Origin: Verrucomicrobia bacterium IMCC26134
Lineage (GTDB): Bacteria; Verrucomicrobiota; Verrucomicrobiia; Opitutales; Opitutaceae
NCBI GenBank assembly: GCA_000972765.1
Contig: CP011265.1
Location: 2,341,501 to 2,405,500 of the forward strand
Reading direction: 5' to 3'
DNA length: 64,000 bases
Every line of letters starts with the position of its first letter. The first letter of the stretch is position 1. The position numbers were made by a program, and so were the translations under genes. Positions 1 through 64,000 of this stretch are shown here, one piece after another. Under the pieces are notes generated by a model. The model did not search any database. It saw only the letters and a program-made list of their open reading frames with translations, and was not told the DNA's origin.

Positions 1-411
1 GAGCTCCACGCCGCCGCCCGCCTGGCCCACGCCGAGGAGTTCATCCTGCGTCTTCCCGATGGCTACGCGACCCGCATCGGCGAGCGCGGCGCCCTGCTCT
101 CCGGCGGCCAGCGCCAGCGCCTCGCCATCGCCCGCGCCATCCTGCGAGACCCGGCTTTACTCATTCTCGACGAGCCCACCTCCGCCCTCGACTACGAGAG
201 CGAACGCCTTATCCAGAGGGCCTTGGACAACCTCGCCCGCGGTCGCACCGTCATCACCATCGCGCACCGCCTCAGCACCATCCGCCACGCCGACCGTATC
301 ATTGTGCTCAAGGAGGGCCGGATCGTCGAGCAAGGCACGTTCGCCCAACTCTCCGCCGCCGGCGGCTATTTTTCACATCTTCTCGGCTCTCAGCCTGCCG
401 AGTCCGCCTAA
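1..411 (+). CDS. ABC exporter ATP-binding domain, 3' part only
   Basis: This is the C-terminal end of an ATP-binding cassette whose start lies outside the window; the frame is open from base 1 and stops at 409-411. Visible motifs in order are the ABC signature [15 protein letters not shown], the Walker [13 protein letters not shown] and the H-loop [15 protein letters not shown], followed by a short tail. This spacing is typical of the MsbA/HlyB-type exporters in which membrane and ATPase domains are fused, so an inner-membrane lipid or peptide exporter half-transporter is most likely. The substrate cannot be told. A Tat-exported glycosidase follows 25 bases later on the same strand and may be cotranscribed. 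Confidence 0.9.
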
Positions 412-436
412 CTAAGCCTCCGAATAGTTTAACCGA

Positions 437-1849
437 ATGCCTACTCCCGCTTCGACACCCCAGGCCTCGCGACGCAACTTTCTCACCGGAATGGCATTTC
501 TTGGCGCCTCATCCCTCGTCACGGGAAACACGCCCCTGCAGGCCGGGTCGGCCAACGAGCCGAACCCCGATCCCCTGTGGCCTGCGGAGGATCGGAAAAA
601 CGCGACCACCAAGCTCCTCACCTATTTTGGCAAGACGGTGCCGCAGCTCTTGCGGCCAGCCGAGGGGGCCCTCGCGCATCCGAACATCGCCTGCAGCCTT
701 CCGGGCAAGGCCTACTCCACCACCCTTTGGGACTGGGACACGTATTGGACCATGCGCGGTCTCTTCCGTTTCGCCGCCATCTCACGGGACTCCGCTTTTC
801 GGAAAAAGACGGGGGAACATGCCATCGGCAGCTTGTTGGTTTTCCTGGATAATCAGTCTGACGAGGGCCGCATCCCCATGGTTCTTACGGTGAAAAACGC
901 GGATCCACTGGGCGTATTGAAGACAGATCGACCCAAGGCGCAAAACCAAGCCAAGCCCGTTTTTGCCCAGATGGCGCTCTTGATCGCCGACGAACTGGGC
1001 ACGGTGGAGTGGCTTGCCCCTCACTTCGATAAACTCCTGCGCTTTTACGCGTCCTGGACCTCGGGCAATCAAAGTTCCGTGGGCCTGTTTGTGTGGGGAA
1101 ACGATGTCGCCATTGGAAACGACAATGACCCGACCACCTTTGCCCGGCCTGATTTTTCCTCGGCAAATCTGCTGCTGAATTGCCTCTTCTACGAGGACCT
1201 GAAGGCGGCCGCCGAGCTGGCGCGCCGCCTAAAGCGCCCCGCGGAGGAGCAGAGCCTCGGCGCCCAGACCCGCACGCTGGGGGAGAAGATTCAGAAACAC
1301 TGCTGGGACCCGCGAGACCACTTTTACTACACCGTCGACGTGCAATGCGTAGATCGCCGGCGGGAGCTGATTCCCAGCGTCAAACCCGGCATGGAGACAT
1401 CGTGGCAATGTTTGCCTCTACGCATCCAGACCTTCACTGGGTTCCTGCCCCTTTGGTGCGGTCTGGCGACACCGGTTCAGGCCAAGGCGCTGGTGCGGGC
1501 AAACTACCTGGCGGATGATCGCTTTCGCGCCCTAGGAGGCGTTCGCTCCCTGTCGTCCAGGGAGTCCATGTATTCGCTGGAATACAGTAAGGGAAATCCC
1601 AGCAATTGGCTGGGCCCGATCTGGATCATCACAAATTATTTTGTGTGGAAAGGGCTCAAGGACTCCGGCTTCCAAACCGAGGCGATGGAGCTCGCGGACA
1701 AGACCATTCGCATGCTGGCCGCCGACCTGGAAAAAAACGGCTCGTTAAACGAATATTATAACCCGGATACCGGCGTGGCGATCAGCCACAAGGGTTTCAT
1801 GGATTGGAACCTCCTCGTAATAGAAATGATGGAGAGTGGTTCCGCGTAA
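437..1849 (+). CDS. Tat-exported alpha/alpha-toroid glycoside hydrolase (MGH1/GH63-like)
   Basis: A protein of 470 residues beginning with a twin-arginine signal, ASRRNFLTG at about residues 10-18, followed by a hydrophobic segment, so export in folded form is likely. The body resembles the (alpha/alpha)6-barrel glycosidases of the trehalase, GH63 and mannosylglycerate hydrolase-like group: an early LWDWDTYWTMRGL segment, a central FVWGNDVAIGNDND stretch, NPSNWLGPIWIITNY, and near the end NEYYNPDTG and GFMDWN. No SD sequence precedes the ATG. It opens the rhamnogalacturonan locus, so a role in trimming pectic oligosaccharides fits, but the sugar specificity is inference. The clan assignment is fairly sure, the exact family is not. 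Confidence 0.75.
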   Translation: MPTPASTPQASRRNFLTGMAFLGASSLVTGNTPLQAGSANEPNPDPLWPAEDRKNATTKLLTYFGKTVPQLLRPAEGALAHPNIACSLPGKAYSTTLWDWDTYWTMRGLFRFAAISRDSAFRKKTGEHAIGSLLVFLDNQSDEGRIPMVLTVKNADPLGVLKTDRPKAQNQAKPVFAQMALLIADELGTVEWLAPHFDKLLRFYASWTSGNQSSVGLFVWGNDVAIGNDNDPTTFARPDFSSANLLLNCLFYEDLKAAAELARRLKRPAEEQSLGAQTRTLGEKIQKHCWDPRDHFYYTVDVQCVDRRRELIPSVKPGMETSWQCLPLRIQTFTGFLPLWCGLATPVQAKALVRANYLADDRFRALGGVRSLSSRESMYSLEYSKGNPSNWLGPIWIITNYFVWKGLKDSGFQTEAMELADKTIRMLAADLEKNGSLNEYYNPDTGVAISHKGFMDWNLLVIEMMESGSA

Positions 1850-1971
1850 AAAAACCCTCCGCACGCCCCATCTGCAGCTCCGGTCCTCTCTCCAACCAGT
1901 CCGCCGCAACCGGCCTGATCCCTTTACTTAAACGTAACTCTTAAATCTGTCGCCCGTTCGCCGCTCAGCCC

Positions 1972-4900
1972 ATGCCCTGCATCTCCATTCCCGTCCCGCC
2001 CGCCCCCGCCGCCGAGGTCTATCATCTCGGCACCGCGAAAAGCCCCGCCGGCACAACCATCACCACCGACGCAGTCAGCCTGCGGATCGACGGCGAGCGC
2101 TGGATGCCGGTCATGGGCGAGTTTCACTACACCCGTTTCCCTGCCTCGGGCTGGCGTGAGGAACTGCTCAAGATGAAGGCTGGCGGCATCGACTGTGTCT
2201 CGACCTACATCTTCTGGATTCACCATGAAGAGATCGAGGGTGTGCACGATTGGTCCGGTGACCGCGACTTGCACCGCTTCGTGGCCCTGGCCGGCGAGGT
2301 CGGCCTGCGCGTGGTCGTGCGCATAGGCCCGTGGTGCCACGGAGAGGTCCGCAACGGCGGACTGCCCGACTGGGTCGTGTCGCACTTCGGCAGCGAGGCA
2401 CGCACCGACACTCCCGCCTACCTCGACGTCGCCCGCCGCCACTTCGCCGCTATCGCAGGCCAGCTCGGCGGCCTGCTCTGGAAACAGGGCGGCCCGATCG
2501 TCGCCTTCCAGATTGAAAACGAATACAGCGGCCCGGCCGAGCATCTGCTCAGCCTCAAACGCCTCGCCATTGAGGCGGGCCTCGACGCTCCGCTCTACAC
2601 CCGCACCGGCTGGCCCGACCTCGCAACGCCCATGCCGTTCGGTGAACTCCTCCCGCTTTACGGGGCCTACCCCGAGGGCTTCTGGGACCGGGCGCTCACG
2701 CCCATGCCCGGCTTCTATCCGGCGGGTTTTCGTTTTTCGCCCCTGCGCACCGACGCCGGCATAGCCACCGATTTGCTTGGCGAGCGCGCCGCGGCCGACA
2801 CCCCCGACACTGTCCGTTATCCGTTTCTCACCTGCGAGCTCGGCGGAGGCATGATGAGCAGCTACCACCGCCGCATCAGGATCGACCCACGCGACATCGA
2901 ATCCGTCGTGCTCACCAAGCTCGGCGACGGCGGCAACCTGCCCGGCTACTACATGTATCATGGCGGCGTAAATCCCGAGGGCCGCACCTCGCTCCAGGAA
3001 TCGCAGGCAACGAAATACTGGAACGACATGCCGGAAAAAAACTACGACTTCCAGGCCCCTCTCGGCGCCGCCGGACAACTCCGTCCGCACTACCACCGCT
3101 TGCGCCGCCTCCACCTTTTCGTCCGGGACTACGGCGCCCTCCTCGCAGGAATGCCCGCCGCCTTTCCCGCCGAGCGCCCCGCTTCGCGCGACGACACCAC
3201 CACGCTCCGCTGGGCCGTTCGCTCGACCGGGCGCTCGGGATTTGTATTCGTAAACAACTACGAGCGCCTGTGTCCCCTGCTCGCCAAGCCCGACGTCCGC
3301 TTCACCCTCGACCTCCCCGGCGGTCGACTCGAGTTCCCCTCCTCGCCGATCACCGTGCCGGCCGACTCAGCTTTTATCTGGCCCTTAGGTCTCGACCTCG
3401 CGCCCGGGGTCCGCCTCGACCACGCCACAGCCCAGTTAATCTGCAAAATCGACGAGGGGAAAATCCGCACCGTTTTCTTCACCGCCACCCCCGGTGTGCC
3501 CGCCGAGTTCGCCTTCAATGGCCGGACCGCCGTCACCCTTCCCTCCGGCAGGGGCATCGCGCACACGGTTGCTGCGGAGGACGGCGCCCAGGTGCGCGTC
3601 GTCTTGCTGGACCCCGCCGACAGCCTCGCGCTCTGGAAAGACAGCTGGCAGGGCCGCGAACGCGTCTTCCTTACCCGCGCCGGACTCGTGGTGGACAAGG
3701 GCAACCTGCGCCTGGCCTCGGAAACAGACGCCGACCTTTCCCTCGAAGTATTCCCAGCGCTCGACGTGACTGCGCCACTCGACGGTGTGTTTCAAAAGGT
3801 CGCCCTCGCTTCCGTCTCAAGCGGTGCGCCGCGCGAGATTGAAATCACTCCAACTCAACCCGCCGGCTCCGCTCGCGAGATACCGCTCGGCTGGACCACG
3901 CCGCCCGTTGCCATGGCTCCGATCGACGCCGACTTCGCCGCCGCCGCCACGTGGCGCCTCGAATTACCCGCCGGTTTTGACCCGGTCACAACCCCGCTGC
4001 TGCGTCTTCATTATGCGGGAGATGTCGCCCGGGTGCGCGTAGGCTCAGAATTTATTCAGGATGATTTCTATAATGGCGATTCCCTGGATATCGACCTGAC
4101 ACGTCACGCTGACGCTCTGGCCGCTGGCGCGCCGCTCACCATCGAGATTCTGCCGCTACGATCCGATGCTCCGATTCACCTGCCCGAGGGAACGCGGCCG
4201 AAGACTGGATCTGCACCCGTGGCCCGCCTCGACTCCGCACAGCTCATCCCGCGCCAGACCGCGGAACTCAATACCCCCCGGGCGTCGGCGGTTGCGGCAC
4301 GCCCGCTTTTTCGCGACCCTGCCTATGACGGGGCAGCCGATCCTGTAGTCATCTGGAATCGTCACGCCAATGCCTGGTGGATGTTCTACACCAACCGACG
4401 CGCCAATGATCCCGCCCTGCCCGAAATCGCCTGGGTCCACGGCACGCAGCTCGGCATCGCCGAATCCCGCGACGGCGGGGCGCATTGGTCGTATGTCGGC
4501 AAGGCCGCGATCAAGATCCCTACCGAATACGGTGCCTCCACCGAAGCCGCCCACTGGGCCCCCGAGATCATCGAACACGCCGGCGTATACCACATGTTTC
4601 TCACCGTCGTGCCCGGTATCTTCACCGATTGGCAACACCCCCGATCAATCGTTCACCTGACCAGCCCGGATCTCGAAACCTGGATCTACCACTCTACCCT
4701 CAAACTGACTTCCGACCGCGTGATCGACGCCTGCGTGCTCCACTTGCCTGACGGACGCTGGCGCCTCTGGTATAACGACGAGCGCGCAGGCAAGGCCATC
4801 AACTTGGCCGAGAGCCCCGACCTTTATCACTGGACCGACCTCGGTCTTGTCCCCCTGCCCGATCGCCGCCCCGGCGAAGGCCCGAAAGTCTTCCGCTTCG

Positions 4901-5247
4901 GAGGCGCTTACTGGATGATCGTGGACGAGTGGTGCGGTCAGGGCGTGTATCGCTCCGCCGACGCGCTCACCTGGTCGCGCCAGAGCGGCGAAAACCTACT
5001 GTCCCGCGCCGGCACCGGACCCGACGACGCCGGCATCGGCGCGCACGCCGACGTGGTCGTAAACGGAGACCGCGCGTGGATATTCTACTTCACCCACCCG
5101 GAACGCCCCGTTGGCCGAGAAGCACCGACGGGAGCACAGACCCGACGCAGCAGCCTGCATGTCGCCGAACTGACTCTCACATCCGACGGCCGCCTTGTTT
5201 GCGAACGTGACACCCCTGTTTCGATTCAACTACCCTCAATGAGATGA
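1972..5247 (+). CDS. GH35 beta-galactosidase fused to a GH43-like beta-propeller
   Basis: A protein of 1,091 residues with two catalytic-type modules. Residues about 30-400 form a GH35 TIM barrel: GEFHYTRFP near the start, RIGPWCHGEVRNGG, the acid/base in QIENEYSG (Glu184) and the probable nucleophile in TCELGGG (Glu289). Beta-rich linking domains follow. From about residue 776 the protein becomes a five-bladed propeller of the GH43/GH117 type (DPVVIWN, WWMFYT, HWAPEII, WRLWYND, GIGAHADVV). No signal peptide is visible, so it probably acts in the cytoplasm on imported galactose- and arabinose-containing oligosaccharides. Its stop overlaps the next start as ATGA, so the two are translationally coupled. 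Fusion of these two families in one chain is unusual. Confidence 0.85.
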   Translation: MPCISIPVPPAPAAEVYHLGTAKSPAGTTITTDAVSLRIDGERWMPVMGEFHYTRFPASGWREELLKMKAGGIDCVSTYIFWIHHEEIEGVHDWSGDRDLHRFVALAGEVGLRVVVRIGPWCHGEVRNGGLPDWVVSHFGSEARTDTPAYLDVARRHFAAIAGQLGGLLWKQGGPIVAFQIENEYSGPAEHLLSLKRLAIEAGLDAPLYTRTGWPDLATPMPFGELLPLYGAYPEGFWDRALTPMPGFYPAGFRFSPLRTDAGIATDLLGERAAADTPDTVRYPFLTCELGGGMMSSYHRRIRIDPRDIESVVLTKLGDGGNLPGYYMYHGGVNPEGRTSLQESQATKYWNDMPEKNYDFQAPLGAAGQLRPHYHRLRRLHLFVRDYGALLAGMPAAFPAERPASRDDTTTLRWAVRSTGRSGFVFVNNYERLCPLLAKPDVRFTLDLPGGRLEFPSSPITVPADSAFIWPLGLDLAPGVRLDHATAQLICKIDEGKIRTVFFTATPGVPAEFAFNGRTAVTLPSGRGIAHTVAAEDGAQVRVVLLDPADSLALWKDSWQGRERVFLTRAGLVVDKGNLRLASETDADLSLEVFPALDVTAPLDGVFQKVALASVSSGAPREIEITPTQPAGSAREIPLGWTTPPVAMAPIDADFAAAATWRLELPAGFDPVTTPLLRLHYAGDVARVRVGSEFIQDDFYNGDSLDIDLTRHADALAAGAPLTIEILPLRSDAPIHLPEGTRPKTGSAPVARLDSAQLIPRQTAELNTPRASAVAARPLFRDPAYDGAADPVVIWNRHANAWWMFYTNRRANDPALPEIAWVHGTQLGIAESRDGGAHWSYVGKAAIKIPTEYGASTEAAHWAPEIIEHAGVYHMFLTVVPGIFTDWQHPRSIVHLTSPDLETWIYHSTLKLTSDRVIDACVLHLPDGRWRLWYNDERAGKAINLAESPDLYHWTDLGLVPLPDRRPGEGPKVFRFGGAYWMIVDEWCGQGVYRSADALTWSRQSGENLLSRAGTGPDDAGIGAHADVVVNGDRAWIFYFTHPERPVGREAPTGAQTRRSSLHVAELTLTSDGRLVCERDTPVSIQLPSMR

Positions 5248-6200
5248 AGCGTGTCCTGCTCGCCACCTGCGTCGCCCTGGCGACCGCGCTTACATCCGCC
5301 GCGCAAACACCAGGCCTGCGCGAGCTGCGCATCCACGATCCCTCGACCTTGATTCACGCCGAAGGCGCATGGTGGGTTTTCGGCACGGGGAAACTTATTC
5401 TGGGCGCAACATCGCCAGACCTGCAAACCTGGCGCCGCCTCGGCCCGACTTTACCCGCCGCGCCGGCCTGGGCCGCCGACATCGCCCCCACCAACAAGGG
5501 CGCCTACTACTGGGCGCCCGAGCTGATACGTCACGGAGACCGTTACCTGCTCTATTACTCCGTATCTGAATTCGGAAAAAACACCTCGGCCATCGCGCTC
5601 GCCACATCGGCCAATCTGAACCCCGTAGCGGACGGCCACGTCTGGACTGATCGTGGCATCGTCATCCGTTCCGGTCGCGGCGACGACTTCAACGCCATCG
5701 ACCCCTCGGTGCTCGCCGACGCCAAGGGTCGCCTCTGGATGGCCTTCGGTTCTTTCTGGCGGGGGATTTTTCTCATCGAGCTCGACCCGGCCACCGGTCT
5801 CCGCATCGCCCCGGACTCCCCTCTCCACCACCTCGCCTTTGCTAAGGAAATTGAAGCGGCAACACTGTATCGACGCGGCGACTACTCCTACCTTTTCTTC
5901 AACGAGGGCCTTTGCTGCAAGGGCAAGGACAGCACCTACCGCATCCGCGTCGGACGCAGTCGCGAGATCACCGGCCCCTACCTCGATGATCAAGATCGCG
6001 ATCTGCGCGAGGGCGGCGGGCGCGAGTTCCTCGACACCCGCGACGATTTCATCGGTCCCGGTCATGTCGGTCTTTTTCGCGACGGCGAAAAAGACTGGAT
6101 CAGCGTTCACTTCTACAACGGGGCCCGCAAAGGCCAGGCCATGCTCGGACTGCGGCGTCTCGAATGGACAACGGACGGATGGCCGCGTGTCGCCGATTGA
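5244..6200 (+). CDS. GH43 arabinan endo-1,5-alpha-L-arabinosidase-like protein, secreted
   Basis: A 318-residue protein with a signal peptide (residues about 1-20, ending LTSAAQ). It is a five-bladed propeller with the three GH43 acidic positions: Asp32 in HDPSTL, Asp153 in NAIDPSV and Glu204 in KEIEAATL. YYWAPELI and FNEGLCCKGKDSTY match the endo-arabinanase branch (subfamily 4/5-like). The enzyme would cut alpha-1,5-arabinan side chains of rhamnogalacturonan I. It begins inside the stop codon of the GH35-GH43 gene (ATGA overlap), which places it in the same operon. Family assignment is firm; the endo specificity is inferred from motif likeness and context. Confidence 0.88.
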   Translation: MKRVLLATCVALATALTSAAQTPGLRELRIHDPSTLIHAEGAWWVFGTGKLILGATSPDLQTWRRLGPTLPAAPAWAADIAPTNKGAYYWAPELIRHGDRYLLYYSVSEFGKNTSAIALATSANLNPVADGHVWTDRGIVIRSGRGDDFNAIDPSVLADAKGRLWMAFGSFWRGIFLIELDPATGLRIAPDSPLHHLAFAKEIEAATLYRRGDYSYLFFNEGLCCKGKDSTYRIRVGRSREITGPYLDDQDRDLREGGGREFLDTRDDFIGPGHVGLFRDGEKDWISVHFYNGARKGQAMLGLRRLEWTTDGWPRVAD

Positions 6201-6224
6201 ACCCCTAGCGCCGCCAAACCGCCC

Positions 6225-7454
6225 CTACTCGACCAAGTTCTCCGGCAGCGGGATAACCATCAGGTCGAGGCTCTTGCCGCCGGTCAGCAGACCAGATTGC
6301 ACGAGGATACGGTGCCCGTCCGGACTGAAATTGGGATGCGTGTGGTCGGGCTTCATCACATGTCCCGTCGAAATCAGCCGGATTTCGCCGCTATGGCGGT
6401 CGATGAGGAAAACCTCTCCTTCAAAATTATCACCCAAAGCCCAGCGTCCATCTGGCGTCGCGTTGCAGTGCCAGAAGCCCTGCCCGCGCGCAGTCTGGTC
6501 GATGGGCAATACCTCGCCGTTGCGCAGGTTGATCGACATGATGCCGGTCGGCCGGCGGCGAAGCTCGGGCGTATGACCCATCAGGTTAAAGAACACCGTA
6601 TCGCGATCCACGAACACTTCGTGCGTCACCCAATCACTCGGTTGCTCAGGGAAGAGCGGGCGGTTGCCCGTGCCGTCGTCGCGCACGATCCACATACGTT
6701 GCGGAGCGTCGCCACCGGTCTCGTTGCAATACAGGATTTCCCCCGGCACCCACGGACTGGCTTGCACGTGTCCCATGAGAAAGGGCGTGTCGATGACCTT
6801 GCGATACGCGCCAGTGGCGAGATCCACGGCCGTGATGCCACTTGGCACCTGCGGGATGGGTTTACCTGCCTCGCGTGGCGGGCCTTCAGCATAGCGCACG
6901 CCGAAGTAAGCCGTGCGTTCGTCCGCATCGAGGGTGAATCCACCCGCATCCCGGTGCGTGGCCGGCAGCGTGGCGACCACGCGCTCATAGACTGACGCAG
7001 ACTTGAGCGTTCCCGCCGTGCTGTCAGCCAGCAGAGGAGTGAGCTCGAGCTCGATCAAACGCTGCGCACCCGCTTCGGGTTTACCGCGCACATAGTAGAG
7101 CCGGTTGCTCAACCGAGCGACATTCAGACTGCCTGTCGCCACATCCGGACCTTCGGTGAGCTGCACGATGTCGCCGGTGATCTCGTTCACCGCATAGGCC
7201 TGCGAAGTCTTCGCGGCATTCCTGTCCTCCGAGCGAAAGATAATATTCACCCCGTCCGCCGCCCATTGCGGATGCGTCTGGTAGTTCTTCATATCGTTGC
7301 TCGGTCCCGTCGTGAGTGCGACAAGCGGACGACCGGTCACGCGGTCGACGAGTGTGCATTTCTCGGAGGGATATCGGTGGCCGATTTCGGCATCCGCCGC
7401 GTGTAGGTCAAAGGATACACCCAGATAGAGGAGAACAAACAGGGATATACGCAT
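6225..7454 (-). CDS. Oligogalacturonate lyase-like protein (PL22), secreted
   Basis: A seven-bladed propeller protein of the PL22 oligogalacturonate lyase family, which splits short unsaturated pectin oligomers. Recognisable segments are HRYPSEKCTLVDRVTGRP near the mature N-terminus, THPQWAADGVNIIFRSEDRN, and the late HTHPNFSPDGHRILVQSG that carries the family histidines. The frame is open for 39 codons further upstream, but the ATG at 7454 opens a clear signal peptide (MRISLFVLLYLGVSFDLHA), so I take that start; about 409 residues. It is transcribed away from the adjacent PL11 gene across a 134-base shared control region. Many PL22 enzymes are cytoplasmic, so the signal peptide is worth noting. 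Confidence 0.82.
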   Translation of the reverse strand: MRISLFVLLYLGVSFDLHAADAEIGHRYPSEKCTLVDRVTGRPLVALTTGPSNDMKNYQTHPQWAADGVNIIFRSEDRNAAKTSQAYAVNEITGDIVQLTEGPDVATGSLNVARLSNRLYYVRGKPEAGAQRLIELELTPLLADSTAGTLKSASVYERVVATLPATHRDAGGFTLDADERTAYFGVRYAEGPPREAGKPIPQVPSGITAVDLATGAYRKVIDTPFLMGHVQASPWVPGEILYCNETGGDAPQRMWIVRDDGTGNRPLFPEQPSDWVTHEVFVDRDTVFFNLMGHTPELRRRPTGIMSINLRNGEVLPIDQTARGQGFWHCNATPDGRWALGDNFEGEVFLIDRHSGEIRLISTGHVMKPDHTHPNFSPDGHRILVQSGLLTGGKSLDLMVIPLPENLVE

Positions 7455-7521
7455 GGAGGTAGGTTTGGCTAGAGACTGCCTGCAATCCCGCGCGCTCGCG
7501 AGCCGCTCCGGCAAAGGAAAT

Positions 7522-7546
7522 ATCATACAGTCAACTCTGGTATGAT
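7522..7546. promoter_or_regulatory. Candidate operator: 7-bp inverted repeat with 11-base spacer
   Basis: Between the divergent PL22 and PL11 genes lies ATCATAC, 11 bases, then GTATGAT, a perfect inverted repeat of 25 bases in total. The position, about 45 bases from the PL11 ATG and about 70 from the PL22 ATG, and the dyad symmetry suit binding by a dimeric regulator such as a LacI or GntR type. I saw no second copy in the intergenic regions of this window and no regulator gene in the locus. Operator function is inference. Confidence 0.45.
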
Positions 7547-7588
7547 TCGTATCGAGAGAGTAGTGTAGCATATTATCATCTACCCCTG

Positions 7589-9550
7589 ATGCGCCCTTTT
7601 CTAATCTTGCTCTGTGCCTTGCTCGCCGCGCTTACACTCCGCGCCACTCCACAGGTTGAAACCCTGGGGCGTGGCCTCGTCGCTCTCCGCGATTTAAACG
7701 GCAAGGTTTTCCTGTCCTGGCGACTGCTCGCCGACGACCCCGATTCCATAGCCTTCAATATCTATCGCACCACTGCACCTGCGCCCGATGCTCCCGCCGA
7801 AGATTACGGCGAATACCGGTCCGGCCCCGCTCTCGGCGCAAGTGTGGTAAAGCTAAACTCCGCCCCCATTGCCGACGTCACTTGGTTCATCGATGCCACC
7901 CCAGGCCTGCAGCACGACACCTCCTACTTCGTGCGTGGCGTGATCAAGGGCGTCGAGCAATCCGCCTCGCGCCCGGTCCTGCTTGCCGCCGGTTCCCTTC
8001 CTTGCGCCTATCACTCCGTGCCGCTCAAAACCCCCGCCGGCTACGAACCGCTCGAGGCCTCCGTCGGCGATCTGGACGGCGATGGCGAATACGAGATCGT
8101 GCTCATGCAAAGCGGACGTCACTTCGACAACTCCAAGTCCGGCATCACCGATCCCTCGGTTCTCCAAGCCTACCGCTTGGATGGCACTCTGCTATGGCAA
8201 ATCAACTTGGGTAAAAACATCCGCGCCGGCTCCCATTACACCCAGTTCATGGTCTATGATTTCGACGGCGACGGCCGCGCCGAGATCGCCTGCAAAACCG
8301 CCGACGGCACCGTCGACGGCGCGGGAAAAGTCATCGGCGATGCTTCTGCGAACTACGTGAACACCGCAGGCCATATCCTCTCCGGGCCCGAGTTTCTCTC
8401 CGTCTTCGACGGCCGCACCGGCGCCGCCATCGACACCGTGCCCTACGAGCCCGCCCGCCACCCGACCAACCCGCTGACTCCCACGACCGAAGAGCTAAGG
8501 TCCATCTGGGGCGATGGCCGCGGCAACCGCTCGGAGCGCTACCTCGCCGGCGTAGCTTATCTCGACGGCACCCACCCCAGCCTCATCATGGCGCGTGGCT
8601 ACTACACGCGCTCCTGTCTCGCCGCGTGGGATCTGCGCGACGGCAAGCTCGTCAAACGCTGGCTTTTTGACAGCGATGCAGCCCCCGAATCCAACCGCGC
8701 CTACCGCGGCCAGGGCGACCACGCGCTTTCGGTCGCTGATGTCGATCACGACGGCCGAGACGAGATTATCTACGGCGCCATGGTCATCGACGACGGCAAG
8801 GGCCTCTACTCGACCGGTTGGGGCCACGGCGACGCCCTCCACGTATCCGACTTGAATCCAGCCAATCCAGGCTTGGAAATCATGACGATCCAGGAGCGTT
8901 TTGATAAACAGGGCATCTCGGTGCGCGATGCCGCCACCGGCCGCGCCATTTTCACCGTTCCCTCTGTTAAAGCCGACGAATCCGGCGGTGACAAAGGCGA
9001 GGGCCCGGGTCGCGGTGTCGCCTTCAACATCGACCCTCGTTTCCCCGGCAGCGAGGTCTGGTCCATCGGATCCGGCATGACCAAGATGTTCACCGCCGCC
9101 GGCAAAGTCATCTGCGACCGTCCCCTCGGCACGCCCGCCAACTTCGCCGTGTGGTGGGATGGCGACCTGCTACGCGAGTTGCTCGACCAAAACTTCATCG
9201 GCAAGTGGAACTGGGAGACCCAGACCACCGACCGCTTGCTCACCGCCCATGAATGTATCTCCAGCAACGGCACCAAGGCCACTCCGGTCCTCAGCGCCGA
9301 TCTCTGGGGAGACTGGCGCGAAGAGGTCGTTTGGCGCACGCGTGATGGCTCCGCGCTCCATATCTACACCAGCGATATCCCCACGAAATACCGCATGATC
9401 ACCCTGATGCACGACCCCCAATACCGCTGCGCGATCGCCTGGCAAAATGTCGCCTATAACCAGCCCCCGCATCCGAGCTTCGCCCTCGATCCCGCCTTGC
9501 CGTTGCCCGCCCGACGCCCCGTTACCCTCATCCCCCGTCCCAGCCTCTAA
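7589..9550 (+). CDS. Rhamnogalacturonan lyase, PL11 (first copy), secreted
   Basis: A 653-residue protein with a signal peptide (MRPFLILLCALLAALTLRA). It belongs to PL11, eight-bladed propellers that cut the rhamnose-galacturonate backbone of rhamnogalacturonan I by beta-elimination. The family N-terminus (GRGLVALRDLNGKVFLSWRLL) and repeated calcium-type loops are clear: GDLDGDGEYEIVL, YDFDGDGRAEIACKTADG and ADVDHDGRDEIIYG, then NVAYNQPPHPSF at the end. Compared with the second copy at 13515-15413 it is more divergent just before the first calcium loop. Its stop overlaps the next ATG (TAATG), coupling it to the GH27 gene. Family assignment is secure; endo or exo mode is not readable. Confidence 0.93.
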   Translation: MRPFLILLCALLAALTLRATPQVETLGRGLVALRDLNGKVFLSWRLLADDPDSIAFNIYRTTAPAPDAPAEDYGEYRSGPALGASVVKLNSAPIADVTWFIDATPGLQHDTSYFVRGVIKGVEQSASRPVLLAAGSLPCAYHSVPLKTPAGYEPLEASVGDLDGDGEYEIVLMQSGRHFDNSKSGITDPSVLQAYRLDGTLLWQINLGKNIRAGSHYTQFMVYDFDGDGRAEIACKTADGTVDGAGKVIGDASANYVNTAGHILSGPEFLSVFDGRTGAAIDTVPYEPARHPTNPLTPTTEELRSIWGDGRGNRSERYLAGVAYLDGTHPSLIMARGYYTRSCLAAWDLRDGKLVKRWLFDSDAAPESNRAYRGQGDHALSVADVDHDGRDEIIYGAMVIDDGKGLYSTGWGHGDALHVSDLNPANPGLEIMTIQERFDKQGISVRDAATGRAIFTVPSVKADESGGDKGEGPGRGVAFNIDPRFPGSEVWSIGSGMTKMFTAAGKVICDRPLGTPANFAVWWDGDLLRELLDQNFIGKWNWETQTTDRLLTAHECISSNGTKATPVLSADLWGDWREEVVWRTRDGSALHIYTSDIPTKYRMITLMHDPQYRCAIAWQNVAYNQPPHPSFALDPALPLPARRPVTLIPRPSL

Positions 9551-10848
9551 TGCCCGTCGATCTCCCCCCTCCCCCGCCTGCTTTCCATTCCTGGGCCGCC
9601 CAGCCGCCCATGGGGTGGAATAGCTGGGATTGCTTCGCCACCACCGTGACCGAGGCCCAGACCCGCGACCACGCCGATTACATCGCGAAAAACCTCCTCC
9701 GGCACGGCTGGGAATACGTCGTGGTCGATATTCAATGGTATGAACCGCACGCCACTGGATACGACTACCGCGACGAAGCCGCGCTCGTGACCGACGCAAA
9801 CGGCCGCCTCCTGCCCGCCCTTAATAAATTCCCTTCGGCCGCCGCTGGCGCAGGCTTCAAGCCCCTCGCCGCCTACGTCCATTCGCTGGGCCTGAAATTC
9901 GGCATCCACCTCATGCGCGGCATCCCGCGCCAGGCCGTCGCGAAAAACCTTTCTATTCTCGGCACCGCACAAAACGCCGCAGACATCGCCGACCAGCTCA
10001 ACACCTGCACATGGAACAAAGACATGTTTGGTGTCGATATGGCCAAGCCCGGCGCCCAAGCCTACTACGATTCCGTTTTCTCCCTCATCGCCTCCTGGGA
10101 CGTGGACTTCATAAAGGTTGACGACCTCTCCCGTCCCTACCTGCGCAACCGGCCCGAGATAGAATCCATCCGTCGCGCCATCGACCGGACCGGCCGCCCC
10201 ATGGTGCTCAGCCTATCCCCCGGTGAAACCGATCTGGCCGGCGCCGACCACGTCGTCCAGAACGCCAACATGTGGCGCATCTCGGATGACTTCTGGGACA
10301 AATGGCCCCTGCTTCACTCGCAGTTCGCCCGCCTTCATCACTGGTCCACCCACACCGCGCCGGGCGCCTGGCCCGACGCCGACATGATCCCCTTCGGGAC
10401 CATCGCCATGGGCCGCAAGACCCACTTCAACAAGCCCGAGCACTACACGCTCATGAGTCTTTGGTGCATCGCGCGCTCACCGCTGATGTTTGGCGGCGAT
10501 CTCACCAAAATCGACGACTTTACGTTATCGTTCCTCACCAACGACGAGGTCCTCGCGGTCAACCGCCACGGCTCCGCCCCGCGCCAGCTTTTCCGCACCG
10601 CCGACGACGCCATCGCCTGGGTCTCCGACATTCCTGGCTCCACCGACAAATACCTCGCCGTCTTCCATGCCGGCGACAAACCCGCCAAGTGTCCGATCTC
10701 AGTCTCTCTCGCCGACCTCGGTTTTCCCGCCTCCGCCCGCGTGCGCGACCTTTGGCAGCACACCGACCTCGGCGTGTTCAAAGGCAGCTTCGCCCCCGAG
10801 ATCGATGCCCATGGCGCGGGTCTCTATCGCGTCTCGTCTGGCGAATGA
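9550..10848 (+). CDS. GH27 alpha-galactosidase (or beta-L-arabinopyranosidase)
   Basis: A 432-residue GH27 enzyme: PPMGWNSWDCFATTV at the start of the barrel, the nucleophile in DFIKVDD (Asp191) and the acid/base region WRISDDFWD. SLWCIARSPLMFGGDL and the C-terminal beta domain are also typical. There is no signal peptide (it starts MPVDLPPPPPAFHSW), so it is probably cytoplasmic or periplasmic by another route. The start overlaps the preceding PL11 stop by one base. GH27 members remove terminal alpha-galactose, and some remove beta-L-arabinopyranose, which also caps pectic galactan; the context leaves both possible. Confidence 0.9.
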   Translation: MPVDLPPPPPAFHSWAAQPPMGWNSWDCFATTVTEAQTRDHADYIAKNLLRHGWEYVVVDIQWYEPHATGYDYRDEAALVTDANGRLLPALNKFPSAAAGAGFKPLAAYVHSLGLKFGIHLMRGIPRQAVAKNLSILGTAQNAADIADQLNTCTWNKDMFGVDMAKPGAQAYYDSVFSLIASWDVDFIKVDDLSRPYLRNRPEIESIRRAIDRTGRPMVLSLSPGETDLAGADHVVQNANMWRISDDFWDKWPLLHSQFARLHHWSTHTAPGAWPDADMIPFGTIAMGRKTHFNKPEHYTLMSLWCIARSPLMFGGDLTKIDDFTLSFLTNDEVLAVNRHGSAPRQLFRTADDAIAWVSDIPGSTDKYLAVFHAGDKPAKCPISVSLADLGFPASARVRDLWQHTDLGVFKGSFAPEIDAHGAGLYRVSSGE

Positions 10849-10933
10849 TCGGTTGCCTCAGGCCGAGGAAAGCCCACCCTAGGCTGCCGTCCGCCGCCCC
10901 GACGATTACGTCCGTGAACCCCTTCTCCACGTC

Positions 10934-13393
10934 ATGTTCCATCGCTTCGCCCTGCCCCTTGCCTTCGCGTTGACCACCCTCACCGCTTTGCCCGCCGCCC
11001 AAGACAACACCCTGCGTTACAAAGCCCCCGCCTCCACTTGGACCGAGGCGCTGCCACTCGGCAACGGTCGCCTCGGCGCCATGGTGTTCGGTGACCCTCA
11101 CCAGGAACGCATCGCGCTCAACGACGCCACGCTCTGGTCCGGCGGTCCCGTGGAATGGAATAATCCCGCCGCCCGCGCCGTTCTCCCCAAAGTCCGCGCC
11201 GCGCTCAGCGCCGGTCGTTACAACGAAGCGGTCGCTCTCTGCAAAAAAATGCAGGGGCCTTTCAACCAGTCTTATCTGGCGCTCGGCGATCTTCGTCTGA
11301 CCTTCCCGGGCGACACCGCACCCGCCGCTTACGAACGTCGTCTGGACCTCGATCGCGCCGTCACGTCCGTCACCTACCGCGAGGGCGAAGCCACTTTTAC
11401 GCGCGAGATATTCAGCAGTTTTCCCGATCAGGTCATCGTGGTTCGGCTGACCTGTGATCGTCCGGGCCGTATCACCTTCACTGCCGCGCTCGATAGCCAG
11501 CTGCGCTTCACCACCGCAACCTACTCCGATCACTCCATTGGCCTTACGGGCAAGGCCCCGAGCCACGTCGAGCCGAGCTACGTCCGAGCCAAAACCGACC
11601 CGATTCGCTACGACTCCGGCCCCGATGTCGAAGGGATGTCGTTCGCGACCCGTCTCAGCGCCGTCAGCTCCGGTGGCTCCACCATCGCCAGCCCAGATGG
11701 CAAAACGCTCACGGTCACCGCCGCCGACTCCGTCACCTTGCTGCTCTCTGCTGCAACCAGCTTCAACGGCTCCGACCGCTCCCCTGCGCGCGAGGGCCTC
11801 GCCCCCATGGCCATCTCGGCCCGGGTGCTCGACGCCGCCGCCCGCCACGACTACTCAGACCTGCTCGCCCGCCATGTCGCCGACCACCGCGCGCTCTACC
11901 AGCGCGTCGCGCTCGACCTCGGGACCGCCCCCGAAGCGAAAGGGCTCACCACCGCCGACCGCCTGCACCGCTTCGCCGAGGGCAATCCCGATCCAGGCCT
12001 TGCAGCCCTGCTCTTCAACTACGGACGCTACCTGCTCATCGCCAGCTCCCGTCCGGGCGGTCAACCCGCCAATCTTCAAGGCATCTGGAACGACTCGTTG
12101 CGTCCGCCCTGGAGCTCGAACTGGACGATCAACATCAACACCCAGATGAACTACTGGCTGGCCGAGCCCACCGCCTTGCCCGAGTGCGCCGAGCCGCTAT
12201 TCGATTTCATCAGCCAGCTTGCGGTCAACGGACGCAAAACCGCCGAGGTCAACTACGGCGCCCAAGGCTGGGTTTCCCACCACAACGCCGACCTCTGGCG
12301 CCAGACCGGCCCCGTCGGCAACTGGGGCGACGGCAATCCGATGTGGGCCAACTGGTGCATGAGCTCGGCCTGGCTTTCGCAGCATCTTTGGGAACACTAC
12401 GCCTTCAACGGCGACCGCGAGTTTCTGCGCACCCGCGCCTGGCCCGTCATGAAGGGCGCGGCGGAGTTTTATCTCGATTGGCTGGTTGACGACGGCCACG
12501 GACGCCTCACCACCTCGCCTTCCACCTCGCCGGAAAACTCCTTCACCACCCCCGACGGCCAGAATGGCTCCGTCACCACCGGCAGCACGATGGACCTCTC
12601 CATCATCTGGGACCTTTTTACCAACTGCATCGAGACCTCGCAAATCCTCGATCTGGACGCCGCCTTCGCCGCGCGACTCAGCGCGGCCCGCGCCCGGCTC
12701 TCCCCGCTAAAGATCGGCGCGCGTGGACAACTCCAGGAGTGGTCCGACGATTTCATGGAGACGGACGTCCACCACCGTCACGTTTCCCACCTCTTCGGTC
12801 TTCATCCCGGGCGCCAGATCACGCCGGCCGACTCCGCGATCTTCTCCGCCGCCCGCCGCACCCTGGAACTACGCGGCGACGACGGCACCGGCTGGTCCCT
12901 AGCCTGGAAAATCAATTTTTGGGCCCGCCTGCTCGACGGCGACCACGCCTACCTGCTGGTTAAAAACCTCCTCCGCCCCGTCGGCGCGAAGTCCGCCGCC
13001 GTCAAAGTATCCGGAGGCGGCGTGTATCCGAATCTCTTCGACGCCCATCCGCCGTTCCAGATCGATGGCAACTTTGGCTTCACCGCCGGCGTCGCCGAGA
13101 TGCTGGTGCAAAGCCACCTCGGCGAGGTTCACCTGCTGCCCGCCTTGCCCTCGGTCTGGCCGGAGGGCTCGGCGCGCGGTTTGCGGGCCCGTGGCGGCTT
13201 CGAGATAACGGAACTTGGCTGGCACACCGGGCACCTTGCCGGCGTCAAAATCCGTTCCACGCTGGGCGGTCCGCTCAAGGTGCGTTACGGCACCCAGGTC
13301 GCCACTTTCGCCACCCGCCCGGGCGAGTTGCTCCAGCTCGACTCCGCGTTGCGCCCCAAATCCGTCTACGTCCGGTCCCAGTGGAAAAAATAA
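10934..13393 (+). CDS. GH95 alpha-L-fucosidase/alpha-L-galactosidase, secreted
   Basis: An 819-residue protein with a signal peptide (residues about 1-22). The N-terminal beta domain carries the GH95 landmark [14 protein letters not shown] and [14 protein letters not shown]. The (alpha/alpha)6 barrel has NINTQMNYW (the two asparagines that activate water), [10 protein letters not shown] (general acid Glu) and [11 protein letters not shown] (Asp), all matching the residues known in the family. It would take alpha-L-fucose or alpha-L-galactose off pectic or hemicellulosic side chains. It lies 85 bases after GH27 on the same strand, so it may share the operon or have its own promoter. Family is certain; the sugar is not. 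Confidence 0.92.
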
Positions 13394-13514
13394 GCCGGCC
13401 CTTTCGCCGTAGGATGGATTATCCCGACGCATTCATACTGTAAGCTTTTCGCTTCCGTTGCTGCGACACCCAAAGGCAGAAACCTTGAATAAGTTACCCT
13501 CTACCACCCTCTAC

Positions 13515-15413
13515 ATGTCCACTTCCTGCATGCGCCGCTGGGCGCGCCACGGCCTATGGTTTGTCTGTCTAACCGCCGCGGCATTCGCGCTGCCCCTGCC
13601 GACACCGTTGGAAAAACTTCAACGCGGACTCATCGCCCTTAAACAGGACAAGGATCATGTCTTTGTCTCCTGGCGTTTACTCGGCTCCGATCCTGCCTAC
13701 GCCGCGTTTAATCTCTATCGCTCCAACGGCGACGCCGCCCCGGTGAAGCTAAACCCGGCGCCACTCTCCGGCCCTACTTGCTACACTGACGCCCACCCAG
13801 GCGAAGGGGCCCTGCGCTATTTTGTCCGTCCCGTCCTTGCCGGCACCGAATACGATGCCTCCGACGCCTTCTTGCTCGCCGCCGACGCCCCCGCCAGGCC
13901 CTACCTTGAGATTCCCCTCCAGTGCCCGCCCGATGGGGTAACCCCTAAGGGCGAATCCTACTCCTACACCGCCAACGACGGCTCCGTCGGCGATGCGGAC
14001 GGAGACGGCGCCTACGAGTATTTCGTGAAATGGACGCCCACCAACGCCAAGGACAACTCCCAGCGCGGCGTCACCGGCAACGTTTACCTCGACGCCTACC
14101 GGCTCGACGGCACTAGGCTCTGGCGCATCGACCTTGGCCGCAATATCCGCGCCGGCGCCCATTACACCCAGTTCATCGTCTTCGACTTCGACGGCGATGG
14201 CCGCGCCGAACTCGCCTGCAAGACCGCGGACGGCACCGTCGACGGCACAGGCAAGGTTATTGGCGACGACGCCGCCGACCACCGCAACCCCGCCGGCTAC
14301 ATCCTGCGCGGCCCCGAATTCCTCACTATTTTCAACGGTCTCACCGGTGCCGCCATCGACACCGTGCCCTACCTCCCGTCACGCCACCCCGACACCACCG
14401 CCCCCACACCGGAGCAGCTCCAGCAAGTCTGGGGCGATGGCTACGGCAACCGCATGGATCGCTACCTCGCCGGCGCAGCCTGCCTCGACGGTAAATCCGC
14501 CAGCCTCATCATGTGTCGTGGCTACTACACCCGCACCTGCCTCGCCGCTTGGGATCTGCACGAGGGCAAACTCGTCAAACGCTGGTTCTTCGATAGCGCC
14601 GCCGGCCCCGAGTCCAACCGCGCCTACGCCGGCCAGGGCGACCATACCCTCACCATCGCCGACGTGGATGGCGACGGCCGTGACGAGATTGTTTACGGCG
14701 CCATGACCATCGACGACGACGGTCGCGGTCTCTACTCGACCCGCCTACAGCACGGCGATGCGCTCCACGTCTCCGACCTCGACCCCACCCGGCCCGGGCT
14801 GGAAAGTTTTTCCCCGCACGAGGACTCCAAAACCAACGGGCACATCGGCGCGTCCTTCCGCGACGCCCGCACCGGTGAGGTGCTCTGGACCACCCCCGCC
14901 GACTTCGATGTGGGCCGCGGCGTCGCCTTCGACATCGATCCCCGCTACCCCGGCGCCGAATGCTGGGCATCCAACTCCGCCAAGCTCTACAACGCGAAGG
15001 GCAAGGTCGTCGCCGACAAGCACCCGCGCTCCACCAACTTCGCCGTCTGGTGGGATGGCGATTTGCAGCGCGAATTGCTCGACCGCACCTCGATCACCAA
15101 ATGGAACTGGGCCGACTCCACCGAGACCCGCCTGCTCACCGCCGAGGACTGCGCATCCAACAACGGCACCAAATCCAACCCCGTCCTCTCCGGCGATATC
15201 TTGGGCGACTGGCGCGAGGAGGTCATCTTTCGCACCGCCGATAACTCCGCCCTGCGCATCTACTCCACCACCATCCCCACCCCGTATCGCCTCGTGACGC
15301 TCTTGCACGACCGCCAATACCGATTCGCTCTCGCTTGGCAAAACGTCGCCTATAATCAGCCTCCGCACCCGAGCTTCGACTTGACCTCCAAGTTCCCCAA
15401 AGCCGCACGTTAA
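13515..15413 (+). CDS. Rhamnogalacturonan lyase, PL11 (second copy), secreted
   Basis: A second PL11 lyase, about 632 residues. I place the start at the ATG at 13515; the ATG at 13530 (MRRWARHGLWFVCLTAAAFA) is equally good as a signal-peptide start, and the open frame reaches back to 13458. Motifs are textbook: QCPPDGVTPKGESYSY, VGDADGDGAYEY, FDFDGDGRAELACKTADG, GQGDHTLTIADVDGDGRDE, and QPPHPSF near the end. It is closer to the usual PL11 pattern than the first copy, and the pair recalls the endo/exo PL11 pair (YesW and YesX) of Bacillus. It would depolymerise rhamnogalacturonan I outside the cytoplasm. Confidence 0.92.
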   Translation: MSTSCMRRWARHGLWFVCLTAAAFALPLPTPLEKLQRGLIALKQDKDHVFVSWRLLGSDPAYAAFNLYRSNGDAAPVKLNPAPLSGPTCYTDAHPGEGALRYFVRPVLAGTEYDASDAFLLAADAPARPYLEIPLQCPPDGVTPKGESYSYTANDGSVGDADGDGAYEYFVKWTPTNAKDNSQRGVTGNVYLDAYRLDGTRLWRIDLGRNIRAGAHYTQFIVFDFDGDGRAELACKTADGTVDGTGKVIGDDAADHRNPAGYILRGPEFLTIFNGLTGAAIDTVPYLPSRHPDTTAPTPEQLQQVWGDGYGNRMDRYLAGAACLDGKSASLIMCRGYYTRTCLAAWDLHEGKLVKRWFFDSAAGPESNRAYAGQGDHTLTIADVDGDGRDEIVYGAMTIDDDGRGLYSTRLQHGDALHVSDLDPTRPGLESFSPHEDSKTNGHIGASFRDARTGEVLWTTPADFDVGRGVAFDIDPRYPGAECWASNSAKLYNAKGKVVADKHPRSTNFAVWWDGDLQRELLDRTSITKWNWADSTETRLLTAEDCASNNGTKSNPVLSGDILGDWREEVIFRTADNSALRIYSTTIPTPYRLVTLLHDRQYRFALAWQNVAYNQPPHPSFDLTSKFPKAAR

Positions 15414-15439
15414 TCATCTCCATCGTCCCCTTTTCACTC

Positions 15440-17632
15440 ATGGCCAAGCCCACCTCCCTCACCACCGGCAGCTTCACCCTCCCCGGCGAAGCCGGCTACG
15501 AAAAGCTCACCCTCGACCTCGCTAAAAAGTGGGGCGCCGACACCATTCGCGACAGCGACGGCACCCAGCTCTCACCCGAGATTCTCCAGGCAGGTTACGA
15601 CATCTACTCGACCGTTTGCCTCGTCCGCTCCGTCCAGCCCTGGGCCCGCGAAAACCTCGCCAAGCTCCAGCAAAATTTCCTGATGAGCTTCCCTCTCGTC
15701 GCCGATAAACCCACCCTGGTGGTCGAGCTCCTCAAGGGCTACTTCAACGAGCAGTTCGTGGTGAACGCCGAGGACGACCCCAAGAAGTGGTGGCAGGTCT
15801 TCGACCGCACCACCGGCAAAGAGGTCCCCAAGACCCAGTGGTCCTTCGAAGCCAAGAAGGGCACGGTCAAGATCACCGGCGCCGTCGCCGGCCACAACTA
15901 CACCGTCAACTTCCTCGCCTTCCGAATATGGGAAGAGATCTCGATGTATAACCACATCACAAACAACTGGGGCGACCGAGAGCACCTCGCCGCCGTCGAT
16001 CCCATGCACCCCGAGACGCAAAAGGTCATCCTGGCCTTTCTCGACCAGTGGCTCAAAGAGCACCCCGACACCACCGTCGTGCGTTTCACCTCGATGTTCT
16101 ACAACTTCTCCTGGTTCTGGGGCTCCGACCAGAAAACCCTCCGCGACGTTTACTCCGATTGGGCTGACTACGAGATGACCGTCAGCCCCCGGGCACTCAC
16201 CCTCTTCGCCAAGAAATTTGGCTACAAGCTCACCTCCGAGGATTTCGTCAACGGCGGCCTCTATAACTCCACTCACAATGCCCCGTCGCGCCGCTACCGC
16301 GACTACATGGAGTTCATCCACGACTTCGTGATCGAGTTCGGCCGCAAGTGCATCGACCTTACCCACAAGTATCAGAAAAAAGCCTACGTGTTCTATGACG
16401 ACCACTGGGTCGGCGTGGAGCCCAACAGCTCGCGCTTCAAGGAGTTCGGATTCGACGGCCTCATCAAGTGCGTGTTCAACGCCTTCGAGGTCCGCCTCTG
16501 CTCGCACTCCCAGGGCGTCGATGTCCACGAGCTCCGCCTCCACCCCTACCTTTTCCCCACCGGCCTCAAGGGCGAGCCCACCTTCAAGGCGGGTGGCAAT
16601 CCCACCCTCGATGCCAAGAACTTCTGGATCGACGCCCGTCGCGGCATCCTGCGCGCCCCCATCGACCGCATCGGCCTCGGCGGCTACCTCTCGCTCGTCC
16701 AGTCTTTCCCAGACTTCCAGGACTACATCGCCGGCCTCACGAACGAATTCCGCCTGCTCAAATCCTTCCACGCCGACGGCGCGCCCTACGTCGCCCCGTT
16801 CAAGATTGCCATCCTCTCGTCCTGGGGCAACCTGCGCGCGTGGGTCTCCTCCGGCCACTTCATCCCCGGCCTCGACTACATCGAGCTCGTCGAATCTCTC
16901 GCCGGCCTCCCCCTCGACGTCGTGTTCCTCAGCTTCGACGACCTGCGCCAGAAGGGCGTGCCGAAAGACGTAAAAGTCCTCGTCAACGCCGGCCGCGCCG
17001 GGTCCGCCTGGAGCGGCGGCCATGAGTGGGAAGACCCCGAGGTCTCCGCCCTCATCACCCGCTGGGTGCAAAAGGGCGGCGGTTTCATCGGCATCGCCGA
17101 GCCTTCCGCCTCCGCTACTCCCGGCCAGCTCTTCAGGCTCTCCCACCTCCTCGGCCTCGACCGCGACCGCGGCGAACGCCTCGCCAACGGTAAATACAAG
17201 TTCACCGTTTCGACCGAGCCCCACTTCATCACCGCCGACCTCGAAGCCCCGCTCGATCTCGGCAAGGACGTGGACGGCGTCTACGTGTTCGGCCCCGAGA
17301 CCCAGGTGCTCGTCGCCAAGGACAACTCGCCGCGTCTCACCACCCACGCCTTTGGCAAGGGCCGCTCCGTGTATCTGTCCGGCCACAAGTTCGCTTACCA
17401 AAACACCCGCCTCATCCACCGCGCCCTTCACTGGGCCGCGCATCAGGAGGCCGGGTTCGCCACTTGGAACAGCTCCAACATCCGCACTGAATCCGCCTTC
17501 TTCGCCAAACAGAAGAAACTCGTCGTGATCAACAATAGCGGCGAGCCCCAGAAAACCGTGGTCCAAGACGCCAGAGGCAAGGCCATCAAGGTCTCCGTCA
17601 AGGCCCACGACATCGCCATCCTCGACGCCTGA
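15440..17632 (+). CDS. GH112 beta-galactoside phosphorylase (Gal-Rha or lacto/galacto-N-biose type)
   Basis: A 730-residue protein of GH112, phosphorylases that split a beta-galactosyl disaccharide with phosphate to give galactose 1-phosphate. Family-like segments include GEAGYEKLTLDLAKKWGAD and DGTQLSPEI at the start, FLDQWLKEHPDTTVVRFT, FWGSDQKTLRDVYSDW and YVFYDDHWVGVEP in the barrel, and a later Rossmann-like region (VLVNAGRAGSAWSGG). There is no signal peptide, so it is cytoplasmic. Known activities are on lacto-N-biose/galacto-N-biose or on D-galactosyl-beta-1,4-L-rhamnose. Being 26 bases after a rhamnogalacturonan lyase gene favours Gal-Rha, the unit left after galactan trimming of rhamnogalacturonan I; that choice is inference. 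Confidence 0.87.
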   Translation: MAKPTSLTTGSFTLPGEAGYEKLTLDLAKKWGADTIRDSDGTQLSPEILQAGYDIYSTVCLVRSVQPWARENLAKLQQNFLMSFPLVADKPTLVVELLKGYFNEQFVVNAEDDPKKWWQVFDRTTGKEVPKTQWSFEAKKGTVKITGAVAGHNYTVNFLAFRIWEEISMYNHITNNWGDREHLAAVDPMHPETQKVILAFLDQWLKEHPDTTVVRFTSMFYNFSWFWGSDQKTLRDVYSDWADYEMTVSPRALTLFAKKFGYKLTSEDFVNGGLYNSTHNAPSRRYRDYMEFIHDFVIEFGRKCIDLTHKYQKKAYVFYDDHWVGVEPNSSRFKEFGFDGLIKCVFNAFEVRLCSHSQGVDVHELRLHPYLFPTGLKGEPTFKAGGNPTLDAKNFWIDARRGILRAPIDRIGLGGYLSLVQSFPDFQDYIAGLTNEFRLLKSFHADGAPYVAPFKIAILSSWGNLRAWVSSGHFIPGLDYIELVESLAGLPLDVVFLSFDDLRQKGVPKDVKVLVNAGRAGSAWSGGHEWEDPEVSALITRWVQKGGGFIGIAEPSASATPGQLFRLSHLLGLDRDRGERLANGKYKFTVSTEPHFITADLEAPLDLGKDVDGVYVFGPETQVLVAKDNSPRLTTHAFGKGRSVYLSGHKFAYQNTRLIHRALHWAAHQEAGFATWNSSNIRTESAFFAKQKKLVVINNSGEPQKTVVQDARGKAIKVSVKAHDIAILDA

Positions 17633-17687
17633 TCTTGGTATCTGTCCCGAGCGGCTAGCCACTGGCGTATTTCAACCGGAAGTTTAA

Positions 17688-17762
17688 CCGCGAAAGAACG
17701 CAGATAACTCAACGTATACATACGGAACATACTCCCATTATGCTCGTTGCGTTCTTTCGCGG
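17688..17762. repeat. 15-bp perfect inverted repeat with 45-base loop in a 278-base gap
   Basis: The gap 17633-17910 holds no gene. Its main structure is CCGCGAAAGAACGCA at 17688-17702, matched exactly as the reverse complement at 17748-17762. The loop contains a small dyad, CGTATACATACG. Further on, GGACTCCGGTCC followed by eight T at about 17778-17796 could be a weak terminator, and CTTTTTTTTAAAAAAG spans 17788-17803. The arm resembles the AACCGCGAAAGAACGC-type short repeats I associate with intergenic regions of several environmental phyla; that link is from memory and not checked. It may act in transcription termination for the locus or be a small non-autonomous repeat. Confidence 0.6.
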
Positions 17763-17910
17763 CAAAAGCTTCGGCTGGACTCCGGTCCTTTTTTTTAAAA
17801 AAGCTCTAGGTTGATGTTGCCTAACTGTCACCGTGACGGGTTGACGGGATCTGTCCGCCTTCAGTCTCATGACGAGGTCCAATCGTAGTTCGCCCAAATC
17901 TAGTATCCCC

Positions 17911-20900
17911 ATGAATCCAGCCTCCCAAACCAGCCGGACCCGCCGCTCGCTCGTAACGGCGTTTTTTTGCGCTCTGATCGCGAGTTTCAGCCCTTCACGG
18001 TCCAACGCCGCCGTCGTGGCGGGCGACATCGCCTTTGTCGGTGTAAACGCAACCGACCCGGATCAATTTGCGATCCTCGCGGTCAATGCCATCGCGGGGG
18101 GGGACACCTTTATCGTTACAGACGGCGGCTACACGGGAACAACTACGACGGCCGCGAGCACGACCTTCCGCAGCACCGAAGGCTTTCTACAATACACCGC
18201 CCCCGCTGGCGGGATTACGAAGGGCAGCGTCCTTCTCTTCACCGGCGGCGGCGGTGTAGCCGCAAATGCAGCTGTTGCGCGCAATGGTGGCGGTGCAGCT
18301 GGAAGCGTAAGCCTGCTGGCCAACACAACTCCAAACACAACGAACTTCACGTTCTCCTCCTCGGGCGATTCCCTGACCGCCTACACAATCAGCAGCGGCA
18401 CGCATTTGAGCGGGGCGCCCACACTGATCGCGTTCATCTGTTTCGGCCCCACTCCCTATGGAACCGGAGGTGCTAATTTGACTAGCGTTCCAACCATCGC
18501 GAATGGCCAGGTCCTCGACGTAACCAACCTCGACAACGCAATCTTCACGAGTGCGACGACTGCCTACTCGCAAACCATCGCCGCGCTTAACAGCGCGAGC
18601 AACTTCTCGGCCCGCGATACCACCGCCTACGACCTCACCGCCCTTTCATCGGCACCGGCCGTATCCATGACGCCTGCCGTCAATCTGTCCGTAAATTCTA
18701 ACACCGGTTCCGAAGCTGGCACCACTGTCATCACCGTGACCGCCACGTCCAGCGCTGCTGTCGCAGGCGACAAAACGGTTTCCATCGCCGTCACCGGCGC
18801 GGGCATCACCGCAGGCGACTACGTCCTCTCCAATTCTACGATCACGATCCCTGGCGGCGCCACCATCGGAACCGTTACCTTCAAGGTGCTGGATGACGCA
18901 CTTCTGGAAGGAACCGAAACCGCGACGCTGACAATCTCTGCGCCCTCCGCCGGCATAGTCCTGGGTGCGACCACCAGCCTGAACGTGATGATCACCGACA
19001 ACGAAACGTCAGTCGACCTTTCGAAATATGTGCGCGTCGGACGTTACGACCTGCCCGAGCCCACCCGCACCACTCCGCCCGCCAACAACCTGCTCGCTCA
19101 GGAGGCCTCCGGCGTCACCTACAACTGGGATACCAACACCCTGTTCATCGTCGGAGATGGCAGCACTTCGGTCACCGAAGTCACCAAGACCGGCGTGCTC
19201 GTCAGCTCGATGACGCTTCATTCGGACGTCAGCACCCAAGTCACCGATTTTGTCGACACCGAAGGCATCACCTACGTCGGCGGCGGCCAGTTCGTGATGA
19301 CCGAAGAGCGGGATCGCCAGGCGGTAAAGTTCACTTACGTCGCCGGCGGCACCCTGACCCGTGCAGCGGCTCAGACCGTCAAACTCGGAACGACCATCGG
19401 CAACATCGGACTCGAAGGTGTTACCTACGACCCGCAGACCAGCGGCTTTATCTTCGTTAAGGAAATCAGCCCGATAGGCATCTTCCAGACCACGATCGAT
19501 TTTGCCGCTGGCACCGCGTCTAACGGCGCCCCTTCCGCGACCAACTCTACCAACCTCTTCAACCCGGCCTTGGCGAACCTGGAGGACACCTCCGACATCT
19601 TCGCCTTCGCGACTATTCCCGCGCTTGCGGGACAGTCTGATGCCGGAAACCTGCTCATCCTCAGCCAGGAATCCGGCCTGATTCGCAACGTCGACCGCGC
19701 CGGCAACATACTTAGCACCCTCACTCTCGTCTCCGACGCAGGCAATCCGCTCAGCATCCAGAATCAGACCCACGAGGGTATCACCATGGATCGCGACGGC
19801 GTGATCTACGTAGTCAACGAAGCCGGTGGCGGCGACACCGATCATCCGCAGCTTTGGGTCTTCGCACCCTCGGCAATCACCAACGCCAGCCCCTCTGCGC
19901 TCACACTTAGCACGGCATCCGCGTTGATACCAGAGAACACGCCCACCACCGAAGCGGTCAAGTTCGCCAGCATAGTCGTCACGGATTCCGACGGCGTCGG
20001 CGTGAACCAGCTCTCGGTTTCAGGTGCGGACTCCACCGTGTTCGAGATTATCGGCACCGGGCTGTATTTGAAGGCCGGCACCGTCCTGAGCTTCAACACC
20101 AAGTCCAGCTACAACGTCACCGTGAACGTTGACGACAACACCATCGGAAACACTCCGGACGCATTCTCAAACTTCACGCTCAACCTTTCCTCGGTGGGCG
20201 GCGGCGTCAGCTATCTCAGGGTCACCGAAGTGGCCCCCTGGAGCAGCAGCAACAGCCCGGTCACAGCCGATTGGTTCGAGCTGACGAATACGGGAACGGG
20301 CGCCATCACCATTACTGGTTGGAAGATGTATGACAGCGGTGTCGGTGGCTTCGGGTCTGCCGGCCTGCTCAACGGCATCACCACCATCGCAGCCGGGGAG
20401 TCGGTCATCTTTGTCGACGGCCAGACGAAGATCTCGCTCTTCATCACAAACTGGTTCGGCGCCGGTGGCGCGCCAGCCGGTCTTCAAATCGGCTATTACG
20501 GCGGCCCCGGTCTAAGCTCGGGCGGGGATGCGGTGAAGATTTATGATGTGGGAGGCACTGAGCGTGCCAGCGTGGCCTTCGGAGCCTCCACCCCGGCGCC
20601 CGGCCCCTACCTGACTTTCGACAACGCTACCGGCCTTAATAATGCGACCCTCTCCGTGTTGAGCGCCGTAGGAACCAACGGAGCCTTTAACGCAAATTCC
20701 AATACCGTAGAGATCGGCTCGCCCGGAACGGCGACGGCCGCCTCTACCGCGCTCGTTTCCATAATCGCCACGGACTCAAACGCCGCCGAGACCGGATCGG
20801 ATACGGGCACCTTCCGCATCACCCGCACCGGCAGCACCACTCTGGCGATGGATGTCGTTGTTAGCATCGCCACCGGAATCGGTCAGGCGATCGGCGCAGA

Positions 20901-21552
20901 CTACTCGCCAGCCCTCCCCTCGCCCATAACTATACCCGCCGGCCAATCCTTCGTAGACCTCACCCTCACACCGGTGAATGACGGTCTCGCGGAAACGGCG
21001 GAAACCATCACGCTCACGCTGGGCGACACCGGCACCTATGACGTGGGGTCCCCCGCAAGCGCGACCATCACCATCGCGGCGAGTTTCATTCCCTCTCAAA
21101 CGTGGCGGCAGCTCTACTTCAACACCACTGCCAACACCGGGCTCTTCGCCGACGCCGCCGACTACGATGGAGACGGCGTCTCGAACCTCCTCGAATACGC
21201 CCTCGGCGGCGATCCCACGATCGCCACCGACACCGAGGGCACCGGTCTGCTTCCCATTGGAACCGCAGCCGACGCAAGCGACGCCCTGCTGAGCGACCGC
21301 TTCTCCCTCGCGTTCGTGCTCGATAACCCGAGCCCGACCGACCTCACTTACACGGTCGAAGCCACCAGTGATTTGGCAAATTGGACGCCGGTCGCCGCGA
21401 AGACCGGTGCCGGCAACTGGACGTGGCTCGGTGTAGGCGCCAGCCACGTCGTTACCAGCGGCACAACCGCGGTCACGGTAAAGGTCGGAGACCTCGTGAC
21501 GACCGACGGCAATCCCCGTCGCATGATGCGTCTCAAAGTCACCGCTCCGTAA
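17911..21552 (+). CDS. Secreted multidomain protein: Calx-beta, SdiA-regulated-like propeller, lamin-tail domain
   Basis: About 1,213 residues from the ATG at 17911, chosen over one 14 codons upstream because it opens a signal peptide (residues about 1-35, ending SRSNAA). Domain order: an unassigned beta-rich N-terminal domain (36-250), a Calx-beta domain (about 255-366), a SdiA-regulated/phytase-like propeller (about 370-660; QEASGVTYNWDTNTLFIVGD, GLEGVTYDPQTSGFIFVKE), a cadherin-like piece, a lamin-tail domain (about 767-897; LRVTEVAPW, DWFELTNTGTG), a second Calx-beta (about 947-1060), and a C-terminal region with DGDGVSNLLEYALGGDP, a motif common at the ends of verrucomicrobial secreted proteins. 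It probably sits outside the cell; function unknown. Confidence 0.8.
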   Translation: MNPASQTSRTRRSLVTAFFCALIASFSPSRSNAAVVAGDIAFVGVNATDPDQFAILAVNAIAGGDTFIVTDGGYTGTTTTAASTTFRSTEGFLQYTAPAGGITKGSVLLFTGGGGVAANAAVARNGGGAAGSVSLLANTTPNTTNFTFSSSGDSLTAYTISSGTHLSGAPTLIAFICFGPTPYGTGGANLTSVPTIANGQVLDVTNLDNAIFTSATTAYSQTIAALNSASNFSARDTTAYDLTALSSAPAVSMTPAVNLSVNSNTGSEAGTTVITVTATSSAAVAGDKTVSIAVTGAGITAGDYVLSNSTITIPGGATIGTVTFKVLDDALLEGTETATLTISAPSAGIVLGATTSLNVMITDNETSVDLSKYVRVGRYDLPEPTRTTPPANNLLAQEASGVTYNWDTNTLFIVGDGSTSVTEVTKTGVLVSSMTLHSDVSTQVTDFVDTEGITYVGGGQFVMTEERDRQAVKFTYVAGGTLTRAAAQTVKLGTTIGNIGLEGVTYDPQTSGFIFVKEISPIGIFQTTIDFAAGTASNGAPSATNSTNLFNPALANLEDTSDIFAFATIPALAGQSDAGNLLILSQESGLIRNVDRAGNILSTLTLVSDAGNPLSIQNQTHEGITMDRDGVIYVVNEAGGGDTDHPQLWVFAPSAITNASPSALTLSTASALIPENTPTTEAVKFASIVVTDSDGVGVNQLSVSGADSTVFEIIGTGLYLKAGTVLSFNTKSSYNVTVNVDDNTIGNTPDAFSNFTLNLSSVGGGVSYLRVTEVAPWSSSNSPVTADWFELTNTGTGAITITGWKMYDSGVGGFGSAGLLNGITTIAAGESVIFVDGQTKISLFITNWFGAGGAPAGLQIGYYGGPGLSSGGDAVKIYDVGGTERASVAFGASTPAPGPYLTFDNATGLNNATLSVLSAVGTNGAFNANSNTVEIGSPGTATAASTALVSIIATDSNAAETGSDTGTFRITRTGSTTLAMDVVVSIATGIGQAIGADYSPALPSPITIPAGQSFVDLTLTPVNDGLAETAETITLTLGDTGTYDVGSPASATITIAASFIPSQTWRQLYFNTTANTGLFADAADYDGDGVSNLLEYALGGDPTIATDTEGTGLLPIGTAADASDALLSDRFSLAFVLDNPSPTDLTYTVEATSDLANWTPVAAKTGAGNWTWLGVGASHVVTSGTTAVTVKVGDLVTTDGNPRRMMRLKVTAP

Positions 21553-21563
21553 GGGCCGAATAT

Positions 21564-21614
21564 GCCAAACGCAAAAGGCCGGTTCCCGACGGGAACCGGC
21601 CTTTTGCGTTTGGC
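21564..21614. terminator. Bidirectional rho-independent terminator, 25-bp perfect palindromic arms
   Basis: Arms of 25 bases pair perfectly around a single central A. The core GGCCGGTTCCCG with its complement is flanked by AAAA on the left and TTTT on the right, so a GC stem is followed by a U run in both directions. It lies between two convergent genes (ending 21552 on plus and 21678 on minus), exactly where a shared terminator is expected. Confidence 0.9.
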
Positions 21615-21677
21615 TGTTAAAGAGGCGAGGCGGGCGAAGAACCCGGTTTTTACGCTTCAGCAACAAGCACGCCTCGC

Positions 21678-22913
21678 TTACTTTTTGGAGCGAAGCGGAC
21701 CAAATAATTTAGCTCCCAGCATATTGGTGCGGCGTGGGGCGAAAGGAGAAGCAACGGTCGCCGCCTTTGGGGATTTCCCACTCGAACGCGCAGCGGAGGC
21801 GGGCTTGGAGGAAGTCAGTGCCGAGCGTGAACTCGTAACCGGAGGAAGCACACGCACTGGCTTGTGAACGGGGATAACGGCCTCGGCAGAAGGTGAGCGG
21901 GCAACGATAAACTCGCGGATAACCTCCTCCCGGGCGCGCTGCTTAAGCTCGAGCTCGATATCTTCCGTGGTGCGTTGCACCTCCTGTTTTTCGAGGGCTT
22001 TGCGCATCTTGGAAAGCGCGAGGTTTTGCAACTGGCGGACACGCTCCCGGGTAACGCGAAACTTTTCGCCCACCTCTTCAAGCGTAAGTTCGTCCCTGCC
22101 ATCGAGCCCAAAGCGATAACGGATAATCTCGGCCTCGCGTGGATCAAGAGACTGCACAAGCGCGTTGAGCGCGTCATTTTGTCCACTGGACTGCAAACTC
22201 TCGGCGGGACTGACGGCGTTTTCGTCTCCTACGATCTCGCCGAAAGTGGTCGAGTCGCCTTCTTCACCCATGGGCGCGTCAAGCGAGGCGGGGCGGACAC
22301 TGACAGATTTGAGATGGGCAACCTTGCTGGTCGGCACCTGCAACTCGATGGCGATCTCTTCATCGCTAGGCTCGCGCCCAAGCTCTTCAGCCAGAGCCAT
22401 GGCGGTGCGGCGCATCTTGGATATTTTATCCACCAGATGAACCGGCAACCGGATGGTTTTAGACTGGTTGGCAAGCGCGCGCTTGATCGACTGCTTGATC
22501 CACCAGGCGGCATAGGTGGAAAGCTTGCCACCCTTGGTGGGGTCGAAACGCTCCACAGCCTTGATAAGGCCCAAGTTACCCTCGCTGATAAGATCGAGTA
22601 GTGGCAAACCGAAGTCCTTGTAATCCATCGCGATTTTAACGACGAGACGAAGGTTTGCCGAGATCATGTGATCGCGGGCAACCTTGTCGCCCTTCAAGAT
22701 ACGTTTCGCGAGGCGGACCTCCTCATCGATAGTGAGAAGTGGAGTTTTGCCAATCTCCTGCAAGTATAGCTGCAGGTTATTGCGTTCGGCCGGTTCCTCG
22801 GGAGCGGCGGCGGCGCGAATCGGCTCAAGGAAAGAAGGAGCGGATTCCAAAGCGGTAGCGCTGCCTTCAGACGAGGCGGAAGATGAACGATCAGAGGGAG
22901 TGAAGGATGACAT
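21678..22913 (-). CDS. Sigma-70 family RNA polymerase sigma factor, RpoS/SigB-like
   Basis: A sigma factor of about 411 residues. I use the ATG at 22913; a TTG two codons upstream also keeps the frame. Region 1.2 (LQLYLQEIGKTPLLTIDEE), region 2 (LISEGNLGLIKAVERFDPTKG, STYAAWWIKQSIKRA), region 3 (RLPVHLVDKISKM) and region 4 (LEEVGEKFRVTRERVRQLQN) are all present, and region 1.1 is missing, so it is a group 2 or RpoS-like alternative factor rather than the primary one at 39723-41528. After region 4 there is an extra tail of about 100 residues, Ser/Ala/Lys/Arg-rich, not found in most such factors. A 277-base AT-rich leader precedes it. Confidence 0.92.
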   Translation of the reverse strand: MSSFTPSDRSSSASSEGSATALESAPSFLEPIRAAAAPEEPAERNNLQLYLQEIGKTPLLTIDEEVRLAKRILKGDKVARDHMISANLRLVVKIAMDYKDFGLPLLDLISEGNLGLIKAVERFDPTKGGKLSTYAAWWIKQSIKRALANQSKTIRLPVHLVDKISKMRRTAMALAEELGREPSDEEIAIELQVPTSKVAHLKSVSVRPASLDAPMGEEGDSTTFGEIVGDENAVSPAESLQSSGQNDALNALVQSLDPREAEIIRYRFGLDGRDELTLEEVGEKFRVTRERVRQLQNLALSKMRKALEKQEVQRTTEDIELELKQRAREEVIREFIVARSPSAEAVIPVHKPVRVLPPVTSSRSALTSSKPASAARSSGKSPKAATVASPFAPRRTNMLGAKLFGPLRSKK

Positions 22914-23190
22914 GGCCAAAACGAGGTTGAAGTTAAATTAAACCGCTGTGTGCCGGACACCTGACGATGTATGTATACGACTTAGTAAGGCCCCAGCGCA
23001 ATTGGTTCCATTCAATATATGAGGCTAGTAGGCCAAGTGATGCGTAGATCAAACAAACCAGCGACTTTAGTGATTGGGGTTTATTAACTATATTAAGTTT
23101 TTACTTAATAGTAATAAGCAGAAAAATGCATGCCCTTAAGTTAACATAAAATTGTCAATTAATAGGTTACATGATTAAAATTAATGAATT
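22914..23190. other. AT-rich intergenic region upstream of the sigma factor gene
   Basis: This 277-base gap has no coding potential that I can support and is strikingly AT-rich against the GC-rich surroundings, most of all 23070-23190. It contains TTAAGT-TTTT-ACTTAA, a 6-bp inverted repeat at 23093-23108, and AATGAA-TTTCA-TTCATT spanning the end of the DUF1275 gene (23183-23199). Its position makes it the likely promoter and leader of the sigma factor gene and the 3' untranslated region of the DUF1275 gene. No clear promoter boxes can be assigned because promoter consensus in this group is not known to me. Confidence 0.5.
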
Positions 23191-23877
23191 TCATTCATTG
23201 ATATCTTTATTCGGATGAATATGCCGGTAATGAGCATAGCTTGTATAAGCGATTGCCACTAGCAAAGTGAGTGCTGCGGGGTAGTAGAGCGCATTGCTCT
23301 CATGAACTCGGAATAACGCGGTGCCGGCAACTCCACCGATAGTGAACCCGACAAAAACCAACAAGCAAAGTCGCAGGCGAAGATGGTCTACCTCAAGTCC
23401 ACGCAGAAGGTGGCCGATTGACGAACCGATGTCAGTGATCATTCCGGTGAGATGAGTCGTGCGGAGGATTGTGCCGCTGTAGGTGCTGGCCATCGCGTTC
23501 TGCAGACCGCAGGCGGCGGATGCGAAATAACTGCCAGCCTCGAAGTGACGTTGCATCAAGACCGCGGCAATACCAAGCAGGAGCCCTTCGATTGCAAGGG
23601 TCGCGCCATAGCGGCGACCGAGCTTCAAGGTCTGCCGCTGGATTAAAAACCCGCTCAAGATCGCCCCCGCAAAGAAAGCGAATAGGACGCAACCTAAATG
23701 CAGCACGGCAGGACCATTGAGTTCAAAAAGCGCGATACTCAGCAGGCTTGTCGTGCCCGTGAGGTGAGTCACCGCCTGATGGCTATAGCTGAGAAAACCG
23801 ATCGCATTTACCATACCTGCGATTCCAGCCAAGGCGGCTCCGCCGATCCAAGCCCAGTGCCCGAGTTTTTTGAGCAT
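23191..23877 (-). CDS. DUF1275 (YoaK) family membrane protein
   Basis: A 228-residue integral membrane protein with about six hydrophobic segments. The DUF1275 hallmarks are present: GIAGMVNAIGFLSYSHQAV in the first helix region, then HLTGTTS, GLQNAMASTYSG and TTHLTGMITDIGSSIG. The family is widespread and its function is unknown. It is preceded by a 109-base gap after the next gene upstream on the strand and followed by the AT-rich stretch before the sigma factor gene. Family assignment is confident, activity unknown. Confidence 0.88.
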   Translation of the reverse strand: MLKKLGHWAWIGGAALAGIAGMVNAIGFLSYSHQAVTHLTGTTSLLSIALFELNGPAVLHLGCVLFAFFAGAILSGFLIQRQTLKLGRRYGATLAIEGLLLGIAAVLMQRHFEAGSYFASAACGLQNAMASTYSGTILRTTHLTGMITDIGSSIGHLLRGLEVDHLRLRLCLLVFVGFTIGGVAGTALFRVHESNALYYPAALTLLVAIAYTSYAHYRHIHPNKDINE

Positions 23878-23986
23878 AACAAAGCGGATGCATAATCATC
23901 GTTATCCGAGAACGCAATCTCCGCACCGCCACTTCATATGAAGCCACTTACCTCAGCAGGGAAAACTGCGGATCCGGCGGGACTGC

Positions 23987-25534
23987 TCAGACCGCACCCG
24001 GCGGGGCGGACGAATTGGTGGGTGGGATGGCCGTGTAGCCAAACAGGCCGCGTTTCTTGATCGCAGCGACAACCGGAGAAGGGACCATCGCCTCCCATCG
24101 GGCGTCGCCCAGCCGGATTCGTTCAAGCACATCGGGCGAGAATATGTTCAGGATGTCGCGATTAAACCCGATGATGCACTCCAGATAGTGGTTTTCCTGC
24201 AAATGCTCGTAGAGGCTGCGCAGGTTGGGCGAGACCTGAACATTGCGGGCGGTGATGAGCACCTCCTGGGCGAAAGGAGATGCTCCGATGGCGGGGGAGC
24301 GGGTCGTAGTGCCCTCACTCCCTGCGGCGAGGGGCGCGTGGCGACCGCCATCCAGGTAGCGATCGTAGGCTCCTCGCTGCATCGGGTAGATGTAGAGGCG
24401 GACGCTGTTTCTGAACAGGCGACCAAAGTTCTCGAGGATTCCGCCCTCGAGATGCTCGTAATAGCGCTCGTTAAATATTTCGAGCAGGTTGTTGATGCCC
24501 ATGGCGACGCCGATCATCTCCTTGGTGTAACGGCGGAAGTAGGAGGTGAGCCGGTAGTATTCACTGTAGTTGGAAATCAATACCGTGCAACCTATGTCAC
24601 CGAGCATATCGACCCGCGAGAGGAAGTCAGCGGCGTCGAGGGTGCCGCCAGCAAGGAGGTTGTTCATGGTGATCTCCATGAGCACGATCATCTCTTTGCC
24701 CTGCACGGCCGGCTCCTGCAGGAACTGAGCGGAGGCGCAATTCAACATGTCCACATTGACATGGGTGACGGGGCGGAAGCTGCCGCGCTCGACGAGGATG
24801 GCTTTTTTGTAAAGGACCTCGGAGGGCTGGAGCACATCTCCGCCGGGACCGAACATCACGGCGTTGGTCAGGCCGCACCGCACAAGATGAAGCGACATCA
24901 GACGGTTGTCCACGTGGGCAAAGGCTGGGCCGGAAAATTTGAGCATATCCACCTCGATGCGATCGGAACCGAGGTTGTCCGCGAGCGAGGCGATAAACTT
25001 CTCCAAATCGTCGCGGTAATAAAAGGCCGCGTAGATCAGGTTGGTTCCCACGATGCCGATGGCTTCCTGCTGGCGGACGTTGTCTTTATCCCACATCCGC
25101 ACGTGGAGCATGACATCGTTCGGCACGGACTCACCGGGCGCGGCCTGAAACCGGATGCCCATCCAGCCATGGCAATCGTTGTTACCCTTGTAGGCTTTGG
25201 CGGCGACGGTGTCGGCGAACACGAAAAATTTAGTGCTCTCGCCCCTTTTGTGCTGAAGCCGTTCGATAAGGAGGGCATACTCGTGATCGAGCATGGTGAC
25301 GAGTCGCTCGCGGGAAACGTAGCGTGGCGCCTTCCCGTAAATCACATCGCTGAAAGTCATATCGTAGGCCGACATTGATTTGGCGATGGTGCCGGCCGCG
25401 CCGCCGGCCTGGAAAAAAACGCGGGCGACCTCCTGGCCGGCGCCGATCTCGGCAAAAGTGCCGTATTTGGTATCGTCCAAATTAATGGTCAGGGCCTTGC
25501 GGTTGGTGGTGAGCAGGTTCGGAGGCGTGTCCAT
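23987..25534 (-). CDS. Conserved protein of unknown function, 515 residues
   Basis: A soluble protein of 515 residues without signal peptide or membrane segments. The N-terminal block GTFAEIGAGQEVARVFFQAG, then GTIAKSMSAYDMTFSD and GKAPRYVSRERLVTML, is highly conserved-looking; I recall homologues in several phyla that carry doubtful automatic names (TonB-dependent receptor, nicotinate-nucleotide adenylyltransferase), neither of which is supported by motifs here. Later segments (NCHGWMGIRFQ, VDMLNCASAQFL, MEITMNNLL) look like a compact alpha/beta enzyme with a conserved Cys-Ala-Ser. It is transcribed divergently from sppA over a 158-base gap. I do not assign a function. Confidence 0.8.
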   Translation of the reverse strand: MDTPPNLLTTNRKALTINLDDTKYGTFAEIGAGQEVARVFFQAGGAAGTIAKSMSAYDMTFSDVIYGKAPRYVSRERLVTMLDHEYALLIERLQHKRGESTKFFVFADTVAAKAYKGNNDCHGWMGIRFQAAPGESVPNDVMLHVRMWDKDNVRQQEAIGIVGTNLIYAAFYYRDDLEKFIASLADNLGSDRIEVDMLKFSGPAFAHVDNRLMSLHLVRCGLTNAVMFGPGGDVLQPSEVLYKKAILVERGSFRPVTHVNVDMLNCASAQFLQEPAVQGKEMIVLMEITMNNLLAGGTLDAADFLSRVDMLGDIGCTVLISNYSEYYRLTSYFRRYTKEMIGVAMGINNLLEIFNERYYEHLEGGILENFGRLFRNSVRLYIYPMQRGAYDRYLDGGRHAPLAAGSEGTTTRSPAIGASPFAQEVLITARNVQVSPNLRSLYEHLQENHYLECIIGFNRDILNIFSPDVLERIRLGDARWEAMVPSPVVAAIKKRGLFGYTAIPPTNSSAPPGAV

Positions 25535-25650
25535 AAGGGGTATCGGAACGAAACCGGAGGCTTATGCAAAGCACATGATAGGTCAAAATCACCTCGAAAG
25601 CCGGCCCAAGCTAAAAAATGACTACGTGAAAATCACCACGACAGGGAAAT

Positions 25651-25676
25651 GCGGCTCGCCGCCCAAGGCGGGCCGC
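25651..25676 (+). promoter_or_regulatory. Hairpin just upstream of sppA
   Basis: GCGGCTCGCC, six bases, then GGCGGGCCGC form a 10-bp stem with one G-U pair, ending 16 bases before the sppA ATG. There is no U run and no gene ends here on the plus strand, so it is not an ordinary terminator. It could mask or shape the translation start of sppA. The structure is seen; the role is inference. Confidence 0.35.
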
Positions 25677-25692
25677 ACCTAGCGTGACAGCG

Positions 25693-27495
25693 ATGAAAGC
25701 GTTTTTTGCGTCATTTGTAGGAACCTTGCTCGCCTTAGCCGCTTTTGTGGCGGTCTGCGTGGTCCTGGTCTTCGGCGGGTTGGCGGTGCTCGCCACACTC
25801 GGCGAACAACCCGTTACCGTCGAAAACGGTGCCTACTTGGTGCTGAATCTCGACGGCGTGAATCTCACGGATTCGCCTCCCTTGGTAGACGAAAGCGGAC
25901 TGGGATGGCTGTTGAGTGGCGACGCGCCCAAGCCTCTCGCCCTGAGACGGGCGACCGAGACCCTGCGTGCGGCGGCCAAGGACAGCCGGATCCGCGGCGT
26001 GTTCATCACCGGGATGTTTGCTCCCGCGGACTACGGCACCGGCTTTGCGGCACTGAGCGAACTGCGCGGAGCGCTTAAGGAGTTCAAGCAATCAGGTAAA
26101 CCCGTGAAAGCTTACTTCGACGAGATCGGCACCCATGAGCTCTACCTTGCTTCGGTCGCCCAGGAACTGGTGGTCAACCCCTTCGGCCTCGTGGTGATGC
26201 CTGGGTTATCCAGCGAACCGATGTTTTTTGGCGCGGCCTTCGATAAATGGGGCATCGGCGTCCAAGTCACCCGCTCAGGGAAATACAAAGGAGCGGTGGA
26301 GCCCTACATCCGGCAGGACCTAAGCGTGGAAAATCGCGAGCAACTGGAAGTGCTGTTAAAAGATTTATGGAATGTGGTGGTCGCGGATATCGCAGAGGCT
26401 CGCGCCATAAGTCCGGTCGCGGTGCAATCCCTGGTTGACGCAGAGGGACTGATCAGGCCGGAAAGTGCGCAACGCGCTGGATTGATCTCGGCTGTTGGTT
26501 ACCGCGATGAACTGCTTAAACTATTACATGAAGAAACCGGCGCGGAAGACGGCGAGCCCTTCACGCAAGTAGCATTCTCCGACTACGAAAAGGTGCTCAA
26601 AAGCAAACCCGCCAAACTCGACAAGGACAACACCATCGCAATCCTCTACGCAGAAGGAGAGATCGTGGACGGCGAAGGGGATAAAGGCGAAATAGGCGGA
26701 TCGGCGTTCGCCCGTGAACTACGTGCGCTGCGGCAGGATGAATCTATCGTGGCAGTGGTCCTGCGGGTGAACAGCCCGGGCGGTTCAGCCAGCGCAGCGG
26801 AGGAGATTTTACGCGAACTCCGTCTGCTCAAGGAAACCAAACACCTTGTCATCTCCATGGGCACCTACGCGGCTTCGGGAGGCTACTGGATATCCGCCTA
26901 TGGCGACCGGATCTTCACCGAAGCGGCTACGGTGACGGGCTCCATCGGAGTCTTCGGCATGCAGTTCAACGTGCAGGAGCTAGGCACGAAAGTCGGCGTG
27001 ACCTGGGACCGCGTCCAGACAGGCGCTTTGGCAGGAGTAATGTCCAATGCCCGGCCGAAATCCGCGGTGGAACTGGCGGTTTTCCAGCGACTGGTGGACC
27101 ACACCTACGACCAGTTTTTGGATCGAGTGGCCGAGGGTCGTGATCTTAAAAGAGAAAGCGTCCATGAAATCGCCCAAGGCCGGGTCTGGTCCGGTGAACA
27201 AGCGGTGAAACTGGGGCTGGCCGATGAGATCGGAGGACTGGGTTCAGCCATCGCCTGCGCGGCAAAACTAGCGGAGATCAAAGGTGAACCCGCGCTTTAC
27301 GAATACCCCGCCACCCAGCCGCTGGGCGTCGCGATCAAAGACCTGCTCAACGGCCATTCCCACCCGGAAACCAAGATGCGCGGCCCCTTGGGCGGGCTTG
27401 CGCGTCAAGTGGAAGCCCAGATTCGCACCCTTGGACGCTTCAACGATCCGAGGGGAATCTATGTCCGCATGCCCTTGGAGCTAAGCGCGCACTAA
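25693..27495 (+). CDS. sppA: Signal peptide peptidase SppA, 67K type
   Basis: A membrane-anchored S49 protease of 600 residues with two tandem peptidase domains, the long bacterial SppA form that digests leftover signal peptides in the inner membrane. An N-terminal transmembrane segment covers residues about 5-35. The general base is Lys199 in SGKYKGAVEPYIRQDL in the first domain, and the nucleophile is Ser395 in GTYAASGGYWIS in the second; VTGSIGVFG follows. I choose the ATG at 25693 over the GTG three codons upstream. No SD is present, but a hairpin sits just before the start. Length and catalytic residues match a working enzyme. Confidence 0.93.
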   Translation: MKAFFASFVGTLLALAAFVAVCVVLVFGGLAVLATLGEQPVTVENGAYLVLNLDGVNLTDSPPLVDESGLGWLLSGDAPKPLALRRATETLRAAAKDSRIRGVFITGMFAPADYGTGFAALSELRGALKEFKQSGKPVKAYFDEIGTHELYLASVAQELVVNPFGLVVMPGLSSEPMFFGAAFDKWGIGVQVTRSGKYKGAVEPYIRQDLSVENREQLEVLLKDLWNVVVADIAEARAISPVAVQSLVDAEGLIRPESAQRAGLISAVGYRDELLKLLHEETGAEDGEPFTQVAFSDYEKVLKSKPAKLDKDNTIAILYAEGEIVDGEGDKGEIGGSAFARELRALRQDESIVAVVLRVNSPGGSASAAEEILRELRLLKETKHLVISMGTYAASGGYWISAYGDRIFTEAATVTGSIGVFGMQFNVQELGTKVGVTWDRVQTGALAGVMSNARPKSAVELAVFQRLVDHTYDQFLDRVAEGRDLKRESVHEIAQGRVWSGEQAVKLGLADEIGGLGSAIACAAKLAEIKGEPALYEYPATQPLGVAIKDLLNGHSHPETKMRGPLGGLARQVEAQIRTLGRFNDPRGIYVRMPLELSAH

Positions 27496-27503
27496 GCCCG
27501 CCA

Positions 27504-27521
27504 CCCGGTTTTGAAACCGGG
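27504..27521. repeat. Short hairpin between sppA and sufT
   Basis: CCCGGTTT-TG-AAACCGGG is a perfect 8-bp inverted repeat in the 48-base gap between sppA and sufT. It has no T run after it, so termination is unlikely; it could be an RNA-processing or stability element between two cotranscribed genes. Function not established. Confidence 0.35.
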
Positions 27522-27543
27522 ACGAACGAGTTTACCATTTATC

Positions 27544-28083
27544 ATGAGCACAACCAGACTGCTTGAAGAGACCCCCGCCACCTTGATCCCGGCCGGCACC
27601 CCTGCCCTCCTCCCGATCGGCACCCAAGTCCACATCGTGCAGACGCTTGGCGGCAACGTCACCGTGCGCACGGACCACGGTCTGTTTCGCATCTCGCGCC
27701 AGCACGCGGAAGCGATTGCCGGACTCGATACGGCCAAACTCGACGCCGATGCCGCCACCACCGGATCCGAGTTTAACGAAGCCGCGGTCTGGGACGCACT
27801 GCGCGGCTGTTTCGACCCCGAAATACCGGTCAACATCGTGGACCTCGGGCTCATCTACGACCTCGACATCGAACCGCTGGGCGAAGGCGGAAACCGCGTC
27901 GAAGTGAAGATGACCCTCACCGCGCCAGGCTGCGGAATGGGACCGGTGATAGCGGAGGATGCACGCGCTCGCATCGCCTCGCTCCCTTCGGTGACTGAAG
28001 CAAAAGTGCACATCGTATGGGACCCGACCTGGACCCCGCAGATGATTTCGGAAGCAGGGCGAAAACAACTCGGACTGGAGTAA
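27544..28083 (+). CDS. sufT: Fe-S cluster assembly protein SufT (MIP18/DUF59 domain)
   Basis: About 179 residues. The N-terminal piece with TQVHIVQTLGGNVTVRT is typical of SufT, and the C-terminal MIP18/DUF59 domain has FDPEIPVNIVDLGLIYDLDI and the cysteine motif TLTAPGCGMGP. SufT helps iron-sulphur cluster maturation, usually when demand is high. I use the ATG at 27544; an in-frame TTG at 27511 lies inside the upstream hairpin. No other suf gene is nearby, so it stands apart from the main SUF operon. It probably cotranscribes with sppA and the glycosyltransferase 36 bases downstream. Confidence 0.9.
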   Translation: MSTTRLLEETPATLIPAGTPALLPIGTQVHIVQTLGGNVTVRTDHGLFRISRQHAEAIAGLDTAKLDADAATTGSEFNEAAVWDALRGCFDPEIPVNIVDLGLIYDLDIEPLGEGGNRVEVKMTLTAPGCGMGPVIAEDARARIASLPSVTEAKVHIVWDPTWTPQMISEAGRKQLGLE

Positions 28084-28119
28084 GCGCGTGCTTCCTATCG
28101 CGCCACAAATGCGATCCAC

Positions 28120-29268
28120 ATGAAACTCTCTCTCGTCACGGAGACATATCCACCCGAGATCAACGGAGTTGCGATGACGCTGAGCCGTCTGGTGGGTGGC
28201 CTGCGAGCGCAGGGTCATGCCGTGGAAGTGATCCGTCCCCGCCAATCGAAGGAGCTGCCAGGAGATGTTCCGCCTGAAGGCGACTGGTTGGTTCCGGGCA
28301 TGGCCATACCGTTTTACAACTCGCTTCGCATCGGTTTGCCCTCGGTCTCCCGTCTGGAACGTCACTGGCAGGCAGAGCGACCCGACGTGGTGCATGTCGC
28401 TACCGAAGGCCCTCTCGGACTGGCCTCGCTGCGCGCAGCCAGAAAGCTGGGTATACCGGTCACCTCCAGTTTTCACACCAATTTCCACGCCTACGGCGGA
28501 CATTACGGCATGGGACTGCTGCGCGGACTGGTGCTGGCCTATTTACGGTGGTTCCACAACCGCACCGCCCGCACGCTGGCGCCCACCCGCCAGATGGTGG
28601 ATGAGCTGGCCTCAAAACGCTTTGAACGGCTCGACGTGATGGCCCGCGGCGTGGATGCGATGCTCTTTGATCCGGCCCGCCGCAGCCTGGCGCTCAGGGT
28701 GAGTTGGGGCGCCGCTCCGGAAGACACCGTGGTGTTATACGTAGGCCGCATTGCGGCGGAAAAGAACCTCGGGCTGGCGGTGGAGGCGTTTCTAAAACTG
28801 CGAGAGAGCGAACCGGGAGCGCGATTTGTGCTGGTCGGAGACGGTCCGGCGAGGGCTGCACTGGCTGCGGCGCACCCGGAATTCCACTACGCCGGAATGA
28901 GACGCGGAACTGAATTGGCGGAGCATTACGCCTCGGGGGATCTGTTTCTCTTCGCCAGTGTGACGGAAACCTTCGGGAACGTCGTCACCGAGGCGATGGC
29001 CAGCGGCCTGGTGCCGGTGGCCTATGACTACGCGGCGACCCGAGAACACGTGCGCGACGGGGTCAATGGCTTTGCGGCGGAATTCGACCAGCCGGGCGCC
29101 TTTCATGCGGCAGTCAAGCGGGCGCTGGCCGCTAAATTACTCTGGCCGGCCATCCGGGCGGCGTCACGCGCTTCGGCGCTCAAATTAACGTGGGATGCGG
29201 TCGTGGCTCGTTTTGCGGAAGACCTGGCCAAAGCCAGCGAAGACCATCTCCACCGGACACACCGGTAA
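28120..29268 (+). CDS. GT4 family glycosyltransferase (mannosyltransferase-like)
   Basis: A 382-residue GT-B fold enzyme. The N-terminal acceptor domain begins SLVTETYPPEINGVAMTL and contains SSFHTNFHAYG; the C-terminal donor domain has VLYVGRIAAEKNL and the EX7E motif in TETFGNVVTEAMASG. This pattern is close to MgtA/SQD2-like enzymes that transfer mannose or another hexose to a lipid acceptor. It is cytoplasmic or peripherally membrane bound. It follows sufT by 36 bases and converges on the coiled-coil gene at 29326. Family is clear; donor and acceptor are unknown. Confidence 0.88.
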   Translation: MKLSLVTETYPPEINGVAMTLSRLVGGLRAQGHAVEVIRPRQSKELPGDVPPEGDWLVPGMAIPFYNSLRIGLPSVSRLERHWQAERPDVVHVATEGPLGLASLRAARKLGIPVTSSFHTNFHAYGGHYGMGLLRGLVLAYLRWFHNRTARTLAPTRQMVDELASKRFERLDVMARGVDAMLFDPARRSLALRVSWGAAPEDTVVLYVGRIAAEKNLGLAVEAFLKLRESEPGARFVLVGDGPARAALAAAHPEFHYAGMRRGTELAEHYASGDLFLFASVTETFGNVVTEAMASGLVPVAYDYAATREHVRDGVNGFAAEFDQPGAFHAAVKRALAAKLLWPAIRAASRASALKLTWDAVVARFAEDLAKASEDHLHRTHR

Positions 29269-29270
29269 AC

Positions 29271-29299
29271 AAAAAGCCCCGGGCCGCAAAGGCACCGGG
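29271..29299 (-). terminator. Rho-independent terminator for the coiled-coil protein gene
   Basis: Read on the minus strand, CCCGG(T)GCC, loop TTTGC, then GGCCCGGG form an 8-bp stem with one bulged base, followed by CTTTTT. It lies 27 bases past the stop of the minus-strand gene at 29326 and almost touches the stop of the plus-strand gene at 29268. Confidence 0.7.
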
Positions 29300-29325
29300 A
29301 CGATCCAAGGCAATCCGCGCGCCAC

Positions 29326-30054
29326 TCAGGGGGCAACCGGCTTGGCGTCCTGCTCGGCCGCCAGCTTTTTAAGTTCGGCGATACGCTTCTCGAGTGAAGT
29401 ATTCACCGTAAAGACACGCTGATAATACAGGGAACGACGCTTGTAATCAGGCGAAAAAATGAGGCGGTTAATCAAGCTGGCCTCCAGTTCTGCGGTGGCC
29501 CGAGCGAGCTCGGCCTCGCGTTCCTGCTGTGCCCTGAGGGCTGCCAAACGGGCGGTCTCGCGCTCGACGGCCTCACGAGGGGCCTGCTCTTGTTGCTGAA
29601 TCTGGATCAAGGCGTCCTTGCGGATTTGCTCGGCTTTGGCTGCCTCGGCGGCACGGGCTTCAGCTCGTTTTCTAGCATCGGCATCGGCGGCGGCGCGCTC
29701 CGCAGCCAACGCTGCCTCACGCTCAGCGGTCGCGCGGGCCAGTTCGGCCTCGGCGGCGGCGCGCTGCGCGATGAGCTCGGCCTCGGCAGCCTTTGCTTTC
29801 GCCAGGTCTGCTTCAGCTTTTTCGGCCTCGAGTCGCGCCTGCTCGGAGGCAAGGCGCTGCGCCTCGGCGGCGGCTTGGGAAGCCTTGAGCTCGGCGGCGA
29901 GGCGTTCGGCCTCGGCGCGCTGAGAGGATTCGAGCCGCGCGGACTCCAGCTTCGCAGCGGTCTCAGCTTGAGTCCGGCGGTAAACGCTCAGGCCGTAACC
30001 AGCGAAGAGGAGGACCAAGAGCAGTATTATGCCAATCGTAACGCCACGTTTCAT
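29326..30054 (-). CDS. Single-pass membrane protein with long Ala/Glu-rich coiled coil
   Basis: About 242 residues: a short basic start (MKRGVTI), one transmembrane helix (about residues 5-25), then about 165 residues of Ala, Glu, Arg, Lys and Gln in heptads, a TolA- or energy-coupling-like stalk, and a more ordinary C-terminal end (NRLIFSPDYKRRSLYYQRVF). I recognise no family. The start is uncertain: the ATG at 30054 is used here, but AGAGGAGG lies about 8 bases before an in-frame TTG at 30069, one of the very few SD-like sequences in this window. It is likely inner-membrane anchored with the stalk in the periplasm. It has its own terminator downstream. Confidence 0.7.
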   Translation of the reverse strand: MKRGVTIGIILLLVLLFAGYGLSVYRRTQAETAAKLESARLESSQRAEAERLAAELKASQAAAEAQRLASEQARLEAEKAEADLAKAKAAEAELIAQRAAAEAELARATAEREAALAAERAAADADARKRAEARAAEAAKAEQIRKDALIQIQQQEQAPREAVERETARLAALRAQQEREAELARATAELEASLINRLIFSPDYKRRSLYYQRVFTVNTSLEKRIAELKKLAAEQDAKPVAP

Positions 30055-30104
30055 ATATGAACATACCAACAACAAAACCTCCTCTGTGGCAATGAAAGAT
30101 CCAA

Positions 30105-31496
30105 CTACCTTCGCGGGTTTTTGTAATAGATGTAATTGGCGAGGAACGACAGTCCGGAGAGGCTGGCGAGTGTTCGGACGTTGCTCATGGCGCCGACGAC
30201 ATGAGTGAGCGGCGAAGCCGCGGGCTCACGAATGCGAAGCAACAACCAAACCACAAGAAGAGCCGCCACTGGCTGGAACACAAAAGCACTATGATAAACC
30301 ACAAGCGAAGCATTCGCGGAGATGAAGTGCTCCAGCAGAGCCCCCCCCAGCACGGGCGCGATGGCGGCAAAGAGAGAGGTCACCGCGAGATTCACCCCGA
30401 GCGCGAGATTACGAGCGGGAACCGGCAGCAGCTTTAACATCAACGTAAACATACCGAGGAAGAACCCGGCGTTTGTCGCACCGCCCCAAAGCCACATGAA
30501 ATAGAGCCAATCAGTGTTCGAGGGGGTCAGGAAACACCAAAGGAAATTCGACAATTGCCACAGACCAAAAGACACCGCCATCACGCCCTTGTTGCCAAAG
30601 CGATCCAGCAATGCACCCCAGGCCGGCATGGTGAGCGCCGCTCCGGAGGCGCCGCAAACCGACAAGATCCCCACCTGCAGCGCGGAAAGGTTCAGCTCTT
30701 GAAACATGAAAACGTGATAAAAGGGACCAAACAGATTGGAGGCAAATGACCACACGGTGCCAAAGACGATGAAGCGCAGATAGGGCTGGTTCTGGCGCAG
30801 CAGTTGGAATTGCCCGGAGATGGACATCTCGCTCGCAAGCGGCTTCGCCGTGGACTCCGTGGGCATACGAATCTGCCATAGAATCGAAAGCAGACGCAGC
30901 GTAACGGCAAAAGCGACGACGAGCTGAAACGCAGTGCGGGAGTAACTCCACGTCGCCAGCACCCAACCGGCGAGAAGAAGGAAGCTGAGTGATGAAAACT
31001 GCAGCAGACGATTACGGCGTCCGAAATATTTCCCCCGCAGTCGGGCTGGCACCCATTCTTGCACCCACGCGTTCCATGAAACTCCGGTTATAGAGGCGCA
31101 AAAACTCGAAACAAAAAACCACAAACCGATCCATAAGCCGGCCGCGGCAGGATCGTTTTCCGGAAGAAATCCCAGCATTACGCAGAAAGCCGTCCAGGCC
31201 AAGGTGTGAAGACAGGAACCGACCATCGATATATCCTTCGCGGAAAACCAGCGGGCGAGCAGCGGGGAGATGCCGACTTGAAAAAAATTACAGAGAAACG
31301 GCAGCGCACTGATGACACCAATGGTGTTGTTGGGTAGATGAAGCACCTTGGTGAAGAGTGCAGCCAGCACCACGTTCACCGGCTGGGTGATCAACACGAT
31401 GGGCATGGCAACCAATCCCTCGCTCGTGCAGAGCCGAAAACTACGCACGAGATTGCTTTTACGTGACGAGCCGGCGGCCTGCTTGCCTGTATTCAT
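30105..31496 (-). CDS. Major facilitator superfamily transporter
   Basis: About 463 residues with twelve predicted hydrophobic helices in two halves. The start used is the ATG at 31496 (MNTGKQAAGSSRKSN); an in-frame TTG at 31553 would add 19 polar residues. Landmarks are the loop RLRGKYFGRRNRLLQFSS after helix 4 or 5, and GALLDRFGNKGVMAVSF, which matches the loop 8-9 MFS motif. It resembles the verrucomicrobial MFS group often found near sugar genes, but the next genes are plsY and serA, so substrate cannot be inferred. The gap to plsY is about 90 bases, downstream relative to that gene. Confidence 0.85.
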   Translation of the reverse strand: MNTGKQAAGSSRKSNLVRSFRLCTSEGLVAMPIVLITQPVNVVLAALFTKVLHLPNNTIGVISALPFLCNFFQVGISPLLARWFSAKDISMVGSCLHTLAWTAFCVMLGFLPENDPAAAGLWIGLWFFVSSFCASITGVSWNAWVQEWVPARLRGKYFGRRNRLLQFSSLSFLLLAGWVLATWSYSRTAFQLVVAFAVTLRLLSILWQIRMPTESTAKPLASEMSISGQFQLLRQNQPYLRFIVFGTVWSFASNLFGPFYHVFMFQELNLSALQVGILSVCGASGAALTMPAWGALLDRFGNKGVMAVSFGLWQLSNFLWCFLTPSNTDWLYFMWLWGGATNAGFFLGMFTLMLKLLPVPARNLALGVNLAVTSLFAAIAPVLGGALLEHFISANASLVVYHSAFVFQPVAALLVVWLLLRIREPAASPLTHVVGAMSNVRTLASLSGLSFLANYIYYKNPRR

Positions 31497-31588
31497 GATT
31501 GGTTCCGATGTGTCCGAATGGGCGGCCGACTGCGGGTGAGAGGTGTCATTCAATGGTCAAAATCCTAAAATGGCCGCCCATTGGACCA

Positions 31589-32215
31589 TTAGACCGCGGT
31601 TTTTTTGACGAACTTGTTTTCGGTCCCGTTGCAAAGACGGGTGATATTCGCGCGGTGACGCAGAATGACGAATACGCCCAACACCGTCGCGAGAACCGCG
31701 AAGGCAACCGGCCCATCAAGCACCCACGCGGCGGCTGGCAGCACGAACGCGGCGACGATGGAGGCGAGTGATACGTAACGGGAAACCTGGAAAACGGTAT
31801 TCCATGCCACGAGGGCGAACAGCGTGGGAAACGGGAGCAAGACGAACAGTCCGCCGGCGGAGGTGGCGACGCCCTTGCCACCCTTGAAGCGCGTCCAGCA
31901 GGAGAAGCTGTGGCCGATCAGGGCGAAGACGAGACCGGTGATCTGCATTTGCCACGTGCAGGTGCCGTGCAGAAGAACCGGCCAGCCCGAGGCAGCCGAA
32001 CCCTTCAGGGCATCAAGCACGAAAGCCAGATCGCCGGCGCGCTTGCCCTTCTTGCCGAACTTCTCGCCGAGCACGCGCTTCACGTTCGTCGCGCCGGGAT
32101 TCTTCGAGCCGTGCTCGAAGATGTTGATGCCAAATTTGCGGGCGATCAGCCAGCCGAAGGGCAAGGCACCCAGCAGGTAGCCAACGACGGCGGCGAGGAG
32201 GAGGGCGGAGATCAT
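31589..32215 (-). CDS. plsY: Glycerol-3-phosphate acyltransferase PlsY
   Basis: A 208-residue inner-membrane enzyme with about five helices that transfers the acyl group from acyl phosphate to glycerol 3-phosphate, the first step of phospholipid synthesis. All three conserved blocks are present: GYLLGALPFGWLIAR with HGSKNPGATNVKRVLG, then GHSFSCWTRFKGGKGVATSAG, and the late LRHRANITRLCNGTENK. Length matches the family. It lies downstream of serA on the same strand with an 83-base gap. Confidence 0.95.
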   Translation of the reverse strand: MISALLLAAVVGYLLGALPFGWLIARKFGINIFEHGSKNPGATNVKRVLGEKFGKKGKRAGDLAFVLDALKGSAASGWPVLLHGTCTWQMQITGLVFALIGHSFSCWTRFKGGKGVATSAGGLFVLLPFPTLFALVAWNTVFQVSRYVSLASIVAAFVLPAAAWVLDGPVAFAVLATVLGVFVILRHRANITRLCNGTENKFVKKTAV

Positions 32216-32298
32216 GAAGACTTTTCGTAGAAGCGAGCGTGCTCGCGATTTATCAACCCATCGCCTGCAATCAGGCTCCTACGTCGGAAAGGGCAAAC

Positions 32299-33888
32299 TT
32301 AGAGCTGCACGAACTTTGCCAGCTTGATGGCGGAGTTGGCCTTGATGGCGTCGCGAGCGGCCGCGCTGGGCTCGTGGTCGACCCGCACCACCATGTAGGC
32401 GGTGCCGCCGGGAGTGAGACGCGAGAGCGACATGTCGGCGATGTTGACCTTGTCGTTTCCAAGCAGGGTGCCGACGGCGCCGACCATGCCGGGCTGGTCA
32501 TTGTTTTCGAGCACCAGGAGCGATCCCTCGGCGGCGACTTCGACCTCGCGGCCGTTGATACCGACGATGCGGGGGGCGTTGCCCTTGCCGATGAGCGTGC
32601 CGCGCGCGCTGTGCACCGTGCCGTCGCCGGCCGTGGCCTCGACCTCGATGAGGTCGGTGTAGTCGCCGGCATCGCTGCTCTTTACGACCTCGAAGGCGAG
32701 GCCCAGACGCTGGATAAAGGTGGGGGCGTTCACCGCGTTCACACCGTCGCCGCTGATACGGCGGAGGAAACCGCACTGGAGGGCGCGGGTGATGGCGTTG
32801 ACATCGAGCTCGGCGACCTTGCCTTGGTAAACGACGCGCAGTTTGGCGATCTGCTTGGGCGCGATCTGCTGGACGAGGGTGCCGAGCTTGGCGGCGAGAT
32901 CGAGGTGGGGCGCGACGACCTTGGCGGCGGCGGCGTCCATCGAGGGCAGGTTTACGGCGTTGCGCACCGCGCCGTGCAGGAGCACGTCGGCGATTTGTTC
33001 GGCGATCTCGATGCCGACCGATTCCTGGGCCTCGGAGGTGGAAGCGGCAATATGGGGAGTGAGCACGATGTTGGGTGCGGAACGAAGCTCGCTGTCCTTG
33101 GGGAGGGGCTCGGTCTCGAAAACATCGAGGCCGGCGGCGCCGACCTGGCCGCTCTTAAGGGCGGCTACCAGGGCCTTCTCGTTGACGATGCCGCCGCGGG
33201 CGCAATTGACGATGCGGACGCCCTTCTTGCACTTCGCGAGTGCAGCCTCGTCGATCATGTTATTGGTCTCGTCGGTCAGCGGCATGTGGACCGTGATGTA
33301 GTCAGAACCGGTCAAAAGGGCGTCGAGCGATACGGACTCCACCTGCATGGCGGCGGCGCGAGCGGGCGTGAGATAGGGATCGTAAGCGAGGACCTTCATG
33401 CCAAAGGCTTGGGCGCGCTTGGCGACCTCGCTGCCGATACGGCCAAGTCCGATGATGCCAATGCTCTTCCGGAGAAGCTCGACGCCGCTGAGCGTCTTCC
33501 GATCCCAGTTGCCGGCCTTCATCGATGCAGCACCTTGGGCGATCGGACGCGCGCAACAGAGGATGTGGGTAAAGGTAAGCTCGGCGGTCGAAATCGTGTT
33601 TCCCCCCGGAGTATTCATGACCACGACACCGTGCTCGGTGGCAGCCTCTACATCGACGTTGTCCACGCCGACACCGGCGCGACCCACGACTTTCAGGTGA
33701 GGCGCGGCGGCAAACACCTCGCGGGTGATCTTCGTCTCGGAGCGGACTGCGATCGCGTGCACATCTTTGACCAACTCCAACACCTGCGAGGGAGAGGAGC
33801 CATAGGCCTCGATGACTTCAAAGCCCGGCTGCTGACGCAGGTAGGCAACGCCCTTTGGTGAGATCTTATCGGCGACGAGGATTTTCAT
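32299..33888 (-). CDS. serA: D-3-phosphoglycerate dehydrogenase, long form with ACT domain
   Basis: A 529-residue SerA of the long type with substrate and NAD domains, an intervening domain and a C-terminal ACT domain. It oxidises 3-phosphoglycerate in the first step of serine synthesis. Visible motifs are GRAGVGVDNVD, NTPGGNTISTAEL, the Rossmann GIIGLGRIGSEVAKRA, NCARGGIVNEKAL and the catalytic His in LTPHIAASTSEAQESVG; the ACT domain is VLENNDQPGMVGAVGTLLG. The ACT domain suggests feedback by serine. It is divergent from the HD hydrolase gene over a 126-base gap that holds GCCTAG and CTAGGC as separated inverted arms. Confidence 0.95.
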   Translation of the reverse strand: MKILVADKISPKGVAYLRQQPGFEVIEAYGSSPSQVLELVKDVHAIAVRSETKITREVFAAAPHLKVVGRAGVGVDNVDVEAATEHGVVVMNTPGGNTISTAELTFTHILCCARPIAQGAASMKAGNWDRKTLSGVELLRKSIGIIGLGRIGSEVAKRAQAFGMKVLAYDPYLTPARAAAMQVESVSLDALLTGSDYITVHMPLTDETNNMIDEAALAKCKKGVRIVNCARGGIVNEKALVAALKSGQVGAAGLDVFETEPLPKDSELRSAPNIVLTPHIAASTSEAQESVGIEIAEQIADVLLHGAVRNAVNLPSMDAAAAKVVAPHLDLAAKLGTLVQQIAPKQIAKLRVVYQGKVAELDVNAITRALQCGFLRRISGDGVNAVNAPTFIQRLGLAFEVVKSSDAGDYTDLIEVEATAGDGTVHSARGTLIGKGNAPRIVGINGREVEVAAEGSLLVLENNDQPGMVGAVGTLLGNDKVNIADMSLSRLTPGGTAYMVVRVDHEPSAAARDAIKANSAIKLAKFVQL

Positions 33889-34014
33889 GGTGACGAAAAA
33901 GGTTTAACGAAGCGTTTGGAGGGCGGCCTAGCAAGGAAAAGCTCGGAGGGGCACGCCCTAGGCGACCCGTATGCAAGCTCGCCGCCCGCCCTTCCGCCAC
34001 TCATTCCTAGGCCC

Positions 34015-34608
34015 ATGGTAAATGCCCGCATCCACGAACAATTCACCTTTCTTATTGAGGCCCTGCGGCTCTCCGAGGTGCTGCGCCAAACCCTGCTCCC
34101 GACCAGCCGGAGGCGCGAGAACGACGCCGAACACTCGTGGCACCTGTGTCTGATGGTCATCGTGCTGGCAGAGCATAGCAACGTGCCAATCGATCTGATT
34201 AAAGTCCTTAAAATGCTCGTGATACACGACTTGGTAGAGATAGACGCGGGCGATACCTACGCCTACGACACCGCCCGTATGGCCAACCAGCACGAACGCG
34301 AGGCCCTCGCCGCCGAACGCATCTTCGGCCTGCTGCCTTCGGATCAGGGCGCGTCGCTGCGCGCTTGCTGGGACGAGTTCGAGGCGCGCCAGACCCCCGA
34401 GGCGAAATTCGCCGCCGCGCTCGACCGCCTGCAACCGGTTTTACTCAATATCCTTACCGACGGGGTCAAATGGCGCGAACACGGCGTCACCCTCCCCAAA
34501 GTCCTCGCCCGCAACGGCCACGCGATCGAGGGCTCGGCTGCGGTCTGGACCTACGTGCGCGCTTTGCTCGACGAGGCGGTGGAAAAAGGCTCGCTCCCTG
34601 CTGCCTGA
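34015..34608 (+). CDS. HD domain hydrolase, YfbR/HDDC2-like 5'-deoxynucleotidase
   Basis: About 197 residues from the ATG at 34015 (MVNARIHEQFTFL), chosen over an upstream in-frame TTG because family similarity begins here. The metal-binding HD pattern is clear: RRENDAEHSWHLCLM, VIHDLVEIDAGDTYAYD, and a late Asp in AALDRLQPVLLN. Relatives remove phosphate from deoxynucleoside monophosphates. It converges with the EIIA-diadenylate cyclase gene, whose stop is 24 bases away, so the pair is not an operon. A link to c-di-AMP turnover is possible but unsupported. Confidence 0.85.
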   Translation: MVNARIHEQFTFLIEALRLSEVLRQTLLPTSRRRENDAEHSWHLCLMVIVLAEHSNVPIDLIKVLKMLVIHDLVEIDAGDTYAYDTARMANQHEREALAAERIFGLLPSDQGASLRACWDEFEARQTPEAKFAAALDRLQPVLLNILTDGVKWREHGVTLPKVLARNGHAIEGSAAVWTYVRALLDEAVEKGSLPAA

Positions 34609-34632
34609 GGTTACGACTACTCCGACTCCGAA

Positions 34633-36003
34633 CTAAGCCGCACCTGGATTCAGTTTTCGCTCGGTCAAAGGCAGCATAACGCCACGACGGAAGAGCGTCA
34701 CCTGGCCGGTGCTCGACGAAACCACGATGGCCACGCATTCGGTGGCCACGCTCACGGCGGCGGCGGCGGCATGCCGGCTGCCCAGGCCGCTTGGCAGGGC
34801 GTGCTCGCTGTCGGCCGCCTGCAAGAGGCTGCCGGCGGAGACGACGACACCGTCACCGCGGATCACGAACGCGCCGTCGAGAGAGGAAAACTCCTTCACC
34901 GTCTCGTCCATGAAGGGATTGAGAATATTACGATCCTCCTCTTTGTATCCGTAAAATGGATTTAGAACCAGCGGCTTGGTCAGACGCTCCACGCTGGAGG
35001 TGTCGCCAACCACGAAGAGACAGCCGACCGGCCGGCCCTCACGGCCCTCGACCCCGAGCTCCATCGCCACGCCGATGACACGCTCGAGCACCTCCGGTTT
35101 CACGTCGTGCGGGAGTAAGTCGGCGTGACCGCCGAGCAGGGTCTGGAACTCGCGTTCCACGTCCACGATGACGACGGTGTCAAACTGGTTGCTGCCCGCG
35201 ATCCCGCCCACGCAGCAGATGCGATCGTTAAAGTTAATGATGCCGCGCGTTAGAGCCACGAACATCGCGCTGCGCAACTGCGCCATGCGCTGGGTCGAGA
35301 AAGAGCGGACCTGCACGACGTCGAAATGCCTCGCGTTCGCATCGTCGGCATCGCCGGGATCAACGTGGTTGCGCGTCACCAGGATGGTTTTCGTCTTGGG
35401 AAACCAGGCGCCCGGCTCGATGCCTCCGACGAAGGCGTCGCCGAAGACCATGATGGCGCTGCAGGAGGCGCCGCGCGCGACCCGGTCGGCCTCGCGAATC
35501 ATGAGGCGGTTGATCCGGTTTTGCTGGGCCTGCACCGGACGTGCGAGGATGCCTCCCACGCCGGCGATGAGCCGCCTGTGCAATTCAGCCAGAGTAGGCG
35601 CGGTGACAAAGCTGGAGACGAGGTCGGCCTCCTTTACCAGGCGCGCCACGGTGGCGAGCACTTGCAGATAATCGTGTGCTCGTTCGTCAGCCAGCAGCAG
35701 GATGACGAGATGGACCTTCTCCCCGTCCATCGTGCCGTCATGCACGATGCCGTCGCGACTGCGGCCGACGGCCAGGACGTAGCGGCGCGGCATTTTCACC
35801 CGCACGTGCGGGAGGGCCACGCCGTTGCCAAGATAGGTCGTCATCGTGCTTTCGCGCTGCATCAAGCTGCGCAACAAGGTGTCGGCCTTCAGATCCGGAA
35901 AACTGGCGGTGGAGGCTGCGATCAGCTCGGCAAAGGCCGACTTTAAATCCCGGCTCTCGAGCTCGATGATGCGCTGACGGGCTAGGTGGCGGTCGAGACG
36001 CAT
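34633..36003 (-). CDS. Three-domain protein: PTS EIIA (type 2) / PK-C-like / DisA_N diadenylate cyclase
   Basis: A 456-residue soluble protein. Residues about 5-150 are a type-2 PTS EIIA (PtsN-like) domain keeping the phosphoacceptor site: GVALPHVRVKMPRRY with His66. Residues about 155-285 (MIREADRVARG, KTKTILVTRNHVD) resemble the pyruvate-kinase-C-like domain that precedes the cyclase in archaeal DacZ proteins. Residues about 300-445 are a DisA_N cyclase domain with the DGA motif (Asp376-Gly377-Ala378) and SRHAAAAAVS (Arg410-His411), where a second Arg is usual after RH; here it is Ala. It probably makes c-di-AMP under control of phosphorylation at His66. It follows nuoA on the strand after 56 bases. 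Confidence 0.85.
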   Translation of the reverse strand: MRLDRHLARQRIIELESRDLKSAFAELIAASTASFPDLKADTLLRSLMQRESTMTTYLGNGVALPHVRVKMPRRYVLAVGRSRDGIVHDGTMDGEKVHLVILLLADERAHDYLQVLATVARLVKEADLVSSFVTAPTLAELHRRLIAGVGGILARPVQAQQNRINRLMIREADRVARGASCSAIMVFGDAFVGGIEPGAWFPKTKTILVTRNHVDPGDADDANARHFDVVQVRSFSTQRMAQLRSAMFVALTRGIINFNDRICCVGGIAGSNQFDTVVIVDVEREFQTLLGGHADLLPHDVKPEVLERVIGVAMELGVEGREGRPVGCLFVVGDTSSVERLTKPLVLNPFYGYKEEDRNILNPFMDETVKEFSSLDGAFVIRGDGVVVSAGSLLQAADSEHALPSGLGSRHAAAAAVSVATECVAIVVSSSTGQVTLFRRGVMLPLTERKLNPGAA

Positions 36004-36059
36004 GAGCGGTGGCGGGTGGCGGACAATCCAGTCCGCGTGACTTTATCGGCGGGAACGAT

Positions 36060-36440
36060 TCACTTCTCCCAGTCGAGGGCGCCCTTTTTCACCTCGTAGA
36101 ACAAGCCCAGCACCAGCACGCCGAAGAAAAACCCGATCGGAGCGAGAATGCTGATGTGGTTGGCCAGAAAATCGCGGTAAATAAACGCCCAGGGGATCAG
36201 GAAAACGACCTCGATATCGAAAAGGATAAACAGCATCGCGGTCACATAAAACTTAACCGAGAAACGCGTGTGAACGAGACCCTCGCTCTTCACGCCGCAC
36301 TCATAAGCGGTGTCGGTGATGGCGGTGCTCTTCTGTTTGCGCTGCCCGAGCAGATGGCTGATGCCGACGATCAACACCGCCAGACCGGCGGCAAGGATCA
36401 CTTGGATGAGAAAGGGGAGGAAATCAGCGGCGGTGGTCAT
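36060..36440 (-). CDS. nuoA: NADH-quinone oxidoreductase subunit A
   Basis: A 126-residue membrane subunit of respiratory complex I with three helices. The conserved loop YECGVKSEG and the helix-2 run KFYVTAMLFILFDIEVVFL with its acidic residues identify NuoA clearly. Length is normal. It stands alone: upstream on the strand is a DUF362-like gene and downstream is the EIIA-cyclase gene, not nuoB, so the usual nuoA-N operon order is broken at this point. The other subunits must lie outside this window. Confidence 0.95.
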   Translation of the reverse strand: MTTAADFLPFLIQVILAAGLAVLIVGISHLLGQRKQKSTAITDTAYECGVKSEGLVHTRFSVKFYVTAMLFILFDIEVVFLIPWAFIYRDFLANHISILAPIGFFFGVLVLGLFYEVKKGALDWEK

Positions 36441-36529
36441 GATTCAGGAAAGTTAAAAAAGGAGGGAGCGGGCGCGCGGTGACAAGGGTATTTAGCCGAT
36501 GACGAATATCGAAGAACAGCCACGGGGGG

Positions 36530-37627
36530 TCAGTGGGTTGCGACCGGCACGGATTCGACGCGCACGGGCGCATCCCCGAAACGCTTGCCCAGCCCAAGCA
36601 CCTCGGCGAACTCGAGGGTGCGAATCTCATCACTCAAAGGCTCGAACCCGGCGGCTTTGCGGGCGGAGTTGATGCGCTCTTCCATCAAGGCATCCATGCG
36701 CACCGGATCGCTGCCGAGCCAGAGACGGGGTTCACCCCGGGTGTAGAGCGAATTGTAGGCGGGTCCGCCCACGAACTGCCATTTCTCGAGACTGGCGAGG
36801 GTAAAGGCCCAGGTCTGTCGCAGTTCGGGTATCGCTGCCATCTCGGCCACCGCGGCTGGAGCGCTGCGGTTGGACCGGAAAAAACGGGAGGTGTTCGAGG
36901 CGTTCCAAAGGGTGGCGTTGACCAAGGCCCCGTTAACACCCAGTGCCTCGTGGTCGGTGTAAACCGGCAGGTTGATCCAGAAATCGGCATCGAGAAACAA
37001 AGGCGTCGCGAGGAAACTTTTACGGTCGGCGTCGTGGTCAACGACTTTGCCGAGCCCGTCGAGCTCGGCGTCACCCCGCGCCACAAAATTGGCATCCTGA
37101 CGACCGGATAAAATCGGATCAAAACGCGACGGCAAGGGGCTGTCATAATACCAAACCGCATCATAAAAACGACCGGACTCGAGCACGAAAAAGGGGTGCC
37201 CCTCAAAGGGCGCCGGTATCCGGGGATCAGTCGGAAGGTAGCCCGTGAGGCGCAGGCGAAACTGATTTAGACCCACGAGGAAAATATTTTCGCGGACGTA
37301 GCCGCGCCGCACCAAAGCCTCGATCACCGCATGCACCAAAGGCTGGGGGGTGGCCATGCCGGGGCCGGAGTCGGCGTAGAGCTTGAGCCCAACCTTGGCT
37401 TTTTCACCAGGGATCAGGCGGCGGCCCACCTGCTGTTCAAAGGCCCGGAAAAGCGCCTCGACCGCAGGCGCGTAATCGGCGGTCGCCAACGAGGTGCCCG
37501 GCGCGGGCGCGGGCAACATCGCCTCCCACAAGCCCGGCGCCGGCCCCGAGGCCGCGCTGACGCCGGTTACGGAAGCCATAACGGACAGCAGGATTGCGAA
37601 AGATAACAGAAAAACACGGAGCAACAT
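36530..37627 (-). CDS. Secreted DUF362-like protein without cysteines
   Basis: About 365 residues from the ATG at 37627, chosen because it opens a signal peptide (MLLRVFLLSFAILLSVMA... to about residue 26); the frame is open for 61 more codons that look non-coding. The body resembles DUF362: GPGMATPQPLVHAVIEALVR, then DFWINLPVYTDHEALGVNGA with LVNATLWNASN. Many DUF362 proteins carry ferredoxin-type cysteine clusters, but this one has no cysteine at all in the mature part. Function unknown; probably periplasmic. It is divergent from dnaG and lies 89 bases before nuoA. Confidence 0.7.
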   Translation of the reverse strand: MLLRVFLLSFAILLSVMASVTGVSAASGPAPGLWEAMLPAPAPGTSLATADYAPAVEALFRAFEQQVGRRLIPGEKAKVGLKLYADSGPGMATPQPLVHAVIEALVRRGYVRENIFLVGLNQFRLRLTGYLPTDPRIPAPFEGHPFFVLESGRFYDAVWYYDSPLPSRFDPILSGRQDANFVARGDAELDGLGKVVDHDADRKSFLATPLFLDADFWINLPVYTDHEALGVNGALVNATLWNASNTSRFFRSNRSAPAAVAEMAAIPELRQTWAFTLASLEKWQFVGGPAYNSLYTRGEPRLWLGSDPVRMDALMEERINSARKAAGFEPLSDEIRTLEFAEVLGLGKRFGDAPVRVESVPVATH

Positions 37628-37730
37628 AAAGGCAGAGCCCTTGACAGACCCTGAAGCCGACCGAAAGTGCAAATCCGCTTTCTCTTTTTTGTCGCCGCGC
37701 TTTTTGTCCCAACCACCCGTCTCCGCCCCC

Positions 37731-39692
37731 ATGCCGCGAATCAAAGACAGCAGCAAACAGGACCTTAAGCTGCGCATCAACATAGTCGATGTCATCGCGC
37801 GTGTTGCCACCCCCCGTCGCGCCGGCGGCAGTCGATTTAAGGCGCTCTGCCCCTTCCACCAGGAAAAGACCCCTTCCTTTCACTTCGACGCCGACAAAGG
37901 CTTTTACAAGTGTTTCGGCTGCGGCAAGTCGGGCGACATCTTCACCTTCGTGCAAGAGACCGAGGGACTCACCTTCAACGAGTCCATGGAAGCGCTCGCG
38001 CAACGCTTCGGCATCGCCCTCGAATACGAGGAGGGCGGAGGAGGTCCTTCACGCGAAGAGCGCTCGCTGCGTCAGGAGTTATTCGATCTCCATGAGGCCG
38101 CCACCGATCACCTTCACCAGACCTTCAAGGGCCCGGGCGCCCATGGAGAGTGGATGCGCAGCTATTGGATCGAGAAACGCCGCTTCACCATGGAACTCGC
38201 CGACGAGTTCAAGATCGGCCTCGCCGACCCCACCGGCAGCGGCCTCGGCGCCGCTTTGATGAAGAAAAAATTCTCCGAAGCCGCCATCCGCCAATGCGGC
38301 CTGTTTTACCTTTACGACGATGCCCTGCTCACGCTCGGTGCGCTGCGTCCGCGCTTTCGCGGCAGACTCATGATCCCCATCCGCGATCATCAGGGCCGCG
38401 TCACCGCCTTCACCGCACGCCAGACCGACCTCACGCCGAAGGACGACAACTCCTACGAGGCCAAATACGTCAACTCGCCCGAGACCCCCATCTTCAGCAA
38501 GAGCAATCTCCTCTTCAATCTGGACCGCGCCCGCAGCCACGTCGGCGAAGGCAAGCCCTTCGTCATGGTCGAGGGCCAGCTCGACGCCCTCCGCTGCTGG
38601 TCCGTCGGCCTGAAGACCGCGATCGCCCCCCAGGGCACCTCCATCACCGAGGGCCAGCTGATGCTGATGCGACGCTACCAAACGCAACTCGAGTGCTTCT
38701 TTGACAGCGACAGCGCCGGCCAAAAAGCCGCCCTCCGCCTGCTGCCCATCGCACTCAAAACCGGTATCGAGGTGCGCTTTTTGACGCTCGAGGGCGCCGG
38801 CAAGGTGGACCCCGATTTACTCTTCCTTGAAAAAGGCCTCGCCGGCTACGACGAGGTCAAGAAAGGCTCCTTCGGCGGCATGCAATTCATGCGCCGCTAC
38901 GTCCTGCCCGATACCCGCACCGCCACCGCTGAGCGCACCCAGCAAGCCGTCCGCGCCATTTACGAGGTCGTCGCCTCCGCTGAATCCGAACTCCTGCGCA
39001 AAACCCTGCTGGGTGAAATCGCCCCCGCCCTCGGTGCGCTGCAAATCACTCCCGACGTCTTCGAACGCGACTTCGCCCGTTTCCTTGCCAACGGCGGTCG
39101 CGCCGCCTCAGGCCCTTCGACCCAAAACTCCGTCAACAACACCTCGTCCGCTGCGTCCTCGTCGTCCGCCTCCTCGCGCCCCCCCTCCGACTCAGGCGAG
39201 TCGTTCGAAACCGCCTCAGGTGCCCCGTCCGCCCCCGCCGACGACGCCGACAGCCCCGAACACCACCTCCTGCTGCTCCTTCTCCACTTCGAGCCCTTGG
39301 GTAAACCCCTCGCCGCCGCCCTACCCCACGAATGGATCGACGCCCGGCGCCCCTCCGGCACACTTTTGAACCGCTTTCTCGCCGAGTTTGCCGAGGACCA
39401 GTGGCCCGGCCGCGACAATCTCGATCCCCTGCTCGAAACCGATGCCGAACGCGCTTTGGTGACATCCCTCCTTTTCGAGACCCCCAGCATCGAGGCCCCC
39501 TTCAAGGTGGCGGTCGAAGGTCTGACCCACCTGCGTCTTCGCGCCCTCACCCCCCGTATACGCCAGATAGACCTGGCCCTCGCCCAAGCCGGCACGGATA
39601 ACACCATTGACCCCGGCACGCTTCTTAAGGAACGCTCAGACCTCCAGCGCCTGCTGCGTTCCCCCCTTGCACTCGCCCCCGGCGCTGCGTAA
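37731..39692 (+). CDS. dnaG: DNA primase DnaG
   Basis: A 653-residue primase from the ATG at 37731 (MPRIKDSSKQDLKLRINIVD), where family similarity begins; the frame is open further upstream. The zinc domain has Cys40, His43, Cys61 and Cys64 in CPFHQEKTPSF and YKCFGCGKSGD. The TOPRIM core has VMVEGQLDALRCW and ECFFDSDSAGQKAA. A Ser/Pro-rich linker of about 45 residues (nucleotides 39100-39250) separates it from the C-terminal DnaB-binding region, which is longer and more variable than in E. coli. It makes RNA primers at the replication fork. Next to rpoD it forms a dnaG-rpoD pair as in the classical macromolecular synthesis operon, here without rpsU. Confidence 0.95.
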   Translation: MPRIKDSSKQDLKLRINIVDVIARVATPRRAGGSRFKALCPFHQEKTPSFHFDADKGFYKCFGCGKSGDIFTFVQETEGLTFNESMEALAQRFGIALEYEEGGGGPSREERSLRQELFDLHEAATDHLHQTFKGPGAHGEWMRSYWIEKRRFTMELADEFKIGLADPTGSGLGAALMKKKFSEAAIRQCGLFYLYDDALLTLGALRPRFRGRLMIPIRDHQGRVTAFTARQTDLTPKDDNSYEAKYVNSPETPIFSKSNLLFNLDRARSHVGEGKPFVMVEGQLDALRCWSVGLKTAIAPQGTSITEGQLMLMRRYQTQLECFFDSDSAGQKAALRLLPIALKTGIEVRFLTLEGAGKVDPDLLFLEKGLAGYDEVKKGSFGGMQFMRRYVLPDTRTATAERTQQAVRAIYEVVASAESELLRKTLLGEIAPALGALQITPDVFERDFARFLANGGRAASGPSTQNSVNNTSSAASSSSASSRPPSDSGESFETASGAPSAPADDADSPEHHLLLLLLHFEPLGKPLAAALPHEWIDARRPSGTLLNRFLAEFAEDQWPGRDNLDPLLETDAERALVTSLLFETPSIEAPFKVAVEGLTHLRLRALTPRIRQIDLALAQAGTDNTIDPGTLLKERSDLQRLLRSPLALAPGAA

Positions 39693-39722
39693 GGTCCTTC
39701 TTTTTCGTCCTTTTCCCACTCC

Positions 39723-41528
39723 ATGCCGCGCAAAGCCAAATCAGCCGCCTCCTCCCCCCACTCCGAAGCCGTCGAAGCCGTCATCGGCAGGTCGCACGCA
39801 CCCGACGCCGGTTCCGGCACCGAGGTCACAGCCGACAATCTCCCCCCGGGCGGAATAAACGACAAGATCCGCGCCCTCATCCGCCAGTCCAAGGAGCAGG
39901 GTTACCTGACCTTCGACGACATCAACGAGGCCCTGCCTGAGTCCGTCGAGAATCAGGATGAAATCGATAACGTTCTCTCGATTCTCCAAAATCTCGAAAT
40001 CGAGATTCTCGAGCCCGAGCAGGTCGAGGAGTTCAAGGCCCGCCAGGTCAAGGAAGAGGAGGACGAGACCCGCACCTCCCAAAACGACATCCTCGACGAC
40101 CCCGTCCGCATGTATCTCAAGCAGATGGGCCAGGTCCCGCTGCTGACCCGCGAGCAGGAAGTCGAGATCTCCAAGCGCATCGAAACCGCCGAGCTCAAGG
40201 CCCAGGAAGCCCTCTTCGAAGCCGCCATCATCGGCAAATACATCGGAGGACTGGGCGCCAAGCTCATCGACCGTTCCGAACGCTTCGACCGCATCGTCAT
40301 CGACAAGAAAATCGAGAGTCGCGAAGCCTACTTCAAAAATCTCCCCAAACTCGTCGAGCTCGTGCAGAAAAACGAGGAATCCGTCGCCGACTCTTGGGAG
40401 GAATACCAAAAGGCCAAGAACGAAGCCGACCGCAAAAAGATCCTCGCCAAGCACGCCAAGCGCGAGTCCACCCTCCGCAGCAACTTCGGCAAATTCTTCT
40501 TCAAAATCAAAGTCTACGAGGAGTGGCTGGAGCAGATCAACCCGGTCCTCAGCGAGATCGAGGCCCTCAACGCCCAGCTAGAGCGCGCCAAGCATCCCAA
40601 GACCAAGAAGGACGCAGCCATCGACACCAAGGCCATCCACGCCCGCCTCAAGCAGATCGAGGCCGATCATCGCATCGCCCCAACCCGTTACGTCGAGGTC
40701 GTCCGCCAGACCAATGTCCACATCCGCGAGGCCCACCAGGCCAAGACCGAGATGGTCGAGGCCAATCTTCGCCTCGTGATTTCCATCGCCAAGAAATACA
40801 CCAACCGCGGCCTCTCCTTCCTCGACCTCATTCAGGAGGGCAACATGGGCCTGATGAAGGCCGTGGAGAAATTCGAATACCGCCGCGGCTACAAGTTCTC
40901 CACCTACGCCACTTGGTGGATCCGGCAGGCCATCACCCGCTCCATCGCCGACCAGGCGCGCACCATCCGCATCCCGGTCCACATGATCGAGACCTTGAAC
41001 AAGGTCATGCAGGTGCAGAAGCAGCTCCTCCAGGAATACGGCCACGAGCCCTCCCCCGAAGAGGTCGCCGACGAGATGAACCTTCCCGTCGAGCGCGTGC
41101 AGCAGATCATGAAGATGGCTCAACAGCCCATCTCCCTCCAGTCACCCGTCGGCGACGGCGACGACACCTCCTTCGGCGACTTCATCGAGGACAAGTCAGC
41201 CGAAAACCCCTACGACATGACCGCCTACGCGCTCCTCCGCGAAAAAATCGTGGACGTCCTCGACTCCCTCACCGAGCGCGAACAACGCGTGCTCAAGCTC
41301 CGCTTCGGTCTCACCGACGGCTACAGCCGCACCCTCGAAGAGGTGGGCAAGCAGTTCAAGGTCACCCGCGAGCGCATCCGTCAGATCGAAGCCAAGGCCC
41401 TGCGCAAGATGCGACACCCGACGCGCCTGCGCCAGCTCACCGGCTTCTTCGACGCCGAGCAGCCCGACAACGCGCAAAACCTCATCAAGCAAGTCCAGGC
41501 CAACAAGCCCGTCTTCCCCAAGATGTAG
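39723..41528 (+). CDS. rpoD: Primary RNA polymerase sigma factor RpoD
   Basis: A 601-residue group 1 sigma factor. Region 1.1 ([20 protein letters not shown]), region 1.2 ([20 protein letters not shown]), a non-conserved insertion of about 200 residues, region 2 ([38 protein letters not shown]), region 3 and region 4 ([20 protein letters not shown]) are all present, with FFD near the end as in true RpoD. It is 30 bases after dnaG on the same strand and is followed by a clear terminator. The start MPRKAKSAA has a basic Ala/Ser-rich lead before region 1.1. Confidence 0.97.
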
Positions 41529-41610
41529 TCGCCGCCCGCCACGGTCGCCCGCCTTTATTCCAAAAGGCAGGGCCGGACCGCTGGGGCCGCGAATGCCCAA
41601 CCAGCCTTAG

Positions 41611-41637
41611 GCGCGACTCACCCTCGCGCTTTTTTTT
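41611..41637 (+). terminator. Rho-independent terminator after rpoD
   Basis: GCGCGA, loop CTCACCC, TCGCGC and then eight T. It lies 82 bases after the rpoD stop and only 13 bases before the ATG of the next plus-strand gene, so it ends dnaG-rpoD transcription and also sits in the leader of that gene. Confidence 0.8.
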
Positions 41638-41650
41638 CGCCTCCGTCCCC

Positions 41651-42040
41651 ATGCATCCCCTGCCCCGCCACACCTTGGTCGTCCTGTTGCTCTGCATCGG
41701 CTTGACCGGTTGCCGCACAGGCGGAAAAACCCGCTCCACCGCTTTTCCCGAAGGCACGCAACCGGTCGCTGAACTCATCGCACCACTCCAGCCAGAGCTG
41801 GGTCGCATCCTCAGCCTCCAACCCGATAACCGCACCGCCCTGGTCGAGTTTGTGCCTCAATTCCGCCCCTCCTCTTCACTGGCCGGACAAAGCCTCCTCG
41901 CCCGCAACCTCGATACCCTCGCGGAAACCGCCCGCCTCGTCGCCTCCCCGCATCAACGCGGCCGCATTCTTGGCGTCTACGTCATCTCCGGATCGCCTTC
42001 GCCAGGCGACGAAGTCGTCATCGTCCCGACCGCCCCCTGA
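41651..42040 (+). CDS. Small lipoprotein of unknown function
   Basis: A 129-residue protein from the ATG at 41651. The signal peptide MHPLPRHTLVVLLLCIGLTGC ends in a lipobox, LTGC with Cys21 as the lipid-bearing residue, so it should be membrane anchored outside the cytoplasm. The mature part is short and unfamiliar (LQPDNRTALVEFV, GRILGVYVISGSPSPGDEVV), perhaps a single small beta-barrel domain. It begins 13 bases after the rpoD terminator, which leaves no room for a separate promoter after the terminator; expression may depend on read-through. It converges with the heparinase-like gene. Confidence 0.75.
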   Translation: MHPLPRHTLVVLLLCIGLTGCRTGGKTRSTAFPEGTQPVAELIAPLQPELGRILSLQPDNRTALVEFVPQFRPSSSLAGQSLLARNLDTLAETARLVASPHQRGRILGVYVISGSPSPGDEVVIVPTAP

Positions 42041-42094
42041 CCGGGCGCATCGTTCAACCCACCTTCACCCGGTTGGAGTCCAGGGGGCTCGTCA

Positions 42095-43927
42095 CTATGA
42101 TTTGCTCGCGAGATCGACTTGTAAAACCACCTGGCCGGAGGCCGGCGCGATGGTTTCAATCACGAGCAGTCGGTAGCCCGCGGCAGGCTCGTCAAAATCG
42201 GCATTTCCTTGCGCCGATGCGATTGAGAGCGTGCAAGCGGCGGGAGTCGTAACCAGGATGCCGAGAGCCCGATCTTTTTCGCGCAGCGTGGCGGTCTTGT
42301 CCCCCAAGGAAATCTCGGCGCGAGTGACGAGTGTCCATCGCAGTTTTGCCCCGGGGCGCAATCCCTCACAGGTATCGGTCACGGAGAAACCGAGCGCATC
42401 AGGGTGCGTCTCGAAGCGACGGGTGGCCCGGGTGACGGCGGGAGCAAGCACCGCCGTGAGGTCGGCGGTGACACCGGCGGAAGGCGGCGGTGAAAAGTTC
42501 GAAAGTGTGACCATGCCTCTCGGATCATGGACAGCACCGTCGACGGAGAGCGTGTTGTGGGCCAGATTCGTGTAACGAAAGATCCGCCAGCGGTCGCCAC
42601 CCGGCTTGGCATCCCAGAGATTGATTCCACGTTGCTCGAGCGTGTTGTAGTTTTGCATGCCCAGGTCATAGGCCCAGCGCACGCCATCGAGCTCGAGGAC
42701 GAAACTGCCGCCGTCCATGTGTGCGTGGTTGCCTGCCGGGGAGCCTCCCTTGAGTGCGAGATAAAAAGATCCACGCGTGGCATCGGGCCCGCGAAAGACA
42801 GCGAGCGGCACCGCACCTTCTCCGTGCCACACACTCCACTCGGGACGAGCGATGGAATGGGGAGGTTGCCAATTCAATAGCGCGAAGAGATGGGCGGGGA
42901 TGAGGGTCGCAGGGTCTTTGGGCGGAGCAAACGGGAGGTAGCTCGGAGCTTGTCCGGCGAGCAGCTCCGGGGCCTTCAAGCGGGCGGCGAACCAGAAAAG
43001 CAAGGGATCGGATTCGCCCGAGCGTCCGCCGTCGGCAAAGTTAAAGGGCGTGCCCGAAGGTGCGACCAGCAAGGACTGAACCCGGGCGCCTGCGAGAAAG
43101 TCATCGAGCGGTGGCATCAGCGATTCCGAACCGAGCGCGCTTTGCAGGGCGGCGAGCGTGAAGACGGTGTAGCTCGTGCCGTAGCGCCAGTAAGAAGGCC
43201 CCTCGGGGTAAATGCCATCGGGCGAATAGGCGGCGAGTCCATGCCGTGCACAAGTGCGCAAGAGCTCGAGTGCATCGCGAGCAAGGGCGGGTTCGTCTTC
43301 CGCGACAGCAAGTGCGCCCAGGGTGAGCCCGCCGAGACAGATTTGGTTCCAATTCATTTCCCGGGTGTGCCACCAATTGGTTTTGGCGGCGGGATCGAGC
43401 GCCGGCCGGATACCCTTGTCGATAATGGCGGCACGGAGTTTGGCGCGACTATCGGGCGAAAGATCGGCATAGAGCCAATCGTAACCAAGGGAGACGGCGG
43501 CAGTCATCTCGGCGACATCGAGGAAGTGCCCGGGGTGCCAGTCGGAAAACGCCGAGGCGGCGAGCAGGTTGCGCTCGGCAGTCTCCAGAAAAATGCGCTC
43601 TCCGGTGGTATGATAAGCGAGGGAAAACCAGATGGAATCGGCGAGCACGCGGCGGGAAACGCCTAGCAGACGGCGTCCTTCAAGAATGCGGGCGGGGGGA
43701 GCCGCATCGAGTCGCGCGCGGGCGGCGGCAATCCCAGCCTCCAGCAAAGGAAGGTAGGCGACATCGATGGAGTCTCGATCCCGCAAGTGCGCCCAGGTGG
43801 AGGCTTGGACCAGCAAACGCGGATGGCCTGGGCGCAAAGTTACCAGCGGATCGACGGATGGTGCGACCTCCGCGGAGAATGAAATCGTTGAAGCAAGTAG
43901 AAGCAGACCGAGGTAACGAGGCAGCAT
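42095..43927 (-). CDS. Heparinase II/III-like polysaccharide lyase, secreted
   Basis: About 610 residues from the ATG at 43927, which opens a signal peptide (MLPRYLGLLLLASTISFSA); the frame extends 58 codons further back into sequence that overlaps the PL1 gene. The N-terminal alpha/alpha toroid has LGYDWLYADLSPDSRA and NWNQICLGGLTLGALAV; the C-terminal beta-sandwich has GNHAHMDGGSFVLELDGVRW, close to the NHxxxDxGSF motif of heparinase II/III-type lyases (PL12, PL15, PL17, PL21). It likely degrades a uronic-acid polymer or oligomer; behind a pectate lyase gene, pectic oligomers are a reasonable guess. The exact PL family is not clear. Confidence 0.8.
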   Translation of the reverse strand: MLPRYLGLLLLASTISFSAEVAPSVDPLVTLRPGHPRLLVQASTWAHLRDRDSIDVAYLPLLEAGIAAARARLDAAPPARILEGRRLLGVSRRVLADSIWFSLAYHTTGERIFLETAERNLLAASAFSDWHPGHFLDVAEMTAAVSLGYDWLYADLSPDSRAKLRAAIIDKGIRPALDPAAKTNWWHTREMNWNQICLGGLTLGALAVAEDEPALARDALELLRTCARHGLAAYSPDGIYPEGPSYWRYGTSYTVFTLAALQSALGSESLMPPLDDFLAGARVQSLLVAPSGTPFNFADGGRSGESDPLLFWFAARLKAPELLAGQAPSYLPFAPPKDPATLIPAHLFALLNWQPPHSIARPEWSVWHGEGAVPLAVFRGPDATRGSFYLALKGGSPAGNHAHMDGGSFVLELDGVRWAYDLGMQNYNTLEQRGINLWDAKPGGDRWRIFRYTNLAHNTLSVDGAVHDPRGMVTLSNFSPPPSAGVTADLTAVLAPAVTRATRRFETHPDALGFSVTDTCEGLRPGAKLRWTLVTRAEISLGDKTATLREKDRALGILVTTPAACTLSIASAQGNADFDEPAAGYRLLVIETIAPASGQVVLQVDLASKS

Positions 43928-43974
43928 GGGAGAGGTTGAACAGGTTACGGCCGAGATTGGGATAAGCGAAGAAA

Positions 43975-45210
43975 TCAAAAGCGAAACCCGGTGGCGAGAT
44001 ACTCGACTCGGCCAGCGCCAGCCCATCGTTTGACGAGTTCGGTCGTCGCGTCCACCGGACCAGCGCCATATGCATAGGGAAGAGCGTTGAGGTTTTCCCA
44101 TTTCAGAACAGCGGGAGCATTGAATTTAAGACCGCCGCGTTCGACGTTGGATTTGAAATTATTCGCCTGCTCCATGCTTTCACTTTCCTTTACAGCTCTG
44201 GACGCTGTGCGAGGGGTTTCGTTGAGGCTGGATACTATGCAAAGAGTGCCGCCCTTTTCTTTGGCCAACGAGTCTTTGGCGTGGGAGAACGACGTGGCGC
44301 ATTTCACGTCACGATACACATTATGCTCCACCAGAGTCACCGCACTCATCACTGAAATCGTGGCATACTGAGCACCCTCGATGAGGTTGTTAAAACTGTG
44401 GATATTACCGAAGCGCGCGCGTGGAGCACGGTCCTCGATGTTTTGATACCAATTGTGATGCAGCGTCACGTTCAGGTAACCACGATCGAGCTTGGCGCCT
44501 CCGGCCCCCGAGGAATGACCGATGAGAGTGACCTTTTTTTGCGGGCCCCGCTCATCACCGGAAAACTTGCACCATGAAACCGTGACGCAGTCCGAACCAT
44601 GCACGATGTCGAGCGCTCCATCATAGACCTTGCCGAAGTCGCAATGATCTACCCACACGTGATGAGCACGCATTTCATCTTTGTCCGTGATCCGGACGTA
44701 ATCCCAACCCAGCGCGTCATACTTCTCCGTGGGATCAAACTCCCATAGATCGCGAAACTTGAGATTGGCTATGATGACATTGCAGGAGCCATGAAGCTCA
44801 AGGGTGCCCCTCCGGATGGTAGCCCCGCTGGTCGAATAGATCGTGGTGTGGGACTGCACCCGCACAATCCCGACGTTTTTACCGGTCGAATTGCCGGTCA
44901 CGTTTTTCAATTCCCCGAGATCCAGATCGTTGGCGACCAGCACCACGCGCGGCGTTTGCCCCCGCACGCGTTTATCTTTGATGTCCAGCCGCTCGCAGGC
45001 CGTCTGAAACTCTTTCGCGGTCCGAACGGAAACGGGTGCCAGATCGCCACCGCCCGTGGTCCCGTTCTGCCCATAGGCTGCAAGCGTGGAGAAACCAGTC
45101 TGCGAGAACGGCTGAGGCGAAACGGGCGCAACCTGTGCGTCGGCTATCGATAGGCACGCGACCACAAGTGCGAGCGAACGGACGATAAAGTTAAGAAATA
45201 AGTGATGCAT
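43975..45210 (-). CDS. Pectate lyase, PL1, secreted
   Basis: A 411-residue right-handed beta-helix lyase with a signal peptide (residues about 1-25, ending SIADA). PL1 hallmarks are NVIIANLKFRDLW, VWVDHCDFGKVYDGALDIVH (calcium-binding acidic residues), VTVSWCKFSGDE and the catalytic Arg region HHNWYQNIEDRAPRARFGNI. It cuts polygalacturonate outside the cytoplasm. It lies 47 bases before the heparinase-like gene and 103 bases after the broken GH28 gene on the same strand, forming a small pectin cluster. Confidence 0.93.
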   Translation of the reverse strand: MHHLFLNFIVRSLALVVACLSIADAQVAPVSPQPFSQTGFSTLAAYGQNGTTGGGDLAPVSVRTAKEFQTACERLDIKDKRVRGQTPRVVLVANDLDLGELKNVTGNSTGKNVGIVRVQSHTTIYSTSGATIRRGTLELHGSCNVIIANLKFRDLWEFDPTEKYDALGWDYVRITDKDEMRAHHVWVDHCDFGKVYDGALDIVHGSDCVTVSWCKFSGDERGPQKKVTLIGHSSGAGGAKLDRGYLNVTLHHNWYQNIEDRAPRARFGNIHSFNNLIEGAQYATISVMSAVTLVEHNVYRDVKCATSFSHAKDSLAKEKGGTLCIVSSLNETPRTASRAVKESESMEQANNFKSNVERGGLKFNAPAVLKWENLNALPYAYGAGPVDATTELVKRWAGAGRVEYLATGFRF

Positions 45211-45313
45211 GAGTAGTCCGAAGGTTATCGGGCGGGATTTGGCGAATAAGACGAAGGCGGGGGAGCCTGAATCGGATGCTAGAATTTAAAAAAAGAATCG
45301 GATGATCTCAATG

Positions 45314-46509
45314 TTAGTTCGGGATAGTTTGCGGTCCGAAGCCCGGGTGAATGAGCCGAACCACGCGCTCGAAGATAGGTGCTTCCGCATGTTTGATATC
45401 GAAATCCGACTCGGCGGTCAGTTCGACGTCCCGAAAGGCGATGCGCTGGATCGGGCTTTCCGCAATTCCGTGGACCTGACCGGCTTCGCGGGCGTTGTGG
45501 ACGGTGATGTGCTCGAAGGTAATGTCGCGAAGCACCGGAATTTTAGTCGGATCGCCTTTGAAGTTCGGGCGGTTTTATTGGCGTAGTCGAGGCGGAGCAC
45601 GAAGGCCTTTTCCACGTTGCGCATTCTGATGTTTTCGTAGCGCACGTCCTCAACAATGCCTCCGGCACCGCGAATCGATTTAATGCGAAGTCCGATGTCC
45701 GTGCCATCAAAGGTGCAATTCCGCACCAGCATGTGATGCACGCCAACGGTGGTTTCCGAACCAATCGAGATGCCGTGGCCGTGACCGATGGGGTTGTCCT
45801 CGATCAGAATATTGGTGCCGCCGGATTTCATGACGATGTCGTCGTCACCGGTGTCGATATCGCAGTGATGAATCCAGAAATTGCGACCCGGACCGGGATC
45901 GATATCGTCGGTATTCGGAGCAGACCCGTCCCAGGGCGAGCGCAACATTACCCGTTCGACAGTGATATCGTCAATGCTCCGTGGCACAAAGTGAAACATC
46001 GAAGAGTTGGTGAGCGTGACATCGGCCACGCGAAGACGCAGGCAGGTGTCGATGACAATGAGATGAGGCCGGCGAAAGGTGATGCGGGCCGGTTTCCCGT
46101 CCTTAAGGGCATTTCGCGAAGCCCGTTCCGACCACAACCACCATTGCTCGCCGCTGCCGTCGATCACACCCGGCCGGTGATCGCGAGATCATGCAGATCG
46201 AGTCCGGAAATAATCGGATCAGGCACCCGGTAGACGGCGTCGGCTTCAGCCTGGGTTTTGAACTGCGCGGGATCCGGCAGTTCGAGCGCCTCGAAAGTTT
46301 CTGGCTCCTTGATCACGGCACCTTCGCTCAGATGAAGATCGAGGTTTAAGCAAAGTTTGAAGGAACCGGTGATGAAGACACCGCTCGGCACGGTGAATGT
46401 GCCGCCGCCGGCTTGACTGACCGCGTCGATGCCCGGTTAAAAGCGGCGGTATTGAGGGTGTCGCCGTCGCCCACCGCACCGAAGTCCGCGAGGGTGAATC
46501 CACTCTCAC
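45314..46509 (-). pseudogene. GH28 polygalacturonase, broken by several single-base frameshifts
   Basis: Conceptual translation across frames gives a full GH28 right-handed helix: FTLADFGAVGDGDTLNTAAF near the start, GTFTVPSGVFITGSF, then GSGEQWW, NTDDIDPGPGRN, CDIDTGDDDIVMKSG, the catalytic His in GHGHGISIGSET, and RIKS. The frame shifts by one missing base near 46432 (between NRA and IDAV), near 46168 (between TGR and VIDG) and near 45575 (within an A run after DYAN). The first frame has no start codon after its upstream stop; a GTG at 46509 would need one more inserted base. All events look like single-base losses. The gene starts at the end of the copper ATPase gene. Confidence 0.85.
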
Positions 46510-49004
46510 CGCTTAACCCGCCTGGATGGGGCCACCCGTCTCATGCCCATGGCCACGATGGCGAGCGTCGCGAGCGAACTCAGCGGCATCAGCACCGCCG
46601 CAAAGAGTGGGTTCATCAACCCCGCCACCGCCAGACCCACCGCCGCGAAATTATAGGCTATCATGAAGATCAACAAAGCCAGTTGGGTGCGCCGCCTTAG
46701 CGCATCCACCTCCAGCAGCAAGCGCACGCCGCCGATCCCGCGCCCGAGGTAATAAAAATCCGACTTCTCGGTCAGAACGCCACGATGCAGCACCGGCGTC
46801 CCCCGGCAGCCCGCGCGGTCAAAGGCCAGACTGTCGTTCGCCCCGTCACCCAGCATTAACGTCTCCGCCGGTTCATGTGCCTCCACCCACGCCGCTTTTT
46901 CCTGAGGCGATAGGCCGCCGAGCGCCTCTCCCTGAGACACGCCGAGCGCCGCCGCCAACTGATTCACCTTCACGGGCTCGTCGCCACTCAAAATCGCAAC
47001 CACCAGACCGCGCGCACGCAGGGCCGCCACCTCTACACTCGCATCCGCTCGCACCGTATCCATGAAAACGAAGCGCGCCACCACCCTGCCCGCCCGGGCC
47101 AGCACCGCCTCGCCCGCCCACTTTACATCGCCTGTCGCAGCTTTTTCGGCCCAATCGGCCCGACCCAGCGTCCACTCCCCGATTCGCACCCCGCGTCCGA
47201 TCGTCTCCTCCACCGCGCCGAAGAGAACGTCGCGCACGCCGGACAGAAGCAGGGCCTCGTGCAGTGCCCGCCCTACCGGATGCGGATTATCGCGCACCAG
47301 CGCGTGCAGCGCCGCACGTGCCTCCTGATCCAGCTCCTCCAGAAACTCGGGATTACGGAGCGATGGGGTCTCCAGGGTAAGCGTTCCGGTCTTGTCAAAA
47401 ACCACCCGTTTGATGCCCCCCAGCCGTGTCCATACGTCCGCCGAACGCACAAACACCCCGCGCCGCCGCAAGGCAACCGAGGCCCACTCCTCCGCCAGCG
47501 GAAAGGCCAGCCCGAGCGCACAGGGACACGACACCACCAGCACCGAGATCACCACTGCGCCGGTGCGTGCTGCGTCGGCCGTCGCCAGCCACCAGCCTGC
47601 GCCAGCCGCCGCAGCCGTCGCGAGAATGACAACCAGATAAACCTGGATGACCCGCTCCAGCAGCCGCTCCCTTTTCCGCGCCGACTGCACCGGTGCCACC
47701 AACTGCGCCAGCAGCGATCCCGCCCAGGGCGCTGCCACCGTGAATGCCGCCGAGCCCGGCCCGAGAAACCGCGCCCCGGCAGGCACCCGCCGCCCCGCCT
47801 CAAAACCACGCGACTCGGCCTCGCCCGTGATCCAGGAGAGGTTGAACTCAGCCGCTCCCGTGCCGCCGTTCTCAGCCGCCGCCAGCACGCCCTCGACCGG
47901 CATGAGTTGTCCACCCTCCACCTCGATGCGTTCGCCAACCTGCAGAGTATCTGGCGCGGCCTCAATAAACCTATCGCCGCGCCAGACCCGCACCCGTTCC
48001 GACACCGGTTGACTGCGCAGCAAACGCCGTTGGTTGCGCTCCACCGCCGCGACCTGCGCCCAGCGCCCCACCAGCATCAGCAAGATGAAGCCGCTCACAA
48101 AATCGAAATACTGGTTCTCCGGATTTGCGGTCAGCCAGCCATACACCGAGCCGGTGTAGGCGCCGATGATCCCCAGAGCGATCGGGAGGTCGAGGTGCAC
48201 CATTCGTTCACGCAGCGCGCGCCACGCCCGTCCGAGGAAAAACCCTCCGCCAGCGAGCAGACTCATCGTGGCGAAAGCCATCGCCAGCGTCTCAAAAAGC
48301 CGCGCGTAGCGCTCGCCCGCCGCCAGCCCGAAATACGCCGGCAGCGTGAATAACATCACGTTCATGGCAAAAGCCGCGCAAAGACCCACCCGTCGCGCCA
48401 AAGCCCTTCCCTCCGTCTCTCCACCGCCGCGCGACAACGGGTCCGCTTTCTCTCCGACCGGGCCTAGCACGTAATTGAAACGCTGCAGCGTGCTCGCAAA
48501 CGCTGCCGCGTCAAAGCCTACGCCTACCGCCCAGCTCAGTCGCACCCGTCCGGTCAGCGCGTTGACCTCGATGCGGCCCGAGCCCGGTTGACGGGTGTGC
48601 AAACGATCGATCAACCACACGCAAGCCGCACAGGAAAGCCCTTGCACCCCGACCACCAGCTCGGCGGCACGACCCTTGCCCGCGGCAATCACCCCGGATT
48701 CAGCCGCCGCCTGTGCTTCTCTCAGCCAACCCCAGGCACCGTCTGCCGCCAAAGCCGCGTCCACTGGCGGAATCGCCCCCGTCTTGATCTCGTAAAATCC
48801 CTGCAACCCTTCGTCGTGGATCAGCCGATACACATAAGCGCACCCCCCGCAGCAAAACGCCCCGGTCTCCGCCTGCGGCATGGGCGCGCCGCAATGCCGG
48901 CAAAACGGCCTCCGCCCGATTTTGCCCTGCGCAGCCACCGCGCCGTCGCCTTCGCCCGAGGCGGGGCGGAACGGTTTCGTGTCAGGCGTTATCACGCTTT
49001 TCAT
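46506..49004 (-). CDS. Copper-translocating P-type ATPase, CcoI/FixI type
   Basis: An 832-residue P1B ATPase. The N-terminus has a FixI-type cysteine cluster (CRHCGAPMP and FCCGGCAYVYRLIHDEGL) and a metal-binding domain with GLSCAACVWLID. Eight membrane helices surround the CPC metal site (VVSCPCALGLAFPLAEEW); the phosphorylation loop is FDKTGTLTLE and the hinge MLGDGANDSLAF. CcoI proteins deliver copper for cbb3-type cytochrome oxidase assembly, but no cco genes are in view. It is divergent from the malic enzyme gene over 161 bases, and its stop region overlaps the start of the broken GH28 gene. Confidence 0.9.
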   Translation of the reverse strand: MKSVITPDTKPFRPASGEGDGAVAAQGKIGRRPFCRHCGAPMPQAETGAFCCGGCAYVYRLIHDEGLQGFYEIKTGAIPPVDAALAADGAWGWLREAQAAAESGVIAAGKGRAAELVVGVQGLSCAACVWLIDRLHTRQPGSGRIEVNALTGRVRLSWAVGVGFDAAAFASTLQRFNYVLGPVGEKADPLSRGGGETEGRALARRVGLCAAFAMNVMLFTLPAYFGLAAGERYARLFETLAMAFATMSLLAGGGFFLGRAWRALRERMVHLDLPIALGIIGAYTGSVYGWLTANPENQYFDFVSGFILLMLVGRWAQVAAVERNQRRLLRSQPVSERVRVWRGDRFIEAAPDTLQVGERIEVEGGQLMPVEGVLAAAENGGTGAAEFNLSWITGEAESRGFEAGRRVPAGARFLGPGSAAFTVAAPWAGSLLAQLVAPVQSARKRERLLERVIQVYLVVILATAAAAGAGWWLATADAARTGAVVISVLVVSCPCALGLAFPLAEEWASVALRRRGVFVRSADVWTRLGGIKRVVFDKTGTLTLETPSLRNPEFLEELDQEARAALHALVRDNPHPVGRALHEALLLSGVRDVLFGAVEETIGRGVRIGEWTLGRADWAEKAATGDVKWAGEAVLARAGRVVARFVFMDTVRADASVEVAALRARGLVVAILSGDEPVKVNQLAAALGVSQGEALGGLSPQEKAAWVEAHEPAETLMLGDGANDSLAFDRAGCRGTPVLHRGVLTEKSDFYYLGRGIGGVRLLLEVDALRRRTQLALLIFMIAYNFAAVGLAVAGLMNPLFAAVLMPLSSLATLAIVAMGMRRVAPSRRVKR

Positions 49005-49165
49005 ACCCGCTACTAGCGGTCATGCCGCGCTTTTTGGCCAGCTTGTCTCAATCGGCACGTCGACCTTGGCAAAAGATGCGCAAAAGCCCCCCGCTTGCTT
49101 CACGCACAGCCTTCGCCAAACGACGCGCAGTCACCCCGGCGGATTTGCGGTAAAGTGTGCGGCGT

Positions 49166-50842
49166 ATGGCCCCCCTTCCCTTTGATTCCGGTCTTTCCGC
49201 CGCCGGCGGTCCGCCTTGGCCTCGCGGCTCCGCCCTGCTCACCAATTCGCTCCTGAACAAGGGCACCGCCTTCACCGAACGTGAACGCGACGCCCTCGGT
49301 CTGCGCGGCCTGCTGCCCCCGCGCGTATTCACGCTCGAGGAGCAGGTTTCCCGCGTGCTGGGAAACCTTCGCCGAAAGGAGAGCCCGCTCGAGAAATACA
49401 TCTTCCTCACGACCCTCCAAAACCGCAATGAGACGCTCTTCTACCGGCTCATGCAGGACTATGCCGAGGAGATGATCCCGCTCATCTACACCCCCACGGT
49501 CGGCCAGGCCTGCCTCGAATACGGCGCCATTTTCCGCCGCCCGCGCGGTCTCTTTATCAGCATCCGCGAACGTGGTCGCATCGCCGAGGTTCTTCGCCAC
49601 TGGCCGGTCACCGATGTGCGTATGATCGTCGTCACCGACGGCGAACGCATCCTCGGGCTCGGAGACTTGGGCGCCCTCGGGATGGGCATCCCTGTCGGCA
49701 AGCTCGCCCTCTACACCGCTTGCGCCGGTCTCCACCCAGCCTACGGCCTCCCCATCACGCTCGATGTAGGCACCGATAACGCCAGCCTGCGCGCCGACCC
49801 TTCCTACCTGGGTCTCCCCCACGCCCGGGTGCGCGGCACCGCCTACGACGATTTCATCAACGAATTTGTCGCCGCCGTGCGCGAGGTCTTTCCCCGCGCC
49901 CTTTTGCAATGGGAGGATTTTGGCAACACCAACGCCTTTCGTCTGCTTCAGGAAAACCGTCCCCGCCTGTGCAGTTTCAACGACGACATCCAGGGCACCG
50001 CCGCCGTCGCCGTCGCAGGCCTGCTGGCCGCCCTGCGCGAGACCGCCGGCAATCTAGCCGACCAGCGTCTCTTGTTTCTCGGCGCCGGCGAGGCCGGCAC
50101 AGGCATAGCCGATCTTTATGTCGCCGCCGCCTGCTCGGAGGGCATGCCGGAAGCCGCCGCGCGCGCCCGTTGCTGGTTCGTCGACTCCGAAGGCCTCGTG
50201 GTCCGCAACCGGCCAGGCCGCCCGCTCGCCCACCACAAGCTGCCCTACGCCCATGACCACGCCCCGTTGCGCACGCTTGCCGAGGCGGTCGAGGCCATCA
50301 CACCCACCGTGCTCATCGGGGTTTCAGGCCAGCCCTCCACCTTCACCCCCGCCATCCTGCGGCGCATGGCTGAGTTAAATCCACGTCCCGTCGTCTTCGC
50401 GCTGTCCAACCCGACCAGCCAGGCCGAGTGCACCGCCGAGGCCGCCTACGTCGAGACGCAAGGCCGAGTGCTCTTCGCCAGCGGCAGCCCCTTTCCTCCG
50501 GTCACACTCGGAGGTCGCACCTACACCCCCGGGCAAGGCAACAACGTCTACATTTTTCCCGGCGTCGGCTTCGGTGCGCTCGCCTGCGGCGCGCGCGAGA
50601 TCACCGACGCGATGTTCCTCGCCGCCGCCCGCCGCTTGGCTGCGTTGGTTACGTCCGAGGATCTGGCACTGGGTCGCATCTACCCGGCCCTCACCCGCAT
50701 ACGCGAGGTATCGCTGGAACTAGCCATCGCCGTGGTGGCCGAGGCGCGCAAGGACGGCCTTTCCACCATCGCCCTCCCTGCCGACCCGCGCGCCGAGCTC
50801 ACCGCCCGCCGATTCGAGGCCGTCTACCGCGAATATGTATGA
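49166..50842 (+). CDS. maeA: NAD-dependent malic enzyme
   Basis: A 558-residue long-form malic enzyme that oxidatively decarboxylates malate to pyruvate. I take the ATG at 49166; an in-frame GTG lies three codons upstream. Conserved parts are LIYTPTVGQACLEYG, VVTDGERILGLGDLGALGMG with the malate-binding residues, LQWEDFGNTNAFRLL with the metal ligands, CSFNDDIQGTAAVAVAGLLA and the dinucleotide motif FLGAGEAGTGIADL. NAD rather than NADP use is assumed from the family branch and length. It lies between the copper ATPase (divergent) and a GH1 gene. Confidence 0.93.
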   Translation: MAPLPFDSGLSAAGGPPWPRGSALLTNSLLNKGTAFTERERDALGLRGLLPPRVFTLEEQVSRVLGNLRRKESPLEKYIFLTTLQNRNETLFYRLMQDYAEEMIPLIYTPTVGQACLEYGAIFRRPRGLFISIRERGRIAEVLRHWPVTDVRMIVVTDGERILGLGDLGALGMGIPVGKLALYTACAGLHPAYGLPITLDVGTDNASLRADPSYLGLPHARVRGTAYDDFINEFVAAVREVFPRALLQWEDFGNTNAFRLLQENRPRLCSFNDDIQGTAAVAVAGLLAALRETAGNLADQRLLFLGAGEAGTGIADLYVAAACSEGMPEAAARARCWFVDSEGLVVRNRPGRPLAHHKLPYAHDHAPLRTLAEAVEAITPTVLIGVSGQPSTFTPAILRRMAELNPRPVVFALSNPTSQAECTAEAAYVETQGRVLFASGSPFPPVTLGGRTYTPGQGNNVYIFPGVGFGALACGAREITDAMFLAAARRLAALVTSEDLALGRIYPALTRIREVSLELAIAVVAEARKDGLSTIALPADPRAELTARRFEAVYREYV

Positions 50843-50948
50843 CAGGTTGTATCTTAAGCAGGTGCATTGGGGTTATCTATCTACTTGATCGAGGCTAGAC
50901 AAAAAGCAGCCGGTGCGGCACGTAGAGGCTCTGCAACTTTGTGCACAC

Positions 50949-52304
50949 ATGATTAAATCACGCCCGCAGACCTTCCCTAAAAACTTCGTCTGGGGCTTCG
51001 CCGCCGCTGCACCGCAAATCGAGGGCGCCGCCTTCACCGATGGCAAAGGCGAGTCCATCTGGGACCGCATGGCCCGAACCCCGGGCAAGGTGCACAACGG
51101 CGACACTCTCGACGTCGCCTGCGAGCACTACACCCGCTACGCCGAGGATTTTAAGCTCATGCGCTCGCTGGGCGCGAAACACTACCGCCTCTCCCTCGCC
51201 TGGCCCCGCATCTATCCCAACGGGGATGGCGCGGTAAACCAGAAGGGGCTCGATTTCTACCACCGCCTCTTCGATTCCATGGATAAACACGGCCTGACGC
51301 CGTGGGTCACCATGTTCCACTGGGATCTCCCCCAGTCGCTTGAGACGCGCTTCGGCGGCTGGCGCGACCGTCGCACCGCCGACGCCTTCGCCACCTACGC
51401 CGACACCATCGTCAAAACCTACGGTGACCGGGTGAAAAACTGGATCACGCTCAACGAGATCCTCTGCTTCACCCGCCTCGGCTACGGCGGGCACGACAAG
51501 GCCCCCGGTCTCTCCTGCTCCGAACAAGTCGTCAACCAGACCTACCACACCGCCCTCCTTTGCCATGGCCACGGCGTGCGCGCCGTTCGCGAATACGGCG
51601 GCAAGGGCGCCCGCGTAGGCCTGACGGACAACTGCTCCGTGTCTGTTCCGCTCAGCGAAACCGCCGCCGACATCGCCGCCGCCCGCGCCCAGTTTATTCA
51701 CGACAACGCGCGCGTCCTCGATCCCATTTACACCGGCAGCTACGGCGCCGCCTACCGCAAACTTGTGGGCAAGCACGCCGCCAAGTTCGAGAAGCGCGAC
51801 TTCGACCTCATCGGTTTGCCCACTGATTTTCTCGGCCTCAATATCTACACCGGCACGTTTGTGCGCGCCGGCAAGGGCGGAAAACCTGAGCAGCTTTCCT
51901 TCCCCGCCGCCTATCCCACGGCAGACGCCCCCTGGCTCAAGCACGTCCCCCAATCTCTCTACTGGGGCCCGAGACATGTCGCCGAAATCTACGGTGTTAA
52001 AGCCATTCACATCACCGAAAACGGTGCCGGCTACAACGACGCATCGCCCGTGAAGGGCGAGGTCAACGACCTGCATCGGCTCAACTTGGTGCGCGGCAAC
52101 CTCGGCGAGCTCCGCCGCACCATCAACGACGGCGTGCCGGTCAAGGGTTTCTTCCTGTGGTCGTTCATGGACAACTTCGAGTGGCAGGATGGCTACGAGC
52201 GCCGCTTCGGCGTCGTGTATTGCGATTTCAAAACCCAGAAACGCACCCCTAAGTTCAGCGCCAAGTGGTATCAAGAGGTCATGAAGGCCAACGCCCTCGT
52301 TTGA
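50949..52304 (+). CDS. GH1 beta-glucosidase
   Basis: A 451-residue GH1 enzyme from the ATG at 50949 (MIKSRPQTFPKNFVWGFAAA), chosen because GH1 proteins begin close to the FPxxFxWG motif; the open frame starts 12 codons earlier. The acid/base is Glu170 in TLNE and the nucleophile Glu357 in ITENG; SLAWPRIYPNGDGAVNQKGL and SFMDNFEWQDGYERRFGV are also typical. No signal peptide, so a cytoplasmic enzyme hydrolysing beta-glucosides or related disaccharides. It is about 106 bases after maeA and converges with the giant gene. Confidence 0.93.
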   Translation: MIKSRPQTFPKNFVWGFAAAAPQIEGAAFTDGKGESIWDRMARTPGKVHNGDTLDVACEHYTRYAEDFKLMRSLGAKHYRLSLAWPRIYPNGDGAVNQKGLDFYHRLFDSMDKHGLTPWVTMFHWDLPQSLETRFGGWRDRRTADAFATYADTIVKTYGDRVKNWITLNEILCFTRLGYGGHDKAPGLSCSEQVVNQTYHTALLCHGHGVRAVREYGGKGARVGLTDNCSVSVPLSETAADIAAARAQFIHDNARVLDPIYTGSYGAAYRKLVGKHAAKFEKRDFDLIGLPTDFLGLNIYTGTFVRAGKGGKPEQLSFPAAYPTADAPWLKHVPQSLYWGPRHVAEIYGVKAIHITENGAGYNDASPVKGEVNDLHRLNLVRGNLGELRRTINDGVPVKGFFLWSFMDNFEWQDGYERRFGVVYCDFKTQKRTPKFSAKWYQEVMKANALV

Positions 52305-52341
52305 CCGGATCAAATCAACCGCACCACACGACAGCGAGCGG

Positions 52342-55300
52342 CTACCACAACACCGTTCCGCTGCCGCTTAACCGGCCGCTGATGTGCGTCTTGCCCTCCC
52401 GGCCTGCGTAGCTCGCTTGGAGCATCCAGGTGCCGCTCACCTTGCCGGTCACAGCATCATAGCTGGTAAGGTTAAGCATATAGGACTCGATTGTCGTGAC
52501 CGTGCGCGTGGCGGTCTTGGTCGTGCGAACCACCAGCAAGAGCGAGCTGGTGTTACTCCTCCGCTTGTAGGTAAACCTCTCGCTGGTCGTGGCATCGCCG
52601 TCGTCCAGTAAGCGGCCGTTCACCAACCAGTTCGCGTTGAGCACCAGCGGAGCACCGGTCGAATCAAATCCGGAACCTGTGAGAACAAGCCGATCACCGG
52701 TAACCATCCGGCTGGGCGCCAGACTCACCACCACGTCCAGGGGCCGCGATATGACCGAACCGCCCGCATTCGTAACCAGGACGTCGTAGCGTCCGGCATC
52801 GCCCGGCACAGAGCTGGACACCATGTAAGTGGACCCGGTGGCGCCGACCAGAATCTGGCCGTCACGCCGCCATTGGTAGCTAAGCAGGGAGCCCACCGCA
52901 GCTCTGGCCCCAACCTTCAGGGTGAAGCCCGCACCTATATCCACCAAACCGCGCACGGAAGAGGCCGGCTGGCGGCTGATGGTCGGGGCCTTGATCGGTT
53001 TTCCAGGCTGGCCGATTTGCAGGGTGGCAACATCACTCGTCACCGCCCGGATCGCGTTGGTCGCCACCACGGTGTAACGACCGGCATCGGAAAGTTTCAC
53101 ATTGGTCAAAGTAAGTGTGGAAGCGATGGCGCCGGCGATGGCGACACCGTTCTTGAACCACTGATAAGTCGGGGCAGGCTTGCCCGTGGCCGTCGCCGTG
53201 AAGGTCACCGTCGCGCCTGTCACCGTGACCTGCGCGGCCGGTTGTAAGATGAAGGCCGGAGGCGACGCGATCTGCACGATCGTCACCGTCACCACGACGG
53301 AAGCCGTGGCGCCGCTGGCATCCCGCACCGCCAGAGTGAAATGATCCTCGGCCGTAAAGGTTGTGAAATCCTGGCGGTCCGCCAAATAGCTGAAGGTGCC
53401 GTCGGCGTTCACCGTGACGACACCGTGCGACGGCGCGCCCAGAACCAAACCGGTTAAGGCGTCTCCATCCGCATCCGAAGCCGACCACAAGCCGCCGAAT
53501 GTGGCTCCTTCGTCGAGCGTGAACGGTGCCACCGGCGCCACCACCGGCGCGTCGTTCACCGGCGTCAGCGTGACACTGATCGTGCGTATCACGGAGTCGG
53601 CCAGGCCGTCGTTGGCCTGCACCGTGAAACTGTCCGTCGCGACAAAGCCGACCGTCGGCTGACGCGCCGCCGTGTAACTATAGGTTCCGTCGGCGTTCAC
53701 CGTCACCGTGCCGTGGGCTGCGCCGCTCACCAACGAGTAAATCAGCACATCGCCGTCCGCATCACTCGCGCTCAGGGCGCCACCGGAGGCCGCGCCTTCG
53801 GCGACCGTTACGTCGCCTGCCGCGAGCAGCGGCGCGTCATTCACCGGTGTCAGCGTGACCGTGACCGTGCGAGGAGCGGAGTCTGCCAGGCCGTCGTTGG
53901 CTTTCACCGTGAAGCTGTCCGTAGCGACAAATCCGACCGTCGGCTGACGCGCCGCCGCATAGGTAAACGTGCCGTCGGCGTTGAGGGTCAATACGCCGTG
54001 CGCCGGACCACCGACCAACGCGAAGCTGAACGCATCTCCGTCCACATCCGTCGCGCTCAAGGACCCGGAGTGCGTCGCCCCCTCTCCGACCGTCGCTGAA
54101 TCCGGCGCCACCACCGGCGCGTCGTTCACCGGCGTCAGCGTGACACTGATCGTGCGTATCACGGAGTCCGTCAGGCCGTCGTTGGCCTGCACCGTGAAAC
54201 TGTCCGTCGCGACAAAGCCGACCGTCGGCTGTCTCGCCGCCGCGTAGGTAAACGTGCCGTCGGCGTTGAGCATGACGAGGCCGTGGGCTGCGCCGCTCAC
54301 CAACGAGTAAATCAGCACATCGCCGTCCGCATCACTCGCGCTCAGGGCGCCACCGGAGGCCGCGCCTTCGGCGACCGTTACGTCGCCTGCCGCGAGCAGC
54401 GGCGCGTCATTCACCGGCGTCAGCGTGACCGTGACCGTGCGAGGAGCGGAGTCTGCCAGGCCGTCGTTGGCTTTCACCGTGAAGCTGTCCGTAGCGACAA
54501 AGCCGACCGTCGGCTGACGCGCCGCCGCGTAGGTAAACGTGCCGTCGGCATTGAGGGTCAATACGCCGTGCGCCGGACCACCGACCAACGCGAAGCTGAA
54601 CGCATCTCCGTCCACATCCGTCGCGCTCAAGGACCCGGAGTGCGTCGCTCCCTCTCCGACCGTCGCTGAATCCGGCGCCACCATCGGCGCGTCGTTCACC
54701 GGCGTCAGCGTGACACTGATCGTGCGTATCACGGAGTCGGCCAGGCCGTCGTTGGCCTGCACCGTGAAACTGTCCGTCGAAGCAAAGCCGACCGTCGGCT
54801 GACGCGCCGCCGTGTAACTATAGGTTCCGTCGGCGTTCACCGTCACCGTGCCGTGGGCTGCGCCGCTCACGAGCGCATAGAGTAAATCGTCGCCATCCGC
54901 ATCCGTCGCGTTGAGGGGACCGGCCGTTGTTGCGCCTTCGGCGACGGTGAAGCCGGCTAGATCGACCACCGGCGCACTGTTGATATCAGTGAGCGCGAGG
55001 CCGACCGTAGCGAGGGCGGAGCTGGCGTAGCCATCGCTGGCGATGAATGTGAAGCTGTCCGTGTCGCCAAAGCCGACCGTCGGCTGACGCGCGGCGGTGT
55101 AGGTAAAGGAGCCATCGGCATTAAAGACCAGGGTTCCGCGCGCGGGACCGGTGCCGAGAGCGAAGGTCAAAAAGTGGCCGTCCGCATCGGTCGCGGTGAC
55201 AACACCGTGGAGGGGCGTGCCCTCAGTGGCGTCGACACTTTGATCAGCGGCGACAGGCGGACGGTTCTCCAGCACGCTGACATCGGCGATGCGGGCGCTG

Positions 55301-58300
55301 CTGGCCGCCGCACCAAAGCCGATCAGGTCCAGCGAAACATCAAGCACGGTGCCGGCCGCGATGCCCACGAGGTTCACACGGAAGACCCGCGAGCCGGTGT
55401 AGTCCAGGTTGTCGCCCGAAACGGCGTCGGTAACCGAGGCATTGCCGCCCCAACGTGTGAGGCCATCCGCCTGCACGTTCACCAAGGCATCCGTGAGCGT
55501 AAGCCCGGCGACAGAGGCAAAGCCCGCGTTACGAACACTGATCTCAAACGCATCGCCCGGATTAGCGTGGTTGGCGGAGAAGCTCAGGCCGGCGATGGTG
55601 ATTTCCAGGGTGATCGCGTTCACCGGCACCACGATGCTCTGTTGGAAGCGCGCCTGAACGGACGCGCTTTCGATGAGACGACCCTCGCCTCCGGATAGGA
55701 TCGTAAGGCCCCGCGTCAGCCAGCCGAAGTTGGCCGCCAAGGGATCGGTGATCTCAAAGCCGCCATTCACGATCGCACTGATCTGCGCGGTGCCGGCCAG
55801 CCAGGTGGGCCGCGTCGAGGACCAGAGCGTGGAAGGCAAGACCGGCAACACCCAGGCGTCGGACCCCTGCCACTGCATTACGGGCTGCACCGGCAGGTTG
55901 CCTACGAGCACGGGGATCACAGGTAAAACCTCCGAGTCGGTCTCGACCGTGCGCACCGGGCCGCCGACGAGGGTCTGCACCAGCGCGACCTCGCGCCCAG
56001 TCAGGAGGCGGCGTTGCCCCGCGGCGAGTAAGGGCGAGAGCAGACTGTCCGGCGCGGAGTTGGCATCAAGATGGGCGCCATCAGCGGAGAGGATCTCCAT
56101 ATAACCGTCGCCAACGAAGCGCAAAGCGCCGTCGGTGCCCGTCACCACGCGGGCGGCGAAGGCTTCGTTCTCCGGCTCGAAGCCATACAGGTGCCCCATC
56201 TCGTGCATCACCGTGGTCCAGAGATCGAAGCGGCCATAGGCGGCGGAGTCGGTGCTCGCGAGGCGCAACGCTCCGGCCGCGAGGGCGAACTCGGAGTCGT
56301 CGTAAGGCGACGAGTCCAAAAACCACTCGCAACCGCCCGGCTGGAGTGCGAGCAGGATGCTCCCGCCGATTAGATGCCCGGCGGAATCGCGACGGGCGAC
56401 CACGGTGGCGAGACGATCCGAGCCGAGGTCGGCGAATATCACATCGAACACCGGTGCCATTCCGAGACCGAGCGCGGCAGCCCACCGGGCGGCGGCGAGC
56501 GCGACGAGTTGAGTCGCGGCATAGGAGAGATCGCCGGTGATCAGGCCCGTCGGCGAGGCAGGCGGAGGCAGCGGATCAGACGAAGGCCGCAACAAAACGG
56601 ACAGGCCTTGGGCGACGACCGAGATGGCGTATTCCGTGCTGAGCCCATCGGTGGTGTCAGCGGCGACGCGCACGGTGTAGTCGCCAGCAGGCAAGGCCTT
56701 GAGGGAAACCGCCACGCTGCCGGCAGAACCCCCGACGGAAAGAACGACAAACCCGGCGGAGTCGAGCAAGGTGAGCACCAAGGGGGACTCACCCGCGAGG
56801 GAGGTGACACGCACCAGATCAAGGTCGCCGCCGAGCACAGTCGATGTAAAGCGGAAGGTATCGACGTCGCCGCGATGGAGGGTGAGAGCGGAGATCGAGC
56901 CGGCACCGGCGACCAGCGGGATCACCACCGGAGCGATGCTTTCGCGGGCATCAGGAGCAGGATAAACAAGCACGCGGGTCGCGCCGGTATTGTCGGTCTC
57001 GGCGCTTTCGGAAACGACGGCGCCGGAATCGGCTAAAACGAGCAGATACCAGAACCCGGGACCGACACCGGAGAGGTCGAGCACGCGGGCGGTGTCGGTG
57101 AGCGTCGCGCCCGAGGCGAGACCACCTGCGACGGAGATTGCCGCGCCGAGCACGGTGTCGGTGCCGGCATCAACGACACGATCGGAGGAAAGGTAGTAGC
57201 GGTAGCTGAAGGTCCCGGACGCCGCGCCGCCGTTGTTAAGGAAGCCGGTCGTGACGGTGACCGATCCGCCCTCGATCAACGGCGTGACGGGCGTGATGGA
57301 GACGACGGTGATATTTGCGGCCGGGGCGGCGGGGGCCTGGATGGCGAGACTATAGGCAGTCGCCGCGCCGGATGCGTAGATCAACGCGTGATAGAATCCG
57401 GCGGCTATACCATTCAACGTAAGGCGAGCGGTGCCGGCGACAGGAGCGGTGGCACTGGCAACGAAGTTCCAGTTGGCGTCGTAGAGTTGCAGCCGGACGT
57501 CAGCGGAGGGATCGAAGGTGAGCGTGAACGCGTCGAGTGTGCCGCCGCTCGCCGCGAGACGGAAATCGTAGGTATCCACATCGAAGAGACTGTGCAAGGT
57601 GCGGCCGGTTATGATGCTTCCGCCGGTGAGCGTGCCGAGCGTGGTGGCACCGTTGCCCGCCTCGACGAGTTCACCGGCATCGAAGGCGGTGATGACGGCG
57701 ACGGCGGACCCGAGGGTGTTATCGGAATCGACCAACTCGACGACCGTATCGGCGGCGTCCACCGTGATACGCACGACTCCGGAGCCGGCGGGAATGCCAG
57801 GCACGCTGACCGGCAGGGAGAGAACGCTACGGGAACCGGCGGCGAGCGTTCCAACTGTGACGGGTGCGCCGAGGGCATAGGTGACGCCACCGATGATCAA
57901 CTCGGCCTTGACGGTGAAGCCGAAGGCGGCCGCGCCGCCGAGGTTGGCGAGCTCGACCAATAGACTGCCACGGGTATCGCCGGCCAGCCACTCGGAAGAA
58001 GCGGTGACGCGTTCGACGGAGAGATTAGCGACCGGCCGAGGGACGGAGGCGAGGGCGAGAGTGTAGCAGATGGCGGCCTCGTCGTCGGCGGCGACGAGGA
58101 TCCTGTAGTCGCCGGCAGCAAGACCGGCTAACGAGAGCGTGACGACGCCGGTGGCGCGGTCTGCAGTGCTCGAAGCGAGCACGTTGCCAGCAACGTCTGT
58201 AACCTCCAATAGCAAGGACCCTAGACCGTCGGCTCGGGTGACCGTGATGGCATCACCTTCGGCGCCGACCACGAGCAGACGGAGGGCAAACCAATCGAGA

Positions 58301-61300
58301 TCCTCGCGATGCGAGAGGGTGAGTCCGGTGATCTCGCGGTTAACGACCAGACCGCCGAGGTCAAAGGCGTTGGTAGAGGAGCTGTTGGGTTCGCAGGCGT
58401 CGGCAGGGAGCCAGACGGCAAGCGGACCGACAGCAGTCTGGTCACCGCGATCGGGGTCGGGGTTGGCCTCGCGGCGGTCCACCACAAAGGCGAGCGTGAG
58501 GTCACCGGTGACCGCGGCAGGAAGGCTGACCGTGAAAGTGCGGGTCCAGGTTTCTCCGGCGGCAAGAACGGGGATGGCGAAGGCGGGCCGCAGGAGGGCG
58601 TCGGTGGTTTCAATCAGTTCATCGCGGCTCCAGAGCAAGGCGCCCTCGACCGGAAGCGAAGGAAGCGTGCCGCCGTTGGTCACGCGCACGGTGACATCGA
58701 AGAACTGGCCGGTAAGGATTCGTTCCGGGAGCGACATGAACTCGGCGATAAGGGCGGGGCCGGCGGGCACGGTCGCATGGACGGCAACTTGGTAATCCAC
58801 CCCGAGGTTTTCGGTGCCGGTGAGGACGATGAAGTAACGGGCGGCGGGCAGACCAGCGAGGGCGATGCGACCGGAGGTGGCGTTGACCGCCTCAAGCGTT
58901 CCGACGAGGGCAAGGGTATCGGCGCGATAGAGACGGGCCGTGACGGAAGGGTTGGTGACGCCCCACGTGAAAACGATGGCATCATTCCCCGCGCCCGAGG
59001 CCGCGGTGCGGAACACGAAGTAATCGGTATCATTCGCATCGGAGAGGGTAAGCGCGGGGATAGTCACCGAACCATTCACGACCCCGAAATCTTTGGCCGT
59101 GGCAAAGGAGTTATTGGGCTCGGAAGCGTCGGGCAGGAGGGAAGCACCGGACTCGTCCGCCGGCATAAACTTATACGGCCCATGCAAAGCATCGGTGGTG
59201 GAGAATATCACCTGTTTCCAGAGTCCCTTCTCGAAGACGCCGAACAAGGCGGTGGCCTTGATCTCGGCCTCGACCGTGATGGGGAAAGTAAGCGTGGATG
59301 GGCCCGAGTTGGGGATGGTGACGGTGAGGCCAACCGAAGCGGAGAGCGTGCCGGAAACGCCAAGCAGGCCTACGCCGCTGGCCTCCACCTTGCCCTCAAG
59401 TGCACCGTTCAAACCGAAAGAGTAAGAGGCCGCATTAGCGACGAGCCCATTGTTCTCGGCCAGAAGACCGTAAGTGGCGGAGGCGCCAAAAGAAAGCGAG
59501 GCGGAGGCGCTGGCGTAGAACTGCACCCAAGGCCCGATGGAACCGATGAGGCGTTGCGGAAACTCGATCTTCGCCAGCGGGAGATCCGCCTTGAAGGTCG
59601 CCTGCAACTTGCCGGCAGTGAGTTCAAGATCGGCATTGATTTCAAACTTCTCGTATTCCACTTCAGCCGAGAACTCGATGCCGGTCCTCCCGCTGGTGGT
59701 GTAAGCACTTTGGGCCTGATCGTTCCGGGTCTGGATCATCTTCCACAAGGCATCGAAGTATTCACTGCGCGCACCCTTCGGATCCTTCAAGAAGCCAAGG
59801 AACGCGGTGACATCCATCTGGACATCCCCGCCTATATCCGCACCGCCAATGGTCGTCATGAAATCAAGTATACCGGTCAGCGGAAGCGAGATGCGCGGGG
59901 CCTGATAGCCGAGGAAGTTAAAGGTTATCGCGGGCCCGACCCAAAGATTGGAGGCCTCACCGCCCAGACTAAAATCGAAACCGAAAAAGGAACCGAAGGA
60001 GGCCGCGATCGAAGGAGACTTGACCAGTCCGGCGAGGAAGTTCGCCGGTAAATCCCACTTCTTTGAGAGTATCCAGTCAGTGCGCTCGATCACATAGTGG
60101 TCGGTGCTCCACGTGATGGAGGCCTGAGTGGTGCCTCCAGTCGGCGCAGGATACTTGCCGGGAGTGGCCCAGTCGGGCTGATCAACCATGTAAATCGTGT
60201 AGTCACCCTTCGACACAACCACGCCGTTGCTAGAGAGCGCGCGATAAGAGAGAACGGTGCCATTGCTGTAGCCACCCATGTTAAGGGTGAACTTGTAAAC
60301 GCCAACGGAGCGCTTCTGGACCAAAATGGTTTCGGTGCCGACGGTGAGTTCAACCCGATCTACGGCCGGAGCCAGATCGCCGGCGATGCGCAACGTAAAG
60401 ATATTAGTCAGATCCACGCCTTTAACGTAGCGTCCCAGATCATACTCGTCGGGATCGCCATCCCACGTCGCGATCAGACGCCCCGGAAGGGACTGGGTGG
60501 AGACGTCGTTATTGTTTGTGGTGTCCTCACCGGAGACAGGGCGGAAACGAACGATCCACCAGACATTTTTATCCACCGCCAAGGGAGTGGTGAGATTGAG
60601 GTCCACCTGGTTATTGCCGAGTGCGAGTTCAGACGCATCCCGAAGCGTCCAGGTATGGGCCGGCGTGATGCCGGCGTTGACATCGCTCCAATCCGGAAGC
60701 GTGCTGCGGTAGAGATCAACGAAGAGTTCCTTGGTATTAAGGACTTTTCCCGTGATCGCATAATTAAGGATGAACTTGGCGAAACCATCTCCGGTGGGCT
60801 CGATGTAATCCACCCCGAGGGCGATGACGTCGGAGGGCGCGGTCGGGCTGGAGGCCACGCCGGAGGGAAGCGCACTGCCGGACGTATTGCCCGCGCTACC
60901 GCCGGAAACTGTCTTGCCGGCGAGTATGCCGTGGTCGAATGCCAGCTTGTTCTCCTCGGCGTAGCGATCAATCGAACGGTCGAGCGTCTTGCCGCTTTCG
61001 GTCGCTTTGTATTGAGCCTCGGCGAGGTTGGTAAGATCCTGGACGTTATACCACCGGACTTGGCTCACGCCTTTGAAGCTGACGAAAAGCAGCTGATTGT
61101 AAGGATCAATCGAGACCTCGTCAGGCCAGCCAAAAGGCACCTCCTCGGTGGCGGCCAGCAAGGTGGCCTTGCCAAAGGGATCACGGATTATAGCGAGATT
61201 TCCACCGTGGTTGAGCGGGCTGGTGGGGTCGCGGTCAAAGCTCGTGTCGCCGTTGAAGGTATTGTTGCAGACGACGAAGGCGTAGCTGAAGTCGGCGGTG

Positions 61301-63276
61301 AAGGCGATGGACTCGGCGTTGTTAACATCAAAGAAATTCTTGGCGTTCCAAGTCCGGCCAACCGAGTAATCGAGCGACTGAATGACAAACGGAGCGATCG
61401 TGCCGATGGCGCCGAAGAGCAAGTTTTGCGAAAGGGCTTCGCTCGCCTCCTGCCGGGCACGGCGGATGGCGTCAGCCTTGGCAAAGTCCATCACGACGCG
61501 GTTGGTCAAGGTGGCTGTGGTGGCGGTGAGCTCGAAGAACTTCACGCCCTGGATATCGTTGCCGCGCACGGCGACGGCGACTTGGTTGGCCCTGGCGCCG
61601 GGAGTGACGCCGAAGGGTTTATAGCCGACCTCCTGCGACAAGAACTGGCGTTTGTTATAGCCATAGTCACCGAGGTTTGAGGCCGTAAGGGGGGTCCAGA
61701 AAATGTATCCCTTCTCGGCCCCGGAGTCGCCGCCGGACCAGCGGGCAGCGCCGGGGCTGGCGACCACGAGAAAATTCGTGCCGGCGCCTTGCGTGACGGT
61801 GATGCCGGTCAGACCGGTGAGATCCTTGATGCCGGTGAGGATGCGAAGATCGTAAATGGCGAGCGGAGCGGTGACGTCATTCCCAGCGAGATCGGTGGAG
61901 AACTCGTAAACACGTGCGGAGTCACGATCGGTCACAAAGCCATGAGGCAATGTGCCGCCAAGAGCCGGACTAAGCGTTATATACCACGGACGGGCGTTGC
62001 CGCCATTGAGAACGATACGGTCAATCACGCCGGGCGTGGACGGCTTGAGGTCAATCTCGGTCAGGGCAATGGCGTCTATGATCGAGATAGTGCCCTCGGC
62101 AGTGTTGGACACATAGACGTAACGCCCATCCGCTGAAACCACGGCATCGGACGGACCGCGACCGACCGTGATGGTGCGGATCACAACCGGGCCGCCGGAG
62201 GGCAGCGGATCAATCACCGAGACGGTGTCGCTGCGGGTATTGACCACCCAGATGAAATGAGGGACGGGCAACGCGATGCGCTCGCGGTAGTCACCCTCCC
62301 AGCGCGATGTGGCCACGGGATCACGGCCAGTAGCACCGGTGAAAGTGAAGTAGTCCACTTTAACTTGAACCTCAAGATACAGACTGCCCAAGGGCAGGCC
62401 CGAGGGAACGACGATTTCAAGCGTGTCACCGGAGAGGCTGGAAGGCGTGACATTCCAGATGTTGACGCCCTGAACGCGGCGCGCCTCATCCAGGCTGAAG
62501 GTTTCGCTCGTGGTGGCAAAGACAGCCCGCAAGCGCGACACATCGGTCACGCCTAAGAGGGATTCCAGATTGGTGAGGGTGACTTTGATACTCGAGACCA
62601 CCGTATTGCCTGCGCCAGTGCCGGAAACCAGCTCCGCACGTGGATCGAATAGAGGGCGCTGGGGGTTCTGATAAGGATCGGCTACATCAATATTGATAAC
62701 CTGATTAACGTTTGCGACCACCGTGACCGGCGCCTCCGCAAGAGTCACGACATCACCGTAAGTGCGATAAACGCGAATCTTCACCGCGCTGCTCACCAAA
62801 GGCAGGCGCGAATCGTAGATCGAATCACTCCCGATATAGTAGGACTCACCGCCGAGGGTTATGACCTCGTAAATCGCATCGGTGTAAGCAGGCGTGATAG
62901 TCGCGAAGGAAGTGATCGGGCCGCGCGCGGCCATGAAGGTGCCAGCGCTGGTCGCACCATCGAAGGGCGGTGAGGCAGTGCGGGCCACTCCGTCAACACC
63001 AACGAAGGCTACGTCAACCAAAGCCCAACCGGTTTTAAGCACGCCAGCGGCGCCAAGAAAGCGGCCGCTGCGGAATAGCAACAACTGTTCACCCACTGCC
63101 GCGCCAATCGGGGCGGTTATGCTGATGCCAAAGGGGTTCGCGGGCGCGGTGCCGAAGCCAACCGAGAAGCCGGACACGAAGGTGAGTCCGCCTGGGATCG
63201 GGAGCGGCAGCGAACCCGCCGCGACGTTCGTGACGGTCACGATCTGGCTCGCGCCGCCGGGAGGCAACGAGGCCAT
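52342..63276 (-). CDS. Giant mosaic extracellular-type protein, 5'-truncated
   Basis: One frame, about 3,644 residues from the first plausible ATG at 63276; the open frame continues to 63486 but there runs antisense to a receiver domain. Order: unassigned beta domains; a YVTN-type propeller (about 334-745; VSADGRYVYVSNTAEGTISI); a long unassigned region; alternating PPC-like and CARDB-like domains (about 1385-2220; first PPC starts DASEPNNSFATA); a metalloprotease-like domain with HEMGHLYGFE (His2358); seven tandem-95 repeats (about 2674-3338); two Ig-like domains (YQWFKNGVAIAG, YQWRRDGQILVG); a C-terminal domain. No signal peptide can be found, although every domain is of secreted type, so the true 5' end seems lost. 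Confidence 0.8.
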   Translation of the reverse strand: MASLPPGGASQIVTVTNVAAGSLPLPIPGGLTFVSGFSVGFGTAPANPFGISITAPIGAAVGEQLLLFRSGRFLGAAGVLKTGWALVDVAFVGVDGVARTASPPFDGATSAGTFMAARGPITSFATITPAYTDAIYEVITLGGESYYIGSDSIYDSRLPLVSSAVKIRVYRTYGDVVTLAEAPVTVVANVNQVINIDVADPYQNPQRPLFDPRAELVSGTGAGNTVVSSIKVTLTNLESLLGVTDVSRLRAVFATTSETFSLDEARRVQGVNIWNVTPSSLSGDTLEIVVPSGLPLGSLYLEVQVKVDYFTFTGATGRDPVATSRWEGDYRERIALPVPHFIWVVNTRSDTVSVIDPLPSGGPVVIRTITVGRGPSDAVVSADGRYVYVSNTAEGTISIIDAIALTEIDLKPSTPGVIDRIVLNGGNARPWYITLSPALGGTLPHGFVTDRDSARVYEFSTDLAGNDVTAPLAIYDLRILTGIKDLTGLTGITVTQGAGTNFLVVASPGAARWSGGDSGAEKGYIFWTPLTASNLGDYGYNKRQFLSQEVGYKPFGVTPGARANQVAVAVRGNDIQGVKFFELTATTATLTNRVVMDFAKADAIRRARQEASEALSQNLLFGAIGTIAPFVIQSLDYSVGRTWNAKNFFDVNNAESIAFTADFSYAFVVCNNTFNGDTSFDRDPTSPLNHGGNLAIIRDPFGKATLLAATEEVPFGWPDEVSIDPYNQLLFVSFKGVSQVRWYNVQDLTNLAEAQYKATESGKTLDRSIDRYAEENKLAFDHGILAGKTVSGGSAGNTSGSALPSGVASSPTAPSDVIALGVDYIEPTGDGFAKFILNYAITGKVLNTKELFVDLYRSTLPDWSDVNAGITPAHTWTLRDASELALGNNQVDLNLTTPLAVDKNVWWIVRFRPVSGEDTTNNNDVSTQSLPGRLIATWDGDPDEYDLGRYVKGVDLTNIFTLRIAGDLAPAVDRVELTVGTETILVQKRSVGVYKFTLNMGGYSNGTVLSYRALSSNGVVVSKGDYTIYMVDQPDWATPGKYPAPTGGTTQASITWSTDHYVIERTDWILSKKWDLPANFLAGLVKSPSIAASFGSFFGFDFSLGGEASNLWVGPAITFNFLGYQAPRISLPLTGILDFMTTIGGADIGGDVQMDVTAFLGFLKDPKGARSEYFDALWKMIQTRNDQAQSAYTTSGRTGIEFSAEVEYEKFEINADLELTAGKLQATFKADLPLAKIEFPQRLIGSIGPWVQFYASASASLSFGASATYGLLAENNGLVANAASYSFGLNGALEGKVEASGVGLLGVSGTLSASVGLTVTIPNSGPSTLTFPITVEAEIKATALFGVFEKGLWKQVIFSTTDALHGPYKFMPADESGASLLPDASEPNNSFATAKDFGVVNGSVTIPALTLSDANDTDYFVFRTAASGAGNDAIVFTWGVTNPSVTARLYRADTLALVGTLEAVNATSGRIALAGLPAARYFIVLTGTENLGVDYQVAVHATVPAGPALIAEFMSLPERILTGQFFDVTVRVTNGGTLPSLPVEGALLWSRDELIETTDALLRPAFAIPVLAAGETWTRTFTVSLPAAVTGDLTLAFVVDRREANPDPDRGDQTAVGPLAVWLPADACEPNSSSTNAFDLGGLVVNREITGLTLSHREDLDWFALRLLVVGAEGDAITVTRADGLGSLLLEVTDVAGNVLASSTADRATGVVTLSLAGLAAGDYRILVAADDEAAICYTLALASVPRPVANLSVERVTASSEWLAGDTRGSLLVELANLGGAAAFGFTVKAELIIGGVTYALGAPVTVGTLAAGSRSVLSLPVSVPGIPAGSGVVRITVDAADTVVELVDSDNTLGSAVAVITAFDAGELVEAGNGATTLGTLTGGSIITGRTLHSLFDVDTYDFRLAASGGTLDAFTLTFDPSADVRLQLYDANWNFVASATAPVAGTARLTLNGIAAGFYHALIYASGAATAYSLAIQAPAAPAANITVVSITPVTPLIEGGSVTVTTGFLNNGGAASGTFSYRYYLSSDRVVDAGTDTVLGAAISVAGGLASGATLTDTARVLDLSGVGPGFWYLLVLADSGAVVSESAETDNTGATRVLVYPAPDARESIAPVVIPLVAGAGSISALTLHRGDVDTFRFTSTVLGGDLDLVRVTSLAGESPLVLTLLDSAGFVVLSVGGSAGSVAVSLKALPAGDYTVRVAADTTDGLSTEYAISVVAQGLSVLLRPSSDPLPPPASPTGLITGDLSYAATQLVALAAARWAAALGLGMAPVFDVIFADLGSDRLATVVARRDSAGHLIGGSILLALQPGGCEWFLDSSPYDDSEFALAAGALRLASTDSAAYGRFDLWTTVMHEMGHLYGFEPENEAFAARVVTGTDGALRFVGDGYMEILSADGAHLDANSAPDSLLSPLLAAGQRRLLTGREVALVQTLVGGPVRTVETDSEVLPVIPVLVGNLPVQPVMQWQGSDAWVLPVLPSTLWSSTRPTWLAGTAQISAIVNGGFEITDPLAANFGWLTRGLTILSGGEGRLIESASVQARFQQSIVVPVNAITLEITIAGLSFSANHANPGDAFEISVRNAGFASVAGLTLTDALVNVQADGLTRWGGNASVTDAVSGDNLDYTGSRVFRVNLVGIAAGTVLDVSLDLIGFGAAASSARIADVSVLENRPPVAADQSVDATEGTPLHGVVTATDADGHFLTFALGTGPARGTLVFNADGSFTYTAARQPTVGFGDTDSFTFIASDGYASSALATVGLALTDINSAPVVDLAGFTVAEGATTAGPLNATDADGDDLLYALVSGAAHGTVTVNADGTYSYTAARQPTVGFASTDSFTVQANDGLADSVIRTISVTLTPVNDAPMVAPDSATVGEGATHSGSLSATDVDGDAFSFALVGGPAHGVLTLNADGTFTYAAARQPTVGFVATDSFTVKANDGLADSAPRTVTVTLTPVNDAPLLAAGDVTVAEGAASGGALSASDADGDVLIYSLVSGAAHGLVMLNADGTFTYAAARQPTVGFVATDSFTVQANDGLTDSVIRTISVTLTPVNDAPVVAPDSATVGEGATHSGSLSATDVDGDAFSFALVGGPAHGVLTLNADGTFTYAAARQPTVGFVATDSFTVKANDGLADSAPRTVTVTLTPVNDAPLLAAGDVTVAEGAASGGALSASDADGDVLIYSLVSGAAHGTVTVNADGTYSYTAARQPTVGFVATDSFTVQANDGLADSVIRTISVTLTPVNDAPVVAPVAPFTLDEGATFGGLWSASDADGDALTGLVLGAPSHGVVTVNADGTFSYLADRQDFTTFTAEDHFTLAVRDASGATASVVVTVTIVQIASPPAFILQPAAQVTVTGATVTFTATATGKPAPTYQWFKNGVAIAGAIASTLTLTNVKLSDAGRYTVVATNAIRAVTSDVATLQIGQPGKPIKAPTISRQPASSVRGLVDIGAGFTLKVGARAAVGSLLSYQWRRDGQILVGATGSTYMVSSSVPGDAGRYDVLVTNAGGSVISRPLDVVVSLAPSRMVTGDRLVLTGSGFDSTGAPLVLNANWLVNGRLLDDGDATTSERFTYKRRSNTSSLLLVVRTTKTATRTVTTIESYMLNLTSYDAVTGKVSGTWMLQASYAGREGKTHISGRLSGSGTVLW
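53261..55255 (-). repeat. Seven tandem 285-bp coding repeats (tandem-95 domains)
   Basis: Six units start at 53546, 53831, 54116, 54401, 54686 and 54971, exactly 285 bases apart; a seventh, diverged unit is 53261-53545. The shared 14-base word CCGACCGTCGGCTG (or its close form) recurs with the same 285-base step at 53648, 53933, 54218, 54503, 54788 and 55073. Each unit encodes 95 residues of a cadherin-like fold with NADGTFTYAAARQPTVGF and TLTPVNDAP. Units alternate in two types, making a 570-base higher-order repeat: 53831-54115 and 54401-54685 differ at about six bases. Confidence 0.95.
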
Positions 63277-63574
63277 CAACTTTGCGGAAAACACCGGCCA
63301 GCCAATCGCCCTCGTCATCATGGATGTGATGATGCCCGGCCGCACCGGCGACCTCATCGCCCTCGAACTCCGCCGCCTCCGGCCCGGCCTGCCCGTGCTC
63401 TTTTCCACCGGTATGGTCAGCGATTCCGGCCCCGAGCAATCCCTCCGCGAGCAACTCTCCCAGCCCGCGACGGATCTGCTTACCAAGCCCTACGACGAAA
63501 AATCTTTGCGACAGGCCGTCCACCGATTGCTCACCGGCCAAAAGGTGGACTCAAGGCCGCCCATTCCGCATTGA
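63263..63574 (+). pseudogene. Response-regulator receiver domain, 5' part missing
   Basis: In the plus-strand frame ending at the TGA 63572-63574, residues GGNEAINFAENTG lead into the phosphoacceptor block ALVIMDVMMPG (Asp codon 63323-63325), then RRLRPGLPVLFSTGM with the conserved Thr and LLTKPYDEKSLRQAVHRLL with the conserved Lys-Pro. This is the second half of a CheY-like domain, probably the tail of a hybrid histidine kinase. The first helix and the acidic DD pair are missing: upstream of about 63260 the sequence codes for the giant protein on the other strand. It is therefore a remnant, unless the join is an assembly artefact. Confidence 0.8.
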
Positions 63575-63609
63575 GTATCTCGGTCGCAGCCTGGAAGTCG
63601 CCGCCCGAC

Positions 63610-64000
63610 TCACGCCTGGCACGCCGCGATAAAATACCCCGCACCGGCAATTGCGATCGCACATGAACCGGCCCGCATCACACCGAGGGGAATCGCAGGC
63701 CGCACCTTTGGGGTTCGCAGCGCATGCATCACCAAAAACACCGGCAGCACGACCCCCAGATGTCCGCATTCCACGCCCAGGCTAAAGGCTCCGATCGCCA
63801 ACCCCACGCTGAGTCCACCCAGGCCCTGCATCGCATCCAATAACCCGCCGGCAAACCCCAGCCCGTGAAACAGGCCGAAGAAAAACGCGATGGCCAAACG
63901 CCCGTTTCCACGGCTCGCCCGTGCATGGAAGACATTTTGCACCGCGATGAACACAATACTCGCCGCAATCATCGGCTCCACGAGCCGGGATGAGACCCGC
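63610..64000 (-). CDS. HupE/UreJ-family membrane protein, partial at window end
   Basis: The frame stops at 63610-63612 and stays open to the window edge, so the 5' part is outside. The visible 130 residues or so are the C-terminal half of a HupE/UreJ-type protein: SSRLVEPMIAASIVFIAVQN, then AIAFFFGLFHGLGFAGGLL with the conserved FGLxHGxGFA motif, and GAFSLGVECGHL. These are small integral membrane proteins linked in some hosts to nickel or hydrogenase/urease systems, but the family is wide and no such genes are in view. The function is open. Confidence 0.8.
   Translation of the reverse strand, partial: RVSSRLVEPMIAASIVFIAVQNVFHARASRGNGRLAIAFFFGLFHGLGFAGGLLDAMQGLGGLSVGLAIGAFSLGVECGHLGVVLPVFLVMHALRTPKVRPAIPLGVMRAGSCAIAIAGAGYFIAACQA

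What the first reader, a model, noticed from the sequence alone, without database searches (positions are those of the whole stretch)
34633..36003. PTS EIIA fused to a DacZ-like diadenylate cyclase
One protein joins a PtsN-like EIIA domain that keeps its phosphoacceptor His66, a PK-C-like middle domain as in archaeal DacZ, and a DisA_N cyclase domain with the DGA motif. EIIA-Ntr proteins and c-di-AMP are both established controllers of potassium transport and osmotic balance in different bacteria, so a direct fusion suggests phosphorylation state sets c-di-AMP synthesis. The RH motif is followed by Ala where Arg is usual, which may change activity or ATP binding. I cannot say whether this architecture has been described experimentally.
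Basis: partly seen in the sequence, partly recalled or inferred. Interest (0 to 1): 0.8.

Follow-up and report, generated by a model that had tools for sequence, protein, structure and literature searches.

The report
Sugar-phosphorelay domain fused to c-di-AMP synthase
The only c-di-AMP-making enzyme found in this bacterium carries a phosphate-accepting domain of the sugar phosphotransferase system and a pyruvate-kinase-like domain; the arrangement is usual in its bacterial order and probably already catalogued, but it could tie energy metabolism directly to a salt-balance signal and is easy to test.

Summary
Models match EIIA-Ntr, the C-terminal domain of pyruvate kinase, and CdaA/DisA. It is the only DAC match in the 4.0-Mb genome, which also holds EI, HPr, HPr kinase, a PgpH-type protein and a Na+/H+ exchanger with two TrkA_C domains. 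Of 52 sampled order genomes, 47 carry this cyclase, 43 of them with the EIIA part. The Ala after RH is lineage variation; two haloarchaeal DacZ also lack Arg there. DAC motif residues are kept in 63 of 63 relatives. The phosphoacceptor His is kept in 34 of 39 genomes with HPr but 4 of 8 without (Fisher p 0.033, not corrected for relatedness; exceptions both ways). Best reading: the order's usual c-di-AMP synthase, with a removable PTS-phosphorelay input and a PK_C-fold second input. Phospho-control is inferred, not shown. A 'DacD' class with representatives from this group was in print by 2019: new member of a known kind.

The parts
34633..36003 (-). whole gene: EIIA - DacZ_P (PK_C fold) - DAC diadenylate cyclase, 456 aa
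   Evidence: Met1 invariant in 24 of 24
35572..35958 (-). PTS_EIIA_2 domain, residues 16-144; phosphoacceptor His66 at 35806-35808
   Evidence: Pfam 69.1 bits; EIIA-Ntr fold, VIA Z 21.7 to 1a6j_A, rmsd 1.7, 146 aligned
35140..35520 (-). DacZ_P domain, residues 162-288, pyruvate kinase C-terminal (PK_C) fold
   Evidence: Pfam 87.1 bits; domain model best match 5wrp_A residues 345-472, VIA Z 13.5, rmsd 2.9, 120 aligned; the 50 rows shown are all pyruvate kinases
34678..35055 (-). DAC (DisA_N) catalytic domain, residues 317-442, with DGA (376-378), RH (410-411), SSS (429-431)
   Evidence: Pfam 76.4 bits; model matches 2fb5_A Z 16.4, DisA 9y4s_D Z 15.6, CdaA 8c4n_B Z 15.5; D376, G377, R410, H411, S429 kept in 63 of 63
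36060..36440 (-). nuoA (NADH-quinone oxidoreductase subunit A), directly upstream on the same strand (56 bp between), possibly co-transcribed
   Evidence: PF00507 101.7 bits; same strand, upstream, in 98 of 104 other loci with the cyclase gene, median gap 64 bp

Best explanation
The protein is the sole c-di-AMP synthase found in this bacterium and the usual one of its order. Its DAC domain, of the DacZ lineage, makes c-di-AMP from ATP. Upstream of it sit two metabolic inputs. The N-terminal EIIA domain takes a phosphoryl group on His66 from PEP through EI and HPr; HPr kinase can throttle that flow by phosphorylating HPr on Ser. The middle PK_C-fold domain is a candidate pocket for a phosphorylated metabolite or nucleotide. 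The phosphorylation state of EIIA (high when PEP is plentiful relative to pyruvate) most likely shifts how DAC domains pair or how active they are, so that c-di-AMP follows carbon/energy status. c-di-AMP is removed by the PgpH-type phosphodiesterase and probably acts on ion transport, for instance the Na+/H+ exchanger with two TrkA_C domains. Shown here by sequence and model: domains, folds, residues, genes of the donor chain, single DAC match, PgpH-type gene. Inferred: enzyme activity, phosphorylation of His66, its effect and the sign of that effect, the metabolite, the effector.
For: Three domains above curated cut-offs. Only DAC match in the genome; in 22 of 24 order genomes of the phylum sample it is the single DAC match, the other two having none. 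DAC motif residues D376, G377, R410, H411, S429 kept in 63 of 63. DAC groups with two haloarchaeal DacZ apart from 30 phylum CdaA-like proteins (support 0.815), and H. volcanii DacZ is an active Mn-dependent enzyme (PMC6741144 abstract and passages). EI, HPr and HPr kinase genes are in the genome; EI reads TSHA and HPr reads GIHARPA and GKSIMG (site labels recalled). His66 invariant in 24 of 24 aligned relatives; kept in 34 of 39 HPr-positive against 4 of 8 HPr-negative order genomes, and in family f81 the HPr-positive member keeps His while the HPr-negative one has no EIIA part. PgpH-type domains present. A physical DAC-PTS link has been seen elsewhere: PTS proteins are among co-purified partners of S. 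mutans DacA (PMC13289029, passages seen).
Against: No biochemical data. His66 is Tyr in G290, G311, G321 (one family) and Ser in G146 despite HPr; G323 has HPr but no EIIA part; four genomes without a detected HPr keep His (G293, G295, G304, G310). The association is weak (p 0.033) and counts relatives, not independent events; EI was not checked across the order. The CdaA metal ligand Glu is Ser here. The relative placement of domains in the full model is poorly determined (pTM 0.52), so no route of control can be read from it. No c-di-AMP riboswitch match in the genome.
Confidence: 0.6

Rival explanations
1. The EIIA domain does not control the cyclase; it is a docking module, like free PtsN binding KdpD (or TrkA, recalled), that brings c-di-AMP synthesis to a partner such as a transporter, with phosphorylation regulating the partner.
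For: Unphosphorylated PtsN1 of Sinorhizobium binds KdpD and contributes to low-potassium adaptation (PMC9239096 abstract). Residue 112, Tyr in 56 of 64 rows, aligns with a His of solved PtsN that I recall as the second active-site His, as if passing the phosphate on were not needed; but the genome's separate EIIA has Tyr there too, so this is not special to the fusion.
Against: Among the window's genes that recur beside it in 104 other loci none looked like a transporter to me; only two of those neighbours were searched against Pfam. The partner is unknown.
Confidence: 0.2
2. The EIIA domain is a structural relic that only helps oligomerisation; the PK_C-fold domain is the real sensor.
For: His66 replaced in three families of the sample (Tyr, Ser, Cys) and the EIIA part absent in four genomes while the DAC motifs stay intact. 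The EIIA domain is less conserved than DAC (11 of 129 against 35 of 126 invariant positions in 24 rows).
Against: The middle domain is less conserved still (3 of 127 invariant). His66 and Pro65 are invariant in 24 of 24, hard to explain for a mere scaffold.
Confidence: 0.15
3. The DAC domain has lost catalysis and serves as a c-di-AMP or ATP sensor.
For: The CdaA metal-binding Glu is replaced by Ser (61 of 63) or Thr (2 of 63).
Against: Two haloarchaeal DacZ proteins have Ser at the same place, and H. volcanii DacZ, of that family, makes c-di-AMP. It is the only DAC match in a genome that keeps a PgpH-type protein. D376, G377, R410 and H411 do not vary in 63 rows.
Confidence: 0.05

Closest known systems
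DacD class of diadenylate cyclases (named in Braun et al. 2019, PMC6741144, citing Corrigan & Gruendling 2013 and Commichau et al. 2018)
   Same: The five representatives listed are Lacunisphaera limnophila, a Puniceicoccaceae, a Coraliomargarita, a Verrucomicrobia and an Opitutae bacterium (figure legend); a Lacunisphaera MAG found here has a 68% identical protein over residues 1-456 (L122).
   Different: Probably no difference; that DacD is defined by an EIIA domain is my recollection of the 2013 review, not read here.
DacZ (H. volcanii) and DacY/CdaZ (M. jannaschii)
   Same: PK_C-fold domain before a DAC domain (PMC6741144 section 3.1); two haloarchaeal DacZ share GLGxRH followed by non-Arg, and Ser in place of the CdaA metal Glu; NCBIfam DacZ is the best NCBIfam match (130 bits).
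   Different: Extra N-terminal EIIA domain; DacZ equivalog cut-off (430 bits) not reached.
EIIA-Ntr (PtsN)
   Same: Fold (1a6j_A Z 21.7) and phosphoacceptor His with its GVALPH context.
   Different: Fused to a cyclase; PtsN equivalog cut-off not reached (43.8 of 138.7 bits); Tyr112 where the aligned solved PtsN have His.
CdaA
   Same: DAC domain fold and core motifs.
   Different: Pfam reported no CdaA-type N-terminal membrane domain; 34.6 bits against a 188.8-bit cut-off; separate branch.

Membership tests
DAC (PF02457) diadenylate cyclase | profile match above curated cut-off | tested here: met
   76.4 bits against 27
DAC (PF02457) diadenylate cyclase | DGA and RH active-site motifs and the phosphate-binding Ser | tested here: met
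   D376, G377, R410, H411, S429 in 63 of 63; roles from PMC7288161 section 7
DAC (PF02457) diadenylate cyclase | c-di-AMP synthesis | not testable with these tools
   needs an assay
DacZ_P / DacZ superfamily | DacZ_P profile before the DAC domain | tested here: met
   87.1 bits against 27.4
DacZ_P / DacZ superfamily | pyruvate kinase C-terminal fold of the middle domain | tested here: met
   model mce126773aad7, 5wrp_A Z 13.5; the 50 rows shown are all pyruvate kinases
DacZ equivalog (NF041371) | score above 430 bits | tested here: not met
   130.1 bits: relative, not an archaeal-type DacZ
CdaA (TIGR00159) | score above 188.8 bits | tested here: not met
   34.6 bits
CdaA (TIGR00159) | Glu ligand of the metal (Glu124 in L. 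monocytogenes CdaA) and Arg after RH | tested here: not met
   Ser431 and Ala412; two haloarchaeal DacZ have Ser and His there
EIIA-Ntr / PTS_EIIA_2 (PF00359) | profile match, fold and phosphoacceptor His | tested here: met
   His66 in 24 of 24
EIIA-Ntr / PTS_EIIA_2 (PF00359) | phosphorylation by HPr/NPr | not testable with these tools
   EI, HPr and HPr kinase genes present
PtsN equivalog (TIGR01419) | score above 138.7 bits | tested here: not met
   43.8 bits
DacD class | architecture that defines the class in print | tested here: inconclusive
   only the list of representatives could be read; Galperin 2023 is not held and the 2013 review was not looked up by id

The most novel reading that the evidence does not exclude
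A whole bacterial order runs its usual, mostly only, c-di-AMP synthase as a direct effector of the PTS phosphorelay: PEP/pyruvate status, carried on EIIA His66, and a PK_C-bound glycolytic ligand jointly set c-di-AMP. Lineages that lost HPr or changed the His form a natural set of switch-off mutants.
Probability: 0.45. Interest if true: 0.75.

Novelty: new member of a known kind. Interest (0 to 1): 0.45.

Why it matters
What signals control c-di-AMP synthases is, to my knowledge, largely open. Here the input is covalently attached and recognisable (a PTS phosphoacceptor and a pyruvate-kinase-type domain), the enzyme is the only DAC match in the genome, and nature supplies relatives with His, with Tyr/Ser/Cys at that place, and without the domain. 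That makes PTS control of c-di-AMP directly testable with one purified protein.

Tried and rejected
Catalytic death from RH-Ala: rejected, because the Arg is not a listed ATP ligand and two haloarchaeal DacZ have His there. Chance or mis-assembled fusion: rejected (the 80 kept genome-contig loci all match at least residues 3-449 at 63-95% identity; 41 of 52 order genomes full length). c-di-AMP riboswitch regulon: no RF00379 match in the own genome and no Rfam family at gathering threshold in the window. Promoter/terminator scan of 34500-37900: no sigma-70-like site (0.8 expected) and 6 terminator-like sites (3.9 expected), not informative. Literature: for searches I saw only listings (search 78 held no paper); no listed title or abstract start describes an EIIA-DAC fusion. 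PMC6741144 and PMC7288161 do not contain the word EIIA. The most relevant review (Galperin 2023, J Bacteriol 205:e0002323) is not held, and Corrigan & Gruendling 2013 was not looked up; I recall that such architectures are catalogued there, so no claim of absence from print is made. VIA on the full model covered the middle domain in one of 50 rows (5wrp_A, Z 13.9); it was therefore folded alone. Why G303 and G102 lack the protein was not followed up.

Full report
What is there. window:34633-36003, minus strand, is one uninterrupted gene of 456 codons plus stop. Pfam finds PTS_EIIA_2 at residues 16-144 (69.1 bits), DacZ_P at 162-288 (87.1 bits) and DAC at 317-442 (76.4 bits), each with a cut-off near 27. 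A model from 24 relatives (mean pLDDT 79.0, pTM 0.52) matches EIIA-Ntr (1a6j_A, VIA Z 21.7, rmsd 1.7, 146 aligned) and DAC proteins (2fb5_A Z 16.4; DisA 9y4s_D Z 15.6; CdaA 8c4n_B Z 15.5) (Foldseek). Folded alone, the middle domain (pLDDT 78.8, pTM 0.73) matches pyruvate kinase C-terminal domains in all 50 rows shown, best 5wrp_A Z 13.5, rmsd 2.9, 120 aligned, 8% identity (Foldseek best E 4.7e-6). The relative placement of the domains is not reliable at pTM 0.52.

How widespread. It is the only DAC match in the 4.0-Mb single-contig genome. In 145 genomes of the phylum, 141 have a DAC match. Of the 24 belonging to the order, 22 have exactly one, each of this long type (50-82% identical to P0001 over about 450 aa, or P0001 itself), and 2 (G102, G143) have none. 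In the rest of the phylum sample the DAC mostly scores higher and lies in a shorter frame; the 30 best-scoring ones (L002-L031) were compared and are CdaA-like. Exceptions in that rest are G004 (long type only, 33% identical), G035 (long type, 31%, plus another), G114 (an 818-aa frame matching only in its C-terminal part, plus another) and G078 (a second, divergent DAC). DacZ_P occurs in 41 of 43 order genomes and 5 of 245 others (the order genomes without a match, G102 and G143, head its sorted list, 222 further genomes without a match are not listed). A differently drawn order sample with many more families (52 genomes) has the cyclase in 47: 41 full length (two of them, G293 and G298, with a TAA inside the match, whose open frames still cover profile positions 1-445 and 1-443), one split by a contig end (G297), one with a degenerate N-terminus (G314), four without the EIIA part (G306, G318, G319, G323). 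Of the other five, G292, G302 and G303 gave no match, G300 only a 29-residue fragment at a contig end, G102 only a separate EIIA. The window therefore most likely comes from an Opitutales bacterium (inference from these titles).

Catalytic residues. In L. monocytogenes CdaA the listed active-site side chains include Asp of DGA, Thr-Arg-His of GTRH, Ser122 and the metal ligand Glu124 (PMC7288161, section 7 read). Here Asp376, Gly377, Arg410, His411 and Ser429 are kept in 63 of 63 DAC domains; the residue after RH is Ala in 50, Arg in 1 and others in 12; the residue at the Glu124 position is Ser in 61 and Thr in 2 (the 64th row is the EIIA half of G297). Two haloarchaeal proteins annotated as DacZ (L198, L199) read GTRHH and LSES at these places, and H. 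volcanii DacZ makes c-di-AMP with Mn2+ only (PMC6741144, abstract and passages seen). In a FastTree of 56 DAC domains, 24 family members plus the two DacZ form one group apart from 30 phylum proteins with RHR, taken as CdaA-like (support 0.815; DisA and other classes were not included). So Ala412 is no warning sign, and an active, perhaps Mn-dependent enzyme is expected.

Is there a donor for His66? The genome has one HPr match with GIHARPA and GKSIMG readable in its frame, one EI (590 aa, three EI domains, TSHA readable), one HPr kinase and one separate EIIA with ALPHAR. The second PEP-utilizers_C match, in a 955-aa frame, looks like pyruvate phosphate dikinase (recalled, not tested). The site labels for HPr and EI, and the name PgpH used below, are recalled, not from a call. 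Sugar-specific EIIB/EIIC were not searched.

A natural experiment. Searches examined the same 52 order genomes for HPr (44 have it) and for this protein (47 have it). Among the 47, 39 have HPr: His66 is kept in 34, Tyr in 3 (G290, G311, G321, all family f64), Ser in 1 (G146), EIIA part absent in 1 (G323). Eight have no HPr match: His kept in 4 (G293, G295, G304, G310), Cys in 1 (G314), EIIA part absent in 3 (G306, G318, G319). Fisher p = 0.033. Sixteen further aligned rows, from genomes whose HPr status was not examined, were left out of this table: 15 have His and G172 has Ser. The table leans towards the His being held by the phosphorelay, but the counts are not independent events, several genomes are incomplete, EI was not checked, and the HPr-positive exceptions argue that in some lineages the domain works without phosphorylation or has decayed. 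In one family (f81) the contrast is clean: G307 has HPr (a lower-scoring match, 54.9 bits) and His, G319 has neither an HPr match nor the EIIA part. In all these genomes the DAC motif residues stay intact, so EIIA is an accessory input, not a requirement for keeping the cyclase.

Surroundings. nuoA lies directly upstream on the same strand in 98 of 104 other loci that hold the gene (median gap 64 bp; 56 bp here). These 104 loci mix two collections and may hold near-identical species. A conserved 426-aa protein without a Pfam match is further upstream in 77 of 104; a 732-aa and a 601-aa gene (DnaG- and RpoD-like by my reading, not searched) are divergent. Only window genes between 24 and 48 kb were used as queries, and only nuoA and the 426-aa protein were searched against Pfam. 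Elsewhere in the genome are a protein with 7TMR-HDED, 7TM and HD domains, i.e. PgpH-type, and a Na+/H+ exchanger with two TrkA_C domains; TrkA_C of KtrA is listed as a c-di-AMP receptor in PMC7288161 (passage seen). No RF00379 riboswitch was found.

Interpretation. The best-supported account is a c-di-AMP synthase with two metabolic inputs, PTS phosphorylation and a PK_C-fold ligand domain, serving as the order's usual DAC. The PK_C fold is where pyruvate kinase binds fructose-1,6-bisphosphate (PMC6741144 discussion passage), which suggests but does not show a glycolytic ligand. That EIIA-Ntr can govern potassium systems is supported by the Sinorhizobium work (abstract read, PMC9239096), that c-di-AMP governs osmotic balance by PMC6741144, and PTS proteins are among the co-purified partners of S. 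mutans DacA (PMC13289029, passages seen); the link between them in this protein is inference. Novelty is limited: Braun et al. 2019 list a DacD class with representatives from this group, Pfam already holds DacZ_P, and I recall that Galperin 2023 classifies DAC architectures in detail; that paper is not held. What this work adds is the order-wide survey, the active-site comparison with DacZ, and the uneven co-retention of His66 with HPr.

Noticed in passing
window 36060-36440 (-): A nuoA gene sits directly upstream of the cyclase gene on the same strand, conserved in 98 of 104 other loci. Whether other nuo genes lie nearby was not examined; why nuoA travels with a c-di-AMP synthase is unexplained.
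   Followed up: partly
window 36530-37810 (-): Conserved 426-aa frame upstream of nuoA (77 of 104 loci) with no Pfam match.
   Followed up: no
G290, G311, G321 (L173, L182, L189); G146, G172 (L192, L196): Lineages in which the EIIA phosphoacceptor His is Tyr or Ser while the cyclase motifs are intact: possible constitutive or rewired forms.
   Followed up: partly
G102 and G143: Two nearly complete order genomes (99% and 98%) with no DAC match.
   Followed up: no
L056 (G078 C1:265004-265363): A second, divergent DAC (E 1.3e-26), probably in a 498-aa frame with a membrane-like N-terminus; no match to this family by blastp.
   Followed up: no
L034 (G114): 818-aa frame with DacZ_P and DAC at its C-terminus but no EIIA match; about 520 N-terminal residues without a Pfam match, possibly an over-long frame.
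   Followed up: no
own genome C1:1313944-1314411 (L144, L145): Na+/H+ exchanger with two TrkA_C domains, a candidate c-di-AMP receptor.
   Followed up: partly
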